Positions 1 to 64,000 of a stretch of 64,000 nt of DNA are shown here, in pieces (positions within the stretch are counted from its first letter, which is position 1; every line of letters starts with the position of its first letter). The stretch is from contig NZ_CM001484.1 in the NCBI RefSeq assembly GCF_000243395.2, positions 3,714,524 to 3,778,523 of the forward strand. Direction: 5' to 3'. A program made the translations under genes and the position numbers. The stretch is from Saccharomonospora glauca K62 (lineage in GTDB: Bacteria; Actinomycetota; Actinomycetes; Mycobacteriales; Pseudonocardiaceae). A model generated the notes under the pieces. It saw nothing but the letters and a program-made list of their open reading frames with translations, made no database searches and was not told the DNA's origin.

Positions 1-25
1 CGTCCGGCCAGTCGTGAGCACGAAC

Positions 26-60
26 GGCGGGACGGGCGGTCGCGTCGCGCCCGTCCCGCC
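26..60 (-). terminator. Hairpin terminator after the iron-binding lipoprotein gene
   Basis: A perfect 12-bp inverted repeat (GGCGGGACGGGC at 26-37 against 49-60) with an 11-nt loop lies just downstream of the leftward gene ending at 66. There is no T-tract, which is usual for actinobacterial terminators. Confidence 0.6.
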
Positions 61-65
61 GCGGC

Positions 66-1076
66 TCACGTCACCTTGCGGGCGCGCTCCAGGTTCTCCG
101 CGAGGTTGTCGATGGTCCGGGCCTGCGCGACGTAGTCCATCGAGCTGAACTCCCACGGGTACACCTGCCCGGCTTTCGCCGCGGGCAACTGCGCGAACGT
201 GGGCTGGTCGAGCATGGCGTCGCCGTCCATGGCCCGCAGCGAGTAGAGCACCACGTCAGTGCGGTAGTCGCTGATGTTCTCCCAGCTCACCGACTGCCAG
301 TAGTACTCGCTCCCGCCGGGGTCCGGATAGGACAGACCGAGTTCGACGTAGCTGCGCAACGCGGGATCGTCCTGGGCCTTGGCGATGTGCACCCCGTCGC
401 TGGGATAGGCGGCCACCGCCATCACCGTGAGGCCCTTCCGCGCCACCTCGCGCAGGCGGTCACGGGCGGCCTCGTACTCCTTCTTCGGCCCGGCGAGGTC
501 GTCGTCGGTCACGCCGAGGGACTTGGCGAGTTCCACGGTGCGGTCGACCACTCCGGTGGCCGACCCCGCCATCGCGATGGCGACGATGGGCGCGATCTCA
601 CCGACGAGCTTCTGCTGATCGAGATCGTTGAAGCCGTACAGCGGCTTCTTGGGGTCCAGCTTGCCCGAGGAGTCCACGGGGTAGGCGTGGGTGACGATCA
701 CGTCCGGCCGCTGCGCCGCGAGCGCCTCGATGTCGATCTGCCCGTAGGTGGTGCCGACCTCGGTGACCTCGGAGGTGTCCTTGCCCTCGAAGTTCACGTC
801 GTCGGCGAGCGCGGTGTATCCGAAGGAGGCCACCGGCACGATGCCGTAGTTCCACAGCGACGCGATCGCGTCGTTCAGCCCGGCGATGCGAGTGGGTCGC
901 CGGTCGAGGCTGACGGTGTTGCCGGTGTCGTCGGTAAACGACCACGCTCCCGAGCCGCCTTCCCGACCACTCGGCCGGTCATTCGACGTTCCACCGCCGC
1001 AAGCGGCGAGCAGGCCCGTCGCACCGAGTGCGAGGCTGCCGCCGAGGAACGCGCGGCGGGACAGTGAACTACGCAT
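66..1076 (-). CDS. ABC transporter substrate-binding lipoprotein, iron-siderophore (FecB/FepB) type
   Basis: 336 aa. The N-terminus carries a twin arginine (SRRAFLGG) followed by a hydrophobic stretch and the lipobox LAAC, with Cys26 the predicted lipidated residue, so it is probably Tat-exported and anchored outside the membrane. The body (about 50-330) has the periplasmic-binding-protein layout of the iron-siderophore family: a repeated domain with IDIEALAAQRPDVIV typical of the first lobe. It would bind a ferric siderophore and deliver it to an ABC permease; no permease or ATPase gene lies next to it, so it must work with subunits encoded elsewhere or left of the window. An iron-box operator sits immediately upstream of the ATG, which supports iron-repressed expression. 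The siderophore cannot be named from sequence. Confidence 0.88.
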   Translation of the reverse strand: MRSSLSRRAFLGGSLALGATGLLAACGGGTSNDRPSGREGGSGAWSFTDDTGNTVSLDRRPTRIAGLNDAIASLWNYGIVPVASFGYTALADDVNFEGKDTSEVTEVGTTYGQIDIEALAAQRPDVIVTHAYPVDSSGKLDPKKPLYGFNDLDQQKLVGEIAPIVAIAMAGSATGVVDRTVELAKSLGVTDDDLAGPKKEYEAARDRLREVARKGLTVMAVAAYPSDGVHIAKAQDDPALRSYVELGLSYPDPGGSEYYWQSVSWENISDYRTDVVLYSLRAMDGDAMLDQPTFAQLPAAKAGQVYPWEFSSMDYVAQARTIDNLAENLERARKVT

Positions 1077-1080
1077 GGGG

Positions 1081-1099
1081 TGAGGTTAGACGAACCTAA
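1081..1099 (-). promoter_or_regulatory. Iron box (IdeR/DmdR/DtxR-type operator)
   Basis: TGAGGTTAGACGAACCTAA matches the 19-bp IdeR/DmdR consensus TTAGGTTAGGCTAACCTAA at 16 positions and keeps both half-sites. It lies 5-23 nt upstream of the start codon of the iron-siderophore binding protein, where bound repressor would block transcription when Fe(II) is plentiful. Confidence 0.85.
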
Positions 1100-1209
1100 C
1101 TTCCCTCGGAAGTGTGATCTCGTCGGATTGATCCTCGTTCCTTCCGCGTCGTCGGTTCGCCGCCGCACCCCTTCGTCATACGGTTCACCCGTCAGGAAGG
1201 GGGCCGAAG

Positions 1210-1593
1210 GTGTCGAACCGGACCGTAGAGGTGACGGTCGAGGCAGACCCGCTGCTCGTACCGGTGGTGCGAAACGTCGCGGCCGACCTGGCCATCCGGC
1301 TCGATCTGCAACTCGACACGATCGCCGACCTCCGACTCGCCGTGGACGAGACCTGTGGGTTGCTTCTGGCCCGCGCCGCGACACCCACCACCCTCCGTAC
1401 TCGTTTCACCCTCGGAGACGGCACCATCACGGCGCGCACGGAACTCTGCTGTCGCGAGGGCACCGCGCTGCCCGACAACGGACTCGGATGGCACATGCTC
1501 ACCGCGCTGGTGCGTTCGGTGCGCTGCTACCACACCTGCGGAGCCGGCGGCGAGAAGTTGGCCGTCATCGAGTTCACCACGGGCGACCTCTGA
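1210..1593 (+). CDS. RsbW-like anti-sigma/ATP-binding regulator (HATPase_c_2 domain)
   Basis: 127 aa, GTG start with a purine-rich RBS (AGGAAGGGGG) before it. The whole protein is one small GHKL-type fold like RsbW/UsfX anti-sigma kinases: helix LRLAVDETC corresponds to the N-box region, and NGLGWHMLTALV to the ATP-lid/G2 region. The N-box lacks the usual Asn (ETCGLL where ExxxN is expected), so kinase activity is doubtful although sigma or STAS binding may remain. It faces the five-gene rsb operon tail to tail (13-nt gap) and may be part of the same partner-switching network. The target is unknown. Confidence 0.75.
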   Translation: MSNRTVEVTVEADPLLVPVVRNVAADLAIRLDLQLDTIADLRLAVDETCGLLLARAATPTTLRTRFTLGDGTITARTELCCREGTALPDNGLGWHMLTALVRSVRCYHTCGAGGEKLAVIEFTTGDL

Positions 1594-1606
1594 CCGCGCA
1601 AGGCGA

Positions 1607-2986
1607 TCACCCCTCCCATCGGCACATGAGCAGACAGACGTCGTCGTCGTGGTCGGTGGAACCCAGCATCGTCCGCAACACGTGTTCGGCCCTGTCCTCC
1701 AGGGAGTCGCCGTCGCAGGCACGGAACGCCTCCACCAGCCGAGCCATGCCCGCGTCCAGGTCGCTCGTCCTGCGCTCGATCAACCCGTCGGTGAACAACG
1801 CCACCGACGACCCCGGGGACAACTCACGTTCGTGCTGGGGAAACTCCAGTTCCGCCGGGATGTGGATGCCCAGCATCGGAGCGTGCTCGACCTCCAGGAA
1901 GGAGACGTCGCCGTGGTGGTCCTGCAGCAACGGCGGGGGATGTCCCGCGCTGGTCCAGCGCAGCAGGCCCGTGGCCGGCTCCAGTTCCGCGACCACGGCG
2001 GTGGCGTACAGCGGGGTGTCCAGACCTCGCAACAGGTCGTGTACCAACCGCAGCGACGCGGCCGGGCCGTGGCCTTCGAGCGCATAGGCACGCAGGGCGT
2101 TCTGGAGCTTTCCCATCACGACGGCGGCGTCCACGCCGTGGCCGGTGACGTCACCGACCATCAGCACCACCGTGCCGTCCGGGCGCGTCACCGCGTCGTA
2201 CCAGTCACCCCCGACGTGGACGCCGCTGGTGGCGGAGCGGTACCGGGCGACGAGCCCGAGGTCACGCATCGACGCCAGGGTGGGCAGCATCGCCCGCTGC
2301 AGACGTTCGGCGAGCTCGTGTTCCCGCTCGTACTCGTTGGCGTTGCGCAGCCCGACGGCGACCCGGTTGGCGATGCCCGTCGCCAGCGTCAGGTCGTCGT
2401 CGGTGAACTCGGCGCTCTCCCGATACAGGTCGAAAACCCCCAGCACATGCGGGCCCGCGGTCAACGGCACGCTCACCCTGAGCGAGCCTTCCCGTACCGG
2501 TTCCCGAGTCCTCATCGCGCTGCGCGTGGCCTGGTCCGGCTCGCGTTCGGGGGCGTCGGGACAGGACAGCCCGAACTCCGTCAGGGTCCAGACCCGTGTG
2601 GCGTCGGCGAAGCCCTGCGACCGCACCAGTTCGGCGACCTCGTCCAGCAGGTGCCCGGCGTCCAGGGACCTCGTGGAGGCCCGCGACACCTCGTCGAGGA
2701 ACGACGTGCGTTGTCGCTGTCGGTCGATCTCCGCGTGCAGGGCGAGCAGTCCCGCGTTGGTCTGCTCCAGCTCGGACTGATGCCAGCTCAGATCGCGGTC
2801 GCGATCGCTCAGCACGTCCGCCAACTCCCGCAACGCCACCCCCAGCACATCCTCCGGAGCGACGTCGTGCAGCCGGGCCAGCACCCGACGCCACACGTCG
2901 GGCGGAAGCTCACGACCGTGCAGCGCGTCCCGAAGCGTGGCGCGCACGGCGTCGTGTCGTCCTGCCGCGCGAAGGTCTTCCGTCAT
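1607..2986 (-). CDS. RsbU-like PP2C (SpoIIE-type) phosphatase with GAF domain
   Basis: 459 aa starting at MTEDLRAAG; this ATG overlaps the TGA of the preceding gene by 4 nt, which decides the start. Order: helical/coiled N-terminus (about 1-100), a GAF-like sensor (about 105-240) and a SpoIIE/PP2C phosphatase (about 255-459) with GGDWYDA and VGDVTGHGVDAA, which carry the metal-binding aspartates. By family knowledge it dephosphorylates a STAS antagonist, releasing a sigma factor from its anti-sigma kinase. It is last in the rsbRST operon, so RsbT released from the RsbR/RsbS complex is the likely activator. The GAF domain could add a second input; its ligand is not predictable. Confidence 0.88.
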   Translation of the reverse strand: MTEDLRAAGRHDAVRATLRDALHGRELPPDVWRRVLARLHDVAPEDVLGVALRELADVLSDRDRDLSWHQSELEQTNAGLLALHAEIDRQRQRTSFLDEVSRASTRSLDAGHLLDEVAELVRSQGFADATRVWTLTEFGLSCPDAPEREPDQATRSAMRTREPVREGSLRVSVPLTAGPHVLGVFDLYRESAEFTDDDLTLATGIANRVAVGLRNANEYEREHELAERLQRAMLPTLASMRDLGLVARYRSATSGVHVGGDWYDAVTRPDGTVVLMVGDVTGHGVDAAVVMGKLQNALRAYALEGHGPAASLRLVHDLLRGLDTPLYATAVVAELEPATGLLRWTSAGHPPPLLQDHHGDVSFLEVEHAPMLGIHIPAELEFPQHERELSPGSSVALFTDGLIERRTSDLDAGMARLVEAFRACDGDSLEDRAEHVLRTMLGSTDHDDDVCLLMCRWEG

Positions 2987-3990
2987 GTGGTTCCACTTCC
3001 GGACACCACAACGACACCCGAGTCGTCCCGGTGTCTGCCGTACGTTCCCAGCAGCCAGCCTGCCACGGTGGCGGGGTCGTGGGCGAGCACGTCCGTCCGA
3101 TCCGCCGGGGTCCACCGCTCGGACACACCGTCCGTGTGCATCACGAGGAGGCCCCGACCGTCCCACGGCCGCACCAGGGGCGACGACCGCCTGCCGCTTC
3201 GCTGCCTTCTCCCCACGATGCCGGGCGTGGACACGAGGGCCTCGTGAGTGCCGTCACCCCGGACGAGGCGAACGGTGGAATTGCCCACTCCGCAGAACGA
3301 CACGGTCGACCGTGCGGTGTGGAACTGGGCGATCGCGACCGTCGCACCACGCCTCGGGCCCATGTCGGCATCCATGGCGGCGAGCAGCTCGCTCGGGGAC
3401 GCCTCGGGACGCGCCCTCACGTGGGCGGTGACGGACCGGCTCGCCTCCGCCGCCGCGGGACCGTGCCCGAGACCGTCGCTCAACACCACGGTCACCACGC
3501 CGTCGGCGTGCGCGGCCACCCAGTCGTCGCCACACGTCGTCTCACCCGGCGCGGCCCGCAGGACGGCCCCGATCCTCAGCCCGGAACCCCATGGGGCCTC
3601 CTCCACCGCCCCGTGCCAGCGCGCCAGCACCGTCGTGCCCTCGCCGTAGCGCGAGAAGATGTCGAACTCGTCGGCCATGCGCCTGATCCCGCCGAGCCCG
3701 ACCCCCAAGGTGCCCGTGGTGGAGAATCCGTCCCGCATGCTTCGGGACACGTGCTCGATGCCCGGGCCCCGGTCGGTGGCGACGACGTCCAACCGGCCCT
3801 CGGTGGGCATCACCGCGAGCAGCCCGTCCGTGGCGTATTTCACCAGGTTGGTGGCCAGTTCCGTGGTGGCGAGGACCACTCGCTCGACGTCGGGGTCCGG
3901 CAATCCGGCGTCCCGTGCCGCGCGGCTCGCGAGCTGGCGCGCCCGCGTCACGTGCCCCGGCGCGGTCACCGCGAGCGCTCCCCCGGTCAC
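2983..3990 (-). CDS. RsbX-like bifunctional protein: GHKL ATPase domain plus PP2C phosphatase
   Basis: 335 aa. The N-terminal third (about 1-130) is a GHKL domain with N-box ELATNLVKYA, DRGPGIE and a glycine-rich lid (GTLGVGLGGI). The C-terminal half (about 150-335) is a compact SpoIIE/PP2C-type phosphatase with LSDGLGHGPAAAEAS and HTDGVSE. ATPase+PP2C proteins of this kind commonly follow rsbRST in actinobacteria and are thought to reset RsbS/RsbR like RsbX. The gene overlaps both neighbours by 4 nt (ATGA), implying translational coupling. Whether the kinase half phosphorylates a partner is not shown by sequence. Confidence 0.85.
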   Translation of the reverse strand: MTGGALAVTAPGHVTRARQLASRAARDAGLPDPDVERVVLATTELATNLVKYATDGLLAVMPTEGRLDVVATDRGPGIEHVSRSMRDGFSTTGTLGVGLGGIRRMADEFDIFSRYGEGTTVLARWHGAVEEAPWGSGLRIGAVLRAAPGETTCGDDWVAAHADGVVTVVLSDGLGHGPAAAEASRSVTAHVRARPEASPSELLAAMDADMGPRRGATVAIAQFHTARSTVSFCGVGNSTVRLVRGDGTHEALVSTPGIVGRRQRSGRRSSPLVRPWDGRGLLVMHTDGVSERWTPADRTDVLAHDPATVAGWLLGTYGRHRDDSGVVVVSGSGTT

Positions 3991-4409
3991 CTCCGCGCCG
4001 ATCTCGTACCGAACGCGACGACCACCGTCGTCCCCTCCCCCGGCGTGGTCCGGAGGTCGAACTCGTCGGCGAGTCGGCGAGCGCCGCTGAGTCCGAGGCC
4101 GAGTCCGCCCGCACTGCTGTATCCGTCGGTCAACGCCAGTTCGACGTCCTCGATCCCCGGTCCCTCGTCGCGGAACACCAGCCGGAGCGCCGTGTGCCCC
4201 GCCGACCGTTCCAGTTCCACCTCCGCGGTCCCGCCGCCGCCGTGCTTCAAGGTGTTCCGGGCGAGTTCGCTCGCCGCCGTCACCAGTTTGGTCTGCTCCA
4301 CCAGGGAGAAACCGACAGACACCGCGACTTCCCGCGCAGCCTGCCGGACGTGCACGATGTCGACCTCCTCGCGGATCGGCACCTCGTGCACCGTCGAGAC
4401 GCTCGTCAT
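3987..4409 (-). CDS. rsbT: RsbT-like serine kinase / switch protein of the stressosome
   Basis: 140 aa, a single GHKL kinase domain: N-box SELARNTLKHG (Asn52), DEGPGIEDV and lid GLGLGLSGARRLADEF, all intact. In the characterised Bacillus system RsbT phosphorylates RsbS and RsbR, then leaves the complex and activates the RsbU phosphatase; the same role is inferred here from its place directly after rsbR and rsbS. It overlaps the next gene by 4 nt and its own ATG overlaps the end of rsbS by 4 nt. Confidence 0.92.
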   Translation of the reverse strand: MTSVSTVHEVPIREEVDIVHVRQAAREVAVSVGFSLVEQTKLVTAASELARNTLKHGGGGTAEVELERSAGHTALRLVFRDEGPGIEDVELALTDGYSSAGGLGLGLSGARRLADEFDLRTTPGEGTTVVVAFGTRSARR

Positions 4410-4768
4410 CGTGACCCCGTGCCGTTCAACAGGGAAAGGCCGCAGGACACCGTCAACGCGGTCTCCAGGCCCGGCAGCGTCAACCCCAGTTCGACGAGCG
4501 TGATGGCCACCTCCGGACGCATCCCCACGACCACGGTTCTCGCGGCCAGCAGGGCGCTCGCGCCCGCGATGTCGTGCAACGTCCTGGCGAGGAAGGAGTC
4601 GACGATCTCCAGACCGGAGATGTCGATGAGCACGCCGCGCGCACCGGTGTCCGCCACGCGCGTGGTGAGTTCTTCCTGCAGTCGGAGCGCGTCGTCGTCG
4701 CTCAGCTCACCTTGGATGGTGACGAGCAGGACGTCTCCGAGTCCGACGATCGAGGTCGTGGTGCTCAT
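4406..4768 (-). CDS. rsbS: RsbS-like STAS scaffold protein of the stressosome
   Basis: 120 aa, one STAS domain over the whole length. The motif ISGLEIVDSFLARTL carries Ser58, the position phosphorylated by RsbT in known RsbS proteins. The protein would form the stressosome core with RsbR and sequester RsbT until phosphorylated. It starts 7 nt after rsbR ends and overlaps rsbT by 4 nt. Confidence 0.92.
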   Translation of the reverse strand: MSTTTSIVGLGDVLLVTIQGELSDDDALRLQEELTTRVADTGARGVLIDISGLEIVDSFLARTLHDIAGASALLAARTVVVGMRPEVAITLVELGLTLPGLETALTVSCGLSLLNGTGSR

Positions 4769-4775
4769 GCCGAGG

Positions 4776-5630
4776 TCACTTCATCTCGTCGGTCCGGGCG
4801 AGGAGGAAACCGGACGTTCGCAACGCGTACGCGAAGGCATCCGCCAGGGTCGCCCGCGTGGCGACCTCACCCAGGTCTATCCCCAACTGCACCATCGTCT
4901 GCGCGATCTGCGGGCGGATTCCGCTGATGATGCACTCCGCGCCCATCAACCGGGCCGCCATCGCCGTCTTGAGCAGATGCTGCGCCACGAGCGTGTCGAC
5001 GGCGGTGACCCCGGTGATGTCGAGAATCGCGACCCTGGCCTGCTGCTTCACGATCTGTTCGAGCAGACTCTCGGTGGCGGCCTGGCTCCGCATGCTGTCG
5101 AGCGTGCCGATCAACGGGATGGCGAGGATGCCGTCCCACAGCTTGACCACCGGGGTGGACAGCTCGGCGAGCTGCTCCTGCTGCGCGAGGATCGTGTCGG
5201 CGCCCGCGGACAGCTCGATCTCCAGCAGCGTGATCCTCAGGGTGTTCAGGGCCGCGGACAGAATGAGCGCCCCATAGTAGGCATCGTTGCCCGGCACCTC
5301 CTGCTGCTCCCACAACCGCAGCAGCGGTTTCTTGAGCACGGTGACGTCGGGTCGCTTGCTGCCCGAGGGACCGCCCGCCGACCGTGCGGCCAGGGACCCG
5401 AGCACCGTGCTCACCTCGGCGAACCCGTCGGCGCCGGGGTCCTCCTCCGCCTCGGTCCGGATGACCTCCCTCACCCCGCTCAGCAACGCGGACACCTCTT
5501 CCCGCGAGTCCACGCGGTCGCGGGTGCCGAACAACGGGGTCGCCACCCACTCGCGCCGGATGTCCTCCTCGTGTTCCGCCAGGAACTGGAGCACACGGGC
5601 CCGGACTGGATGGTGGATTTCGTCGGTCAC
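4776..5630 (-). CDS. rsbR: RsbR-like stressosome co-antagonist (RsbR_N + STAS)
   Basis: 284 aa, GTG start with GGAG nine bases upstream. The N-terminal half (about 1-150) is a helical, globin-like RsbR_N sensor domain; the C-terminal STAS domain (about 160-280) has the linker signature LSTPVVKLWDGILAIPLIG and phospho-site motif DITGVTAVDT (Thr206 and Thr213 candidates). It is first in a five-gene operon (rsbR-S-T, ATPase/PP2C, GAF/PP2C). No haem or flavin ligand can be assigned to the sensor domain. Confidence 0.9.
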   Translation of the reverse strand: MTDEIHHPVRARVLQFLAEHEEDIRREWVATPLFGTRDRVDSREEVSALLSGVREVIRTEAEEDPGADGFAEVSTVLGSLAARSAGGPSGSKRPDVTVLKKPLLRLWEQQEVPGNDAYYGALILSAALNTLRITLLEIELSAGADTILAQQEQLAELSTPVVKLWDGILAIPLIGTLDSMRSQAATESLLEQIVKQQARVAILDITGVTAVDTLVAQHLLKTAMAARLMGAECIISGIRPQIAQTMVQLGIDLGEVATRATLADAFAYALRTSGFLLARTDEMK

Positions 5631-5770
5631 GTGTCGGCTCCAATGAAGGGGGATTTCTTCGCGCTGAGATATGCGGCTGTTCCTGGCAAACTTAGGGCAC
5701 GGACATGGCCAACCTCCAGGTTGGGTACTCCCCGGTAGGAGGTGTAGGCGAAATCCAGGAGCGGTCGAAC

Positions 5771-6139
5771 ATGACGGACGGCGACAAATCGCCCACCATG
5801 CGAATTTCCGACGGACCCGAGGGTTCCACGGTCCACGTCGAACTGGTGAGCAACGACGAAGGGCGAATCACTCTCTGTGGCGAGATCGACCACGATGTGG
5901 CGCCTCAACTGGACGATGCGCTGGATCAGCTGCTCGCGGAAGGAGCCGACCGGCTCGTCGTCGACTTCAAAAGGCTGTCCTTCTTCGACTCCGCCTGTAT
6001 CAGCGCACTGGTTCGAGCACACGCGCGCATCAGTGAACGCGGCGGCACGGTGAAGTTGGTCAACGTCGATCGGTACGCCTATCGAGTACTTCAGATCGCG
6101 GGTCTGCTTCCTCTGTTCGAGATCGAGCCGGAAACGTAG
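5771..6139 (+). CDS. STAS-domain anti-sigma factor antagonist (RsbV/SpoIIAA-like)
   Basis: 122 aa. I place the start at MTDGDKSPT because AGGAG lies nine bases before it; an in-frame ATG at 5705 has no RBS. One STAS domain, ITLCGEIDHDVAPQL then VDFKRLSFFDSACISAL, with a phosphorylatable Ser in FFDSA. Unphosphorylated, it should bind an anti-sigma kinase, most likely the product of the next gene, which begins at the base after this stop codon. It is divergent from the rsbR operon across a 140-nt shared promoter region, suggesting that it is a substrate of the phosphatases encoded there. Confidence 0.88.
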   Translation: MTDGDKSPTMRISDGPEGSTVHVELVSNDEGRITLCGEIDHDVAPQLDDALDQLLAEGADRLVVDFKRLSFFDSACISALVRAHARISERGGTVKLVNVDRYAYRVLQIAGLLPLFEIEPET

Positions 6140-6619
6140 ATGACTCGGAGGATCAGGGCTCCGCACGCGACCCCGCTGATGGACGTGTGGCTCGACTCGG
6201 ACAAGAACGTCCCGAGCCGAGCGCGACGCGACGCCGATTCCGTGATCGGCGATGTCGACCCCGAGACCCGGTACAACTTCCTGCTCATCGTCTCCGAGTT
6301 GGTCTCCAACGCGGTGTTGCACTCCCGCGGCCCCCTGCGGCTGCGCGTGTGGCGGGAGGAGGCCGTGCTGCGCACCGAGGTCCACGACGGCAGTTCGCTG
6401 CCTCCGACCGTGCTCATGCCGTCGACGTGTCGCCCGCACGGCCGCGGAATGTTCCTCGTCGACTCCTTCGCCGACGACTGGGGCTTCGAGGCCACACCGA
6501 CCGGCAAGGTCGTCTGGGCCGAGGTGAGCACCGCGCCCCGCGCGGACCCGGAAAGCCGCTCCGGTCGCGAGCAGGTGCCCACGGTACCCACCTCCTCCCG
6601 TCCCGGTTCCGGTGGCTAG
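6140..6619 (+). CDS. RsbW-like anti-sigma factor serine kinase
   Basis: 159 aa. HATPase_c_2 domain (about 10-130) with a complete N-box SELVSNAVLHS, EVHDGSS in the G1 region and HGRGMFLVDSFADDWGF in the lid, then a Ser/Pro-rich tail. It starts directly after the stop codon of the STAS gene, so the two are translationally coupled and form a classical switch pair: kinase phosphorylates antagonist, phosphatase reverses this. No sigma factor gene is adjacent; alternatively the pair regulates a non-sigma target, as many orphan actinobacterial RsbW paralogues may. Confidence 0.85.
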   Translation: MTRRIRAPHATPLMDVWLDSDKNVPSRARRDADSVIGDVDPETRYNFLLIVSELVSNAVLHSRGPLRLRVWREEAVLRTEVHDGSSLPPTVLMPSTCRPHGRGMFLVDSFADDWGFEATPTGKVVWAEVSTAPRADPESRSGREQVPTVPTSSRPGSGG

Positions 6620-6632
6620 ACGACCGCCTCGT

Positions 6633-7463
6633 TCACCGTGACCTGCCGTTCAGCACGGGCACGAGCTGTTCCTCCTCGCGGCCGAAGTGGGCCTCGACCA
6701 CCTCGGTGAGGTGATCCACCTTCTCCCGGAGCCCGTCACGGCCGAGGTCGTCGGCGTCGAGCGCCGTCCGCAGCTCACCGAGGAGCCGCTCGACCGCCTC
6801 GTGTTCGGCACGCAGTCGCCGCACCACCGGGCCGAGTTCGGGATGTTCCTCGTCGAGGACGGGAAACAGCTCCGCATCCTCCGTCACGTGGTGACGGCTC
6901 AGTCCGCGACAGACCATCAGGCAGTTGATTCGTAGTTGAGCTCCCAACCGGGGTCCCGAACCGGAGATCTCGTGACGAACGAGTGCCAGCTCGCGCCGGA
7001 ACATGTCGTGGACGGCGACGAGTTCGTCGCCTCGCCGGCGGTCGCTCGGCTCGGCCTCCCCGAGTGTCAGTGCCACGACGGGAATGACGCGATCGGTCTT
7101 TCGCTGGTACTCCGCCCACTTCGGAATGGCCGCGACGATACGGGCGAACGTCTCGTCGCGCTCCCATCCGGAGAGGATCTCGGTCTCGGCCTCGAACGTG
7201 AACGCGCCGATCTCCACGGTGACCCTCGGGTCGGCACGAAGATTGTGATACCAGGCGGGATGGCGCGGCGAGCCCGCCGCCGAGGCGATCACGAGCAGGC
7301 GTCCCCGGTCGTCGGGCAGGAATGCGAGCGGCACCGTGTGCGGTCTGCCGCTGCGGGCGCCGGTGGTGGTGAGCAGCAGGAGACGAGCGTTCTCGAACGG
7401 CCCGCCGGCCCTTCCCTCATGGGCGCGGAACTCCTCGATCACGGCCTTGTTGAAGTCGCTCAT
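6633..7463 (-). CDS. Deazaflavin (F420)-dependent nitroreductase-family domain fused to hemerythrin HHE domain
   Basis: 276 aa from MSDFNKAV (AAGGAG just upstream). Residues about 1-135 are a Ddn/DUF385 nitroreductase-family split barrel (LLLTTTGARSGRPHTVPL; GSPRHPAWYHNLRADPRV), a family that uses F420 or FMN. Residues about 140-276 form a hemerythrin-type four-helix bundle with the di-iron pattern H..H..HHVTEDAELFP..AEHEAVERLL..HFGREEEQL. Such a fusion joins a deazaflavin-type oxidoreductase to a non-haem di-iron/O2 or NO sensor; the substrate is unknown. It is convergent with the RsbW-like gene. Confidence 0.82.
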   Translation of the reverse strand: MSDFNKAVIEEFRAHEGRAGGPFENARLLLLTTTGARSGRPHTVPLAFLPDDRGRLLVIASAAGSPRHPAWYHNLRADPRVTVEIGAFTFEAETEILSGWERDETFARIVAAIPKWAEYQRKTDRVIPVVALTLGEAEPSDRRRGDELVAVHDMFRRELALVRHEISGSGPRLGAQLRINCLMVCRGLSRHHVTEDAELFPVLDEEHPELGPVVRRLRAEHEAVERLLGELRTALDADDLGRDGLREKVDHLTEVVEAHFGREEEQLVPVLNGRSR

Positions 7464-7822
7464 CGCTCCTTTTCGGACATGATTACGAGTGAACACAGTG
7501 GACTGATTCGGAATGCACCGCACCCGACACGAGACGATGAACGGCCTCGGAAACGACGACAAGCCGCGACGAAGGAAGAGAGACGATTGAAGGGAGCGGT
7601 GCGCGAAAGGTCAGATCAGAACCGCGGTGATCTGTGCGGTCACGGCACCCTCCCCGGTGAATCGGTGTCCCCGACGTCGACACACAGACCTCGTCGTGGA
7701 CCCGGCATTCAATCGCGGAGAAGCAGCGACGGTCAAGTGGTTAAAAAACGGCTCTCAAGACGACGACGGGTCGCAGGCGACACCGCCCGGTGCCGTCCGC
7801 GACCCGTCTCGGGTGAGCGCTG
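7464..7822. other. Intergenic region without a recognisable gene
   Basis: 359 nt between the leftward permease gene and the leftward nitroreductase fusion. It should hold the promoter of the fusion gene (right next to 7463) and the terminator of the permease (left end). I see no conserved coding potential or RNA structure apart from that terminator. Confidence 0.6.
7743..7808 (-). terminator. Probable terminator of the polyol permease gene
   Basis: A 10-bp inverted repeat (GACGGGTCGC at 7765-7774, complement at 7799-7808) encloses a smaller CACC/GGTG hairpin. Read leftward it is followed by a T6 run at 7743-7748. The stem-to-T spacing is about 16 nt, so intrinsic termination may be weak. Confidence 0.5.
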
Positions 7823-9160
7823 TCAGCTCGTCACGGGTTCGCCTCCCGCGACCTCGGTGAGGCTGACGTCCTTCTCCACGGCCTTCTTCGTGGTCTCGGG
7901 AAGGGTGAGGAAGCGCGTGAGCACGGCGGCCACCACGTAGAGCGTCGCGAAGATGACGACCACGCCCGCCGCTCCGACCGGCCCGAGGAACAGACTGACG
8001 ATGGCGGGACCGACGAACGTGGCCGCACCCGCACCCAGGTTCAGCAGGGCCATAGCACCCCCCTTGTTCTCCGGCGCGAGCGAGGGCAGCAACGCCGAGA
8101 TCGGCACGAAGCCCGCCAACGTCGCACCGTAGAGCGCGCCGACGAGGAGCGCGACCCAGTAGTAGTCGGCGCCGAGGTTCAACGGCACGAAGTACAGCAG
8201 CAGGATCGAGATGGCACAGCCGATGGCACCGAACCAGAAGATCGTGGTCTGCCAACCGATCTTGTCGCTCAGGACGCCGAAGATGAGGTTGAAGAAGATG
8301 TTGGTCCCGTAGATGACCGACACGAGCAGCAGCCAGCGGCTCATGCCGAACCCGATCTCGTGCGCGAAGATCGTCGGGAAGAACACCAGCATGCCGAACT
8401 CCGGCGCGGTGTTGATGACGCGCACGATCATGCCCACGCCGACCCGCGGGTTCTTCCACGCGATCGACAGGCTCGACAGCAGACTCTGCACGGGCTTGAC
8501 CTCGGGAGGAGCCAGCCGCTGATAGCCGGTGCGCTCCCGCACGCCGAGCAGACAGATGAGACCGCCGAGGCCCAGGATACCGACCGACAGCCACAGGGTT
8601 CCGTACTGGCCGAGGATCGGGTTGGTGAAGCTCGCGACCAGCGAGCCCAGGGTGGGCAGCCCACCGGTGAACGCGAAGTAGAACCACCCGACGGCCGCGC
8701 CGAGCCTGGCCACCGGAGCGACGGCGGTGATCCAGACGAGGAAGCCGAAGGCGAACATCGGGTAACCGAATCCGCGCAGGCCGTAGAAGACCAGCATCAG
8801 CGGGTAGTTCTCCCCGGCCACGGCGACGGCGAGGAACAGCGCGTCGAACGTCAGCCACACCGTGAGACCGACGAACATCACGCGACGCGGGCCCCACAGC
8901 TCGGACAACGCGCCGGAGAGCCAGGACGCGAGCATGACCGCCACGCCGTACACGGTGATGACGTAGGACGCACGGACCTCGGTGCCCGCGCCGTGGTCGG
9001 CGATGAACGGTGTGATGAAACCCGACTCGACGCCATCGCCGATCATGAAGAGCAGCAGACCGACGTACCCGAGGAAGAGGGGCGCGGGAAGCCCCCACCG
9101 GTCCAGCAGGCGGGCGAGACCGCCGCGCTCCGTCGACCGTGGTGTCGTCGTTGAAACCAT
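7823..9160 (-). CDS. MFS polyol permease (RbtT/DalT/CsbX family)
   Basis: 445 aa, 12 predicted membrane helices. The first helix region GLLLFMIGDGVESGFITPFIA and the spacing of later motifs are those of the ribitol/arabinitol permease family rather than general sugar:H+ symporters; LSELWGPRRVM is the MFS A-motif in loop 2-3. It should import a sugar alcohol. The gene lies 129 nt downstream of the deoR-type repressor on the same strand, and a palindrome identical in core to that before the catabolic operon lies 39 nt upstream of its start codon. Substrate could be a C4 or C5 polyol; sequence alone does not decide. Confidence 0.87.
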   Translation of the reverse strand: MVSTTTPRSTERGGLARLLDRWGLPAPLFLGYVGLLLFMIGDGVESGFITPFIADHGAGTEVRASYVITVYGVAVMLASWLSGALSELWGPRRVMFVGLTVWLTFDALFLAVAVAGENYPLMLVFYGLRGFGYPMFAFGFLVWITAVAPVARLGAAVGWFYFAFTGGLPTLGSLVASFTNPILGQYGTLWLSVGILGLGGLICLLGVRERTGYQRLAPPEVKPVQSLLSSLSIAWKNPRVGVGMIVRVINTAPEFGMLVFFPTIFAHEIGFGMSRWLLLVSVIYGTNIFFNLIFGVLSDKIGWQTTIFWFGAIGCAISILLLYFVPLNLGADYYWVALLVGALYGATLAGFVPISALLPSLAPENKGGAMALLNLGAGAATFVGPAIVSLFLGPVGAAGVVVIFATLYVVAAVLTRFLTLPETTKKAVEKDVSLTEVAGGEPVTS

Positions 9161-9198
9161 GAACGCCTCCGTACTCAGACGGAAAGCATCATGAATGC

Positions 9199-9211
9199 CG
9201 TTAAGTTAACG
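9199..9211 (-). promoter_or_regulatory. Palindromic operator in front of the polyol permease
   Basis: CGTTAAGTTAACG: arms GTTAA/TTAAC around one central base. The reverse complement shares 11 of 13 bases with the site at 10224-10236 before the catabolic operon. The adjacent DeoR-family protein is the obvious binder. A nearby GTTACA at 9220-9225 recurs upstream of the other site as well. Confidence 0.75.
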
Positions 9212-9289
9212 CGCAAGATGTTACAAGTGGTTTCTCTGCCACTTGACCGTTTCAGCCGACGAGTACGCCACGGCCCGGCACACCGGTGA

Positions 9290-10078
9290 TCACAGCGGGG
9301 CGACGTCGACCTCGATGCGCTCCCGCAGGTCCTTCACCAACGTGTCGTCCACTCCGGAGTCCACGATCAACCGGTCGTAGTGATCGACCGGGGCCAACCG
9401 GTGCAGCGCGGCGCGGGGCATCTTGCTGGAGTCCATGAGCAGCACCTTCGTCTCGGCCGAGGCGAGCATCGCCCGCTTCACCAGCACGATCTCGGGCTCC
9501 TGATGGAACGTCATGTGCGCGTTCATGGCCGACGTCGACAGAAACGCCATGTCCACGGTGATGCGCTCAACCGTCTCCAGGCACGGCATGCCGAGGAACG
9601 AGTCGTGCGTACGCGAGTAGTCCCCACCGATGCAGATGAGCCTGAGATCGTCGACGTCCTTCAGCACGTCGACGGCGCGTAGGTAGTTGGTGGCCACGGT
9701 CAACGGCGTGAACTCGGGCAGAAGCTTGGCCAGCGCCAACGCGGTCGTGGAGTCGTCCAGCATGATCGACATACCGGGCTCCACCAAGGTCGCGGCCCGG
9801 CGCGCGATGGCCGCCTTGGCCTCGACGTGGGCGCCGAGCCGGTACTCCGCGTTGCTCTCGAACACAGTGGACGGCAAGGCCGACACCCCACCGCGGAACT
9901 TCCGAAGCACCCCGCGTCGGGCCAGATCGTCGATGTCCCTGTGAACGGTCATGTGGCTGACACCCGTCAGCTCCACCAGGTCGGCGAGCGCGGCCGTCCC
10001 GTGCTCGATGACGAAGTCGGCGATGCGTTGTTGACGGGCTTGTCGGCTGCGCGCGGTCCCGGACCTGTCACTGCTCAT
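9290..10078 (-). CDS. DeoR/GlpR-family transcriptional repressor of the polyol locus
   Basis: 262 aa. N-terminal winged helix-turn-helix (about 15-70) with the DeoR signature RQQRIADFVIEHG..LADLVELTGVSHMTVHRDIDDL, then a DeoR C-terminal sugar-phosphate sensor domain (about 85-250, ISOCOT fold) with SIMLDDSTTALALA and CIGGDYSRTHDSFLG. The effector is probably a phosphorylated pathway intermediate, as for GlpR. It is transcribed towards the permease and divergent from the catabolic operon (186-nt gap), and both neighbours have the shared palindrome. Confidence 0.92.
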   Translation of the reverse strand: MSSDRSGTARSRQARQQRIADFVIEHGTAALADLVELTGVSHMTVHRDIDDLARRGVLRKFRGGVSALPSTVFESNAEYRLGAHVEAKAAIARRAATLVEPGMSIMLDDSTTALALAKLLPEFTPLTVATNYLRAVDVLKDVDDLRLICIGGDYSRTHDSFLGMPCLETVERITVDMAFLSTSAMNAHMTFHQEPEIVLVKRAMLASAETKVLLMDSSKMPRAALHRLAPVDHYDRLIVDSGVDDTLVKDLRERIEVDVAPL

Positions 10079-10223
10079 GGTGAGAGTGTGTCACCTCCGG
10101 CAACCGTTCTCCTCCCGCCGGCCGCACAACCCCACCACCGGACTTACGGCTGGCCACGCCCTCTCTCCGTCCCACGAGACGACGGTTCGCACACTCTTGG
10201 GAGTTACATTTCCCGAATCACGG

Positions 10224-10236
10224 TGTTAACTTAACA
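10224..10236 (+). promoter_or_regulatory. Palindromic operator in front of the catabolic operon
   Basis: TGTTAACTTAACA, a perfect palindrome around one centre base, 28 nt upstream of the first ATG of the operon. It overlaps the place where a -10 element would be expected, fitting repression by the DeoR-type protein encoded divergently. Confidence 0.78.
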
Positions 10237-10264
10237 GCGATCGTGTGAAAGGGGCTGTGATTCG

Positions 10265-10960
10265 ATGGCACTCGCCGCGGTGGTGTTCGACATGGACGGC
10301 GTCCTGGTCGACAGCGAACACCTGTGGGAGGAGAACTGGATCGCCTACGCGGCGAGGTACGGCGTCGAGTGGACGGCGGAGGACACGTCCACGGTGCAGG
10401 GGATGAGCGCGCCCGAATGGGCCGCCTACCTCGCGAAACGCAGTGGTTCCCCCGAAAGCCCCGAAGCGGTGGAGCGCGCGGTCGTCGACGGCATGATCGC
10501 GGCGGTCGATGCCGGCCGGGCACCACTGCTGCCGGACGCGGACACCATGGTCATCGACGTCAGCGCCCGTGTTCCGATCGCGCTCGCGTCGTCGGCGCCG
10601 CGTCGACTCATCGACGCCGTTCTCGCGACCTACGGGCTGACCGACAAGTTCACCGCCACGGTGTCCAGCGCGGAAGTACCGCGCGGGAAGCCGAGCCCCG
10701 ACGTCTACCTGGAGGCGGCGGCACGCCTGGGCCGTAAGGGCGAGGAATGCCTCGGGGTCGAGGACTCCAGCAACGGGATCCGCGCCGCCGCGGCGGCCGG
10801 GCTCACCGTCGTCGCGCTGCCCAACAAGACCTACCCACCGAAGCCGGACGCCCTGGCACTCGCCAGCGCGGTGGCCGACAGCAACGACGCCGTGCGCCGC
10901 ATCCTGCTCGACCGACTTGCGAGCGACACCGACAACGACGCCGTGGGGAGGCCCGCATGA
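10265..10960 (+). CDS. HAD-superfamily phosphatase / phosphoglucomutase-like hydrolase
   Basis: 231 aa. HAD subfamily IA: motif I VFDMDGVLVDSE, motif II ALASSAP, motif III lysine in GKPSPDVY and motif IV GVEDSSNGI, all intact, with a helical cap (about 20-85). The catalytic nucleophile is the first Asp of DMDGV. It heads the catabolic operon (next gene overlaps by 4 nt). A role in removing phosphate from a dead-end or toxic sugar phosphate, or as a mutase, is inferred from context only. Confidence 0.85.
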   Translation: MALAAVVFDMDGVLVDSEHLWEENWIAYAARYGVEWTAEDTSTVQGMSAPEWAAYLAKRSGSPESPEAVERAVVDGMIAAVDAGRAPLLPDADTMVIDVSARVPIALASSAPRRLIDAVLATYGLTDKFTATVSSAEVPRGKPSPDVYLEAAARLGRKGEECLGVEDSSNGIRAAAAAGLTVVALPNKTYPPKPDALALASAVADSNDAVRRILLDRLASDTDNDAVGRPA

Positions 10961-12666
10961 CCCAACGGAAGTCCCGGACCCTCGGCCGGGCCGAGACGTT
11001 CAAACGCGACTGGCTCGACGGCTTCGCCGGAGCCTACGGGCGCACGATACGTAAGGTGCCGGACGCCTACGGCGTGGTCGCCCGGCACGCTCCCGAACGC
11101 GGCAAGGTCGCCGTGATCATCGGAGGCGGCTGCGGCCACTACCCGGCGTTCGCGGGTCTCGTCGGACGCGGACTGGCCACGGGCGCCGTGGTGGGAGACG
11201 TCTTCACGAGTCCCAGCGCCGAGCAGGTGTACCGCACCGCGCGCGCCGCCGAGGGTGGCGCGGGCGTGCTCTTCTCTTACGGCAACTACCAGGGCGACGT
11301 GCTCCACTTCGGACTCGCCGCGCGGCGGCTGGCGGCCGAGGGCGTCGAGTCCCGCACGGTACTGGTGACCGACGACGTCGCGAGTGGACCCGCCGACGAG
11401 CCGGAACGACGCCGTGGCGTGGCCGGTGACTTCATGGTCTTCAAGGTGGCGGGCGCCGCCGCCGAGCGGGGCGACGACCTCGACGCGGTGTACGAACTCG
11501 CGACGCGGGCGAATGCGAACACACGCACGTTCGGGGTGGCGTTCGACGGCTGCACGTTGCCCGGCGCCGCCGAACCGCTGTTCACCGTGAACGGGACGGA
11601 GATGGAGCTCGGGCTCGGCATCCACGGTGAGCCGGGGGTGCGCACGGTGCCGAGGCTCGACGCCGTGGGCGTGGCCGACGAACTCGTGAACGGCCTGCTG
11701 CCCGAGCTGCCGAACGGCGGTGACGGCCGGGTCGCGGTGCTGCTCAACGGCCTCGGGACCACGAAGTACGAGGACATGTTCGTGCTTTACAAGCGCGTGC
11801 ACGAACGACTCGCGGCCGAGGGGCTCAACCCGTTGCACACCGAGGTGGGCGAGTTCGTCACGTCACTCGACATGGCCGGAGTGTCGCTGACCGTGCTCGC
11901 GTTGGACGACGACCTCGCCCCGCTCTACGCCGCGCCGTGCGACACGCCCGCGTACCGCAGCACCGGCGTCTCGCTGGAACCGGTTGCGCCCGTGGCGACG
12001 GTCGACGACTCCCTGGCCCGGCCCGACACCGCGAGGACCGCCGGTCCGGTCGATCGCCTCCTCACGGCGGCGATGGTGCGCATCGAGGACAACGAGGACG
12101 AACTCGGCAGGCTCGACGCCGTGGCCGCCGACGGCGACCACGGGCTCGGCATGACCCGCGGCATGCGGGCGGCCGTGGCCGCCGCGCGCCGGGCCGAGTC
12201 GTCGGGCGCCGAACTGTCCGCGGCACTGCTGGCGGCGGGCACGGCGTTCGCCGACGCCGCGGGCGGGGCGTCCGGCGCGCTGTACGGCGTGTTGCTCGCC
12301 GAGACGGGCGCCGGATTGACCGACGGCGTCGACGCCACGACGGTCGCCGACACGGTCGACCGCGCCGTGGCCGCGTTCGTCGAGCTCGGCAAGGCGCGCC
12401 CCGGCGACAAGACCATGCTCGACGCCCTCGAACCGTTCCGCGACACGCTGCGCGAGCAGGCGCGAACCGGCGCGAGCGTGGCGCAGGCGTGGAGCGCGGC
12501 GGCGAAGCGCGCCACCCAGGCCGCGGCCGACACGGCCGACCTGTTGCCCACCAAGGGCAGGGCGGCACGGCTGGCCCAGCGCAGCAAGGGTTACGCCGAC
12601 CCCGGCGCGACGTCGTTCGCGCTGCTGGTGTCGGCCATCGGCGACGAGTTGGAGAAGGAGAACTGA
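10957..12666 (+). CDS. DhaK-DhaL family sugar kinase, probable erythrulose kinase (DerK/LerK-like)
   Basis: 569 aa; ATG overlaps the previous TGA. Single-chain ATP-dependent kinase: DhaK domain (about 1-335) with loop GGGCGHYPAFAG (56-67) and the His of GIHGEPG (His223), which in dihydroxyacetone kinases binds the ketone covalently; DhaL domain (about 365-565) with DGDHG (392-396), GGASGALYG, GDKTMLDAL and DPGATSFAL for Mg-ATP. Dihydroxyacetone kinases usually read GGGSGHEP, so the Cys and Tyr here alter the substrate pocket. Together with the next gene (RpiB type) it resembles the characterised mycobacterial D-erythrulose kinase/isomerase pair. Predicted reaction: D-erythrulose + ATP to D-erythrulose 4-phosphate; dihydroxyacetone remains possible. 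Confidence 0.85.
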   Translation: MTQRKSRTLGRAETFKRDWLDGFAGAYGRTIRKVPDAYGVVARHAPERGKVAVIIGGGCGHYPAFAGLVGRGLATGAVVGDVFTSPSAEQVYRTARAAEGGAGVLFSYGNYQGDVLHFGLAARRLAAEGVESRTVLVTDDVASGPADEPERRRGVAGDFMVFKVAGAAAERGDDLDAVYELATRANANTRTFGVAFDGCTLPGAAEPLFTVNGTEMELGLGIHGEPGVRTVPRLDAVGVADELVNGLLPELPNGGDGRVAVLLNGLGTTKYEDMFVLYKRVHERLAAEGLNPLHTEVGEFVTSLDMAGVSLTVLALDDDLAPLYAAPCDTPAYRSTGVSLEPVAPVATVDDSLARPDTARTAGPVDRLLTAAMVRIEDNEDELGRLDAVAADGDHGLGMTRGMRAAVAAARRAESSGAELSAALLAAGTAFADAAGGASGALYGVLLAETGAGLTDGVDATTVADTVDRAVAAFVELGKARPGDKTMLDALEPFRDTLREQARTGASVAQAWSAAAKRATQAAADTADLLPTKGRAARLAQRSKGYADPGATSFALLVSAIGDELEKEN

Positions 12667-13127
12667 TGCGCGTCGTGGTGGCGGCGGACAACGCCGGAGT
12701 CGAGCTGAAGAACGCCGTGCGCGACCAGTTGGAGGCCGACGACCGGGTCAGCGAGGTCATCGACCTCGGCGCCGAGAGCGCGGACGACGACACCGCCTAC
12801 CCGCACTTCGGCATCGCCGCGGCCGAGAAGATCGCGAAGGACGAGGCCGACAGGGCCATCCTGGTGTGCGGGACCGGTATCGGCATGGCCATCTCGGCCA
12901 ACAAGGTGCCCGGCATCCGGGCTACAGTCGCACACGACTCCTACTCGGCCGAAAGGTCGATCAAGTCCAACAACTGCCAGATCATCACCTTCGGAGCCAG
13001 GGTCATCGGCCCCGAACTGGCGAAGAAGATCACCGGTGAGTGGGTCGGCTACACCTTCGATCCCCAGTCGGCCAGTGCCGCGAAGGTCGCCTGCATCACC
13101 GACTACGAGACCCGGACCGCCTGCTGA
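12666..13127 (+). CDS. RpiB/LacAB-type sugar-phosphate isomerase (D-erythrulose-4-phosphate isomerase candidate)
   Basis: 153 aa; start in a TGATG overlap with the kinase gene. RpiB fold with MRVVVAADNAGVELK at the N-terminus and the catalytic Cys in VCGTGIGMAISANKVPGIRA. Conventional RpiB converts ribose 5-P and ribulose 5-P; EryI/DerI members act on D-erythrulose 4-phosphate giving D-erythrose 4-phosphate. The operon context favours the second. There is no TIM-like LerI gene here, which would be needed for L-erythrulose. Confidence 0.85.
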   Translation: MRVVVAADNAGVELKNAVRDQLEADDRVSEVIDLGAESADDDTAYPHFGIAAAEKIAKDEADRAILVCGTGIGMAISANKVPGIRATVAHDSYSAERSIKSNNCQIITFGARVIGPELAKKITGEWVGYTFDPQSASAAKVACITDYETRTAC

Positions 13128-13149
13128 CGGCGCTTCTAGGAGGAATGGG

Positions 13150-14193
13150 ATGCGAATTCTCAGCGCAGGAGACGAGTTCGTCGGCACCGACCTGTTGCAG
13201 GCCGCCGTGCGGGCGGAGCTGGCCGGCACGGGGGTCGACCCCGAGTTCCGGGAGCTCTCGCTCCCCTGGCCGATCGAGCCCTTCGGCCCGGTCGCCGAGG
13301 TGAACGAGGCCAGCGGCACCGAGGAGCAGGTGATCGAGGCGCTGGACGGCGCGGAGGTCGCCGTCACGCAGATGGCCCCGTTCACCGGGAAGGTGTTCGA
13401 GGCGGCCCCGAACCTGAAGCTGGTGTCGGTGTGCCGGGGCGGTCCCGTGAACGTCGACCTGGCCGCGGCCACGGAGGCGGGCGTGGCCGTCACCTTCGCT
13501 CCGGGGCGCAACGCCGCGGCGGCGGCCGAGTTCGCGGTGGGGCTGCTGCTGGCGGCCATGCGTCGGATCTCGACGTCGTCGGCCGAGCTGCTGGCGGGCA
13601 CGTGGCGCGGTGACTACTACGCCTACCCCAACGCGGGGGTGGAGCTGGAAGGCACCACCGTGGGCCTCGTCGGGTACGGCGCCATCGGCGCGCGGGTGGC
13701 GAAGGTGCTGCTCGCCTTCGGCGCGAAGGTGCTGGTCGCCGACCCGTACGCCGACCGTGCCGCCGTGGAGGCGGCCGGCGCCGAGCTGGTGGAGCTGGAC
13801 GAGCTGATGCGGCGCAGCTTCGCGGTCAGCCTGCACGCCCGGCTCACCGAGGAGACCCGCAACCTCATCGACGCCGAGAAGCTGGCCCTGCTGCCCCACG
13901 GGGCGGTACTGGTCAACTCGGCCCGCGGCGGCCTCCTCGACTACTCGCCGCTGCCCGAGATGCTGCGCTCCGGTCGTCTGGGGGCCGTGGCCCTCGACGT
14001 CTACGACGTGGAGCCGCCGCCCGCCGACTGGGCGCTGCGGGACGCGCCGAACGTCATCGCGACGCCGCACCTGGCGGGCGCCAGCAAGCAGACGGCCGAC
14101 CGCGCCGCGGCGATCGTGGCCGCCGAGGTCGGCCGGTACGTCCGCGGCGAGGCGCTGGCCAACGTCGCCAACCCGGACGTGCTGACGAGGTAG
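13150..14193 (+). CDS. D-2-hydroxyacid dehydrogenase family protein
   Basis: 347 aa; AGGAGGAA before the ATG at 13150 fixes the start. NAD-binding Rossmann domain (about 120-300) with VGLVGYGAIGARV, the catalytic Arg in NSARGGLLDY, Glu in the TEETRNLI region and catalytic His in TPHLAGAS, as in phosphoglycerate-dehydrogenase-like enzymes. In this operon it might oxidise or reduce a sugar-acid or polyol-derived hydroxyacid; it is the only dehydrogenase encoded in the locus. It is separated by 22 nt from the isomerase gene and 2 nt from the kinase gene. Confidence 0.85.
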   Translation: MRILSAGDEFVGTDLLQAAVRAELAGTGVDPEFRELSLPWPIEPFGPVAEVNEASGTEEQVIEALDGAEVAVTQMAPFTGKVFEAAPNLKLVSVCRGGPVNVDLAAATEAGVAVTFAPGRNAAAAAEFAVGLLLAAMRRISTSSAELLAGTWRGDYYAYPNAGVELEGTTVGLVGYGAIGARVAKVLLAFGAKVLVADPYADRAAVEAAGAELVELDELMRRSFAVSLHARLTEETRNLIDAEKLALLPHGAVLVNSARGGLLDYSPLPEMLRSGRLGAVALDVYDVEPPPADWALRDAPNVIATPHLAGASKQTADRAAAIVAAEVGRYVRGEALANVANPDVLTR

Positions 14194-14195
14194 TC

Positions 14196-15650
14196 ATGCT
14201 GCGGATCATCGGCGTCGACATCGGCACTTCACTGACGAAGGCCGTGGTCTTCGACCACGCCGGCGTCTCCGTCGCGCAGGCGTCCGCACCGTCGCGGGTG
14301 CGGCACCTGCCCGGCGGGGCGGTGGAGCAGGACTTCGAGCAGGTACTGGGGACAGTGGCGTCCGTGGTGCGGGAAGTGACCGCCCAGCTCGACGGCCCTG
14401 TGGACGCCCTGGCCCTCACGGGTCAGGGCGACGGGGTGTGGTTGCGCGACGCCGACGGGTTCTGCGTCCGGCCCGCGATCTCGTGGCTGGACGGCAGAGC
14501 CAACGCCCTGCTCACCGAATGGCAACGCACGGGCGTCACGCGCGCGGTCTTCCGCCGCACGGGCTCGGGCATGTTCCCCGGCTGCGCGGGCCCCATCCTG
14601 GCGTACCTCGACGAACACGAGCCGTCCTCGCTCGACCGGGCGGCCGTGGCGGGCTACTGCGTGGACGCGGTGCTGCAACGGCTGACCGGCGAGATCACGG
14701 TGGACGTCTCGGACGCCTCCCTGCCCTTCCTCGACCCCCGCACCCGGCAGTACGACGACGAGGCCATCGCCGCGTGCGGACTGCGGCACCGGAAGTCTCT
14801 GCTGGCCGAACCCGCCAAGCCCCACGCCGTGTTCCGGCTGAACCGCGCGGGCGCGGAGCTTCTGGGACTGCCGGAAGGCCTCCCGGTCACCGGCGGGCCG
14901 TTCGACCTGCCCGCCTGCGCCATCGGCGCGGGGGTCCGCGAACCCGGTGACGGCATCCTCACCGCGGGCACGACCCTCGCCTGCCAGGTGCTGAGCACGA
15001 GCCCCGAGTTCGATCCGGAGGGCGAGCCCGCCGGAATGCTGTTGTGCACGCCCGACGAGGGACGTTACCTGCGGGGAATGCCCGCGATGGTCGGTACCGC
15101 CGGACTCGACTGGGCGTGCCGCATGCTCGGCATCGACGTGACCACGATCGGTGAGCTGCTGACGGCGAGCACACCGGGGGCGGGCGGCGTGCGGGCGTTG
15201 CCGTTCCTGTCGAGTTCGGGGGAACGGGCCCCGTTCGTCGACGCCGCCGCCCGCGCGCAGTTCACCGGCCTGTCCCTGGAGACGAGTCGCGCCGACCTGG
15301 TTCGGGCACTGTGCGAGTCGATCGCCTACGCCGCTCGTCACTGTTTCGAGGCGGCGGGACTCACCGGCACGCTGTACGCCAACGGCGGCGGGGTGCGTTC
15401 GCCGGAGTGGACCCAGATCTTCGCCGACGTGCTCGGCAAGGACATAGTCGTTCCCGGCGATCCAGGGGTCGGCGCGCGAGGCGCCGTCCTGGTGGCCGCC
15501 GAAGCGCTGTCCGAGCCGTTCGACGCGGACCTCTGGGCGGCCAACTCACACACGGTGCACGTACAACCGCAGATCGCCGAGGTCTACGAGCAGGGGTACG
15601 CCGACTACCTCGACTCGCTGGCCTCGGCACGTCAACAGTGGAGCCGATAG
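14196..15650 (+). CDS. FGGY-family carbohydrate kinase (EryA/xylulokinase-like)
   Basis: 484 aa. Two actin-like domains: N-terminal (1-250) with DIGTSLTKAVVFD and GQGDGVWLRDADG, C-terminal (250-480) with ILTAGTTLACQV and YANGGGVRSPEWTQIFADVLG. The QGDGxW segment resembles erythritol kinase EryA-type proteins more than glycerol kinases, but I cannot rule out a ketose or sugar-acid kinase. It makes a phosphorylated substrate for the class II aldolase encoded directly after it (no gap). Confidence 0.83.
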   Translation: MLRIIGVDIGTSLTKAVVFDHAGVSVAQASAPSRVRHLPGGAVEQDFEQVLGTVASVVREVTAQLDGPVDALALTGQGDGVWLRDADGFCVRPAISWLDGRANALLTEWQRTGVTRAVFRRTGSGMFPGCAGPILAYLDEHEPSSLDRAAVAGYCVDAVLQRLTGEITVDVSDASLPFLDPRTRQYDDEAIAACGLRHRKSLLAEPAKPHAVFRLNRAGAELLGLPEGLPVTGGPFDLPACAIGAGVREPGDGILTAGTTLACQVLSTSPEFDPEGEPAGMLLCTPDEGRYLRGMPAMVGTAGLDWACRMLGIDVTTIGELLTASTPGAGGVRALPFLSSSGERAPFVDAAARAQFTGLSLETSRADLVRALCESIAYAARHCFEAAGLTGTLYANGGGVRSPEWTQIFADVLGKDIVVPGDPGVGARGAVLVAAEALSEPFDADLWAANSHTVHVQPQIAEVYEQGYADYLDSLASARQQWSR

Positions 15651-16301
15651 ATGCTGCTTGCCGAACACCGCGAGGCGGTGTGCGACTACGCCCGCAGGAT
15701 GCTCGACGACGGCCTGGTGGTCGGGACGTCGGGGAACATCTCCGTGCGCGAGGGCGATCTCGTGGCGGTCACCCCGACGGGCGTCGACTACGAGTCCCTG
15801 CGCCCGGAGGACATCCCGGTGCTGCGGCTCGACGGCTCGCCCGTGGCGGGCGACCTCAAGCCGACCAGCGAGATGCCCATGCACCTCGCCGTCTACAACC
15901 GGGCCGCGGACCCCGACGGGGCGGACATCACCGCGGTGGTCCACACCCACTCCACCCACGCCGTCGCGGTGTCGACGTTGGTCGACGAGGTGCCGGCCGT
16001 GCACTACATGGTGGCCACTATCGGCGCCAGCATCCGCGTCGCCCCGTACGCCACCTACGGCACCCAGCAGCTGGCGGACAACATGGTGACCGCGCTGGAA
16101 GGACGCCGTGGTTGCCTGCTCGGCAACCACGGCACGGTCACCTACGGCGCCGGACTGGCGGCGGCGTACTCGCGGGCGCAGCAACTGGAGTGGGTGTGTC
16201 AGGTATGGCTGACGGCGCGCGCGGTCGGCTCGCCCAAGCTCCTGCCCCGGACCGAGATCGAGCACGTCGTCGACCGGTTGCGCGGCTACGGCCAGAAGTA
16301 A
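15651..16301 (+). CDS. Class II aldolase/adducin-family aldolase (fuculose-phosphate aldolase-like)
   Basis: 216 aa, the standard length. Zn ligands are visible in VHTHSTHAV (HxHx3H) and in GNHGTVTYG; the catalytic Glu is in TSEMPMHLAVY. The family cleaves ketose 1-phosphates such as L-fuculose-1-P or L-ribulose-type phosphates to dihydroxyacetone phosphate plus an aldehyde, or epimerises/decarboxylates related compounds. It starts at the base after the FGGY kinase stop, so both should act in sequence. Its last 16 nt overlap the end of the converging TMEM175-like gene. Confidence 0.88.
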   Translation: MLLAEHREAVCDYARRMLDDGLVVGTSGNISVREGDLVAVTPTGVDYESLRPEDIPVLRLDGSPVAGDLKPTSEMPMHLAVYNRAADPDGADITAVVHTHSTHAVAVSTLVDEVPAVHYMVATIGASIRVAPYATYGTQQLADNMVTALEGRRGCLLGNHGTVTYGAGLAAAYSRAQQLEWVCQVWLTARAVGSPKLLPRTEIEHVVDRLRGYGQK

Positions 16302-16921
16302 CGGCCTCTCCGGGACATCCGGTCGATCAAGTGTCCAAAAGGGATCACTAGTAGCCACGACAACTCGGCGAGCGTCGGATCGACGAACGCCAACGGCAAC
16401 GACGGAACGAATCCGACGACCACCGCGGTCCCGCCCGAGAGGCTACGACGGACCTCCTCCGGATCGGTGTCCTCGTGTGTCAACGGGCGGGCGTCGGCTC
16501 GAAGCCGCGCCCGCCCCACCGCCGCGTACCACCACAACGCCGTGGAACTCAGACCGGTGAGGACGATCGTGGTCGCGTACAGCACCACCCCGGCGGCGGT
16601 GTCGCCGTGCTCGCCCAGCACCGCGGTGGGAAAGGGCAGCAAGGCGATCCAGAAGAGGAACAGCAGACTCAGCGCCACCAACGTCCCGTCGGCCCGGACG
16701 ATGCGCGCGAACACGCGGTGGTGAACCCGCCAGTAACGACCGATGACGGCGAAGCTCAGCGCGAACACCAGGAGCTTCGGCGAAAGACCGAGCAAGTCGC
16801 CCCACACGTCGTCGGCGTGGATCTCGGCGTCCACGAGCGGCAGGGCGAGCAGCGTGAGGGCAATGGCGAACACACCGTCGGACAAGGCGACGATGCGTTC
16901 GACCCCACCCGGCTCGTCCAT
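16286..16921 (-). CDS. TMEM175-family (DUF1211) membrane protein, putative K+ channel
   Basis: 211 aa with about 6 membrane helices. Hallmark of bacterial TMEM175 channels is seen at the N-terminus: RIVALSDGVFAIALTLL, differing from the usual FSDGVFA by Leu. Known members are K+-selective channels without a canonical TVGYG filter. The gene converges on the polyol operon, with a 16-nt overlap of 3' ends; function seems unrelated to that operon. Confidence 0.8.
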   Translation of the reverse strand: MDEPGGVERIVALSDGVFAIALTLLALPLVDAEIHADDVWGDLLGLSPKLLVFALSFAVIGRYWRVHHRVFARIVRADGTLVALSLLFLFWIALLPFPTAVLGEHGDTAAGVVLYATTIVLTGLSSTALWWYAAVGRARLRADARPLTHEDTDPEEVRRSLSGGTAVVVGFVPSLPLAFVDPTLAELSWLLVIPFGHLIDRMSRRGRYFWP

Positions 16922-17498
16922 GTGGCGTCAGCGTTCACCTCGGTCGCGGGCGTGCCTTCCTCGGATCGTACGGGTCGCGCGGCGATGCGTTGGTTCGCGC
17001 GTCATGCTGGCCTCCGGAACGTCGTCGTGGTCACCTCACCTCTTCCCTACCCGGCGTGGAGCGCTTCATACGTGCCGTCAGTACCCGGACGTCACCGTAC
17101 CCGCGGCGAGTTGACCGACCACTTAGGACAGCGCAACCCGCGGGACACACCATTCACCCGATTGGTTGAACATGTTCGATTGCGGCACGCGACTGCCATC
17201 GAACACTCTGCGTGAACAATCAATGTCTACAAAGGACCCCAGAGACGGCGGTTTCAACGGCCCCCGGTCGGGAATCTCGGTGACGATACTCACGTCGTCG
17301 ACCGAACCACTGACCCGAAAACGGCCCCCCGACCCGACTGGTGAGATCGATGTCACTTCAACTGCTCCGTTCGAGGCAGCGGGGCGATCCGGGCGCCGTA
17401 AAACGTCCTCAATTCCAGACATTTCACCTCAAGCGGTGGCGAAGGGCTGAACCTTTGCGGAGACTGGCCGGACACAACTGTCTGGTCGGGGAGGTCTC
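16922..17498. other. Long intergenic region, no gene recognised
   Basis: 577 nt between divergent genes, so it holds both promoters. The right part (about 17150-17470) is visibly less GC-rich than its surroundings. An imperfect palindrome CCGGACA-CAAC-TGTCTGG at 17468-17485 lies 13 nt upstream of the transporter ATG and could be an operator. Short ORFs here show no family features. Confidence 0.55.
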
Positions 17499-18887
17499 AT
17501 GGCGGCAGAAAACACACAGACGCCGCACGCTGATACCGTGCCGGAACCGAAGGCCGTTCGTAAGGCCGTTGCCGGGTCGGCGATGGGGAACTGCATCGAG
17601 TGGTACGACTTCGGCGTCTTCGGCTTCATGCCGGCGATCCTCGGCCAGACGTTCTTCAACGCGGGCAGCACCTCGGAGGGCGCGCTGGCGACCTTCGCGC
17701 TCCTGGCGGTGACCTTCGTGATCCGGCCGTTCGGCAGCTTCGTGCTGGGCCCGCTCGGCGACAAGCTCGGCAGGCAGAAGGTCCTGGCCCTCACCGTGCT
17801 GCTCATGTCGGGCTCGACGTTCGTGATCGGACTCCTGCCGACCTGGGACCAGATCGGCATCTGGGCGGCGATCCTCGTCATCCTGCTACGCGGTCTGCAG
17901 GGCTTCTCCGCCGGTGGTGAGTACGGGGGTGCGGCCACGTTCATCGCCGAGTACGCCCCACCCAAGCGGCGCGGCTTCTTCGGCAGCTGGCTGGAGTTCG
18001 GCACCCTCGTGGGCTTCTTCCTCGGTGCCACCACGGTGACGCTGTGCACGATCGTTCTCGGCGACGCGGCCATGCAGCAGTGGGGCTGGCGGATTCCGTT
18101 CCTGATCGCGGGCCCGCTCGGCCTGGTGGGTCTCTGGCTGCGGACGAAGGTCGAGGACACTCCGCTGTTCAAGGACCTCGAAGGTCAGCACAAGGTCGCC
18201 AAGTCGCCGCTCAAGGAGTTGCTCACCACCAACTGGAAGTCGATCCTGCACCTGATCGGCCTGGTGATCCTATTGAACGTCGGCGACTGGATCCTCCTCG
18301 GCTACATCGAGACGTACCTGAAAGACCAGCTCGGCCTCGAAGGCAACACCCCGCTGCTCATCATCATGGGCGTCATCCTGGCGATGTTGATCGTGATCGT
18401 GCCGATCGGCGCGCTGTCCGACCGGATCGGTCGCAAGCCGCTCCTCGTCGCCTGCTGCGCGGGCTTCCTCGCCCTGCCGATCCCGGCGTTCAGCTTGATG
18501 GAGGGCAGCAAGACCGAGGACGGCGTCAACAGTCTGATGCTGATCGGCGGCCTGGCCATGCTCGGCGGCTGCTTGGTGCTGTTCCTGGCCGTGGTGGCGT
18601 CCACGCTGCCCGCGATGTTCCCCACGCGAGTTCGTTACGGCGCCTTCTCGATCGGCTACAACGTGTCGACCGCGGCCTTCGCGGGCACCGCGCCCTACAT
18701 CGTCGGCTCGCTGGTCGACGCCACCGGCAACACGATGTGGCCCGCGTTCTACCTGATGGGCGCGGCGGCGATCGCGACCGTCCCGGTACTGCTGTTGCCG
18801 GAGACCAACGGCCTCTCGCTGCGCGGCGTGGTGAGCTCGCGTCAGCCCACCACGAAGCCGAGCGTGCCGGCCCCCGTCGCGAGCTGA
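17499..18887 (+). CDS. MFS transporter, metabolite:H+ symporter (MHS) family, ProP-like
   Basis: 462 aa, 12 predicted helices, RBS GGGGAGG five bases before ATG. MHS markers: AMGNCIEWYDFGVFGFM in helix 1, PLGDKLGRQKVL in loop 2-3, RGLQGFSAGGEYGGA in helix 4 and the repeat LSDRIGRKPLL in loop 8-9. ProP (osmoprotectants), ShiA and citrate transporters belong here; the EYGGAATFIAEY region is ProP-like, so proline/betaine uptake is a reasonable guess. A strong hairpin follows the stop codon. Confidence 0.85.
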   Translation: MAAENTQTPHADTVPEPKAVRKAVAGSAMGNCIEWYDFGVFGFMPAILGQTFFNAGSTSEGALATFALLAVTFVIRPFGSFVLGPLGDKLGRQKVLALTVLLMSGSTFVIGLLPTWDQIGIWAAILVILLRGLQGFSAGGEYGGAATFIAEYAPPKRRGFFGSWLEFGTLVGFFLGATTVTLCTIVLGDAAMQQWGWRIPFLIAGPLGLVGLWLRTKVEDTPLFKDLEGQHKVAKSPLKELLTTNWKSILHLIGLVILLNVGDWILLGYIETYLKDQLGLEGNTPLLIIMGVILAMLIVIVPIGALSDRIGRKPLLVACCAGFLALPIPAFSLMEGSKTEDGVNSLMLIGGLAMLGGCLVLFLAVVASTLPAMFPTRVRYGAFSIGYNVSTAAFAGTAPYIVGSLVDATGNTMWPAFYLMGAAAIATVPVLLLPETNGLSLRGVVSSRQPTTKPSVPAPVAS

Positions 18888-18912
18888 GATTCCCGGACAT
18901 CAATGAACATAG

Positions 18913-18964
18913 GACGAGCCCGGCTCTCACTCCCGAAGACGACGAGGTGAGAGCCGGGCTCGTC
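18913..18964. terminator. Strong bidirectional terminator hairpin
   Basis: A perfect 18-bp stem (GACGAGCCCGGCTCTCAC against its complement) with a 16-nt loop between two convergent genes, so it can serve the transporter (rightward) and the membrane protein (leftward). No T-tract. Confidence 0.85.
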
Positions 18965-18969
18965 GGCGG

Positions 18970-19854
18970 TCACTTCTCCAAGAATCCGCTCATGACGCAG
19001 AACTCCCCGCTGGTGGAACTGATTCCGATGTCCAATGTGGCATCACCACCGACGAAGTCGACATTCGACGCCCCGGGGTCGTGGCTGGGGTCCTTCATCG
19101 TCCACTTCTCGCCGAGAGCGATCGCGTCGGCGAGCGGGTCCGACAGCATCCCCAACTGCTCGCCCGAACACTGCATCGAGTGCAGTGCGTCGAGGTCGCC
19201 CGCGTTCAAGGCGTCCCGGAAGTCCTCCAGATAGCTCACGATGTCGCGCAGATCCTGCCAACACCATCCGTCAGCCCCCTTGTGGAAAAGGAGGCTGGTG
19301 GGTACCTCACCGTCGACGTCGGAGTGGCCCACCGCGCTACCGGACAGTGGCACCACCGCCCTCGTGATGCCCTTCTTCTCGTCCTCGCCGGCGATGCCTC
19401 CGTTCACACTGACGTGGGTGAGAGGTTGCGGCTCGCGAAGTCCTTCGGCGAACGTCTTGAGCTCCTCCGTGGCGTCGGGGCACAGCAACGGTGTCACGGC
19501 ATCCGGCTGGCCCGCTTGCAGCGCGTCCTTGACGCGGCGACCGAAGTCCTGCGCCGTCTCCTCCTGAACGGTGGTGTCCTCGGCGGTGTAAGGCTTCGCG
19601 GCGCGCTTGGACTTGGACTCCTCCTCGACGAGAAATCCCGGCACGACGAAAGCCGTGACGGCGAAGGCCGCCAGCGCCACCACGACGATTCCCAGGGTGA
19701 CCCACAACCCGGTCTTCTTCTTGCGAGGTGGCGGAGGAGGGAAGCCGCCGTATCCCGGTGGTCCCGCGGGCGGTACCTGCCCGCCGTGGTACGGGGTGGC
19801 TCCCCCGTGGTACTGCCCCGGAAAATTCGCGCCGGGTTGGGGTGGAAAGGTCAT
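18970..19854 (-). CDS. Membrane-anchored protein of unknown function with Pro/Gly-rich cytoplasmic head
   Basis: 294 aa, start at MTFPPQPG with AGAGGA upstream. Residues 1-45 are Pro/Gly/Tyr-rich, then RKKK, one transmembrane helix (about 48-72, LWVTLGIVVVALAAFAV) and an external domain of about 220 aa. The external part holds two resembling halves, each with a helix ending in a Cys-containing motif (LLCPDATEEL; SMQCSGEQLG), and further Cys (GWCWQDL, EFCVMSG) that may form disulphides. Similar architecture is common in actinobacterial DUF4878/Mce-associated-like proteins; no function can be assigned. Confidence 0.7.
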   Translation of the reverse strand: MTFPPQPGANFPGQYHGGATPYHGGQVPPAGPPGYGGFPPPPPRKKKTGLWVTLGIVVVALAAFAVTAFVVPGFLVEEESKSKRAAKPYTAEDTTVQEETAQDFGRRVKDALQAGQPDAVTPLLCPDATEELKTFAEGLREPQPLTHVSVNGGIAGEDEKKGITRAVVPLSGSAVGHSDVDGEVPTSLLFHKGADGWCWQDLRDIVSYLEDFRDALNAGDLDALHSMQCSGEQLGMLSDPLADAIALGEKWTMKDPSHDPGASNVDFVGGDATLDIGISSTSGEFCVMSGFLEK

Positions 19855-20065
19855 CGCACGTCCTCTGCTCGCACGGTCCGTCGCATCTCCGACACGCAAG
19901 GGCACGTGCCGGGCACCGGGGGTATTGTGCCCGCGCCGAAGGGCTCGGAGGCCCGAAACGCGCGAACGGCACGCGGCGAGTGACGGACACAATGCCGGGT
20001 GGCGGCCGAGACCGGAGGCCGCCGAACGCGCTGCTCGATCCCCTCGACGGCAGTAGTCTCGAACC

Positions 20066-20557
20066 ATGCGGAGTTCGGGGAACGGACTGGTCTTCGCCGC
20101 GGGCTCGGCCCTGGCGGCCGCCGCGCTGGGCTCGCTGGGCTCCGCCAAGGCTCCGAAGGTCTATCGGCAGTTGGACAAACCCCGCTGGGCCCCGCCCGCG
20201 GGCGTGTTCGGGCCGGTCTGGAGCGTGCTGTACGCGGCCATCGGCGTCGCCGGGTGGAGGCTGTGGCGGAAACGGGCCGGGCGGACGACGCTGGGCCTGC
20301 ACCTCGGGCAGCTCGCCCTGAACGCGGCCTGGCCCAGCGCGTTCTTCGTGGCCCGCGACCGCACGCTCTCGCTCGCGGTGGTCGCGGCACTCGACGCCAC
20401 GATCGCCGCCGAGCTCGCCACCGCCGCGCGCCGCGATCCGGTGGCCGCCGGGCTGCTCGCCCCATATCTCGCGTGGAGCCTGTACGCCACCGCGCTCACC
20501 GCGGCGATCCGCGACCCGAAGAGCACGTCGCTGGTCCGGCGATGGCTGCGAAGGTAG
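20066..20557 (+). CDS. TspO/MBR family tryptophan-rich sensory protein
   Basis: 163 aa with five predicted helices. The family signature is clear: DKPRWAPPAGVFGPVWSVLYA, followed by LNAAWPSAFF and LAPYLAWSLYATAL. TspO proteins bind porphyrins and sterols and take part in tetrapyrrole or stress control. Single gene; the N-terminus is divergent from the Pro-rich membrane protein across a 211-nt gap. Confidence 0.9.
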   Translation: MRSSGNGLVFAAGSALAAAALGSLGSAKAPKVYRQLDKPRWAPPAGVFGPVWSVLYAAIGVAGWRLWRKRAGRTTLGLHLGQLALNAAWPSAFFVARDRTLSLAVVAALDATIAAELATAARRDPVAAGLLAPYLAWSLYATALTAAIRDPKSTSLVRRWLRR

Positions 20558-20855
20558 ACGTCATCGCACTCGGTGTGGTTCTCACACGAGTCTCCGACGG
20601 AAAGAACGAGGACCGGCCCGAGCCACCGAAGCAGGCGGGACCGGTCGAGGTCGCTCCAGGGGCGCCCGCGAAGCACATGGCGCCGCCGAGCCGCTCGAAC
20701 GTGCCTTACCAGCACGCCGACATGAACCGGAACGCCTCGCCACCCGACGCGTCGGCAGTGCCGGGGAACGTCGTGCGTGAGTTACCGATACACGGGGCGT
20801 AAGTGGGGACTTCGATCTTGTCCGACCCCGCCGGGGGCTTGTTGACCTGGGCTTT
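20558..20855. other. Intergenic region with a weak hairpin
   Basis: 298 nt between tspO and the tRNA. The only structure noted is GACCGGCCCG at 20611-20620 pairing, with one bulge, to CGGGACCGGTC ending at 20646; it may terminate tspO. No coding potential seen. Confidence 0.45.
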
Positions 20856-20932
20856 TGGTGCCCCCGACGGGACTCGAACCCGCACTGAGTCGATTTTAAG
20901 TCGACCGCCTCTGCCGGTTGGGCTACGGGGGC
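20856..20932 (-). tRNA. tRNA with anticodon UAA (Leu, UUA codon), short variable loop, CCA encoded
   Basis: Read leftward: acceptor GCCCCCG pairs perfectly with CGGGGGC, D-arm GCC/GGC, anticodon stem GTCGA/TCGAC with loop CTTAAAA (anticodon UAA), a 5-nt variable loop (TCAGT), T-arm with TTCGAGT, discriminator A and genomic CCA (20856-20858). Without CCA it is 74 nt. A leucine UAA tRNA would normally have a long variable arm; A73 agrees with leucine identity. Its gene lies 28 nt after the ndh stop codon. Confidence 0.93.
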
Positions 20933-20960
20933 AAGGCTTACTTTATGCCCCCGCTCCAAC

Positions 20961-22283
20961 CTACGAGCGAGAAGCCCTGGCGAACTCTTCCTTCGGGTTG
21001 TTGACCTGGCCGAGCGCGACGGTCTCGCGCTTGAACAGACCACTGAGCGCCCAGCCGAGCAGGATGCGCACCTTGCGGTTGAAGGTCGGCATCGCCTTGA
21101 CGTGGTAGGCGCGGTGGAACAGCCACGCCGGGAAGCCCTTGATCTTCATCTTCAGGACGTCGGCGACGCCCTTGTGAAGACCGAGACCGGCCACGGCACC
21201 GAGGTTCTTGTGGTAGTAGTCCGTCGGCTTTCCGCCCCGGAGGACCCGGATGATGTTCTTGGCCATGTGGCGGGCCTGACGCACCGCGTGCTGGGCGTTG
21301 GGCGGGCAGGTCGCCGTGGGGTCGGCCTCGGTGCGCGACAGGTCGGGCACCGCGGCGACGTCACCGGCGGTCCAGACGTCCGGGTGTCCCACCACCTGCA
21401 GCGCCGCCGTCGCCTGCAGCCTGCCTCGCTTGTCCGTGGGCAGGTCGGAGCTGGCGACCACCGGGTTCGCCTTCACGCCGGCGGTCCAGATGATCGTGTC
21501 GCTGTCGAACTCCGTGCCGTCGGAGAGCACGACGTGGCCGTTCTCAAACGACTTCGCCGCGGTCGACAGGTAGATCTCGATGCCGCGCTTCTCCAGCTGC
21601 TCGGCCGTCCAGACACCGAGCGTCTCACGCACCTCGGGGAGGATGCGTCCGGCCGCCTCCACGAGCACCCACCGGATGTCCTCCGGCTTGATGTTCTGGT
21701 AGTAGCGGCAGGCGTCGCGAGTCATGTCCTCCAGCTCGGCCAGCGCCTCGATACCCGCGAACCCGCCGCCGACGACGGTGAACGTGAGCAGCCGCTTGCG
21801 CAGCTCGGGGTCGAGGGTGCTCGCGGCCTCGTCCAGCTTCGTGAGGACGTGGTTGCGCAGGTAGGTGGCCTCGCCGATGGTCTTGAGGGAGATTCCGTGC
21901 TCGGCAAGGCCGGGGATCGGCAGCAGTCGGGCAACGGAACCGAGCGCCACTACGAGGATGTCGTAGTTGAGCTGCTCGATGTGGCCGTCGGGAGCCTCCA
22001 CCGTGACGGTCTTGTTGGCGTGCTCGATGGAGGTCACGCGCGCGGAGAGGATGTGGCAGCGCCGGAGCACCCTACGCAGCGGCACGACCACGTGGCGTGG
22101 CTCGATGGACCCGGCAGCCGCCTCCGGCAGGAAGGGCTGGTAGGTCATGTGCGGCTGCGGGTCGACGACGGTCACGGACGCCTCGTTGGCTCGCAGCTTC
22201 TTCTGCAGCCCGAGGGCCGTGTACAAGCCGACGTATCCGCCACCGAGGATCAGGATCCGCGTCGGTTCCGACTTGACTGCCAT
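20961..22283 (-). CDS. ndh: Type II NADH dehydrogenase (NDH-2)
   Basis: 440 aa from MAVKSEPTR. FAD Rossmann motif ILGGGYVGLYTALGLQ at the N-terminus, second nucleotide (NADH) motif TVVGGGFAGIEALAELEDM in the middle, LVVALGSVARLLPIPG and the FAD-contacting TAGDVAAVPD; the C-terminal 60 aa have amphipathic/hydrophobic segments for membrane binding (FPAWLFHRAYHVKAMP). It oxidises NADH and reduces menaquinone without proton pumping. Length and motifs are those of mycobacterial Ndh. Confidence 0.93.
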   Translation of the reverse strand: MAVKSEPTRILILGGGYVGLYTALGLQKKLRANEASVTVVDPQPHMTYQPFLPEAAAGSIEPRHVVVPLRRVLRRCHILSARVTSIEHANKTVTVEAPDGHIEQLNYDILVVALGSVARLLPIPGLAEHGISLKTIGEATYLRNHVLTKLDEAASTLDPELRKRLLTFTVVGGGFAGIEALAELEDMTRDACRYYQNIKPEDIRWVLVEAAGRILPEVRETLGVWTAEQLEKRGIEIYLSTAAKSFENGHVVLSDGTEFDSDTIIWTAGVKANPVVASSDLPTDKRGRLQATAALQVVGHPDVWTAGDVAAVPDLSRTEADPTATCPPNAQHAVRQARHMAKNIIRVLRGGKPTDYYHKNLGAVAGLGLHKGVADVLKMKIKGFPAWLFHRAYHVKAMPTFNRKVRILLGWALSGLFKRETVALGQVNNPKEEFARASRS

Positions 22284-22467
22284 GTCCTCATAGTCGCACT
22301 GCCATATAGCGAGTGTTAGATACCCCTCCTCGGCTGTGACCAGCGTCGCCACGCTACCCAAACGATTCAGTCGACGCCCGAGTGCGACGCCCCCGACGGG
22401 CACTTTTGGTCACCGGATTGCCACCGTGAGTGCGAGATTGTCGGCCCCCGGCACTACAACCACACCC

Positions 22468-22703
22468 ATGCACTCGCCGAAACGAACGTTCCCGGACCCG
22501 CCGTACTACGCAGTGATCTTCACCTCACGGCTCACCAACGGCACCCACGACTACGGCGACGTGGCCGAGCGGATGACGCGGCTCGCAGCGCAACAGCCCG
22601 GTTTCCTCGGTGATACGAGGAGTTCGAGGTCCACGTCGCCGAGGTGAAACGCCATTACGGCTTCCGCCGCTCCCCCGAGGCCTCAGCCGAGCCCGGCCAG
22701 TGA
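22468..22703 (+). pseudogene. Remnant of a small antibiotic-biosynthesis-monooxygenase-like gene
   Basis: The ATG at 22468 opens a reading frame with PYYAVIFTSRLTNGTHDYG and ERMTRLAAQQPGFLGD, the N-terminal half of an ABM-like (about 100 aa) protein. The expected middle (about 45 aa) is missing; from 22620 a different frame encodes EFEVHVAEVKRHYGF, matching the usual C-terminus, and ends at 22703. So an internal deletion plus frame change has broken the gene. Its tail overlaps the end of the uracil-DNA glycosylase gene. Confidence 0.65.
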
Positions 22704-23411
22704 CGCGGCTTCCGACAGCACCGACCGCAGCATGGCCGGCGTCAACTTGCCGGTGAATGTGTTCTGCTGCGACACGTGGTAGCAGCCGAGCAGGTGCAGC
22801 GGCGGCGATCCGTCGAGGGTGACATGAACGCCGTGGCCGAACTTCGGCCTCGGCCGTGGGAGCGTCCACCCGGCTTCGGCGAGCACGGGCAACAAGGCCT
22901 GCCAGCCGAACGCCCCCAGCACGACCACCGCCTTCAGCGTCGGACGTAGCAGCGCGAGTTCATCGGCCAACCAGTGGCGGCACGTGTCGCGTTCGGCGGG
23001 CGTCGGCTTGTTCGCGGGCGGTGCGCAATGCACGGGCGCCGTGATGCGGGTGCCCCGCAGGGTGAGGCCGTCGTCGCGGTGCGTCGCCGTGGGCTGCGAG
23101 GCGAGACCGACGTCGTAGAGCGCGCGGTAGAGGACGTCTCCGGAGCGGTCGCCCGTGAACATGCGGCCCGTACGGTTCCCGCCGTGCGCGGCCGGCGCGA
23201 GCCCCACGATGACCAGGGCCGCGTCGTCGGGCCCGAAACCGGGTACGGGACGCCCCCAGTAGGTCTGGTCGGCGAACGCGGCACGCTTCGTTCTCGCCAC
23301 GTGCTCACGCCACTCCACGAGGCGAGGGCACGCGCGGCACCGGCTGACGGCGGCATCGAGCTGGGCCAACGACTTCCACGAGACACTCACCGAACCATTG
23401 TCCCGTGACAT
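22683..23411 (-). CDS. Uracil-DNA glycosylase, family 5 (UdgB)
   Basis: 242 aa. Four cysteines spaced for a 4Fe-4S cluster (Cys25, Cys28, Cys129, Cys144). Motif A is GLAPAAHG, where Ala replaces the polar catalytic residue, the mark of family 5; the family signature continues RTGRMFTGDRSGD and HVSQQNTFTGKL. It removes uracil and other deaminated bases such as hypoxanthine from DNA. Divergent from the carboxypeptidase gene with only 11 nt between starts. Confidence 0.92.
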   Translation of the reverse strand: MSRDNGSVSVSWKSLAQLDAAVSRCRACPRLVEWREHVARTKRAAFADQTYWGRPVPGFGPDDAALVIVGLAPAAHGGNRTGRMFTGDRSGDVLYRALYDVGLASQPTATHRDDGLTLRGTRITAPVHCAPPANKPTPAERDTCRHWLADELALLRPTLKAVVVLGAFGWQALLPVLAEAGWTLPRPRPKFGHGVHVTLDGSPPLHLLGCYHVSQQNTFTGKLTPAMLRSVLSEAASLAGLG

Positions 23412-23422
23412 ACGTTGGTCGC

Positions 23423-24913
23423 ATGCCAGACAAGATCAGCGAGGACGCGCGAACCTCCTCGGACGCCAAGGACTCCAAGCCCGCCGAACCGCGCGACGAC
23501 GTGGTCACCACCCACCACACCCTGTCGCTCGGCGACCGGGAGCTCTCCTACACCGCCAGCACGGGCCGCATCGTGCTCCGCAAGGAAGTGCTCAAGGACG
23601 GCACCTTCGACGGGCACAAGCCCAAGGCCGAGGTGTTCCTCACGTCGTACACGCTCGACGGCGCGGAGCCGAGCTCCCGTCCGGTGACGTTCGCGTTCAA
23701 CGGCGGCCCCGGCTCGTCCAGCATCTGGCTGCACATGGGCCTGTTCGGGCCGCGTCGCGTGGTCTCGGGCGACGTCGACACCCCCGAGCCGCCGCCGTAC
23801 CGGCTGGTGGACAACACCGAGACGCTGCTCGCGCACACCGACCTCGTGTTCATCGACCCCGTGTCCACGGGCTACTCGCGCACCGTCGAGGGCGAGAAGC
23901 CGAAGGAGTACCACGGTTTCACGCCCGACGTGGAGGCCGTGGGCGAGGTGATCCGCCTGTGGACGTCGCGTAACCAGCGGTGGCTGTCCCCGAAGTTCGT
24001 GGCGGGCGAGTCGTACGGCACCGTGCGTGCCGCCGCGCTGGCCTCTCACCTCCAGCAGCGGCACGGGCTCTACCTGAACGGTCTGCTGCTGATCTCGTCC
24101 GTGTTGGACATGGGCACGGTGATGTTCAACGAGGGCAATGACCTGCCCTACTCGCTGTACGTGCCGACGTATGCGGCCATCGCGCACTACCACGGCAAGC
24201 ACGGCGACCGCCCGTTGGACGAGGTGCTGGCCGAGGCGGAGGAGTTCGCCTCGCGTGATCTGCCGTGGGCTCTGGCACGCGGTTCCCGACTGTCGGAGGA
24301 GGAACGCGCCGACATTGTCTCACGGCTCGCCCGACTCACCGGACTCTCCGAGTCCTATGTAGACCGAGTTGACCTTCGCATCGAGCACGTGCGCTTCTTC
24401 ACCGAGCTGCTGCGTGATCGAGGGCTGACCACGGGCCGCATGGACGGCCGGTTCACCACGTGGGAACCCGACGGCGGACGCGAGAACATGAGCGACGACG
24501 CGTCGATCTCCCGCATCATCGGCGCGTACTCGGCGGCGTTCAACCACTACGTGCGCGCCGAACTCGGCTACGCCAACGATCTTCCGTACGAGATCCTGTC
24601 GCTCGACGTCAACCGGGAATGGTCCTATTCGGACTTCGAGGGGCGGCCGATCTCCGTGGTGGAGGACCTGTCGTCGGCCATGCGGGCCAATCCGCACCTG
24701 AAGGTCCACGTCGCGTTCGGCTACTACGACGGCGCCACGCCGCACTACGCCGCCGAACACGTCCTCGCACAGCTCCGGATTCCTCGCGAGCTGCGGAGCA
24801 ACATCGACACCGCTTACTACCCGGCGGGCCACATGATGTACGTCCACGAGCCTTCGCGGATCCAGCAGTCGCGTGACCTGGCGGAGTTCATCGTGAACAG
24901 CTCGAACCGATAG
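23423..24913 (+). CDS. Serine carboxypeptidase-like peptidase (family S10)
   Basis: 496 aa from MPDKISED. Alpha/beta hydrolase of the S10 type: oxyanion region FAFNGGPGSSSIWLH, nucleophile Ser in FVAGESYGTVRA, Asp in FGYYDGATPHYA and His in PAGHMMYVHEPS. No signal peptide is visible, so it appears cytoplasmic, as for many actinobacterial paralogues. A hairpin terminator follows. The physiological substrate is unknown. Confidence 0.88.
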   Translation: MPDKISEDARTSSDAKDSKPAEPRDDVVTTHHTLSLGDRELSYTASTGRIVLRKEVLKDGTFDGHKPKAEVFLTSYTLDGAEPSSRPVTFAFNGGPGSSSIWLHMGLFGPRRVVSGDVDTPEPPPYRLVDNTETLLAHTDLVFIDPVSTGYSRTVEGEKPKEYHGFTPDVEAVGEVIRLWTSRNQRWLSPKFVAGESYGTVRAAALASHLQQRHGLYLNGLLLISSVLDMGTVMFNEGNDLPYSLYVPTYAAIAHYHGKHGDRPLDEVLAEAEEFASRDLPWALARGSRLSEEERADIVSRLARLTGLSESYVDRVDLRIEHVRFFTELLRDRGLTTGRMDGRFTTWEPDGGRENMSDDASISRIIGAYSAAFNHYVRAELGYANDLPYEILSLDVNREWSYSDFEGRPISVVEDLSSAMRANPHLKVHVAFGYYDGATPHYAAEHVLAQLRIPRELRSNIDTAYYPAGHMMYVHEPSRIQQSRDLAEFIVNSSNR

Positions 24914-24930
24914 CGGATGCCCCGACGGCG

Positions 24931-24978
24931 GTCGGTGGTGGTGAAACACACCGATGTGGAGCCCTCACCACCACCGAC
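24931..24978 (+). terminator. Hairpin terminator after the S10 peptidase gene
   Basis: A 14-bp perfect inverted repeat (GTCGGTGGTGGTGA at 24931-24944; complement at 24965-24978), 20-nt loop, 17 nt after the stop codon. Confidence 0.7.
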
Positions 24979-25105
24979 GCGTCCTCGGCAACCTGTGTGT
25001 CGTCCTTGCGGAACGCCGGAGACCTCGCCCGTGAAGTGTGTTTCGGGTGTTCGTCCCTACCAGGGTTCCCCTTTCCGGCACGCCGCCGACCAACGCCTCC
25101 CCGGT

Positions 25106-25189
25106 GTACGGGAAGTGCGGACACCCGTGCGTAGCCTGCGGACACGCGTACGGGAAGTGCGGACACGCGTGCGCAGGCTGCGTCAGGCC
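25106..25189. repeat. Four tandem 21-bp units (two alternating versions)
   Basis: Units start at 25106, 25127, 25148 and 25169. Units 1 and 3 begin GTACGGGAAGTGCGGACAC and are nearly identical; unit 2 is GTGCGTAGCCTGCGGACAC and unit 4 a diverged GTGCGCAGGCTGCG version, so the array is also two copies of a 42-bp unit. Unit 4 runs into the stop codon of the ppx-like gene. Confidence 0.8.
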
Positions 25190-26139
25190 AGGGAGAGCGC
25201 TATGCCGTCCAGGATGTCGTGTTCGCTCACCACCAGCGAGTCGGCGGGCCCGCCTCGCTGGGCGATCTGCTCGGCGAGCACCCGCACGATCAGGCCACCA
25301 CCGCCGATGACGTCCACCCTGCCGGGGTGGATGACGGGATTCGCCGCGCGCGTGGCGTGGTCGGAGGCCAGCAGATCGGCCACCACGGTTTCCACATCGG
25401 CACGGGAGAGCGTCGACAGGTGCGTGCGCTCCGAGTCGTACTCGGGCAGCTTCTGGGCGATCGCCGACAACGTCGTGACGGTGCCCGCGACGCCGATCCA
25501 GCGGTTCGCCTTCGACACGTCCACGGCCTCGAACGCGGGCTCCAACGTGGAAGCGATCAGCTCCTCGGCCTCGGCGATCTGCTCGGCCGTGGGCGGGTCC
25601 GACCGCAGTACGCGTTCGGTGAGCCGCACACACCCGATGTCCACCGACTTCGCCGCCCACACGTCGGCCTCGCGGCCGTCCCACGCGCCGAGCACCAGCT
25701 CGGTGGAGCCGCCACCGATGTCCACCACCAGGAAGGGACCGTCCTCGTAGTCCTGTTCGCCCACCGCCCCGGCGAACGACAGGCGAGCCTCCTCGTCCCC
25801 GGTGATCACCTCGGCCTCGGTGCCGAGCAACTGCTTCGTCATCGAGAAGAACTCGTCGCGATTGCTCGCGTCACGGGTGGCCGAGGTGGCGACCATGCGC
25901 AACCGCTCGACTCCCTTGCGCCGCGCCGCGACCGCGTACGCCTTGAGCGCCTCCCGCGTGCGTTCCAGCGCCTCGGGCGCGAGCCGCCCCGTGGCGTCGA
26001 CGCCCTGGCCGAGCCGCACGATACGCATCTCACGGTGAAGGTCCCGAAGGTCGACGCTTCCGTCGTGCCGGTGCGTCAGCTCGGCGACGAGCAGTCGGAT
26101 GGAGTTGGTCCCGCAGTCGATGGCAGCTACGCGTGGCAT
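25183..26139 (-). CDS. ppx: Ppx/GppA-family exopolyphosphatase
   Basis: 318 aa, ATG at 26139. ASKHA-fold phosphatase with AAIDCGTNSIRLLVAE (P-loop 1), RMVATSATRDASN, VITGDEEARLSF and VVDIGGGSTELVLG (P-loop 2). Short form without the C-terminal HD domain, as in mycobacterial Rv0496/Rv1026. Rv1026 is the positional equivalent, since DUF501, the ftsB-like gene and eno follow in the same order. It hydrolyses polyphosphate or pppGpp; which one is not evident. Confidence 0.9.
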   Translation of the reverse strand: MPRVAAIDCGTNSIRLLVAELTHRHDGSVDLRDLHREMRIVRLGQGVDATGRLAPEALERTREALKAYAVAARRKGVERLRMVATSATRDASNRDEFFSMTKQLLGTEAEVITGDEEARLSFAGAVGEQDYEDGPFLVVDIGGGSTELVLGAWDGREADVWAAKSVDIGCVRLTERVLRSDPPTAEQIAEAEELIASTLEPAFEAVDVSKANRWIGVAGTVTTLSAIAQKLPEYDSERTHLSTLSRADVETVVADLLASDHATRAANPVIHPGRVDVIGGGGLIVRVLAEQIAQRGGPADSLVVSEHDILDGIALSLA

Positions 26140-26149
26140 GCCAGCAACC

Positions 26150-27652
26150 CTAATCCTCGTCCGACTCCTTCGTTCCTTGCGTCGGCTCCGGCGTCGTGGG
26201 GGCCTCCTCCGGGTCCTCCTCGTCCTCGCACGAAGGCTCGGTGGGGTCTTCCTCGGTGGAGGAACCGGTGCCGTCGGCACGCGGCTCGGAGGACGAAGAC
26301 ATGCTCGGCTTCGACGTCTCCTCCGGGGTCTCCCCTTCCTCGGGCTTGTTCGAGTCCTCGTCCGGTTCGCAACCGGGGTCGGTCGGCTCCTCCGACTCCG
26401 GCGGCTCGGTCGGATCGCCCGTCTCCGGGGGCTCGGTCGGGTCGCCCGTCTCCGGGGGATCAGTGGGGTCACCCGTCTCCGGCGGGTCGGACGGCTCCCC
26501 AGTCTCCGGCGGATCAGTGGGGTCACCCGTCTCCGGCGGATCAGTCGGCTCCCCAGTCCCCGGGGGATCGGTCGGCTCCTCCGACTCCGGCGGCTCGGCC
26601 GGGTCACTCGACTCCGGCGGCTCGGCCGGGTCACTCGACTCCGGCGGCGACGTGGGGGAGTCGGTGTCGTCCGGCTTCTCGGGCTCGGTCACCTCGCCGG
26701 GCAGTGTCGGCGCGGGCGGCGACGGCTGCGTCGGCTCGTCCGGCTTCGGCCCGCCCGACGGCAACTGAGCCCCGGAGGACACGTCGTGTCCCGAGCCCAC
26801 GCCGTGGGCGAGCAGGGTCTCCGGCACGGCAGCGGGCAGCTCGCTGTCGGGCAGCGTGAGCACACCATTGCGGTACGCCTTGGCCCAACGGATCACCGCG
26901 TCCACGTACGCCCACGAGTTGTTGTAGCGGTAGATGGCGGTACGAAGCTGCTGGGAGTCCGACAGGTCGAGGCCGCCGGAGCAGAGGTAACGTCCGGCCG
27001 CGAGCGCGGCGTCGTGGATGTTGTTGGGATCGGCGACCCCGTCGCCGTTGCCGTCGGCGGCGTACCGGGCCCAGGTCGACGGGATGAACTGCATGGGGCC
27101 GACCGCGCGGTCCCACGTGGTGTCCCCGTCGTACCGGCCCCCGTCGGTGTCGGGGATCGCGGCCACGTCACCCTGACCGTCGAGCACCGGCCCGAGTATG
27201 GGTTCGAGCGTGTCACCGGCCGTGTCGACATAGCCGCCACGAGCGTGGTTCGACTCGATGCGCCCGATGCTGGCGAGCAACGCCCAGTCGATGTTGCATC
27301 CCGGATACTCGGCGGCGACCCGCGCGGCGGCCTTCTTGTAGGCGGCGAGCACCGACTCCGGGATACCGAACGATCCCGAGGACGGTTCCTCCTCCTCGGG
27401 GACTTGCAGTTCCTCGGGAAGCACCGAGTCGGGCAGGCTGCCGTCCACCGACATCGGGCTCAGCTCGGGAGAGCTACCGCCCAGAAGCGGTGCGGCCGTG
27501 GTCCGGTCCTCCGCAAGACCGAACAGGCGCGCGGTGCTGTCGCTGACGACGAGAGCGGGAAGTATGGCCAGGGAACCGCTGAGTACCGCGATCGTGGCCT
27601 TGCGTCCGATGCCGGATCGTCCGACCGCGCCCGTCCCTCCGCCAGCTCCCAA
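26150..27652 (-). CDS. Lytic transglycosylase with acidic proline-rich C-terminal repeats
   Basis: 500 aa if started at TTG 27652, chosen because GGAGGG lies seven bases upstream; an ATG at 27724 would add 24 residues without RBS. Order: short basic N-terminus, one membrane/signal helix (about 18-40), linker, SLT-type transglycosylase domain (about 105-275) with the catalytic Glu in LLASIGRIESNHARGG and GPMQFIPSTWARYAADGNGDG, then about 200 aa rich in Pro, Glu, Asp, Ser, Thr including about ten 9-residue repeats (PPETGDPTD-like). It occupies the place of mycobacterial lpqU-type genes and should cleave peptidoglycan outside the membrane. Confidence 0.86.
   Translation of the reverse strand: MGAGGGTGAVGRSGIGRKATIAVLSGSLAILPALVVSDSTARLFGLAEDRTTAAPLLGGSSPELSPMSVDGSLPDSVLPEELQVPEEEEPSSGSFGIPESVLAAYKKAAARVAAEYPGCNIDWALLASIGRIESNHARGGYVDTAGDTLEPILGPVLDGQGDVAAIPDTDGGRYDGDTTWDRAVGPMQFIPSTWARYAADGNGDGVADPNNIHDAALAAGRYLCSGGLDLSDSQQLRTAIYRYNNSWAYVDAVIRWAKAYRNGVLTLPDSELPAAVPETLLAHGVGSGHDVSSGAQLPSGGPKPDEPTQPSPPAPTLPGEVTEPEKPDDTDSPTSPPESSDPAEPPESSDPAEPPESEEPTDPPGTGEPTDPPETGDPTDPPETGEPSDPPETGDPTDPPETGDPTEPPETGDPTEPPESEEPTDPGCEPDEDSNKPEEGETPEETSKPSMSSSSEPRADGTGSSTEEDPTEPSCEDEEDPEEAPTTPEPTQGTKESDED
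26375..26650 (-). repeat. Coding 27-bp tandem repeats in the transglycosylase gene
   Basis: About ten copies of a 27-bp unit encoding variants of EPPESSDPA, DPPETGDPT and EPPESEEPT. The units are close in DNA sequence, so slippage and copy-number change between strains are likely. Confidence 0.85.
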
Positions 27653-27764
27653 GATCGAACCCTCCCACCGACCACACGAGTCGTTTCGAGGCACAGCCTG
27701 CCGCAAACCCTGTGGACGTTTCACCCTCTTGGGAGGAGATCAAACGCTGATTACCCCGGTTGGA

Positions 27765-28271
27765 CTAGCGTGACTGCGCGCAATCACCGAGCGGCCACCC
27801 GTCCTCGCGCAACAAGCGAAGCGTTTCGTCACCGAATGGGTTCACGCCAATACCGCACGCGAGGGTGTGCGCGAGGTGGACGTGCAGGCACTTGACCCGC
27901 GTCGGCATCCCACCCGCGGTCACCTGGTGGCCCAGCGACTCGATGGCGTCGCGCTGCGCGAGATACGACTCGTGCGCCTGCCGGTACGCCTCCGCGAGTT
28001 CGGGGTCCTCGGCAAGACGCGCGGTCATCTCCCGCATGATCCCGGAGGCCTCCAGCCTGCCCACCATCGACGTCAGCGTGGGGCACGTCAGGTAGTACAA
28101 GGTGGGGAACGGGGTGCCGTCCTCGAGGCGAGGGTTGGTCTGCACCACGGAGGGATGGCCGCTGGGGCAGCGAGCCGCGATCGCGCGCAGTGCGCGAGGC
28201 GGCCTGCCCAACTGCTGCCTGATGACCTCGCGGTCAGTGTCGGTCACCGGCTCGAACTCGATGGGACTCAC
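27765..28271 (-). CDS. DUF501 family protein
   Basis: 168 aa. GTG start in a GTGA overlap with the stop of the ftsB-like gene, with GGAGAG upstream. The DUF501 pattern is clear: LGRPPRALRAIAARCPSGHPSVVQTNPRLEDGTPFPTLYYLTCP followed by Cys/His-containing VKCLHVHLAHTLA (quoted in parts). Conserved across actinobacteria directly after eno and the ftsB-like gene (Rv1025 in M. tuberculosis); function unknown. The Cys and His residues could bind a metal. Confidence 0.88.
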   Translation of the reverse strand: MSPIEFEPVTDTDREVIRQQLGRPPRALRAIAARCPSGHPSVVQTNPRLEDGTPFPTLYYLTCPTLTSMVGRLEASGIMREMTARLAEDPELAEAYRQAHESYLAQRDAIESLGHQVTAGGMPTRVKCLHVHLAHTLACGIGVNPFGDETLRLLREDGWPLGDCAQSR

Positions 28272-28783
28272 CTCTCCGTAACGCTGTTCCACAACATCTC
28301 GTACCACGGCTCCGGCTCGACGGAGCGTTCGTCGGTGCCGGAACCCTGCCGCGCCCGGCTGTCGGGGAACTGCACGATGTACGGCGTCTCCCCCGGCATC
28401 ACGTAGCGCAGCCTGCGGCGTGCCTCCGCCTCCACCTGCGCGGGGTCCTGCAGTTCGGCACGTCGCTTCTCCAGGCGGTCGACCTCGGCCTCCAGCTCCG
28501 CGACCTCGCGTTCCTGCGCGGCCACGTTCGCCCGCTGCGCCAGGTACGTGCGCAGCGGGACGGCGATGGTGAAGGCCAACGCGCACACCACGATGGCCAC
28601 GAGCGCGGCCCGTCGGGTGGTGGACAGGCCGAGTGCCTTGGCGGCGTCGGCCACCCGGCCCGCTCCGAGACGCCGCAGCCGGGCGACCCGGCGTTCCTTG
28701 CGTACTCCGCGGGGGCGGCGGGGGACGGAGCGATCTCCCTTTCCCCCACCGCGCCTGCTCCGAGACCTGCCCCGCTCGGCCAC
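28268..28783 (-). CDS. FtsB/DivIC-like septum formation initiator protein
   Basis: 171 aa. Basic N-terminus (1-55, many Arg), one membrane helix (about 60-78), then a coiled coil (QEREVAELEAEVDRLEKRRAEL) and the YVMPGETPYIV segment typical of actinobacterial FtsB/DivIC homologues (Rv1024-like). It should join the FtsQLB complex at the septum. Located 6 nt after eno on the same strand, overlapping DUF501. Confidence 0.88.
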   Translation of the reverse strand: MAERGRSRSRRGGGKGDRSVPRRPRGVRKERRVARLRRLGAGRVADAAKALGLSTTRRAALVAIVVCALAFTIAVPLRTYLAQRANVAAQEREVAELEAEVDRLEKRRAELQDPAQVEAEARRRLRYVMPGETPYIVQFPDSRARQGSGTDERSVEPEPWYEMLWNSVTER

Positions 28784-28789
28784 GCCCGC

Positions 28790-30208
<1,419 letters not shown>

Positions 30209-30736
30209 TCAGCCCAGGTCGGAGTCACTTCCCGCCCCGCTCTCCGAGGCGGCGCCGTTCGTGCCGGCCTGCCCGTCGGAGGCGTCGTCGGCGCGGATCT
30301 CCTGCCAACCCACCGGCAGGTCGACGGTGTCGGAGATGCGCTGCCAGAACGTCCAGCTGTTGCCGCCGACGTCCTGCACCGTGAACAGCCGCGCACCGTA
30401 GGGCTGGTCCTGCGGGGTGGTGAGTTCCACGGACTCGCCCACCGCCTCCCGCACCCGCTCGTACTGGGCGTCGACGTCGTCCACGTACACGACGTTGAGC
30501 TGCCCGACCGGCCCGTCGACACCCTTGGCCTCCCAGTAGGTGGAGTCGACGGCGGTCACCTGCACCTCCGCGTCGCCCGCCAGCAGGGTGGCCTGGAACA
30601 CCTCGCCCGCGGCATCGACGTAACGCACCTTCTCGCGGAAGCCGAACACCCGTGTCAGCCACTCCACGGCCTCGGTGGCGTCGGTGTAGTACAGGTACGG
30701 CGCGAGGCCGAGATACCTCGGGACTTCGTCGCTCAT
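30209..30736 (-). CDS. VOC-superfamily (glyoxalase/PhnB-like) protein
   Basis: 175 aa from MSDEVPRYL. Two beta-alpha-beta-beta-beta modules: LAPYLYYTDATEAVEWLTRVFGF and QLNVVYVDDVDAQYERVRE...RLFTVQDVGGNSWTFWQ. PhnB-like VOC proteins often bind metal or serve in antibiotic resistance; here the metal ligands are not obvious. The last 30 residues are Ser/Gly/Asp-rich and probably disordered. Upstream of eno by 132 nt on the same strand. Confidence 0.8.
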   Translation of the reverse strand: MSDEVPRYLGLAPYLYYTDATEAVEWLTRVFGFREKVRYVDAAGEVFQATLLAGDAEVQVTAVDSTYWEAKGVDGPVGQLNVVYVDDVDAQYERVREAVGESVELTTPQDQPYGARLFTVQDVGGNSWTFWQRISDTVDLPVGWQEIRADDASDGQAGTNGAASESGAGSDSDLG

Positions 30737-30910
30737 GACGTGCAAGTCCACCACATCGGGGTTTCGGGGTTTCACTCCCCCGTCGGATCGCCTCCGTGTC
30801 CCCTCGCGGCCGGGTGGGCGGCGAGCAGCACGAAAGAGCCCGAACAACACCGTTTCGAGACGAAAAAGAGGGTCGGCAGACCGCGCTCACGCGGGTACCG
30901 TCGATTGACG

Positions 30911-31327
30911 ATGGATGACGAAGCACCCTCGCCTCAGCTTCCCGGAGCGTCCTCCGGGAACGATCGGCTGGCGGCCTTCCGCCGGGCCGAGGAACTGGTG
31001 CGTCGGCGCCCACTCGAAGCACTCAAGGTGCTCCAGCCGTTACTCGACTCCGACGCCGACAAGCCGAGCGTGCAGCTGCTCGCGGGTCGGGCGTACTTCC
31101 ACTCGGCGCAGTTGAGACGTGCCGAACGCGCGTTGAACCGGGTCCTGGAGCTCGACCCGTCCGACCACTACGCGCGATTCGTCCTCGGTCGCACGTTGCA
31201 GCGGCTCGGCAGGATGGTGGAAGCCCTGGCCCAGCTCCGCATGGCCACCGCGATGAACCCGGTCCCGGAGTACCAGGACGCGCTCGGGCAGGTGGCGGCG
31301 CGAGTGGCGTTGGACCGCAAGGGCTAG
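30911..31327 (+). CDS. Tetratricopeptide-repeat protein
   Basis: 138 aa. About three TPR units cover residues 20-130 (ALKVLQPLLDSDADKPSVQLLAGRA; AERALNRVLELDPSDHYARF; RMVEALAQLRMATAMNP, in parts), so a protein-binding scaffold is likely; no catalytic motif. Contains a rare TTA codon (Leu44). Ends 10 nt before the converging mazG. Confidence 0.82.
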   Translation: MDDEAPSPQLPGASSGNDRLAAFRRAEELVRRRPLEALKVLQPLLDSDADKPSVQLLAGRAYFHSAQLRRAERALNRVLELDPSDHYARFVLGRTLQRLGRMVEALAQLRMATAMNPVPEYQDALGQVAARVALDRKG

Positions 31328-31337
31328 GCGGCCGGCG

Positions 31338-32306
31338 TCAGCCGCGCGGCCAGAACCGGCGCCAACCGTCGGCGTCGAGCGTGGCGGGGTCGACGCCGTG
31401 CTCCCGCGCGGCGCGCTCGGCGGCCCGGACCTTCGCCGCGAACTCCTTCGCCGTGGCGCGCAAGGCGCCCTCCGGGTCCACCCCCGCCCGCCGCGCCGCG
31501 GCGGCGATGCGGAACAGCTTCGCGCCCTCGTCGGAACCCGACGGAAACAGGTCGAACGGCAGCCCGCGCCGTCCGGTGCGTTGACCGAGTTTGCCCGCCA
31601 ACGCCGTCGCGGGCTGGCCGAGGGGCACGCCGTCGATGACGGAGTCGCGTCGTTTCTCGACCTGCTTGAGCTGTTCCCAGCGTTGTTGCTGGTGTTCCGG
31701 GGTGTGCACCTGCTCGGCGCCGGTGAACACGTGAGGGTGGCGATTGACGAGCTTGGTGACGAGCCCGTCGGCGACCTCGTCGATGTCGAACGGGTCGGTG
31801 TCGTGCTCGGCGGCGACACGGGCGTGGAACAGCACCTGGAGCAACACGTCGCCGAGCTCCTCACGCATCGCCGTGCGGTCGCCCTCCTCGATCGCGTCGA
31901 GGAGCTCGTAGGTCTCCTCCACGAGGTACTGCAGCAGCGATTCGTGGGTCTGCGCGGCGTCCCAGGGGCAGCCGCCCGGAGAACGCAGCCGGTCCATGAC
32001 CTCGGCGGCCCGCACGAGTGGAGGCACGGGCGCCTCGACGACCGTCGCTCCCCGCCGAATGAGTTCGGCCGCTCCCGGTTCGTCCGTGCTCGTGGCCACC
32101 AGCACGACCCGGGAAAGGCGCGCGAGTTCGTCGGGGTGCGGCGCCGCCTTGGCGTCGAGTGCCACCCGAGTCTCCTCGGGCAGGTCCGCCGCCGCGTAGA
32201 CCGCCTCGGCCGTTCTCAACGCGGGCCACGCCGCGGCGGGCAGGGTGCCGGGCATGGCGGGCGACACCAGCACGACCGTGGCCGTCGCGGTCCCAAACGA
32301 GGTCAT
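31338..32306 (-). CDS. mazG: Nucleoside triphosphate pyrophosphohydrolase MazG
   Basis: 322 aa from MTSFGTAT. N-terminal about 100 aa are actinobacteria-specific, then the MazG domain (about 105-215) with LRSPGGCPWDAAQTHESL, EETYELLDAIEEGD and EELGDVLLQVLFHA, where the paired Glu/Asp bind Mg. It hydrolyses non-canonical or excess NTPs to NMP + PPi. Start codon overlaps the end of the upstream SurA-like gene by 4 nt. Confidence 0.94.
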   Translation of the reverse strand: MTSFGTATATVVLVSPAMPGTLPAAAWPALRTAEAVYAAADLPEETRVALDAKAAPHPDELARLSRVVLVATSTDEPGAAELIRRGATVVEAPVPPLVRAAEVMDRLRSPGGCPWDAAQTHESLLQYLVEETYELLDAIEEGDRTAMREELGDVLLQVLFHARVAAEHDTDPFDIDEVADGLVTKLVNRHPHVFTGAEQVHTPEHQQQRWEQLKQVEKRRDSVIDGVPLGQPATALAGKLGQRTGRRGLPFDLFPSGSDEGAKLFRIAAAARRAGVDPEGALRATAKEFAAKVRAAERAAREHGVDPATLDADGWRRFWPRG

Positions 32307-33283
32307 GGCTGCACAGTACGGGACTCCCACTGGTAGCCGACCACCTCGTCCTCACTCGGTGCCGGGGCGAGGGCCACGCTGTCCCAGACACCGAAACGCG
32401 GATTGACCTCCACGCCGAGTTCGTCGGCGATCGGCTGGAGCTGCCGCAGGCCCACCCAGTACAGCAGCCGGGAGTCGATCGGCTCGGCGGAGGGCTGCCC
32501 GGTCCCCTCCTCCACCGTGCGCTCCTTGATGAGGGCCACCAGCCAACCCACCTGCTGCTGGCTGGGCTGAAGCACGACGACGGACCCCTCCCGCGCGCCG
32601 AACACGGCGCTGATCGCGAGCTCCGGGTCCTGAGTCAACGCCTCCGACAGCGACAGGCGCTGGTCGATCACCTCGTGGCCGGATTCCCGCACGATCTCCT
32701 CGACGTTGCCGGGGTCGGCCGCGATGCGCCTGCCCAGCTCGCGCGCGGCCTCGGAGTCGGTGAGCTCGACGCTCGACTCGGTGATCTTCGCGCCGACGAA
32801 GTGGACGGTCACGCGGTCCCGGTACGCCTCGCCGAGTTCCTGGAGCAACACCTGGTCGCGCGCCACCGTGCGCACCCGCGAGGGCTCCACGGCGATGTCC
32901 TTGGCCGCGGCCTCCAGACCACCGCTGCGCTCGATGAGCGTGTCCACCTCCGTCTCGTCGACCCGCAGGTTCTCCCGCCGTTCGGCGACCGTGAGCAGCT
33001 CGTGCACGATCCTGCCGCGCACGACCTCCCGGCTGATCCGATCGACCCTGCGCTGCTGCTGGGCCTCCTGGGCCAGCGGCGAGTGGTCGAGCAGCCACTG
33101 GATCTCGGACTGCACGTCGTCGAGCGCGATCGTGCGCTCGCCGACGACGGCGGCGACGTTCACCGTGCTCGGGCCCGAACCGCACGCGGTGAGCACGAAC
33201 GCGGTCACGAGGGTCAGGACGAGGCCGAAGGAACGCCGCAACGGGTGGGAGCGGCCGGAGGGGCGACGGATGGTCCGAATCAC
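32303..33283 (-). CDS. SurA-like lipoprotein (SurA N-terminal domain)
   Basis: 326 aa from GTG 33283 (VIRTIRR). Lipoprotein signal with lipobox LTAC (Cys34). The body has the SurA_N helical chaperone fold, VAAVVGERTIALDDVQSEIQ typical of its first helix, and a central stretch resembling a peptidyl-prolyl isomerase-like domain lacking clear active-site residues. Probably an extracytoplasmic folding factor. Neighbour order mfd-this-mazG is conserved in related actinobacteria. Confidence 0.83.
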   Translation of the reverse strand: MIRTIRRPSGRSHPLRRSFGLVLTLVTAFVLTACGSGPSTVNVAAVVGERTIALDDVQSEIQWLLDHSPLAQEAQQQRRVDRISREVVRGRIVHELLTVAERRENLRVDETEVDTLIERSGGLEAAAKDIAVEPSRVRTVARDQVLLQELGEAYRDRVTVHFVGAKITESSVELTDSEAARELGRRIAADPGNVEEIVRESGHEVIDQRLSLSEALTQDPELAISAVFGAREGSVVVLQPSQQQVGWLVALIKERTVEEGTGQPSAEPIDSRLLYWVGLRQLQPIADELGVEVNPRFGVWDSVALAPAPSEDEVVGYQWESRTVQP

Positions 33284-33349
33284 AGCGCGTACTTTCTCAC
33301 ACACCCCATGCGTCACCGCAAGACCACGTGACACTCGTGTGTCCGCGTA

Positions 33350-36300
33350 TCACGCCCCGACGGCGGTGGGCTGCTTCGTCAGCGACCGGACGAACGTGGT
33401 GCACCAGTCGAGCAGGGCCTCGTCGCGCAACACCGGGGCGCCGATGCGACCGCCCGCCGGGCCCTCGGTGGGCCGGGGCACCGACACCGTGTTCGTGACG
33501 GCCTTGAACACCGCCTTCGGATACAGCCGCTTCAGCCGCACCTGTTGCGAGTCCGCCAGCTTCATCGGCGCGAACCGGATGTTGTTGCCCTGCACCGTGA
33601 CCTCGGTGACCCCCGCCTCGCGACACACCTGCCGGAACGCGGCCACCGCGAGCAACCGCTCCACCGGCGCGGGCAGTCGTCCGTAGCGGTCGAGCAGTTC
33701 CTCCCGCACCGCGTCGAGCTCGGTGGCGTCCGCCGCCGCCGCGATCTTGCGGTAGGCCTCCAGCCGCAACCGCTCGCCCGGCACGTAGTCGTGGGGGATG
33801 TGCGCGTCCACCGGCAGGTCCACCCGCACCTCCGTCGGGGTGGGCTCCTCCTCGACGGCACCCGCGCCCGCGTGCTTGCGGAACACGTCCACCGCCTCGC
33901 CCACGAGCCGCACGTAGAGGTCGAACCCGACACCCGCGATGTGGCCGGACTGCTCGGCGCCGAGGATGTTGCCCGCGCCACGGATCTCCAGGTCCTTCAT
34001 CGCCACCGCCATGCCGGCGCCCAGCTCGGTGTTCTGGGCGATGGTGGCGAGTCGGTCGTGCGCGGTCTCGGTCAACGGCTTGTCCGGCGGGTACAGGAAG
34101 TACGCGTAGCCGCGCTCGCGGCCCCGGCCGACCCGGCCCCGCAGCTGGTGCAGCTGCGCAAGCCCCAGCAGGTCGCCCCGCTCCACGATCAACGTGTTCG
34201 CGTTCGAGATGTCCAATCCGGTCTCGACGATCGTGGTGCACACGAGGACGTCGTACTCGCGCTCCCAGAAGCCCTGGATGATCTGTTCGAGACGGTGTTC
34301 GTTCATCTGGCCGTGCGCGGTCACCACGCGCGCCTCCGGCACGAGCTCCCGGATGTGGCGGGCCGCCTTCTCGATGGACGACACCTTGTTGTGGACGTAG
34401 AACACCTGGCCGTCGCGCAGCAGTTCCCTGCGGATGGCCGCCGCCACCTGCTTGTCGTCGTACGCGCCGACGTAGGTGAGGATCGGGTGCCGGTCCTCGG
34501 GCGGGGTGAGGATGGTGGACATCTCGCGGATGCCCGCCATGCTCATCTCCAGCGTGCGCGGGATCGGGGTCGCCGACATCGTCAGCACGTCGACGTGGGT
34601 GCGCAGCGCCTTGATGTGCTCCTTGTGCTCGACACCGAACCGCTGCTCCTCGTCGACGATCACCAGGCCCAGGTCCTTGTACCGCACCCCGGACTGCAAC
34701 AGCCGGTGCGTACCGATGACGATGTCCACCTCACCGTCGGCGAGACCGTTCAACACCTGCTCGGCCTCGTTCGGGTCGGTGAACCGCGACAACCCCTTGA
34801 TGGTCACGGGGAACGATCGCATGCGCTCGGAGAACGTCGCCAGGTGCTGCTGGGCGAGCAGCGTGGTGGGCACGAGCACGACGACCTGTTTGCCGTCCTG
34901 CACGGCCTTGAACGCCGCCCGCACGGCGATCTCAGTCTTGCCGTAGCCGACGTCACCGCAGATCACCCGGTCCATGGGCACCGGGCGCTCCATGTCCCGT
35001 TTGACCTCTTCGATGGCGGCGAGCTGGTCGGCGGTCTCGGTGAAGGGGAAGGCGTCCTCCAGCTCCCGTTGCCACGGCGTGTCCGGGCCGAACGCGTGGC
35101 CGGGCGCGGCCTGCCGGGCCGCGTAGAGCTGCACGAGCTCGGCGGCGATCTCCTTGACCGCCTTGCGGGCCTTGGCCTTGGTCTTCTTCCAGTCGGAGCC
35201 ACCGAGCTTGTTCAGCGTGGGCAGCTCGCCACCGACGTAGCGCGACACCTCGTCGAGCTGGTCCGTCGGCACGAACAGTCGGTCGCCGGGATGCCCCCGC
35301 TTCGACGGCGCGTACTCCAGCACGAGGTACTCGCGGGTGGCTCCGCCCACCGTGCGCCGCACCATCTCGACGAACCGGCCGATGCCGTGCTGCTCGTGCA
35401 CCACGTAGTCGCCCGCCTTCAGGGCGAGCGGGTCGACGGCGTTGCGCCGCCGCGACGGCATCTTGGTGTTCAGGTCCACTCGCGCCCGCCCGGCCGTGGC
35501 GCCCCGGCCGGTGATGTCCGCCTCGCTCAGCACGACGAGCGCGCTGCCCGGAACGACGAACCCGTCGGTGACACCGCCACAGGTCACCGTCACCACGCCC
35601 GGCTTCGGCTCGCCGGTCAGGCCGTCGGCCGCCAACGTCGCGGGTACCTCGGCCTCGGAGAGCTGCTCGACGGCGCGTTTCGCCGTGCCCGACCCCGCGA
35701 CCACCACCACGGCGGCTCCGCCCGAGGCCGTGTGGGCACGCAGGTCGGTGGCCACCCGGTCGAGTTCCCCTCGGTACGCGGGCGCGGCCTCGATGGCCAC
35801 GTGGTGGGCGTCGTGCTCACTCGTGAGCTGCGACAGCGTCCACCAGCACCGCTTGGTGTCCGTGGCGTGCGACCGGACCTCGTCGAGGTCGCGGTAGGCG
35901 GAAGCGCCGAGATCGATCGGCGTCCCGCCGCCGTCGGCCGCGCTCATCCACGACGCCTCCAGGAACTCCTGACCGGTGCGCACGAGATCGGCGGCCCTGG
36001 CGCGGATCTTCTCCGGGTCGGCGAGCACGACGTGCGTGCCCTCCGGCATGGCGTCGGTGAGGAGCTGGAGCTCGCCCTCGCACAGCACGGGGATGAGCGC
36101 CTCCATGCCCTCGCACGGGACGCCGTCGGCGAGCTTGCCGAGCATCTCGGCGAGCTGGGTGTTCGACGCGTGCTCGCGGGCCAGTTCGGCCGCTCGCGCC
36201 TTGACCTGTGGGGTCAGCAGGATCTCCCGACACGGCGGCGCGATCACCTCGGAGACCTCGCCCGGCAGCGACCGCTGGTCGGACACCGCGAAGGCACGAA

Positions 36301-36949
36301 TCTCACTGACCTCGTCACCCCAGAACTCGATGCGGTGGGGATGCTCCGCGGTCGGACCGAACACGTCGAGGATCCCGCCGCGCACGGCGAACTCGCCGCG
36401 CTTTTCCACCATGTCGACACGGGTGTAGGCCAACTCGACGAGCCGCTGGAGCACCTCCTCGAAGTCGTTCTCCTCCCCCACCCGGAGTTCGACCGGGTGC
36501 AGGTCGCCGAGGCCGGGGGCCATGGGTTGGATCAGGCTGCGCACCGTGGCCACCACCACTCGCAGGCCACCGTGGTCCGGGCTCGCGAGTCGGCGGAGCA
36601 CCTCCAGCCGCTTGCCCACCGTGTCGGCCCTCGGGGACAGCCGCTCGTGCGGCAACGTCTCCCAAGAGGGAAAGTCGGCGACCGCCTCCGCACCGAGCAG
36701 GCTGACGAGCGCGGCGGTCAGCTCGTCGGCCTGCCGCCCGGTCGGGGTGATGGCCAGGACGGGACGGTTCGCGCCCTGCTCGGCGGCCAGCGCGGCCACC
36801 ACCACCTGATGCACGGCACCGGGGCCGTCGAGATCAAGGAGTGGGGCATCCGCGCGTTCCACGACGCCACGCACGGCGGGGTCGGACAGCAGGGTGGACA
36901 CCAGCCCGGAGAGCGATCCGGACGACGAGCCTTTGGGCGATTCGGTCAC
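33350..36949 (-). CDS. mfd: Transcription-repair coupling factor Mfd
   Basis: 1199 aa from GTG 36949 (VTESPKGSS). Order: UvrB-homologous N-terminal domains (about 1-360), RNA-polymerase-interacting domain (about 480-560; [13 protein letters not shown]), RecG-like helicase (about 600-960) with Walker [10 protein letters not shown] and DEEQ box [13 protein letters not shown] motif [15 protein letters not shown], and TRCF C-terminal domain. It pushes stalled RNA polymerase off DNA lesions and recruits UvrA. Very long antisense frames over this gene are codon-bias shadows. Confidence 0.97.
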
Positions 36950-37078
36950 GGACGTGTTCTTCCCCTCGACACGAGACAGACCCCTGCCCGAGGTGATGGG
37001 GACATGGGGCTTTCGTCTTTCCAGGGTACGGGTCTCGTTCGGGCGGCGATCGAACGCGCACCGGGGCAGACTGGCTCC

Positions 37079-38296
37079 ATGCGTGTCCCCGTCCTCCGCC
37101 TCACCTGCCTCGTTCTGCTCACCGTCGCGGGCACGGCCCTCGCGGCCTGCGGAGTCGACCCCCGAAGCGACGCGTCGGGGGACCACACCACCTCGCGGGC
37201 GGCCCCGGACGGAATGACGTTGCGGGTGGAGCCGGTCGCCGAGGGGCTCGAACACCCGTGGGACGTCGGTTTCCTGCCCGACGGCGCCCTGTTGGTCACC
37301 GAACGCCCCGGTCGGCTCACGGTGGTCGACGATGCGGGCACCCACGCCGTGGAGGCCGATCTGTCCTCGGTGTACGCGAGGGGCGAGGGCGGGCTGATGG
37401 GGCTGGCCGTGCACCCCGATTTCGCCTCGTCCCGGCTGTTCACCACCTGCCAGACCCATCAGCGCGACGGCAAGGCCGTCGACGTGCGCCTGGTCACGTG
37501 GCGGCTGTCGGAGGACCGCCGCAGCGCCACCCACGTGCGGGACCTCGTCACCGGCCTGCCGATCAACGACAGCGGCAGGCACTCCGGTTGCCGCCCCACG
37601 TTCGGCGCCGACGGCAGTCTGCTGGTCGGCACGGGCGACGCCGCCGACGACCCCACGGTCCCGCAGGACCGCACCAGCCTCGGCGGCAAGGTGCTGCGCG
37701 TCGACCCGAGCACCGGCCGGGGGCTGCCCGACAACCCGTTCGCGAACTCCCGTGACGCCGACGAACGCCGCGTCTACACCTACGGCCACCGCAACGTGCA
37801 GGGTGTGGCCGTGCGTCCCGGCACGGGGGTGGTCTACACGACGGAGCACGGTCCCACCGGGTTCGATGAGGTCAACCGCATCCGCCCCGGCCACAACTAC
37901 GGTTGGGACCCCTCGCGTGGCGGCTCCAACACCACGGACTACGACGAGGACGTCCCGATGACCGACCTCCAGCGGTTCCCGGACGCGGTACCCCCTTTGT
38001 GGACGTCCGGCGAGTCGGCCACGGAGGCGCCGTCCGGGGCCGCGTTCGTCTCGGGCTCGCAGTGGGGACGGCTGAACGGGGCACTCGCGGTGGTGGCGCT
38101 GCGCGGGCAGAAGTTGTTGTTGTTCCTCCTCGACGACGCGGGCGAGCGCGTGACCGAGGTGGTGCTGCCTGCGGAGTTCGACGACCGGTTCGGCCGGCTA
38201 CGAGGGGTGCGCTCGGCTCCCGACGGCGCCCTGTACGTCACGACGTCGGACGGCGAGAACGACGCCGTGCTGAAGGTGACGCCGCAGCGACACTAG
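37079..38296 (+). CDS. PQQ-dependent sugar dehydrogenase-like lipoprotein (glucose/sorbosone dehydrogenase fold)
   Basis: 405 aa. Lipobox LAAC (Cys24) so outside the membrane. Six-bladed beta-propeller of the GSDH family: [24 protein letters not shown] at the start, [62 protein letters not shown] and NYGWDP. It may oxidise an aldose or sorbosone-type sugar with PQQ; PQQ synthesis genes are not in the window, and many actinobacterial members are untested. Divergent from mfd. Confidence 0.87.
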
Positions 38297-38300
38297 GTCG

Positions 38301-38975
38301 TCAGGAGCGTTTGAGGCGCAGCTTGGGCTTGTGTTCGAGGTGGGACAGCCCGTTCCAGGCCAGGTTCACCAGGTGCGCCGCCACCTCGTCGCGCTTGGGT
38401 TTGCGCGCGTCGAGCCACCACTGTCCCGTGAGTGCCACCATGCCGACCAGCGCCTGCGCGTACAGCGGCGCGAGCTTGTCGTCGTAGCCGCGCCGGTCGA
38501 ACTCGTGTGCCAGGACGTATTCCACCTGGCTGGCGATGTCGTTGAGCAGGGTGGAGAACGTGCCCGTGGAACTTGCCACCGGCGAGTCGCGCACGAGGAT
38601 GCGGAACCCGTCGTGGCAGTCCTCGACGTACTCCAGCAGCGCGACCGCGGCCTGCTCCAGCAGCTCCCTGGGATGTCCCCCGTGCAGCGTGCTGATCATG
38701 CGGTCCAGCAGCACGCGGGTCTCGCGGTCGACCACGACGGCGTAGATGCCTTCCTTGCCGCCGAAGTGCTCGTACACCACGGGCTTCGACACGTTGGCCC
38801 GGTGGGCGATCTCCTCCACCGACGTCCCGTCGAACCCTTTTTCCGCGAAAAGCGACCGTGCCACGTCGAGCAGCTGTTGTCTGCGCTCGGCGCCGGTCAT
38901 ACGAACACGGGTCGCCGGGCGGTTCAACTCCGACCCGGTGACCATTTCCCGTTTCGCTCGTCGTCGCGCGGCCAC
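38301..38975 (-). CDS. TetR-family transcriptional regulator (Rv1019-like)
   Basis: 224 aa (GTG at 38975; ATG at 38945 is an alternative). HTH at about 30-75: RQQLLDVARSLFAEKGFDGTSVEEIAHRANVSKPVVYEHFGGKEGIY, in parts; C-terminal ligand domain all helical. Equivalent position to Rv1019 next to mfd. Stop codon 4 nt after the converging dehydrogenase gene. The fatty acid desaturase gene is directly upstream on the same strand, so it may respond to acyl-CoA, but no site links them. Confidence 0.88.
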   Translation of the reverse strand: MAARRRAKREMVTGSELNRPATRVRMTGAERRQQLLDVARSLFAEKGFDGTSVEEIAHRANVSKPVVYEHFGGKEGIYAVVVDRETRVLLDRMISTLHGGHPRELLEQAAVALLEYVEDCHDGFRILVRDSPVASSTGTFSTLLNDIASQVEYVLAHEFDRRGYDDKLAPLYAQALVGMVALTGQWWLDARKPKRDEVAAHLVNLAWNGLSHLEHKPKLRLKRS

Positions 38976-39023
38976 CGGAGCAGCCTAGCCCGGCGACCGC
39001 GAGACGTTCCCACGAGGACGGGC

Positions 39024-39042
39024 CCCCTCCCCGAAGGAGGGG
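39024..39042 (-). terminator. Small hairpin after the desaturase gene
   Basis: CCCCTCC (39024-39030) and GGAGGGG (39036-39042) with a 5-nt loop, two bases past the desaturase stop codon. Short but GC-rich. Confidence 0.5.
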
Positions 39043-39043
39043 A

Positions 39044-39997
39044 CTACTTGCCCTCGACCGCGAGCTTCTGGAGCCGAGCGGGGGTCGGCCAGCGCACGTT
39101 GTACGCCCAGCCGAACTTCTCGAAGAGCCAGATCAGCCGCGCCGAGATGTCGATCTGACCGCGCTTGACGCCGTGCCTGGCCGAGGTCGGGTCGGCGTGG
39201 TGCAGGTTGTGCCACGACTCACCGAAGGAGAAGATCGCGAGCGGCCAGAAGTTGGCCGACCGGTCGCGGGCGGCGAACGGCCGTTCGCCGATCATGTGAC
39301 AGATCGAGTTCACCGACCAGGTCACGTGGTGCAGCACGCACACTCGCACGAGTCCCGCCCAGAAGAACGCCGTCACGGCGCCCCACCACGACCAGGTGAT
39401 GAGTCCGCCGAGCAGGGCGGGCAGCGCGAAGGTCAGCAGCGTCCACAGCCAGAACAGCTTGTCGACGCGCACGATGGCCTTGTCCTTGAGCAGGTCGGGC
39501 GCGAACCGGTGGGCGTTGCTGCGGTCCCGCTCGAACAACCAGCCCATGTGGGCGTGCCAGAAACCCTTCGCGATGGCCCACGGCGAGGTGCCGAACAGCC
39601 ACGGCGAGTGCGGGTCGCCCTCCTTGTCGGAAAACGCGTGGTGCCGCCGGTGGTCGGCGACCCACGTGATGACCGGCCCCTGCAGGGCCATGCTGCCCGC
39701 GATGGCCATGATCACCCGCAGCCACGGCTTGGCCTTGAAGGAACCGTGGGTGAAGTGGCGGTGGAACGCCACGGTGACCCCCAGTCCCGTGAAGACGTAG
39801 AAGAAGACGAACAGTCCGACGTCGACCCACGTCAGGCCCCATCCCCAGGCGAAGGGGACGGCGGCCGCGAGGGCGACCAACGGTGCGATGACACCGAAGT
39901 AGACCGCGAACTGCACGCCTGTGGTGCGCTTGCCGTCGAGTAGCGGTTTGGGGCCTCTCGCGGGCTTCGCCGCGGAGTCGTTGAGAGTGGCCGTCAT
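39044..39997 (-). CDS. Acyl-CoA delta-9 fatty acid desaturase (DesA3/Ole1-like)
   Basis: 317 aa from MTATLNDSA. Membrane di-iron desaturase with three His boxes: HRHFTH, DHRRHH (AFSDKEGDPHSP follows) and ESWHNLHHADP, and four predicted helices. It introduces a cis double bond at C9 of stearoyl/palmitoyl-CoA, using an electron-transfer partner not encoded nearby. Upstream is a palindrome likely to be an operator (40048-40060). Confidence 0.92.
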   Translation of the reverse strand: MTATLNDSAAKPARGPKPLLDGKRTTGVQFAVYFGVIAPLVALAAAVPFAWGWGLTWVDVGLFVFFYVFTGLGVTVAFHRHFTHGSFKAKPWLRVIMAIAGSMALQGPVITWVADHRRHHAFSDKEGDPHSPWLFGTSPWAIAKGFWHAHMGWLFERDRSNAHRFAPDLLKDKAIVRVDKLFWLWTLLTFALPALLGGLITWSWWGAVTAFFWAGLVRVCVLHHVTWSVNSICHMIGERPFAARDRSANFWPLAIFSFGESWHNLHHADPTSARHGVKRGQIDISARLIWLFEKFGWAYNVRWPTPARLQKLAVEGK

Positions 39998-40047
39998 ACG
40001 CTTCACTTCTTTCCACGAGGTCGGCAAGGTCACCCTTACCTACGTTG

Positions 40048-40060
40048 CCGTAAGTTACGG
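40048..40060 (-). promoter_or_regulatory. Palindrome upstream of the desaturase gene
   Basis: CCGTAAGTTACGG is a perfect palindrome around one base, 51 nt upstream of the desaturase ATG. A half-similar TTACCTACG lies next to it (40037-40045). Desaturase promoters in actinobacteria are controlled by TetR-type lipid regulators; binding here is inferred only. Confidence 0.5.
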
Positions 40061-40155
40061 TACAGGAGGTTTCCGCGTATAGGGAGAGGTGGAACGATCG
40101 CCTAGGCCCCACGGTGAGTACCCGATTTCGCACTGGCTATCCTGACCAGGCGCAA

Positions 40156-40227
40156 TCCGCCGTAGTGTAATTGGCAGCACTTCAGATTTTGGTTCTGACA
40201 GTCCAGGTTCGAGTCCTGGCGGCGGAG
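40156..40227 (+). tRNA. tRNA-Gln (anticodon UUG)
   Basis: 72 nt: acceptor TCCGCCG/CGGCGGA, anticodon stem TCAGA/TCTGA with loop TTTTGGT (anticodon TTG), T-arm CCAGG/CCTGG with TTCGAGT, discriminator G. CCA is not encoded. Conserved position beside glmU. Confidence 0.97.
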
Positions 40228-40266
40228 CGGAGGTACTCCTGACGTGCCAGGAGACGCCTGAACGGG

Positions 40267-42048
40267 GTGGGGCGGCTGCACGGGGGCAACGTGGACGACG
40301 AGCGGCATCCGGCGTTGGGTGACATGTCCGATGCCTGGGTGTTGGGTCGCGCTCGCGAACTCATCGCCGCCGTCCAGCGCACGGACCCCGCCGAACAGCT
40401 CCGCGTCACCGCAACCCTCGACGAACTGCTCGAGGAGACCCGTCGCCGCGGAGAACCCACCCTGGTCGCCCACCTGCTCCGAGCGGCGGGGCTCGCCCGC
40501 CTCGTGACCCGCGACGCGGACTCGGCGGAGCCGCTGCTCGACGAGATGCTCACGCACACCCGCCGGCACGGACTCTCCCTCCTGCGCGCCGACGCGCACG
40601 CCCTGCGGGGCAGACTGCTGGTCCTGAGGGAGCAGGAGGACGCCGCGCTCACCGAGATCGCGCGCGCCCTGGCATTGCTCGACGACATGCCCACGCCCGA
40701 GGCGCACTTCGGCAGACGCGCGTGGGACCGGATGCTGGCGTCCGCGCTCAACGACTGCTGGATCGTGTTGAACCAGCTCGGCGTGTACGAGGCGGCGGAG
40801 GAGGTCATCACCCGCGCCCACCAGGCCATCCGGGACAGCGCCGGCCCACACGAGATCACGCTGCAGTTGATGAACCGCGTGAAGATGCTGCTGGGCTGGG
40901 GGCTGCGTCTGGAACGCGTCGGCCGCACCGAGGAGGCGGGCGAGAAGTTCCGTACGGCGGCGTCCATGACGATGGCCGTGGAGGCGTCGTTCGCCGAGTC
41001 GTTGTTCCCGCGCAAGCCCGGCGTGCCCGCGGTGGAACAGGTGGGCATCCTGGCCGCGGCACTGGCGCTGGCGGCCCCGGCCGCGGCACACGTCGACCGC
41101 CTCCACAAACTCTCCAACGAGACGGGCTATCCGCACGAGCGGTTACTGGTGACCATCGCCCTCGCCCGCTGCCTGGTGGCCGACGACCGCAAGGCCGAAG
41201 CGATGCAGACGTTGCTCCGGGCCCGCGACACCGAGGCCGAGGACACGTCGCAGCCGTCGATGCGACTGAACCTTCTCCGGGAACTCACCACGCTCAGCGA
41301 CGAGATCGCCGGTGAGAAGGAGCGGCGGGACGAGACCACCGCACCGGACGAGGACCCCATGCGGCTGCTCCGCGACTACGCCACGGCGCTGGAGGACGAG
41401 CTGTGGTCCATGCGCGAGTCCCAGATAGCCACGCTCAACACCCGCAGGGAGCACGAGCGCCTGTCGGCGGAACACGGCGCGATCACGCAGCAGGCCATGC
41501 AGGACCCGCTCACCGGCCTGCCCAACCGGCGGGCACTCGACGAACGGCTGCGTGCCCTCGCCAGCTCGACCTCCTCCGAGCCGCTGTCGGTGGCACTGGT
41601 GGACCTCGACGGATTCAAGGACGTCAACGACCAGCACTCGCACGCCGAGGGCGACGCGGTGCTGCGGATGGTGGCGAGCACCCTGCGTGACGCGTTACGC
41701 GCCGACGACATCGTGGCGCGCTACGGCGGCGACGAGTTCGTCATCCTGCTTCCCAAAGCGCCGATGCCCGCGGCGACCCAGGCGTTGACGCGAGCGGTGA
41801 AGGCCGTGGCGTCGCTGCCCCGACACCTCTCCCACGGCGTCACGCTGTCGGTGGGACAGGTGTGCCTGCGCGCGCAGGAGAGCGCCGAGGAGGTGTTGTC
41901 GCGCGCCGACGCCGCGATGTACCAGGCGAAGCGCCGCGGCGGCAACCAGATCGCGTCGAGCCCGTCGGGCGAGGACGGCCCCTTCCGACGTGGCGTCACC
42001 CACTCACAGGGGACCGACCCCACGGCGCACTCGAAGGACCACCCGTAG
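40267..42048 (+). CDS. Diguanylate cyclase with N-terminal TPR-like helical sensor
   Basis: 593 aa with GTG at 40267; start at ATG 40324 is equally possible as no strong RBS is seen. Residues about 30-345 are helical TPR-like repeats, then a coiled segment (about 365-410) and a GGDEF domain (412-570) with [20 protein letters not shown] and GGDEF (487-491). The inhibitory I-site RADD (478-481) lies five residues before GGDEF. It should make cyclic-di-GMP with product feedback; no EAL domain. Two TTA codons (Leu293, Leu477) occur, rare in this genome. Directly after tRNA-Gln. Confidence 0.9.
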
Positions 42049-42091
42049 GATCGTGGGCCGTCGGACATCCCTTTCATTTGCGAGGAGCGCC

Positions 42092-43564
42092 GTGACCGGC
42101 CCGCTGAGCACCGTCATTCTCGCCGCGGGTGAGGGCACCCGCATGAGGTCCAAGCTCCCGAAGGTCCTGCACCCGATCGCGGGCCGGCCGCTGGTCGAGC
42201 ACGCGGTCCGCGCGGCGACCGGACTCGATCCCGACCGGCTCGTCGTGGTCGTGGGGCACGGCAGGGAGGCGGTCACCGATCACCTCGCCCGGCTGGAAAC
42301 CGTGCTGGGCAGGCCGGTGACGAGCGTCGTGCAGGAAAGCCGGAAGGGCACCGGACACGCCGTGTCGTGCGCGTTCGACGCGCTGCCGTCCACGACGGCG
42401 GGCACCGTCCTGGTCACCTACGGCGACGTTCCCCTGCTGGACACCGACACCCTGGCGGCCCTGCTCGCCGAACACCGGAAGCAGGGCAACGCGGTCACGG
42501 TGCTGACCGCGGTCGTGGACGACCCGACCGGTTACGGACGAATCGTGCGGGACGACTCGGGCAAGGTGGTCGGCATCGTGGAGCACAAGGACGCCGCCCC
42601 CGAGCAACTGGCGATCACCGAGATCAACTCGGGTGTCTATGCCTTCGACACGGCCGTGCTCGTGGACGCGCTGTCGCGGATCTCCGCGGACAACGCGCAG
42701 GGCGAGCTGTACCTCACCGACGTGCTCGGCATCGCGCACGGCGACGGTCGCGACGTCGGCGCGTTCCGGGTGGACGACCCGTGGCTCACCGAGGGGGTCA
42801 ACGACCGGGTGCAGCTCTCGACGCTCGGCGCGGAGCTGAACCGGCGGATCGTGCGGCGCTGGCAGCGTGCCGGGGTCACGATCGTCGACCCGGCCACCAC
42901 ATGGCTCGACGCGGACGTCGAACTCGCTCCCGACGTGGTGCTGAGGCCCAACGTGCAGCTCCACGGCCGCACCACCGTCGGCGAGGGCGCGGAGATCGGC
43001 CCCGACACGACGCTGACCGACGTCACCGTGGGACCCCGCGCCAAGGTCGTACGCACCCACGGCAACGGCGCGATCCTCGGGGAGGGCGCGGAGGTGGGGC
43101 CGTTCGCCTACCTGCGCCCCGGCACGAAACTCGGCGAGAGCGGCAAGATCGGCACCTTCGTCGAGACCAAGAAGGCCGACATCGGCCGCGGTACCAAGGT
43201 GCCGCACCTCACGTACGTCGGTGACGCGACCATCGGCGAGTACAGCAACATCGGCGCGTCCAGCGTGTTCGTCAACTACGACGGGGTCGAGAAGCACCGC
43301 ACCGTGGTGGGCTCGTACGTGCGCACCGGCTCGGACACGATGTTCGTCGCGCCGGTCACGGTGGGGGACGGCGCCTACAGTGGTGCTGGAACGGTGATTC
43401 GTCGCAACGTTCCGCCCGGTGCGCTCGCGGTGTCGGGGGCACCGCAACGCAACATCGAAGGCTGGGTGGTCAGGCGTAGGCCCGGCACACCCGCGGCGGA
43501 GGCAGCGGAGAAGGCGCTCGCCGCACAGCAGGAAACCGAAACCGACGGGAAGTCGCCAGAATGA
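42092..43564 (+). CDS. glmU: Bifunctional UDP-N-acetylglucosamine pyrophosphorylase / glucosamine-1-P acetyltransferase
   Basis: 490 aa, GTG at 42092 with GAGGAG before it. N-terminal uridylyltransferase (1-230) with [20 protein letters not shown] and YGDVPLLD; C-terminal left-handed beta-helix acetyltransferase (250-460) of hexapeptide repeats with [20 protein letters not shown] and [10 protein letters not shown]. Makes UDP-GlcNAc for peptidoglycan. Overlaps prs by 4 nt. Confidence 0.97.
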
Positions 43565-44541
43565 GCCCGAAATCCGGCACGCCGAAGAAGAACCTGATGC
43601 TCTTCGCCGGCCGTTCGCACGTCGAACTCGCCGAAGAGGTCGCGAAGCACCTCAACGTGACGATCACCCCGCAGACACTGCACAGTTTCGCCAACGGCGA
43701 GATCTACGTCCGCTTCCAGGAGTCCGTCCGCGGCACGGACGCGTTCGTCCTCCAGAGCTTCTCCCCGCCGATCAACGAGTGGATCATGGAGCAGCTCATC
43801 ATGGTGGACGCGCTCAAGCGCGGCAGCGCCAAGCGCATCACCGCGATCGTGCCGTTCTACCCGTACTCGCGGCAGGACAAGAAGCACAAGGGACGCGAGC
43901 CGATCTCGGCGCGGCTCATCGCCGACCTGTTCAAGACCGCGGGCGCCGACCGCATCCTGACGGTCGACCTGCACACGGCACAGATCCAGGGCTTCTTCGA
44001 CGGGCCGGTGGATCACCTGCACGGCCAGAACGTGCTCGCGAAGTACATCAACGACAACTACGGCGACGAGGACATCGCCGTCGTCTCGCCGGACTCGGGT
44101 CGCGTGCGCCTGGCCGAGAAGTGGGCGCAGCAGCTCGGCGACCGACCGATCGCCTTCATCCACAAGACGCGCGACCCCGACAAGCCCAACCAGGCCGTGG
44201 CCAACCGGGTCGTCGGTGACGTCAAGGGCAAGTTGTGCGTGTTGATCGACGACATGATCGACACGGGCGGCACCATCACGAAGGCCGCCGACGCGCTCAA
44301 GGACGCGGGTGCCGGGGACGTCGTGATCGCCTCCACGCACGGCATCCTGTCCGACCCGGCCACCGAACGGCTCTCCAAGGCTCCGGTCAGGGAGGTCGTC
44401 GTCACCAACACTCTCCCCATCCCCGAGGAGAAGCGCTTCCCGAAGCTCACGGTGTTGTCGATCGCGCCGCTGCTCGCCCGCGCCATCCAGGAGGTCTTCG
44501 AGGACGGCTCCGTGACGAGCCTCTTCGACGGCAGCGCGTGA
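43561..44541 (+). CDS. prs: Ribose-phosphate pyrophosphokinase (PRPP synthetase)
   Basis: 326 aa; ATGA overlap with glmU. Motifs: [14 protein letters not shown], the flexible loop region [34 protein letters not shown] (Mg/ribose-5-P) and the PRPP-binding [13 protein letters not shown]. Converts ribose 5-phosphate and ATP to PRPP for nucleotide, His, Trp and decaprenyl-phosphoarabinose synthesis. Ends at a strong terminator. Confidence 0.98.
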
Positions 44542-44566
44542 GCCGACCCGACACCGGCGTCACTTT

Positions 44567-44609
44567 CCCGAAGGCCACCGTCCTCCCGGCGGTGGCCTTC
44601 GGGCTTTTC
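44567..44609 (+). terminator. Intrinsic terminator of the glmU-prs operon
   Basis: A 14-bp perfect stem (CCCGAAGGCCACCG, 44567-44580; complement 44590-44603) with 9-nt loop, directly followed by CTTTTC. Confidence 0.92.
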
Positions 44610-44826
44610 GCCCACGGTCGGTAACCGCCGGGTGCTGTGAATGGGTGGAAAACGGGTGGCCTAAACTGTAGCGGTTGTCTCGGCGAGGTGGGTGCCACGA
44701 GACGTCGTCGGCGCCCGACGTGATCGACGCGGCGGCTTCGAGGCCCTCGTACGCGCACGTCTGTGGACTCGCCGCCGGACAGCCGACAAGCAACGATCTC
44801 GATTCCACCACAAGGAGTGCATCCCC

Positions 44827-45468
44827 GTGTCCGAGGTACGTCTGACGGTCGAACCACGCACCGAGTTCGGCAAGGGCGCCGCGCGCCGCACCCGTCGCGC
44901 GGGCAAGATTCCCGCGGTGCTCTACGGCCACGGCGTTGACCCGCGGCACCTGGCACTGCCTGCCATCGAGTTCGCCCGCGTGATCCGCGAGAACGGCCAG
45001 AACGCGGTCATCACGCTGGACATCAAGGGCTCCGACGGCGCTGAGGCCACGCAGCAGCTCGCGCTCACCAAGACCGTGACCGTGCACCCGCTCAAGAACT
45101 ACATCGAGCACGTCGACCTCCTCGTCGTCCAGCGCGGCGAGAAGGTGACCGTCGACATCCCGGTCGTTCTCACCGGACAGGCCGGCCCCGGCACCCTGGT
45201 GACGCAGGAGCTGGACACCGTCCAGGTCGAGGCCGAGGCGACGCACCTGCCGGAGCAGCTCGAGGTGTCGATCGACGGCGCCGAGGCCGGCACGCAGATC
45301 ACCGCCTCCCAGGTCTCGCTGCCGAAGGACGCGACCCTGGTGACCGACCCCGAGGCCATCGTCGTCGTCGTGGCCGAGTCTCCGAGCGAGGCCGCCATGG
45401 AGGCCACGGTGGACGCCGAGGGTGCCGGCGTGGTCGAGGACAAGCCCGCGGCTTCCGAGGGCGAGTGA
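44827..45468 (+). CDS. rplY: Large ribosomal subunit protein bL25 (CTC family)
   Basis: 213 aa from GTG 44827 (VSEVRLTVEP) with AAGGAG upstream. N-terminal L25 domain (1-90) binding 5S rRNA (GKGAARRTRRAGKIPAVLYGHG) and the CTC/TL5 C-terminal beta domain (95-185), then an Ala/Glu-rich tail. Two-domain forms are usual in actinobacteria. Followed by pth after 16 nt. Confidence 0.95.
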   Translation: MSEVRLTVEPRTEFGKGAARRTRRAGKIPAVLYGHGVDPRHLALPAIEFARVIRENGQNAVITLDIKGSDGAEATQQLALTKTVTVHPLKNYIEHVDLLVVQRGEKVTVDIPVVLTGQAGPGTLVTQELDTVQVEAEATHLPEQLEVSIDGAEAGTQITASQVSLPKDATLVTDPEAIVVVVAESPSEAAMEATVDAEGAGVVEDKPAASEGE

Positions 45469-45484
45469 GCCTTCCCGCGAGGAC

Positions 45485-46084
45485 ATGACCGTGACGCACG
45501 ATCTGCCGGGGGCCGGCGAGCAGGTGCTGCTCGTCGGCCTCGGCAATCCCGGACCGCGTTACGCGGGCAACCGACACAACGTCGGCTTCCTCGTCCTGGA
45601 CGAGATCGCCGACCGCATCGGCGGCCGGTTCAAGGCGCACAAGGGTGGCGCCGAGGTGTGCGAAGGTCGGCTCGCGGGTCGCCGGGTCGTGCTCGCCAAG
45701 CCCCGGTCGTTCATGAACCTCTCGGGCGGCCCCGTCTCGGGCACGGCGCGCTTCTTCAAGATCGGCCCCGAGGGCATCGTGGTGATCCACGACGAGCTGG
45801 ACCTGCCGTACGGGGCGATCCGGCTGAAGTTCGGCGGCGGCGCGGGAGGCCATAACGGACTCCGCTCCATCACCAAGTCCCTCGGCACCCAGGACTACTT
45901 CCGCGTCCGCTTCGGCATCGACCGGCCGCCGGGCCGCATGGACCCGGCCGATTACGTTCTCAAGGACTTCTCCACCCCCGAGCGGCGGGAACTGGCGTTG
46001 AACATCGGCCTTTGCGCCGACGCGGTCGAGACCCTGATCGACAAGGGACTGACCGCCGCGCAGAACGCGTTCCACGGCCGCTGA
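45485..46084 (+). CDS. pth: Peptidyl-tRNA hydrolase
   Basis: 199 aa from MTVTHDLPG. Catalytic His in the RHNVGF motif (GNPGPRYAGNRHNVGFLVLD), also SFMNLSGGPV, IHDELDLPYG with catalytic Asp, and GGGAGGHNGLRSI. Releases tRNA from prematurely dropped peptidyl-tRNA. Same order rplY-pth as in mycobacteria. Confidence 0.97.
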   Translation: MTVTHDLPGAGEQVLLVGLGNPGPRYAGNRHNVGFLVLDEIADRIGGRFKAHKGGAEVCEGRLAGRRVVLAKPRSFMNLSGGPVSGTARFFKIGPEGIVVIHDELDLPYGAIRLKFGGGAGGHNGLRSITKSLGTQDYFRVRFGIDRPPGRMDPADYVLKDFSTPERRELALNIGLCADAVETLIDKGLTAAQNAFHGR

Positions 46085-46111
46085 TCAAGAGTCCACAACG
46101 GACTTCGCGTC

Positions 46112-46145
46112 ACCCCGTCGGGTGTTCACCACCACCCGACGGGGT
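46112..46145 (+). terminator. Hairpin terminator after pth
   Basis: A 13-bp perfect stem ACCCCGTCGGGTG / CACCCGACGGGGT with 8-nt loop, 27 nt after the stop codon. Confidence 0.75.
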
Positions 46146-46231
46146 CATACTCCGTTCAGTCAGGTTTCCGGGCCTACTCCCCGTGGCTAGGCCGTTGCGC
46201 ACAGCGACGACTTCGAGCCGAGAGAGGTCCT

Positions 46232-46531
46232 ATGCCGTTCACCGCAGACGACGTTCACGAGATCCAGTTCGACAACGCGCCGTTCGGCCGCCGCGGTTAC
46301 TCCAAAACGGAGGTCGACTCCTTCGTCCACCGCATCGCGGAGACGCTGGCGGGCCGGGACGACGTCACCGCCGCCGAGGTGCACCACGTCCAGTTCGGAC
46401 GGCCGCTGTTGGGTCGGCGCGGATACGACGAACAGCAGGTGGACGAGTTCCTCGACGAGGTGGAACGGCAACTTGCCGCCGAGAGCGAGCTGCGGCGATC
46501 CACCACCGCGGTGGAGGTTCACGACCGCTGA
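46232..46531 (+). CDS. Small DivIVA-domain protein (first of a pair)
   Basis: 99 aa with AGAGAGG upstream of ATG. Two copies of the short DivIVA-like motif: FTADDVHEIQFDNAPFGRRGYSKTEVDSF and TAAEVHHVQFGRPLLGRRGYDEQQVDEFLDEVE (given in parts). The F..RGY...VD.F pattern is the membrane-curvature/lipid-binding N-domain seen in Wag31/DivIVA, here without the long coiled coil. The next gene (one-base overlap) has the same layout. Polar or septal localisation is possible; no proven function. Confidence 0.8.
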   Translation: MPFTADDVHEIQFDNAPFGRRGYSKTEVDSFVHRIAETLAGRDDVTAAEVHHVQFGRPLLGRRGYDEQQVDEFLDEVERQLAAESELRRSTTAVEVHDR

Positions 46532-46875
46532 TGAACATCACCGCAGAGGACGTCGACAAAGCCTGGTTCCCGCCCGCGCCGTGGGGCACCCGCGGCTACA
46601 ACCGCATGCAGGTCGACGCGTTCCTCAGCCGCGTCGCGGCCACTTTGGAGGGCCACGACAACGTGACGGCGGAGGACGTGCACAAGGTCGCCTTCACCCT
46701 GTGTCCACTCACCCGTCGCATGGTGGGCTACGACCCCGCCGCGGTCGACTCGTTCTTGCGGCTGGTGGAGGCGACACTCGCGGCTCGGGAATCAGCCGCG
46801 ATGTCGACCCCCTACCTCGCCACCGCCATCGACCACAGTCACGCCCGAGTGCCCCTGTGGCGCAAGCTGGTGTGA
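46531..46875 (+). CDS. Small DivIVA-domain protein (second of a pair)
   Basis: 114 aa; TGATG overlap with the preceding gene. Again two motif copies: ITAEDVDKAWFPPAPWGTRGYNRMQVDAFL and NVTAEDVHKVAFTLCPLTRRMVGYDPAAVDSFL, in parts, followed by about 30 residues with Ser/Ala and a final basic WRKLV. The pair likely arose by duplication and may heterodimerise. Its 3' end is 5 nt from the converging acyl-AMP ligase. Confidence 0.78.
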   Translation: MNITAEDVDKAWFPPAPWGTRGYNRMQVDAFLSRVAATLEGHDNVTAEDVHKVAFTLCPLTRRMVGYDPAAVDSFLRLVEATLAARESAAMSTPYLATAIDHSHARVPLWRKLV

Positions 46876-46880
46876 GGACG

Positions 46881-48563
46881 TCAGGCCCGTGAGTCGATGA
46901 GCTCCCGGTACTGCGTCGCGGTGGCCGCGCGCTTCACCTTGCCCGACGGCGTCTTGGGCAGGCTTCCCTTCGGCAGCACCACGACCGAGTAGGGACGCGC
47001 GTCCACGGCGTCGCGGACCCGCGCCGCGACCTCCTTCGCCAGCCGGTGCTCGGCGTCGGCATCACCAGCCACAGTGGACTCCAACACGACGGCGAACCGC
47101 TCACGGCGCGTTCCCGCGTCGATGCGCACCGCCACGGCGTTGCCCGCCCTGACTCCGTCGACGGAGCCCGCGGCCCGTTCGATGTCGGTGGGGTACACGT
47201 TGCGGCCACCGAGGATGATGACGTCCTTCTTCCTGCCGCAGATGACGATCTGACCGTCCACGAGGTACCCGACGTCGCCGGTGGGGAACCAGCCGTCGGC
47301 GTCCCGTGTGTCGAGCGGACCGTCCACGGTGAGGTACCCCGGTGACATCGCCTCACCACGGAGCTGGATCTCGCCGACCTCACGTTCGGCGCGTACCTCG
47401 CCGTCCTCGCCGACGATCCGGACCTCCAGGCCAGCCAACGGACGACCGAGCACGGCGAACCGCCGCACCTCGTCGGTGTCGTAGCGGGGGTCGTCCGCGG
47501 GCACGGCCACGGCCCGGTTCTCGGCCTCCAGCGGCCCCGCCTCGACGACGTCCACGGTGAGACCGGTGAACAGCGGCGCGAACGACACCGCGAGCGTGGC
47601 CTCGGCGAGACCGTACGCGGGGAACACACACTCGGCCGGCATGCCGAACCGCTTGCCCGCGTCGGTGAACGTGCGAACGGCGGTGGGATCGATGGGCTCG
47701 GCGCCGTTGAGCGCGATGCGCAGCTTCGACAAGTCGTAGGCGTTGTCGTCGTCGACCTTGGCAAGCCTGCGGCCCACGATGGCGTACGCGAAGTTCGGCG
47801 CCGCCGTGGTGGTTCCCCCGTACTTGCTGATCAGCTCCGGCCACACGAGCGGACCGCTGAGGAAGTCCATCGGGGTGATCTTGACGAGTTCCACGCCGAA
47901 CGTCATGGGAACGGTCAGGAACCCGACCATGCCCATGTCGTGGAACAGCGGGAGCCACGACACCATGACGTCGGTGTCGAAGTCGAACTCCGCGCGCTCC
48001 ACCATCGCGGTGATGTTGGAGAACAGGTTGCCGTGGGTGATCTTCACGGCCTTCGGGTCCGCCGTGGACCCACTGGTGAGCTGCAGGAGCGCCAGCGAGT
48101 CCTCCCCCGTGGGGACGGGCTCGGCCAGCGGCTCGGCCTTGAGCAGGTCGCCGATCGAACGGTAGGCGATGCCGTGCTGGTCGAGGACGGCGGCAAGACC
48201 GTCGAACGGCTCGCCGAGCGCCACCAGGGACGAGCCGATCATCCGCAGCACACGAAGCGTGTCCTCGGCCCACTTCTCCAGGTCGGTGCGCGCGGTGGGC
48301 TGGTGCAGCATCGTGACGCTGCCGCCCGCGAGCCACACCCCCTGCACCGTCGGCGCGATGAGCTCGGGAGCGCCGGCCAACACCGCCACGGCACCGCCGG
48401 GTTCGAGTCCCGCACCGACGAGGCCGCCGGCGATACGGCGAGCACGCTGGTGCACCTCGAACCATGTTCTGCGCACGGGCTCTCGGGGTTCTCCGGTGAC
48501 CATCCCGCGCTCTCGCCCACCCGCGTGCGCGGTGGTGACCATCGTGTCCACGAACCGACTCAT
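46881..48563 (-). CDS. Fatty-acyl-AMP ligase / acyl-CoA synthetase (Pks16/Rv1013-like)
   Basis: 560 aa. ANL-superfamily enzyme: P-loop LLQLTSGSTADPKAVKITHGN, A5-type YGLAEATLAVSF, FPTGDVGYLVDGQIVICGRKKD and catalytic Lys in KTPSGKVKRA. The SWLPLFHDMGMVGFL block is shared with FAAL/FadD proteins. It activates a fatty acid as acyl-AMP, then transfers to CoA or a carrier protein; the FAAL-specific insertion cannot be judged by eye. Rv1013 (pks16) sits between ispE and pth in M. tuberculosis too. Confidence 0.88.
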   Translation of the reverse strand: MSRFVDTMVTTAHAGGRERGMVTGEPREPVRRTWFEVHQRARRIAGGLVGAGLEPGGAVAVLAGAPELIAPTVQGVWLAGGSVTMLHQPTARTDLEKWAEDTLRVLRMIGSSLVALGEPFDGLAAVLDQHGIAYRSIGDLLKAEPLAEPVPTGEDSLALLQLTSGSTADPKAVKITHGNLFSNITAMVERAEFDFDTDVMVSWLPLFHDMGMVGFLTVPMTFGVELVKITPMDFLSGPLVWPELISKYGGTTTAAPNFAYAIVGRRLAKVDDDNAYDLSKLRIALNGAEPIDPTAVRTFTDAGKRFGMPAECVFPAYGLAEATLAVSFAPLFTGLTVDVVEAGPLEAENRAVAVPADDPRYDTDEVRRFAVLGRPLAGLEVRIVGEDGEVRAEREVGEIQLRGEAMSPGYLTVDGPLDTRDADGWFPTGDVGYLVDGQIVICGRKKDVIILGGRNVYPTDIERAAGSVDGVRAGNAVAVRIDAGTRRERFAVVLESTVAGDADAEHRLAKEVAARVRDAVDARPYSVVVLPKGSLPKTPSGKVKRAATATQYRELIDSRA

Positions 48564-48588
48564 GAGTAAACTTTAACCTCGCTCACTT

Positions 48589-50370
<1,782 letters not shown>

Positions 50371-50393
50371 CCGCCTGTTACGTCCTTCCGTCG

Positions 50394-51326
50394 TCACTCG
50401 TCGCACACACGGGCGCCCGGTACGGGCCCGTGTGCCACGCGCACCGTGCGACACACCCCCGCACCCGCGAGTTCGGCGGCCACCTTCAGCGCCGAGTCGC
50501 CGTCGGTGCACAGGAACGCGCACGTCGGCCCGGAGCCGGACACCACGCCCGCGAGCGCGCCCGCGGTGACCCCGGCACGCAACGTCCGGCGCAGCCCCGG
50601 CCGCAGCGACACGGCCGCCGCCTGGAGGTCGTTGCCGAGTAGGAGCGCGAGGCGCCGGGGATCCCCGGAGGCCAGCGCCTCCAGCAACGCCTCCGGCGAG
50701 CCGATCCTCGGCGGGTCGCCCACCTCGCGAAGCCGGTCGAGCTCCCCGTAGACCTTCGGGGTCGACAGACCGCGCTGGTCGAACGCGAGCACCCAGTGGA
50801 AGGTGTGCCGCGACAGCACCGGCACGAGCTGCTCGCCCCGGCCGGTGCCCAGGGCGGTACCGCCGTACAGGGCGAACGGCACGTCGCTGCCGAGGGTGGC
50901 GGCCACCTCCGCCAGCTCGTCGCGGTGCAGGTCGAGGTTCCACAGCGTGGAGCACGCGAGCAGCGCGGCGGCGGCGTCGGCACTACCACCAGCCATGCCG
51001 CCGGCCACGGGAATGCCCTTGCGGATCACCACGCGCACCCGGTTCGCCTCGTCCGGTTTGCCGACGTGCTCGGCCAGGGCGCGAACCGCGCGCATCGCCA
51101 GGTTGCTGTCGTCGGTGGGAACCAGCTTGGCTCCCTCGCCGGAGACCTCGATCCCGGCGTCGGGGGTCGAAAACACCGTGACCTCGTCGGTCAACGACAG
51201 CGCGTGGAACACGGTCGTGAGGTCGTGGTAACCGTCGTCGCGCACATCACCGACCGACAGATGCAGATTGATCTTCGAGGGCACCCGTACGGTCACGGGC
51301 GGCGGTACGACGGCAAGCACGCCCAC
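50394..51326 (-). CDS. ispE: 4-diphosphocytidyl-2-C-methyl-D-erythritol kinase
   Basis: 310 aa, GTG start (51326; GTG at 51320 also possible). GHMP kinase: [21 protein letters not shown], the ATP loop [17 protein letters not shown] and C-terminal [11 protein letters not shown]. Fourth step of the MEP isoprenoid pathway. Conserved neighbourhood ksgA-ispE as in mycobacteria, here with the MetN-like gene between them. Confidence 0.95.
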
Positions 51327-51356
51327 CAGCCTACTTGGCCGTTCGGAACCCCCGGT

Positions 51357-52361
51357 TCAGGCGGCGACGTCGCGCAGGCCGTACATCGGCGTGCTGACGT
51401 ACGCGCCGCGTTCGGCGATCCACGCCAACGCGGCGTCAATCCGCTGGCCCGCCACTCCCAGGCGGAAGCGGGCCACCGGGGTGTCGCCGAGCCTGGTCAG
51501 GCCGCCGCCGATGGTGGTGAAGTCGACCTCGAAGCGGGCCGCGGCCTCGGGCAGCAGAGCGCCCACCGCGGCGAAGCCGACGAGCACGACGTCCACGGCA
51601 CGGTCGTAGGAGGACAGGTGCGCCCTCGGCGTGTCGACGCTGGGCAGCAGGGCCTCCGCGATCGGGCTTCCGGGCTTGCCGACGAGACTCAGCAGCGCAC
51701 CGGACTCGACGACCTTGCCGCGGTCGAGCAAGGCGACCTCGTCGCAGACCCGCCGGGCGATGTCGGCGTCGCGGGAGGTGACGACGACGGTGGCGCCCAG
51801 TTCGGCCCTGGCGCGGTCGAGGACGGACAGCACCGCGGCGGTCTCCTCCCCGGCGACGCCGTCGGTGGGGTCGTCGGCCAGCAGCACGGACGGCGCCGTG
51901 GCCAGGGCCCTCGCGATGGCCACGCGACGCTGCTGCCCCGGCGTGAGCTCCGACGGCAGCCGCGCGCCCGCCCGCGAGAGCCCGATGACGTCGAGCAGCG
52001 TGCCGACCCGGTTGCGCCTGCGGTCGGGCGCAACGCCCATCCGCTCCAGCGGGGCGGCGATGTTGCCCGCGACGGTGCGCTCGGGCCGCAGTCCGGAGTC
52101 CACGACCGCGACCTGCCGCTGCGCTCCCCACAGCTTGCGGCCCACGAGCCTGCCGGTGTCCATGCCGTCGTAGCGCACGGTGCCCCGGTCGGGCCGCTCC
52201 CGCAGCGCCACACAGCGCGCCAGCGTCGTCTTGCCGGCCCGCGCGGGGCCGACGATGCCGAAGAGCGAGCCCGCGCTCACGGCAAGGTTGACATCGCGCA
52301 GTGCCACCACGCGGGAGTCGGCGGAGGCGAACGACTTGCTGACGTTCTCGACAGTGATCAC
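51357..52361 (-). CDS. Orphan MetN-like ABC ATPase with NIL domain and altered catalytic residues
   Basis: 334 aa; GTG at 52361, GGAG upstream. ABC domain 1-235: Walker A GPARAGKTT, signature LTPGQQRRVAIA (instead of LSGGQ), Walker B LLADDPTDG where the catalytic Glu is Asp, and VVVTSRDADIARRVCDEV where the switch His is absent. C-terminal NIL-type domain (about 255-334; VGALLPEAAARFEVDFTTIGGG). MetN uses NIL for methionine sensing, but no MetI permease or MetQ gene is near. It may be a weak ATPase or a regulatory protein. Between ispE and ksgA. Confidence 0.82.
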   Translation of the reverse strand: MITVENVSKSFASADSRVVALRDVNLAVSAGSLFGIVGPARAGKTTLARCVALRERPDRGTVRYDGMDTGRLVGRKLWGAQRQVAVVDSGLRPERTVAGNIAAPLERMGVAPDRRRNRVGTLLDVIGLSRAGARLPSELTPGQQRRVAIARALATAPSVLLADDPTDGVAGEETAAVLSVLDRARAELGATVVVTSRDADIARRVCDEVALLDRGKVVESGALLSLVGKPGSPIAEALLPSVDTPRAHLSSYDRAVDVVLVGFAAVGALLPEAAARFEVDFTTIGGGLTRLGDTPVARFRLGVAGQRIDAALAWIAERGAYVSTPMYGLRDVAA

Positions 52362-52698
52362 CACAGCTCCAGGCAGCTTGAAAGCGGGCGTCCGCGTGGG
52401 ACGTCCGAAAGTAGACAGACGGCTAGGGAACCGACGTTGGTCGAAAGGGATAAGGCGCTCAGCGGGAAACGGTGTGGCTACAACAAGCACACACCGTGCG
52501 GCGGCCTTGATCGACGACTCGACGCTGCGTCAGGAGCGGCGTGCGATACACAGAATCCTCCATCGGTCCTGGCGTTAGCACCTTCCCCGTCGGGGCGGTT
52601 GCTGCGACGTCACTGAGCCAGGTCTCTCGGTCGCTCGGGATGGATGCCCTCACAGTACAGCGGACGCCTCACGCGATGACAAGCATGACGGGGAGAGA
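52362..52698. other. Intergenic region upstream of the MetN-like gene
   Basis: 337 nt. It contains an 8-bp hairpin (ACGGTGTG at 52469-52476, CACACCGT at 52490-52497, 13-nt loop) that could end ksgA transcription or lie in a leader. I found no SAM- or T-box-like structure by eye and no gene. Confidence 0.5.
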
Positions 52699-53556
52699 TC
52701 ACACTGTCGCCGCAGCGCGGGCGAGTTCGGCGAACATCCCGACCGTGAGTCGCTCACCACGGGTGGCCGGGTCGACACCCGCGCGAGTAAGGATCTCGGC
52801 GGCCCGGTCGGCCGACCCCGCCCACGGGGCCAGCGCGGCGCGCAGTGTCTTGCGGCGCTGCGCGAAGGCGGCGTCGACGAGTTCGAACACGGTGTCGCGG
52901 GAAACGCCTTCCGGCGGCTCCGTCCGCTCGAAGGCGACCAGCGACGAGTCGACGTTCGGCACCGGCCAGAACACCGACCTGGGGACCGCCGCGACCTTAC
53001 GGGCCCGCCCGTACCACGCGAGTTTCACGCTGGGCACGCCGTAGACGCGGCTACCGGGCCCCGCGGCCATGCGATCGGCCACCTCGGTCTGGACCATGAC
53101 GAGCGCGCGACGCAACGACGGCAGCTCGGCGAGCAGGTGCAGCACGACGGGGACGGCCACGTTGTACGGCAGATTCGCCACCAACGCCGTGGGCTTGGCG
53201 GGCAGCTCGTCCGCCCGCAGCCGCAGGGCGTCGCGTTCGAGCACGGTGAACCGTTCGACGGCCTCGGGCGCGTGCTCGGCGATCGTGGTGGGCAACTTCG
53301 CGGCCAGCACGGGATCGATCTCCACCGCCAGCACGCGCGCACCGGCGTGCAACAAGCCGAGGGTGAGGGAGCCCAGACCGGGGCCGACCTCCACCACGGG
53401 CTCGCCCGGTTCCACCTCGGCCAGGTGCACGATGCGGCGCACGGTGTTGGCGTCGTGCACGAAGTTCTGGCTGAGCTTCTTCGTCGGCCGCAGTCCCAGC
53501 GCGGCGGCCAACCGACGGATCTCGGAAGCTCCCAGCAGGCCCGGTGTCTCGGTCAC
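52699..53556 (-). CDS. ksgA: 16S rRNA dimethyladenosine transferase
   Basis: 285 aa, GTG start. SAM-binding [16 protein letters not shown], acidic EIDPVLA, and catalytic NLPYN; N-terminal [14 protein letters not shown] is the family start, C-terminal helical domain with [13 protein letters not shown]. Dimethylates A1518/A1519 of 16S rRNA (also called rsmA). Follows rpfB as in mycobacteria. Confidence 0.97.
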
Positions 53557-53599
53557 CGGGCCAGCCTAAAGTCCTCTCCGGACGACGGGACCACGGGCT

Positions 53600-55015
53600 T
53601 TACTTCGGCAGGCCGAGCTGCGACGAGCAGTGCGGCCAGGCGCCGTAGCCACCTCGGGAGTCCCGCACCCGTTCCGCGATGTCGATCTGCTGCTCGCGCG
53701 TGGCCTGGTGCGGGTAGGCCGCGTACTCCGTACCGCCGTAGGCGTCCCAGGTCTGCTTGTTGAACTGCAGCCCGCCGTAGTAGCCGTTGCCGGTGTTGGC
53801 GGCCCAGTTCCCGCTCGCCTCGCACTGCGCGAGCGCGTCCCACACGGCGGTGTTGCCGATCTCCGGGACGGTCACCTTGGTGCCGACGCGGACGACCCTC
53901 TTCTCCGCCTTCTTGACGACCTTGCTGGACAGCTCCTCGCTGTCGATGACCTTGCCGTTCTTCTTCGTCACGCGGTAGGTGACGAGCTTCTCGCCCGGCT
54001 TGCCCTCTTCCTCGACGACCTCCTTGCCCTTCTCAAGGGTGTCGTCGTAGACGATCTCGACCTCGGGCTCGATGGTCTCGGTCTTCTCCACCACCGTGAC
54101 GCCGGTGCGGCTGACGTGCACCTCGGCGCCGTCGGTGAGCTTGAAGTCGGCGCCCTCCTCGATCTTGTCCTGCTTGCCGAGGTCGAGGCCCAACTCGGCG
54201 AGCAGTTCCGCGGCGGTCACGGCGTTCGTGGTGATCTCGCGGGGCTTCTCACCGCCGTCGTAGAGCGTGACGGTCTTCTCGGTCTTGATCTCCAGACGCA
54301 TGCCCTCGAGGGGCACCTCGCCCGACAGCGGGGCGGAGAACCACGTGCCGCCGGTGTTCAGGTGGTCCAGTCCGAGCTGGGTCAGCGCCTCGCGAACCGT
54401 GGTGGCCCGGACCCAAGACTCACGGGACTCGCCGTCGACCACGAGGGTGAGCTGGCGGCCGCGTTCGAGCTTGATGACCCCGCCGTCGCCGACCGGCGCC
54501 TGCGGGGACGGTGAGAGGGCGTCGTGGGCACCGACGGTGATGCCGGCGTCCTCCAGCACCTCGCCGACGGTGTCGCCGTAGCTGCGAATGGTCTGCTTCT
54601 CACCGTCGACGTCGACCGTGACGCTTTTGTTCATCGCGAGCGCCGCGGCACCGCCGCCGGTGAGGGTGATCATGACCGCGAGGACGGTGCCCCGCAGGAA
54701 CCGCTTCTTCCACGTCTTGACCGCGCCGACGAAACCGTCCTCGCCCTCGGAGTCGGTCGACTCCTGTCCCTGCTGCTCGTTCTCCGACGGCAGCTCGATG
54801 GGCGGGAGCATGGTGGTCTCGGCGTTGATGAGCCTGATGAGCTCGTCGACGTCGACGCCGGCCTCCGCCATGAGGGCTTCGGCGTCGGGGCCGAGGGCGG
54901 TCAGCACGTCGTGGGGTGTGACTTCCGGCTCGGGCGAGAAGTCGAGGTTCTCGGCTTCGCTCGGCCAGTCGAGCAGGGCCGTGGAGGCAGCCTTATGCCC
55001 GTCTCTATCAGTCAC
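53600..55015 (-). CDS. rpfB: Resuscitation-promoting factor RpfB
   Basis: 471 aa from GTG 55015 (VTDRDGHKAAS, AAGGGAT upstream); GTG at 55102 would add 29 residues. Order: cytoplasmic acidic N-terminus (1-105), membrane helix (about 108-128, FLRGTVLAVMITLTGGGAAAL-like), three DUF348 domains (about 130-330), G5 domain (about 330-400; EVEIVYDDTLEKGKEVV), and the Rpf lysozyme-like domain (about 400-471) with catalytic Glu in ALAQCEASGNWAANTG. It cleaves peptidoglycan and stimulates growth from dormancy. A promoter-like pair is upstream. Confidence 0.95.
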   Translation of the reverse strand: MTDRDGHKAASTALLDWPSEAENLDFSPEPEVTPHDVLTALGPDAEALMAEAGVDVDELIRLINAETTMLPPIELPSENEQQGQESTDSEGEDGFVGAVKTWKKRFLRGTVLAVMITLTGGGAAALAMNKSVTVDVDGEKQTIRSYGDTVGEVLEDAGITVGAHDALSPSPQAPVGDGGVIKLERGRQLTLVVDGESRESWVRATTVREALTQLGLDHLNTGGTWFSAPLSGEVPLEGMRLEIKTEKTVTLYDGGEKPREITTNAVTAAELLAELGLDLGKQDKIEEGADFKLTDGAEVHVSRTGVTVVEKTETIEPEVEIVYDDTLEKGKEVVEEEGKPGEKLVTYRVTKKNGKVIDSEELSSKVVKKAEKRVVRVGTKVTVPEIGNTAVWDALAQCEASGNWAANTGNGYYGGLQFNKQTWDAYGGTEYAAYPHQATREQQIDIAERVRDSRGGYGAWPHCSSQLGLPK

Positions 55016-55175
55016 AGGGTCGATCCCTTCACGTAAGTACACCGACTCCCGCAGCCAGCGCCGCCTCCTCGCGCCCCGCAGGACGCGTTCCCCGACGTAC
55101 ACCGACGTGACTGTGGGCCCAGCGGAGTGGTGACCCGTAGCTCACGGTCGGTTCACCACCCAGCACGGTCACGGG

Positions 55176-55204
55176 ACCATAACGAGTGCCGGGGGGTTGC
55201 GCAA
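55176..55204 (-). promoter_or_regulatory. Promoter-like element of rpfB
   Basis: Read leftward: TTGCGC (55204-55199), 17-nt spacer, TATGGT (55181-55176), close to the vegetative sigma consensus. It lies about 160 nt before the proposed start codon, leaving a leader of about 150 nt. Confidence 0.5.
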
Positions 55205-55232
55205 ATACCCCCGGCCCAACTCGTGATCTTCC

Positions 55233-56090
55233 TCACGACACGCTCGGTAAACTCGCAGGTCCATCCGAGTGAGGGACTCGGAGACTGAACACCCTTTCCG
55301 CGTTACGTCGCGCAGCGTCGGCCACGGCCTCCACCGGTTGGTTCCGCAACTCGGCGAGCCCCCTCACCGTGTAGGCCGCGCAGTAGGGTTCGTTGGGCCG
55401 CCCCCGGAACGGATGCGGTGTCAGGAACGGGGCATCGGTCTCGACCAACAGCTGCTCGTCGGGTACCAGCCGGGCCGCCTCCTGCAGGGCCTTGGCGTTG
55501 CGGAAGGTCACCGTGCCCGCGAACGACAACACGTATCCCGCGTCGACACACCGCCTCGCCACGTCGGCGTCCCCCGAGAAACAGTGGAAGACCACCGTCC
55601 GGGGAGCTCCCTCGGACTCCAGGATCGCCAGCACGTCGTCGTGAGCCTCGCGGTCGTGGATCATCAACGGCTTGTCCACGCGTTTGGCGAGCTCGATGTG
55701 CCAGCGAAACGCCTCCCGCTGCGCCTCGGGCGGCGAGTAGTCCCAGTAGTAGTCCAACCCCGTCTCACCCACGGCGACCACGCGCTCGGCCGCCGCGAGC
55801 CGCTCCAGTTCGGCCTTCTGCTCGTCGGTGAAGTCCTTCGTGCGGGTGGGGTGCAGGGCGACGGCGCCGTAGAGCCGGTCGTCCCACGCCACCGCCTCGG
55901 CGACCCAGCGCGCCGAGGCGAGGTCGTCGGCGACGGTGACGGCGGCGACGATCCCGGCAGCCGAAGCCCGGTCGAGCGCCGCCCGCACCTGTTCGGGCGT
56001 GGTCGCACCGCACGCGTCGAGATGGGTGTGCGAGTCGACCGCCGGCACCGGGAGCCTCTCCGGTACCGGCGGCGGTTCCCGACGACTCAT
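55233..56090 (-). CDS. tatD: TatD-family metal-dependent DNase
   Basis: 285 aa from [13 protein letters not shown] overlap with metG. TIM barrel amidohydrolase relative: metal ligands in [47 protein letters not shown] and the Asp in [13 protein letters not shown]. 3'-5' exonuclease family. Same neighbours as in M. tuberculosis (metG-tatD-rpfB). Confidence 0.95.
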
Positions 56091-57886
56091 TCGGCCACCT
56101 TGATCGGAGCCCACTCCGGCCCCGTCTCGGACAACTTCGGGTCGACCTTGGCGAACAACGGGGTCGGCTTGGCCAACGGCCTGCCCACCTCGATCGGCGT
56201 GGACTCCCAGCGGGCCTGCTCGGCGCCGTAGTCACCGGTGAGGATCGGATTCACCCGGTCGGGCAGATCGAGATCGGCGACCTCCTTCAGCTCCGGCTGC
56301 GCCGCCCACACGCCGGTGCCGCCCAGCGCCTCGTGCACCTTCTGGGCCGCGTGCGGCAGGAACGGCGTCAGCAGCGTGTTGGCGTCCGACACCACCTGCA
56401 GGGCCGTGTGCAACACCGTGTCCCGACGCTCCGGGTCGTCCTTCAGCTTCCACGGCTGCTGCTCGGACAGGTACTTGTTGGCCGCCGACACCACGCGCAT
56501 GGCCTCCTGGACCGCCTGCCGGAAGCGCGACCGGCTCAGGTGCGCGCCCACCGTGTCGAACGCCGCGCGCGCCTGCGCCTTGAGGTCCTCGTCCGCCCGG
56601 GTCGGGGTGTTCGGCCTCGGAATCCCGCCGTTGTTCTTGTGCGCCATCGAGATCGCGCGGTTGACGAGGTTGCCCCATTCGTTGGCGAGCTCGAAGTTGA
56701 TCCGGCGGGTGAACTCGTCCCACGTGAAGTCGGTGTCCTGCGTCTCCGGGCCCGCGACGGCGATGAAGTACCGCAGCGTGTCGGGACCGAACTCCCGCAG
56801 GAAGTCGTGCACGTAGATCACCGTGCCGCGGGAGGTGGAGAACTTCGAGCCGCTCATCGTGAGGAACTCGCTGGAGACGATCTCGTCGGGCAACCGCAGC
56901 TTCCCGTACGGGCCCGGCTCACCGCCCTTGTCCCCCTCGCCGTTGTGGCCGAGCAGCAGCGCGGGCCAGATCTGGGCGTGGAACGTGATGTTGTCCTTGC
57001 CCATGAAGTAGTAGCTGCGGGCGTCGGGGTTGTTCCACCACTCCTGCCACGCGTCCGGGTTGCCGGACCGGCGGGCCCACTCGACGCTCGCGGAGAAGTA
57101 ACCGATCACCGCGTCGAACCAGACGTAGAACCGCTTGAGCGGCTGGTCGCGCCAGCCGTCGAGCGGGATGCGCACGCCCCAGTCGAGGTCGCGGGTGATG
57201 GGACGGGGCCGCATGTCGTCGACGAGGTTGCGGGTGAAGTTGAGGACATTGGGCCGCCAGTCGGTCTTGGTGGCCAGCCACTTGCCCAGCGTCTCGGTGA
57301 ACGCGGGCAGGTCCAGGAAGAGGTGTTCGGTCTCGACGAACTTCGGCTTCTCGCCGTTGATGCGCGAGCGCGGGTTGCGCAGCTCGGCGGCGTCGAGCTG
57401 GTTGCCGCAGTTGTCGCACTGGTCGCCGCGCGCGCCGTCGTAGCCGCAGATGGGGCACGTGCCCTCGATGTAGCGGTCGGGCAGGGTGCGGCCCGTGGAC
57501 GGGCTGATGGCGCCCGTCGTGGTCTTGGGGATGACGTAGCCGTTGCGGTGCAGCGCGAGGAAGATCTGCTGCGTGACCTCGGCGTGGTTGCCGGTGCTGG
57601 TGCGCGTGAAGAGGTCGTAGGACAACCCGAGGCCGCGCAGGTCCTCGGTGATCTGACGGGTGTACTTGTCGGCGGCCTGCTGCGGGGTCAGCCCCTCCTT
57701 GTCGGCCTGCACCTGGATCGGGGTGCCGTGTTCGTCGGTACCCGACACCATGAGCACCTTGTTACCGGCCATTCGCTGGTAGCGGGAGAAGACGTCGGAG
57801 GGGACGCCGAAGCCGGACACGTGGCCGATGTGGCGGGGGCCGTTGGCATAGGGCCAGGCCACCGCGGTCAACACTGGGGTGCTCAT
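56087..57886 (-). CDS. metG: Methionyl-tRNA synthetase
   Basis: 599 aa. Class I synthetase: HIGH motif in [17 protein letters not shown], zinc knuckle [24 protein letters not shown]-like [11 protein letters not shown] and a C-terminal helical anticodon-binding domain; no C-terminal tRNA-binding EMAP domain. First gene of a metG-tatD operon. Confidence 0.98.
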
Positions 57887-58016
57887 ACCTGATTAGCCTA
57901 CGGACCGCCTCCGACTTATCGTGCGCGAGGGACACGTAGGAAAGTGGGGTCTCGCCCCGGTTCACCGGTGAAAGACTCGCCCGCGGTGCGGGGTGAGCGG
58001 AGAGTCTCCCGCAGGG

Positions 58017-58421
58017 CTACGACCCATCGTGATCAACGGCCGACCCACCACGTCGTGATGCCGAGACCGTGCCGACCACGAGCAGGGCGACCGCCAACGC
58101 CATCGTCACCGGGAGAACCACGACCTGCGGTGTCCCTCGGGGCACGAGAAACACGGCGACGATGCCCCCGATCGAGACCACGACACCGCCGAGCGCCCAG
58201 GGCGCCGCCTCACGGTGAATCCGGTACCACTCGGAAGGGTTCTCCTTCGCTCGCTTGGTGCGGATGCCGAACACCTCGTTGGGTTCGATCCTCCCGGCTC
58301 GACCCAGAACTCCCAGCAGCCCCATGACGATCGCCGTCACCACGAGGGGGAAGACGAGCACCCACGTCGGCCCGACGCCCACCCCCACCAGGCGTTGCCC
58401 CAACTGAGCCGTCAGTTCCAT
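58017..58421 (-). CDS. SdpI-family membrane protein
   Basis: 134 aa with AGGGGA before ATG. Four predicted segments including three helices; between helices 1 and 2 the SdpI/YhfL signature GIRTKRAKENPSEWYRIHR is evident. SdpI gives immunity to the SdpC toxin in Bacillus; actinobacterial members have no known role, and no toxin gene is near. Confidence 0.8.
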   Translation of the reverse strand: MELTAQLGQRLVGVGVGPTWVLVFPLVVTAIVMGLLGVLGRAGRIEPNEVFGIRTKRAKENPSEWYRIHREAAPWALGGVVVSIGGIVAVFLVPRGTPQVVVLPVTMALAVALLVVGTVSASRRGGSAVDHDGS

Positions 58422-58628
58422 GAACGATCCCCTCCCGTCCTCGGCTCCCCACTCGCCCCCGGTCGGACGGTTCGCGCCCGACTTCCCTCGACTTTCACCG
58501 AATGCGGTGTCGGTGACACCGAAAGTACCCGTCCCACGGTGGTCGCGAGCGCCTTCGCAGGAGAACGCGTGAGCCGTCGTCCGGCGTGGTGAACAGCCGA
58601 TTCGCCCCGCCGGAGCTAGCCTGCCGCC

Positions 58629-59234
58629 GTGATCGGACGCGGCATGCGGGGCGAGGCGAGCGGAATCAGCCTTGCCTCGCACACCGCGCACCCCGACTGG
58701 CGGGAGTTGGGGGAGAACCGCAAGGTGAGGTTCGCGTCGGTCACCGTCACCGACAACTCCAACTGGGTGGATCGGGACGCGGTCGCGCAGTTGACCGAAG
58801 CCTTGGACGCCGGCGTCCGCGCGGGAATCCGGCATCTCGGCCGCCCCGGCTCCCCGCAGGACCAGGCCCGACACGTGGCGCGCGTCGGCAAACCCCTCGG
58901 CGCGTTCGCCCCCGGCATGCTCGCGCCGACCCTGGACGCCCGCGCCGAGGGAGTCGACGACCGGTTCGTCCGCGCCTGGATCAAGACGCTGCGGCAGGAG
59001 GCCGCGATCCTGCGCGTGCTGGTGTACGCCGAGGCGGAGCACTGGCTGCACCGCTTCCATCCCGACAAGTGGGCCGACGATGACGTCGTGCTGTGGTCGG
59101 CGTGGCACAACGGCGTACCCCGCCGCGCCGGGTGGTTCCACCCCCGGCTCGGGTTGCACGAACACACCGGGGACGGCCGCGTCGGCCACCACAGGCTGGT
59201 CTACCCGTTCACCCTCGCCGACGTGCTCCTGTAG
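58629..59234 (+). CDS. Unrecognised conserved-looking protein, 201 aa
   Basis: I do not recognise a family. The protein is soluble, rich in Arg, His and Trp (WRELGENRKVRFASVTV; HWLHRFHPDKWADDDVV; HPRLGLHEHTGD), with no signal peptide or membrane helix. Codon usage fits the genome and no competing frame is better, so it is probably real. It begins 207 nt from the divergent SdpI-like gene and ends 10 nt before the converging DUF4185 gene. Confidence 0.6.
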   Translation: MIGRGMRGEASGISLASHTAHPDWRELGENRKVRFASVTVTDNSNWVDRDAVAQLTEALDAGVRAGIRHLGRPGSPQDQARHVARVGKPLGAFAPGMLAPTLDARAEGVDDRFVRAWIKTLRQEAAILRVLVYAEAEHWLHRFHPDKWADDDVVLWSAWHNGVPRRAGWFHPRLGLHEHTGDGRVGHHRLVYPFTLADVLL

Positions 59235-59243
59235 CCGGACCGG

Positions 59244-60230
59244 TCAGTCGAGCAGCAGTCGGGTGCGGGTGAGATAGACGTTGTACGGCCCCCACTGGGA
59301 CACCAGGTAGTACAGGTCCGGACCGGTGAGCGACCACGGGTGCAGATAGCCGCCGTAGACGGCCGGGTACTCGTCGCCGGAGACCACCACCTCGCCCACC
59401 GTCCACGGCCCGATCAGCCGCGGCGCCGAACGCAGCACGATGCCGCGACGGGTCTCGTCGAGGTGCATGAGCAACCACCGACCGAGGTCCCGGTGGAAAC
59501 CGAGCGACATCTCCCCCAGCGGACCGTCGACCACCACCGCGGCCGCCCGCGCGCGACGGCTCCACCCCGAACCGGTCCAGTACTCGAATGCCCGCGTGGC
59601 GGGCAACGCGGCCGGGGCCGCCCTGGCCAGATAGGCGTCGCCGTAGCGGCCGTTGGTGGTGCCCAGCAGGTACACGTGGCCGTCCGCCGGGGCGAACGCG
59701 CCGAGCTGGAACCGGCTGTCGCCCCACCGGTTCGACCAGCGCGCGTCCCGCGGCTTGTCCCACGTCCACCCGCCGTCACGGGAGACGGCGATGCCCGCGT
59801 GGTTGGTTCGCCACCTGCCCGGCCGGAGCCACGCCCGTACCGACATGTAGTGCAGGTAGTGCATCCCGGCCACGGCGATACCGCTGTTGGGGATCACCGT
59901 GATCTCGCGCCCGGAGCCCGAGGGCAGCACCTGGGCAGCGGTGCCGTCCTCACGCGCCACCACACCGTCGAGTCGCAGTCCCGTGGCGAGGTCCCGGTCG
60001 GTGGAGTACGCCAGCACGTTGCGACGCCAGTCGGCGTGTCCCGGTCCGGGCCCGCTGCCGCCCCAACCGCGGCCGTAGGTGTCGCCGAACGCCAACCACA
60101 CCCGGCCGTCCCCGCCGTCCCAGGGAATGCCGAGGTCGGTGGCGTGAATGCCGAATCGCTCGGCGGTGCGTCCCGGCGAGCCCTCCCCGGTCACGGGCCC
60201 GATCCGCGTCGTCTCGCCCACACGCACCAC
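59244..60230 (-). CDS. DUF4185 domain protein
   Basis: 328 aa, GTG start (several in a row). DUF4185 beta-propeller-like repeats: TDLGIPWDGGDGRVWLAFGDT near the start, GIAVSRDGGWTWDKPRDARW, FQLGAFAPADGHVYLLGTTNGRYGDAYLAR and PWSLTGPDLYYLVSQWGPYNVYLTR. A five-bladed glycosidase-like fold is known for relatives; mycobacterial members act on cell-wall arabinan, so a secreted arabinanase role is conceivable. No signal peptide is visible from this start; a longer N-terminus may exist. Confidence 0.78.
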   Translation of the reverse strand: MVRVGETTRIGPVTGEGSPGRTAERFGIHATDLGIPWDGGDGRVWLAFGDTYGRGWGGSGPGPGHADWRRNVLAYSTDRDLATGLRLDGVVAREDGTAAQVLPSGSGREITVIPNSGIAVAGMHYLHYMSVRAWLRPGRWRTNHAGIAVSRDGGWTWDKPRDARWSNRWGDSRFQLGAFAPADGHVYLLGTTNGRYGDAYLARAAPAALPATRAFEYWTGSGWSRRARAAAVVVDGPLGEMSLGFHRDLGRWLLMHLDETRRGIVLRSAPRLIGPWTVGEVVVSGDEYPAVYGGYLHPWSLTGPDLYYLVSQWGPYNVYLTRTRLLLD

Positions 60231-60293
60231 GCCCTCGACGTAGCCGGGAAGGCCACCGGGGAAACACGCGGCGGGACGTTCGGGGCCGCAGCC

Positions 60294-60608
60294 TCAGCTC
60301 GCGAACCTGAGCCCCACGACACCACCGATGATCATTGCCAGGCACAGCAGCCGCAGCACGCTCGCGGGCTCGTGCAACACGACCATGCCGTACAGGGCGG
60401 TGCCGACCGCGCCGATACCCACCCACACCGCGTATCCCGTGCCGACCGGGATGGTGCGCAGCGCGTACGCCAACCCGGCCATGCTCGCCCCCAACGCCAC
60501 CAGGAACAACAGCGACGGCCACAGCCGCGAGAACCCTCGGGACGCCTCCAACGCGGCGGCCCACACGGTCTCCAGCACACCGGACACGACGAGAACGACC
60601 CACGCCAC
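60294..60608 (-). CDS. Small multidrug resistance family exporter (SugE/Gdx-like)
   Basis: 104 aa, GTG start, four helices. Essential Glu in GVLETVWAAALEASRGF (Glu13) and the VGTGYAVWVGIGAVGTALYGM segment of helix 3. The W and A context after Glu is closer to Gdx/SugE (guanidinium exporters) than to EmrE. Works as a dual-topology dimer; no second SMR gene or guanidine riboswitch seen. Lies 5 nt after rsmI. Confidence 0.87.
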   Translation of the reverse strand: MAWVVLVVSGVLETVWAAALEASRGFSRLWPSLLFLVALGASMAGLAYALRTIPVGTGYAVWVGIGAVGTALYGMVVLHEPASVLRLLCLAMIIGGVVGLRFAS

Positions 60609-60613
60609 GGCTT

Positions 60614-61438
60614 TCAGCTCCGGTCCCGCAACACGGCGTCGTAGAGCTCCTTCTTCGAGATCCCCGCTGCCCGCGCGACCTCGCCCGCAGCCGACTTCAG
60701 CCGCTCACCCGCCTCCACGCGGGTTCGCACCTCCGCCACCAGATCCTCAACAGCGACGGCCCGCGGCGCGGCGCCCTCCAGCACCACGGTGATCTCACCG
60801 CGTACGCCGTCGGCCGCCCACGCGGCCAGCTCCCCGAGCCCGCCGCGCCGTACCTCCTCGTACGTCTTGGTCAGCTCCCGGCACACGGCGGCCCTGCGGT
60901 CGGCGCCGAGCACGTCGGCGGCCTCGGCCAACGTCGTGGCCAACCGGTGCGGCGACTCGAAGAACACCACGGTGCGGGGCTGCTGCGCCAACTCCCGTAG
61001 CCAGCGCGCCCGCTCCCCCGGCTTGCGAGGCGCGAAGCCGTCGAAGCAGAAGCGGTCGGTCGGCAGTCCCGAGACCGCGAGTGCCGTCGTCACCGCGGAG
61101 GGGCCCGGCACGCAGGTCACCGGCACACCCTCCTCCACGCACGCGGCGACGAGCCGGTAACCGGGGTCGGAGACGCTCGGCATTCCGGCGTCGGTGACGA
61201 GAACCACGGTTCGTCCCTCCCGCAGTGCCTCCAGCAACTTCGGCAGGCGCGCGGACTCGACGTCCTCGTAGAAACTCACCACCCGGCCCCGTGGCGTCAC
61301 CCCGAGAGCGGTCGCGAGCGCCCTGAAACGCCTGGTGTCCTCGGCTGCCACCACGTCCGCCTCGGCCAGGACCTCGGTCAGGCGGGGCGAGGCGTCACGG
61401 GAGTCACCGAGCGGAGTCGCGGCCAGGATGAGAGTCAC
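60614..61438 (-). CDS. rsmI: 16S rRNA (cytidine-1402-2'-O)-methyltransferase
   Basis: 274 aa, GTG start. Tetrapyrrole-methylase-fold: ATPLGDSRDASPRLTEVL, VAAEDTRRFRALATALG, LVTDAGMPSVSDPGY, CVPGPSAVTTALAVSG and FFESPHRLATTL. Methylates C1402 in the decoding centre. Equivalent of Rv1003, adjacent to pmt as in mycobacteria. Confidence 0.95.
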   Translation of the reverse strand: MTLILAATPLGDSRDASPRLTEVLAEADVVAAEDTRRFRALATALGVTPRGRVVSFYEDVESARLPKLLEALREGRTVVLVTDAGMPSVSDPGYRLVAACVEEGVPVTCVPGPSAVTTALAVSGLPTDRFCFDGFAPRKPGERARWLRELAQQPRTVVFFESPHRLATTLAEAADVLGADRRAAVCRELTKTYEEVRRGGLGELAAWAADGVRGEITVVLEGAAPRAVAVEDLVAEVRTRVEAGERLKSAAGEVARAAGISKKELYDAVLRDRS

Positions 61439-61471
61439 ATCGCCAGAGGCTAGCCCGTAGGATCGGGCCCC

Positions 61472-63043
61472 GTGACCGCACTCCTCACCCGTTCGTCGGC
61501 GGGCGGCGTGGGCCGGGCGCCACAGATCCTCGAGCCTCCGAGCGACCGCGAAGCCGCTCTGCTCGGCAGGCCCATGCCCGGCGACCGAATCCGCGCGCTG
61601 ATCGTCACGGTCGTGCTGACCGCGATCGGCGCGTTCGTGCGGCTAGTCGATCTCGGCGCTCCCACCGACAAGGGCACGCCGGTGTTCGACGAGAAACACT
61701 ACGTGCCGCAGGCGTGGCAGATGCTGCGTAACGGCGGCTACGAGGACAACTACGGCTACGAGCTGGTGGTGCACCCACCGCTGGCGAAACAACTCATCGC
61801 CATCGGCGAGTGGCTCTTCGGGTACAACGGCTGGGGCTGGCGGTTCAGCGCGGCCGTGGCCGGAGCCCTGATCGTGCTGCTCACCGTTCGGATCGCGCGC
61901 AGGCTGACCCGTTCCACGCTGCTCGGCGCGGTGGCCGGTGTCCTGGTGATCTGTGACGGCGTGCTGCATCTGCAGTCGCGGATGGGGATGCTCGACATCT
62001 TCATCGCGCTGTTCGTCCTCGCCGCGTTCGCGTGTCTGCTGTGCGACCGCGACCAAGTGCGCGAACGGTTGGCGATCGCCGTGCGCGCGGGTTGGGTCGA
62101 CGCCTCGCCGTACGGGCCGAGGCTCGGTTTTCGCTGGTGGCGGTTCGGCGCGGGGGTGTTGCTCGGGCTCGCCACGGCCGTGAAGTGGTCGGGCGCCTAC
62201 TGGGTGGTGGCCTTCGGTCTGCTGATCGTGGTCTTCGACGCCACCGCGCGCAAGACCGCCGGGGTGCGCAGGCCGTGGGTCGGAGCGGTCCGGCAGGACC
62301 TGCTCCCCGCCGTCTGGAACATCGGCGTGATCTCGGTGCTGGTGTACCTGGGGAGCTGGTGGGCCTGGTTCGCCAGTGAGACCGCCACCGACCGACACTA
62401 CGTGGAGATCACCGACGCCGACGCGGGAGCGTTCGCGTTCGTGCCGGAAGCTCTGCGGTCGTTGTTCCTCTACACCACCAACGTCCTCGACTTCCACAGC
62501 AACCTTCTCACCCCCGAGGACGATCCCCACCCGTGGGAGTCGAAGCCGTGGACGTGGCCGATGGGGCTGCGTCCGATGCTCTACTTCTACGAGGCGGGTC
62601 CGGAGGTCACCGGCTGCGGCGAGTCGGAGTGTGTGAGCGCCACGATGCTGATCGGCACCCCCGCCATGTGGTGGCTTTCGCTTCCCGTTCTGGGCTGGGG
62701 CCTGTGGCGGGCGGTGTTCCGTTCCGACTGGCGGTACGGGGCCGTGTTGGTGGGCTACCTCGCCGGTCTGCTGCCGTGGTTTCTCAACATCGACCGGCAG
62801 ATGTACTTCTTCTACGCCACCCCGCTCGCCCCGTTCCTGGCACTCGGACTGACGCTGGTGCTCGGCCAGATACTCGGCAGCGCTCGCGACGGGTACGAAC
62901 GGCGGGGCACCGGCCTGCTCGTCCTGTCGCTCTACCTGGGGCTGGTGGTCGCGAACTTCGCGTGGCTGTGGCCCATCCTGGTCGGCGACCCGATCACCTA
63001 CGACCGTTGGCAGGCGGAGCTGTGGTTGCCCTCGTGGCGGTGA
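61472..63043 (+). CDS. pmt: Polyprenyl-phosphate-mannose protein O-mannosyltransferase
   Basis: 523 aa, GTG start; about 10-11 membrane helices. GT39-type: acidic motif in PVFDEKHYVPQAWQML near the N-terminus (Asp-Glu), first external loop, and HSNLLTPEDDPHPWESKPW plus the WPMGLRPMLYFYEAG region. Transfers mannose from polyprenyl phosphate to Ser/Thr of exported proteins during Sec translocation (Rv1002c equivalent). Divergent from rsmI. Confidence 0.94.
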   Translation: MTALLTRSSAGGVGRAPQILEPPSDREAALLGRPMPGDRIRALIVTVVLTAIGAFVRLVDLGAPTDKGTPVFDEKHYVPQAWQMLRNGGYEDNYGYELVVHPPLAKQLIAIGEWLFGYNGWGWRFSAAVAGALIVLLTVRIARRLTRSTLLGAVAGVLVICDGVLHLQSRMGMLDIFIALFVLAAFACLLCDRDQVRERLAIAVRAGWVDASPYGPRLGFRWWRFGAGVLLGLATAVKWSGAYWVVAFGLLIVVFDATARKTAGVRRPWVGAVRQDLLPAVWNIGVISVLVYLGSWWAWFASETATDRHYVEITDADAGAFAFVPEALRSLFLYTTNVLDFHSNLLTPEDDPHPWESKPWTWPMGLRPMLYFYEAGPEVTGCGESECVSATMLIGTPAMWWLSLPVLGWGLWRAVFRSDWRYGAVLVGYLAGLLPWFLNIDRQMYFFYATPLAPFLALGLTLVLGQILGSARDGYERRGTGLLVLSLYLGLVVANFAWLWPILVGDPITYDRWQAELWLPSWR

Positions 63044-63099
63044 CCGGCACCGCCACGGGGCACGAGCCGACCACCGTCCGTGTCAGAGCTTTTCGAACC

Positions 63100-63969
63100 T
63101 CACTGCTGACGTGGCACGAGCTTCGTGACGGGACCGTCGGGCGACGTGCCCGCCCGTGACAGCCAGCCCTCCACCTCGCGATAGACGACGTTGAGAGTGG
63201 GCCGGTTGCGGGGCTGCGGGTCCAGTGACGCGGCGAGCAACCGCGCGTGGACGCTCTGCCTCGGCAGGTGGGTGGGGGCCTCGGCTCGGGCTGCCGCCAT
63301 GAGTGCCGCCATCGGGGTCTCCCGAGTGCCACGCGGAGGCTGTCCCGTCAACGCGTAGCTGACGGTGGCCGCGAGCTGCCAGGCGTCCGAAGCCGGGCTC
63401 GCGGGCGCGCCCGCCGCCGTCTCGGGGGCCACGTAGTCGGGGGTGCCCACCATCATGCCGGTGGCCGTCAACTTCGAGTCGCCCCTGCTACGGGCGATGC
63501 CGAAGTCGATGAGGTGTGCCACGCCCTGCGGGTCGACGATGATGTTGGAGGGCTTGATGTCGCGGTGCAGGACGCCCTTGCTGTGTGCCGCCGACAACGC
63601 GCTGGCCACGGTCGCCCACAGCCGGCCCGCCGCCACGTCGTCCAGCGGGCCACCGTTGTCGACGATCTCGGCCAGCGGCTGTCCTTCGAGGTACTCCATC
63701 ACGAGGGCGAGCCCGTCGGGCTCCTTCACGAGGTCGTAGACCCGCACGCAGTTGGGGTGGCTGAGGGCCGCCAGCGCACGGGCCTCCCGCTGCATGCGTT
63801 CCTCGGTCTCGGGGTCCGGAGCGTGGGCGATCTTGAGCGCCACCGTGCGACCGAGCTGGGTGTCCACGGCCTCCCACACGGTGCCGAACCCGCCGTGGCC
63901 CAGTCGGCGCACGCGGCGGAACCGACTGCTGCCCTGCTGCGCGCTGCCGGGCGGGGCGGGAACGGGCAT
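63100..63969 (-). CDS. Ser/Thr protein kinase, soluble
   Basis: 289 aa as seen; the frame stays open to the window edge, so the true start may lie further upstream. Hanks-type kinase: glycine loop LGHGGFGTVWEAV, Lys in VALKIA, catalytic HRDIKPSNI, DFGIARS and APE in GTPDYVAPE, all intact. After the kinase domain (about 15-265) only 25 residues remain: no membrane helix, no PASTA. It may phosphorylate cytosolic targets; no adjacent phosphatase. Confidence 0.88.
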   Translation of the reverse strand: MPVPAPPGSAQQGSSRFRRVRRLGHGGFGTVWEAVDTQLGRTVALKIAHAPDPETEERMQREARALAALSHPNCVRVYDLVKEPDGLALVMEYLEGQPLAEIVDNGGPLDDVAAGRLWATVASALSAAHSKGVLHRDIKPSNIIVDPQGVAHLIDFGIARSRGDSKLTATGMMVGTPDYVAPETAAGAPASPASDAWQLAATVSYALTGQPPRGTRETPMAALMAAARAEAPTHLPRQSVHARLLAASLDPQPRNRPTLNVVYREVEGWLSRAGTSPDGPVTKLVPRQQ

Positions 63970-64000
63970 CGGCCCCGGCGTCGCCGCGAGCTCCGTGGGT

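Follow-up and report, generated by a model that had tools for sequence, protein, structure and literature searches.

A tRNA-Leu(UAA) gene with a short variable loop in Saccharomonospora glauca and similar tRNAs on bacterial chromosomes, phages and plasmids

Leucine tRNAs with and without a long variable arm

According to the excerpt of a 2023 review on which we draw (PMC9976931), tRNALeu is long-armed everywhere except in animal mitochondria, and the part of a 2020 review of unusual tRNAs that we consulted lists tRNALeu as class II. The same 2023 excerpt bases recognition by the E. coli LeuRS on A73, A15-U48, G18G19, A20a and contacts in the D and T loops, also names A14 as a leucine element, and states that neither the sequence nor the folding of the variable arm is needed and that E. 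coli tRNALeu variants without the anticodon and variable arms remain active. Human mitochondrial LeuRS charges an armless tRNALeu through A73 and A14 (PMC9976931, same excerpt). For mycobacteria, the passages used from one report describe a tRNA cluster with one short-loop tRNALeu(TAG) and a larger-loop isoacceptor elsewhere in the genome (PMC6582537), and those from another name "especially tRNALeu-2, 3 and 5" as long-looped in M. tuberculosis (PMC11541572). Short tRNALeu has thus already been met piecemeal by specialists. Our searches of the open-access literature brought up no description of it as a general bacterial feature, and the excerpts consulted of PMC4932002, PMC4033280, PMC6297222, PMC9569102, PMC6459853, PMC5966550 and PMC5038265 hold nothing on it.

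The tRNA-Leu(UAA) gene of Saccharomonospora glauca K62 resembles bacterial class II tRNALeu of the E. coli type in its anticodon set and in A73, A14, A15-U48, G18G19 and A20a, and resembles most bacterial class II tRNALeu in having a D stem of 3 bp and a mismatch at 13-22. It differs from them in lacking the variable arm and in having A9, C12-G23, C13.A22 and G57, where class II tRNALeu has G9, G12-C23 and mostly G13.A22 and A57. It is armless like human mitochondrial tRNALeu(UUR), which is leucylated without a long arm (PMC9976931, in part), but that tRNA belongs to an organelle with its own LeuRS, whereas the tRNA described here has a standard cloverleaf and lies in a bacterial genome where one LeuRS would serve short and long forms. 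The clustered mycobacterial tRNALeu(TAG), compared by its description in part of PMC6582537, also has a short variable loop and is probably of the same type; unlike it, the short UAA gene is the only gene found for its codon. In the M. tuberculosis set, likewise compared by description, the naming of three long-looped members hints that the other tRNALeu are short, although the part of PMC11541572 consulted does not say so outright.

The short-arm exception is real and broad, and the textbook rule of a long arm in bacterial leucine tRNA needs to allow for it. In S. glauca, no tRNA other than the short one was found for the sense codon UUA; the short form is common in the phylum (mycobacteria and corynebacteria included), and phages bring short tRNALeu into hosts of several phyla. 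A cell in which one LeuRS must charge two tRNA architectures is a natural experiment. The finding also matters for recognition by LeuRS, for toxins reading the variable arm and for the movement of tRNA genes.

The gene and the leucine tRNA set of its genome

The window is the whole stretch of 64,000 nt that was analysed, and its features of interest are collected in Table 1. The first-pass annotation had proposed a UAA-anticodon tRNA of 74 nt with a 5-nt variable loop and suggested a check by covariance score. ARAGORN calls a tRNA-Leu(taa) at exactly 20856-20932 on the minus strand, and cmscan matches it to RF00005 with 58.4 bits against a gathering score of 29 (E 4.9e-10, model positions 1-71 of 71), which excludes chance and, with a score above the cut-off across the whole model, makes the gene a member of the tRNA family. 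The sequence bears out both lengths (77 nt if the encoded CCA is counted, otherwise 74 nt), and the variable region of 5 nt lies outside class II, which is defined by at least 10 nt and has 11-17 nt in the class II rows compared. The seven pairs of the acceptor stem and the CCA are intact. The D stem has 3 pairs only (G10-C25, C11-G24, C12-G23), followed by the C13.A22 mismatch and a D loop one base longer that carries A14, A15, G18G19 and A20a, and the T stem includes a G49-T65 wobble pair. The cloverleaf is recovered by the covariance model but not by plain minimum-energy folding (z-score -2.07).

Table 1. Positions, in the window, of the tRNA-Leu(UAA) gene, its parts and its upstream neighbor
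Feature	Position	Strand	Evidence
tRNA-Leu(UAA) gene, class I, CCA encoded	20856-20932	(-)	ARAGORN and cmscan RF00005
Anticodon UAA, decoding UUA	20896-20898	(-)	sequence, ARAGORN
Variable loop UCAGU, 5 nt	20884-20888	(-)	sequence
D arm, 17 nt	20907-20923	(-)	sequence, comparison of unique class I and II tRNAs
T arm, loop UUCGAGU (G57)	20867-20883	(-)	sequence, same class I and II comparison
Discriminator A73, leucine determinant	20859	(-)	sequence; determinant per excerpt of PMC9976931
Pyr_redox_2 ORF upstream of the tRNA, same strand	20961-22403	(-)	Pfam family match

The tRNA starts 28 nt past the end of the same-strand Pyr_redox_2 ORF, which we take to be NDH-2-like. Elsewhere in the window are an ORF of 163 aa at 20066-20557 (+), presumably a TspO/MBR tryptophan-rich sensory protein, a tRNA-Gln(UUG) at 40156-40228 (+), which is the only other tRNA that ARAGORN finds there, and a SAM riboswitch aptamer at 52557-52646 (-) (RF00162, 63.9 bits).

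The genome (4.56 Mb, 99.97% complete) has 46 tRNA matches, all of which were covered by running ARAGORN on the window and on further genome pieces. Five of these are leucine tRNAs: those with anticodons UAA, CAA and UAG are short, with a 5-nt loop, and those with CAG and GAG are long-armed. A second, long-arm UAA tRNA had been named beforehand as the finding that would lower the importance of this gene. No second UAA tRNA was found among the 46, and a pattern for the long UAA form has no match in the genome; this possibility was rejected, and the short gene is the only UAA tRNA found. The LeuRS family has one match above the cut-off, with editing and anticodon-binding domains. The short Leu(UAG) and the long Leu(CAG) of this genome have the anticodon stem CACGG/CCGTG in common, which may hint at recombination between short and long forms.

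The leucine identity elements named for E. coli (A73, A14, A15-U48, G18G19 and A20a) are all present, and the earlier remark that A73 fits leucine agrees with its role as a LeuRS determinant (PMC9976931, in part). Among the unique class I sequences compared (n=119, part of them from pattern searches that fixed some identity positions), A15-T48, A20a and GG occur in 119 each, A14 in 116 and A73 in 115. The subset of 32 whose search query or pattern did not fix identity positions gives the same picture, with A15-T48, A20a, GG and A14 in all 32 and A73 in 31. C12-G23 together with C13.A22 is found in 119/119 class I sequences and in 32/32 of the unbiased subset, whereas G12-C23 is found in 36/36 unique class II sequences; G57 is likewise present in 119/119 class I sequences against A57 in 26/36 class II. 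Of the 43 class I rows obtained by searches that did not fix the variable loop, 33 have NCAGU there, as do 156 of 166 when rows from a pattern fixing NCAGU are added. One of the 204 tRNA-Leu rows (L205) could not be parsed and was dropped.

We conclude that the gene very probably encodes a working class I leucine tRNA, the only UAA tRNA in the cell, charged by the single LeuRS without a variable arm. LeuRS would recognize it through A73, A14, A15-U48, G18G19 and A20a at the elbow, and the short loop, here UCAGU, would be paired with the altered core (A9, C12-G23, C13.A22, G57) that takes the place of the class II core. The three short tRNAs of the genome would be of the same build and would supply the anticodons for UUA, UUG and CUA, leaving CUG and CUC/CUU to class II tRNAs. 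The function of the short tRNA-Leu(UAA) appears to be standard, and the gene is probably expressed. A silent or degenerate gene is very improbable. Such a reading could draw on the promoter and terminator scan beside the gene, which gave 0 matches and no sigma-70-type promoter, and on the rarity of UUA (a crude set of 43 ORFs from the window has 4 UUA among 17115 codons). It is opposed by the intact acceptor pairs and CCA, by a copy 95-100% identical in 12/12 genomes of the genus examined (this one included), and by the presence of UUA in 3 of the 43 ORFs when this is the only UAA tRNA found. We rejected a pseudogene on the basis of the intact structure, the ARAGORN and cmscan calls and the conservation in the genus.

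Amino acid encoded by UUA, UUG and CUA

The first-pass annotation had left room for a tRNA charged otherwise than with leucine. Under that reading the tRNA would carry another amino acid and UUA would be recoded in the lineage. The class II arm is indeed absent, and annotations have been doubted for want of the arm: in the part of PMC8450103 consulted, a human tRNALeu(CAA) without it counts for the tRNAscan-SE authors as a Met-like gene of doubtful isotype. We therefore compared the codons with the amino acid columns of protein alignments. UUA, UUG and CUA were masked in the column comparison, so the codon tests are not circular.

For RpoB and LeuRS, the frames were chosen by similarity, as choosing the longest open frame seemed wrong for many rows, and the short and long labels were assigned by hand from the tRNA surveys. 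In genomes with short tRNAs, leucine columns hold 5/5 UUA (all from one genome, G199), 21/21 UUG (6 of them from the S. glauca genome) and 3/3 CUA; in genomes with long or unassigned tRNAs the counts are 12/13, 128/130 and 35/35. The UUA evidence comes from relatives, and the test within the S. glauca genome covers UUG only: the RpoB frame of this genome has one UUA, located at codon three or four, a position at which 13 of the 27 rows are gapped.

The genes neighboring the short UAA tRNA at 152 loci form a second set, in which 70 of the 85 UUA codons (from 24 loci) lie at leucine columns, against a background of 6710 leucine columns in 75877; for comparison, CUG does so in 2056/2276 and CUC in 2264/2535. 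The remaining 15 UUA fall at columns for Ile (6), Val (3), Gln (2), Arg (2), Tyr (1) and Phe (1). UUG is noisier, with 369/511 at leucine columns and 64 at Phe columns. This set contains spurious six-frame ORFs, and even UUC reaches Phe columns in only 1014/1354 cases; we read the non-leucine UUA and UUG columns as noise from such ORFs.

In relatives carrying the short tRNA, the codon thus encodes leucine, which makes the tRNA a tRNALeu by function as well. The leucine positions of UUA, UUG and CUA and the leucine elements that are kept identify a leucine tRNA at odds with the long-arm rule, as the first-pass annotation had considered, and lend no support to its other suggestion. Alignment of the tRNA with the others of its own genome points the same way: the two other short leucine tRNAs score 57.5 and 50.5, and the next nearest is tRNA-Asn at 48.5, so it did not arise recently from another tRNA by a change of anticodon. 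Charging with another amino acid, rejected on the codon tests and these scores, is extremely improbable.

Spread and origin of the short form

The short tRNA-Leu(UAA) belongs to a type that is common on actinobacterial chromosomes and is found on phages and plasmids as well. In a survey of 45 genomes of the class, the CAG and GAG tRNAs among those listed are long, and UAA, CAA and UAG are short or long depending on the genome. Pattern searches of 197 genomes of the class matched the short UAA form in 85 and the long form in 61, chance matches included; inspection of the matched strings by eye put 4 of the 85 and 15 of the 61 down to chance, leaving 81 genomes with a real short form and 46 with a real long form, none in both sets, and 70 of the 197 matching neither. 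A stricter short-UAA pattern had given 29/197 and missed variants, and it was replaced by the looser patterns. The long UAA pattern has four matches in G187 and three in G245, many for a codon that is often rare. Among the 80 stretches listed of at least 119 that carry the short UAA form are those of Nocardia, Gordonia, Rhodococcus, Mycobacterium gastri, Corynebacterium, Microbacterium, Arthrobacter, Pseudonocardia, Nocardioides and Cutibacterium. In the four named actinobacterial genomes checked by pattern (M. gastri, a Corynebacterium, a Kocuria and a Cutibacterium), the short form is the only UAA form matched.

Our data uphold the leucine part of the suggested actinobacterial variant of leucine identity; the restriction to actinobacteria is too narrow, in view of phages of other phyla and some MAG contigs. 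Short UAA matches occur in some records, MAG contigs among them, labelled as other phyla, a label that may reflect wrong binning. Five of these records were checked by pattern: a Rokubacteria MAG has both forms, and the Deltaproteobacteria, Acidobacteria, planctomycete and Aphanocapsa records have the short form only. Cyanobacterial tRNALeu(UAA) genes are split by an intron, and the long-UAA pattern would miss such genes.

Twelve phage regions were chosen from pattern matches; one holds a tRNA-Lys and eleven hold tRNA-Leu, and 2 of 399 tRNAs were dropped in calling tRNAs on the phage and plasmid set. The eleven phages (P-RSM6, P-SSM7, S-CREM1, ZC03, P59, 21C1, EscoHU1, Mx1, Comrade, Phendrix and StAB) have twelve genes for tRNA-Leu between them, each with a 5-nt loop and with C12-G23, A15-T48, A20a and A73, and eleven of them with C13.A22, EscoHU1 being the exception. 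ZC03 additionally carries a long-arm UAG tRNA. Most of the enterobacterial phage matches listed are annotated as tRNA-Lys, and a cyanophage short tRNA has no match in E. coli genomes at E 1e-5. The Streptomyces phage Comrade has a short Leu(CAA) (L320, locus 297-371); the bldA tRNA of Streptomyces, its host genus, has a long arm, and we take bldA to be the class II UAA tRNALeu of that genus. A regulatory tRNA of the bldA type would be a UAA tRNA gating late development; for the S. glauca gene, what we observe on this point is the low frequency of UUA in the window.

Of 13 matching plasmid records, 8 were inspected and 7 carry a short tRNA-Leu: those of M. alvei, M. avium, M. intracellulare, Mycolicibacterium TY66, Curtobacterium and Tsukamurella, and a 2.66-Mb Nocardia replicon. 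The Mycolicibacterium alvei plasmid (L325, locus 386-3330) has 28 tRNAs in an array that also encloses an HNH endonuclease ORF; in this array CAG and UAA are short (6 nt) and CAA is long. Genome G030, a single contig, holds short CAA, GAG and CAG in a tRNA cluster, the short CAA with T73, and a long UAA lies elsewhere in it. The limitation of the short form to UAA, CAA and UAG therefore holds only outside such arrays. On plasmid 5 of Tsukamurella tyrosinosolvens (L388, locus 301-377), a short tRNA-Leu(CAA) directly adjoins a site-specific integrase gene, like an integration site. The eighth record inspected, a Sphingomonas parapaucimobilis plasmid (L326, locus 1496-1579), carries a tRNA-Leu(UAA) with a variable region of 12 nt and a class II core, also adjoined by a site-specific integrase. 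It is conceivable, but in our opinion unlikely, that class I tRNALeu is a separate mobile bacterial lineage, kept by phages and tRNA-array plasmids because an armless form works with any bacterial LeuRS yet evades nucleases and toxins gripping the variable arm, and that in actinobacteria it has taken over from the long-arm genes on the chromosome that served UUA, UUG and CUA.

We give about an even chance to a single loss of the arm, after which the short body would have spread among anticodons, genomes, phages and plasmids. The same core is found on chromosomes, phages and plasmid arrays, and in a tree built from leucine tRNAs only, a single branch sets all class I rows (59/59) apart, with a support of 96/95 and recovery in 94% of 200 bootstrap trees. 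This signal, however, depends on columns whose state the short loop may itself dictate. When the D-arm columns are left out, the class label needs 8 changes, with a minimum of 5 imposed by the starred branches, and a single change is seen in 0% of the bootstrap trees, from a bootstrap that had not settled. That tree, and the way the families of the class alternate between short and long UAA genes, would suit repeated loss of the arm with the same compensating changes, or recombination of D-arm stretches between genes, a reading that we consider a serious candidate at somewhat under even odds. The recurrence of the C12-G23 signature, found in 119/119 class I sequences, in phages of unrelated hosts (12/12 genes) argues against it. 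The D-arm columns touch the variable loop in the folded tRNA, so that shared descent, recombination and forced convergence look alike in these trees.

A further tree included other isotypes, with duplicates and non-leucine tRNAs from outside the S. glauca genome left out and the 131 class I UAA rows reduced to 35 at random. Only 11 of its 143 inner branches are starred, and it does not place the class I type; the tRNA-Leu(UAA) described here groups in it with that of Amycolatopsis rifamycinica.
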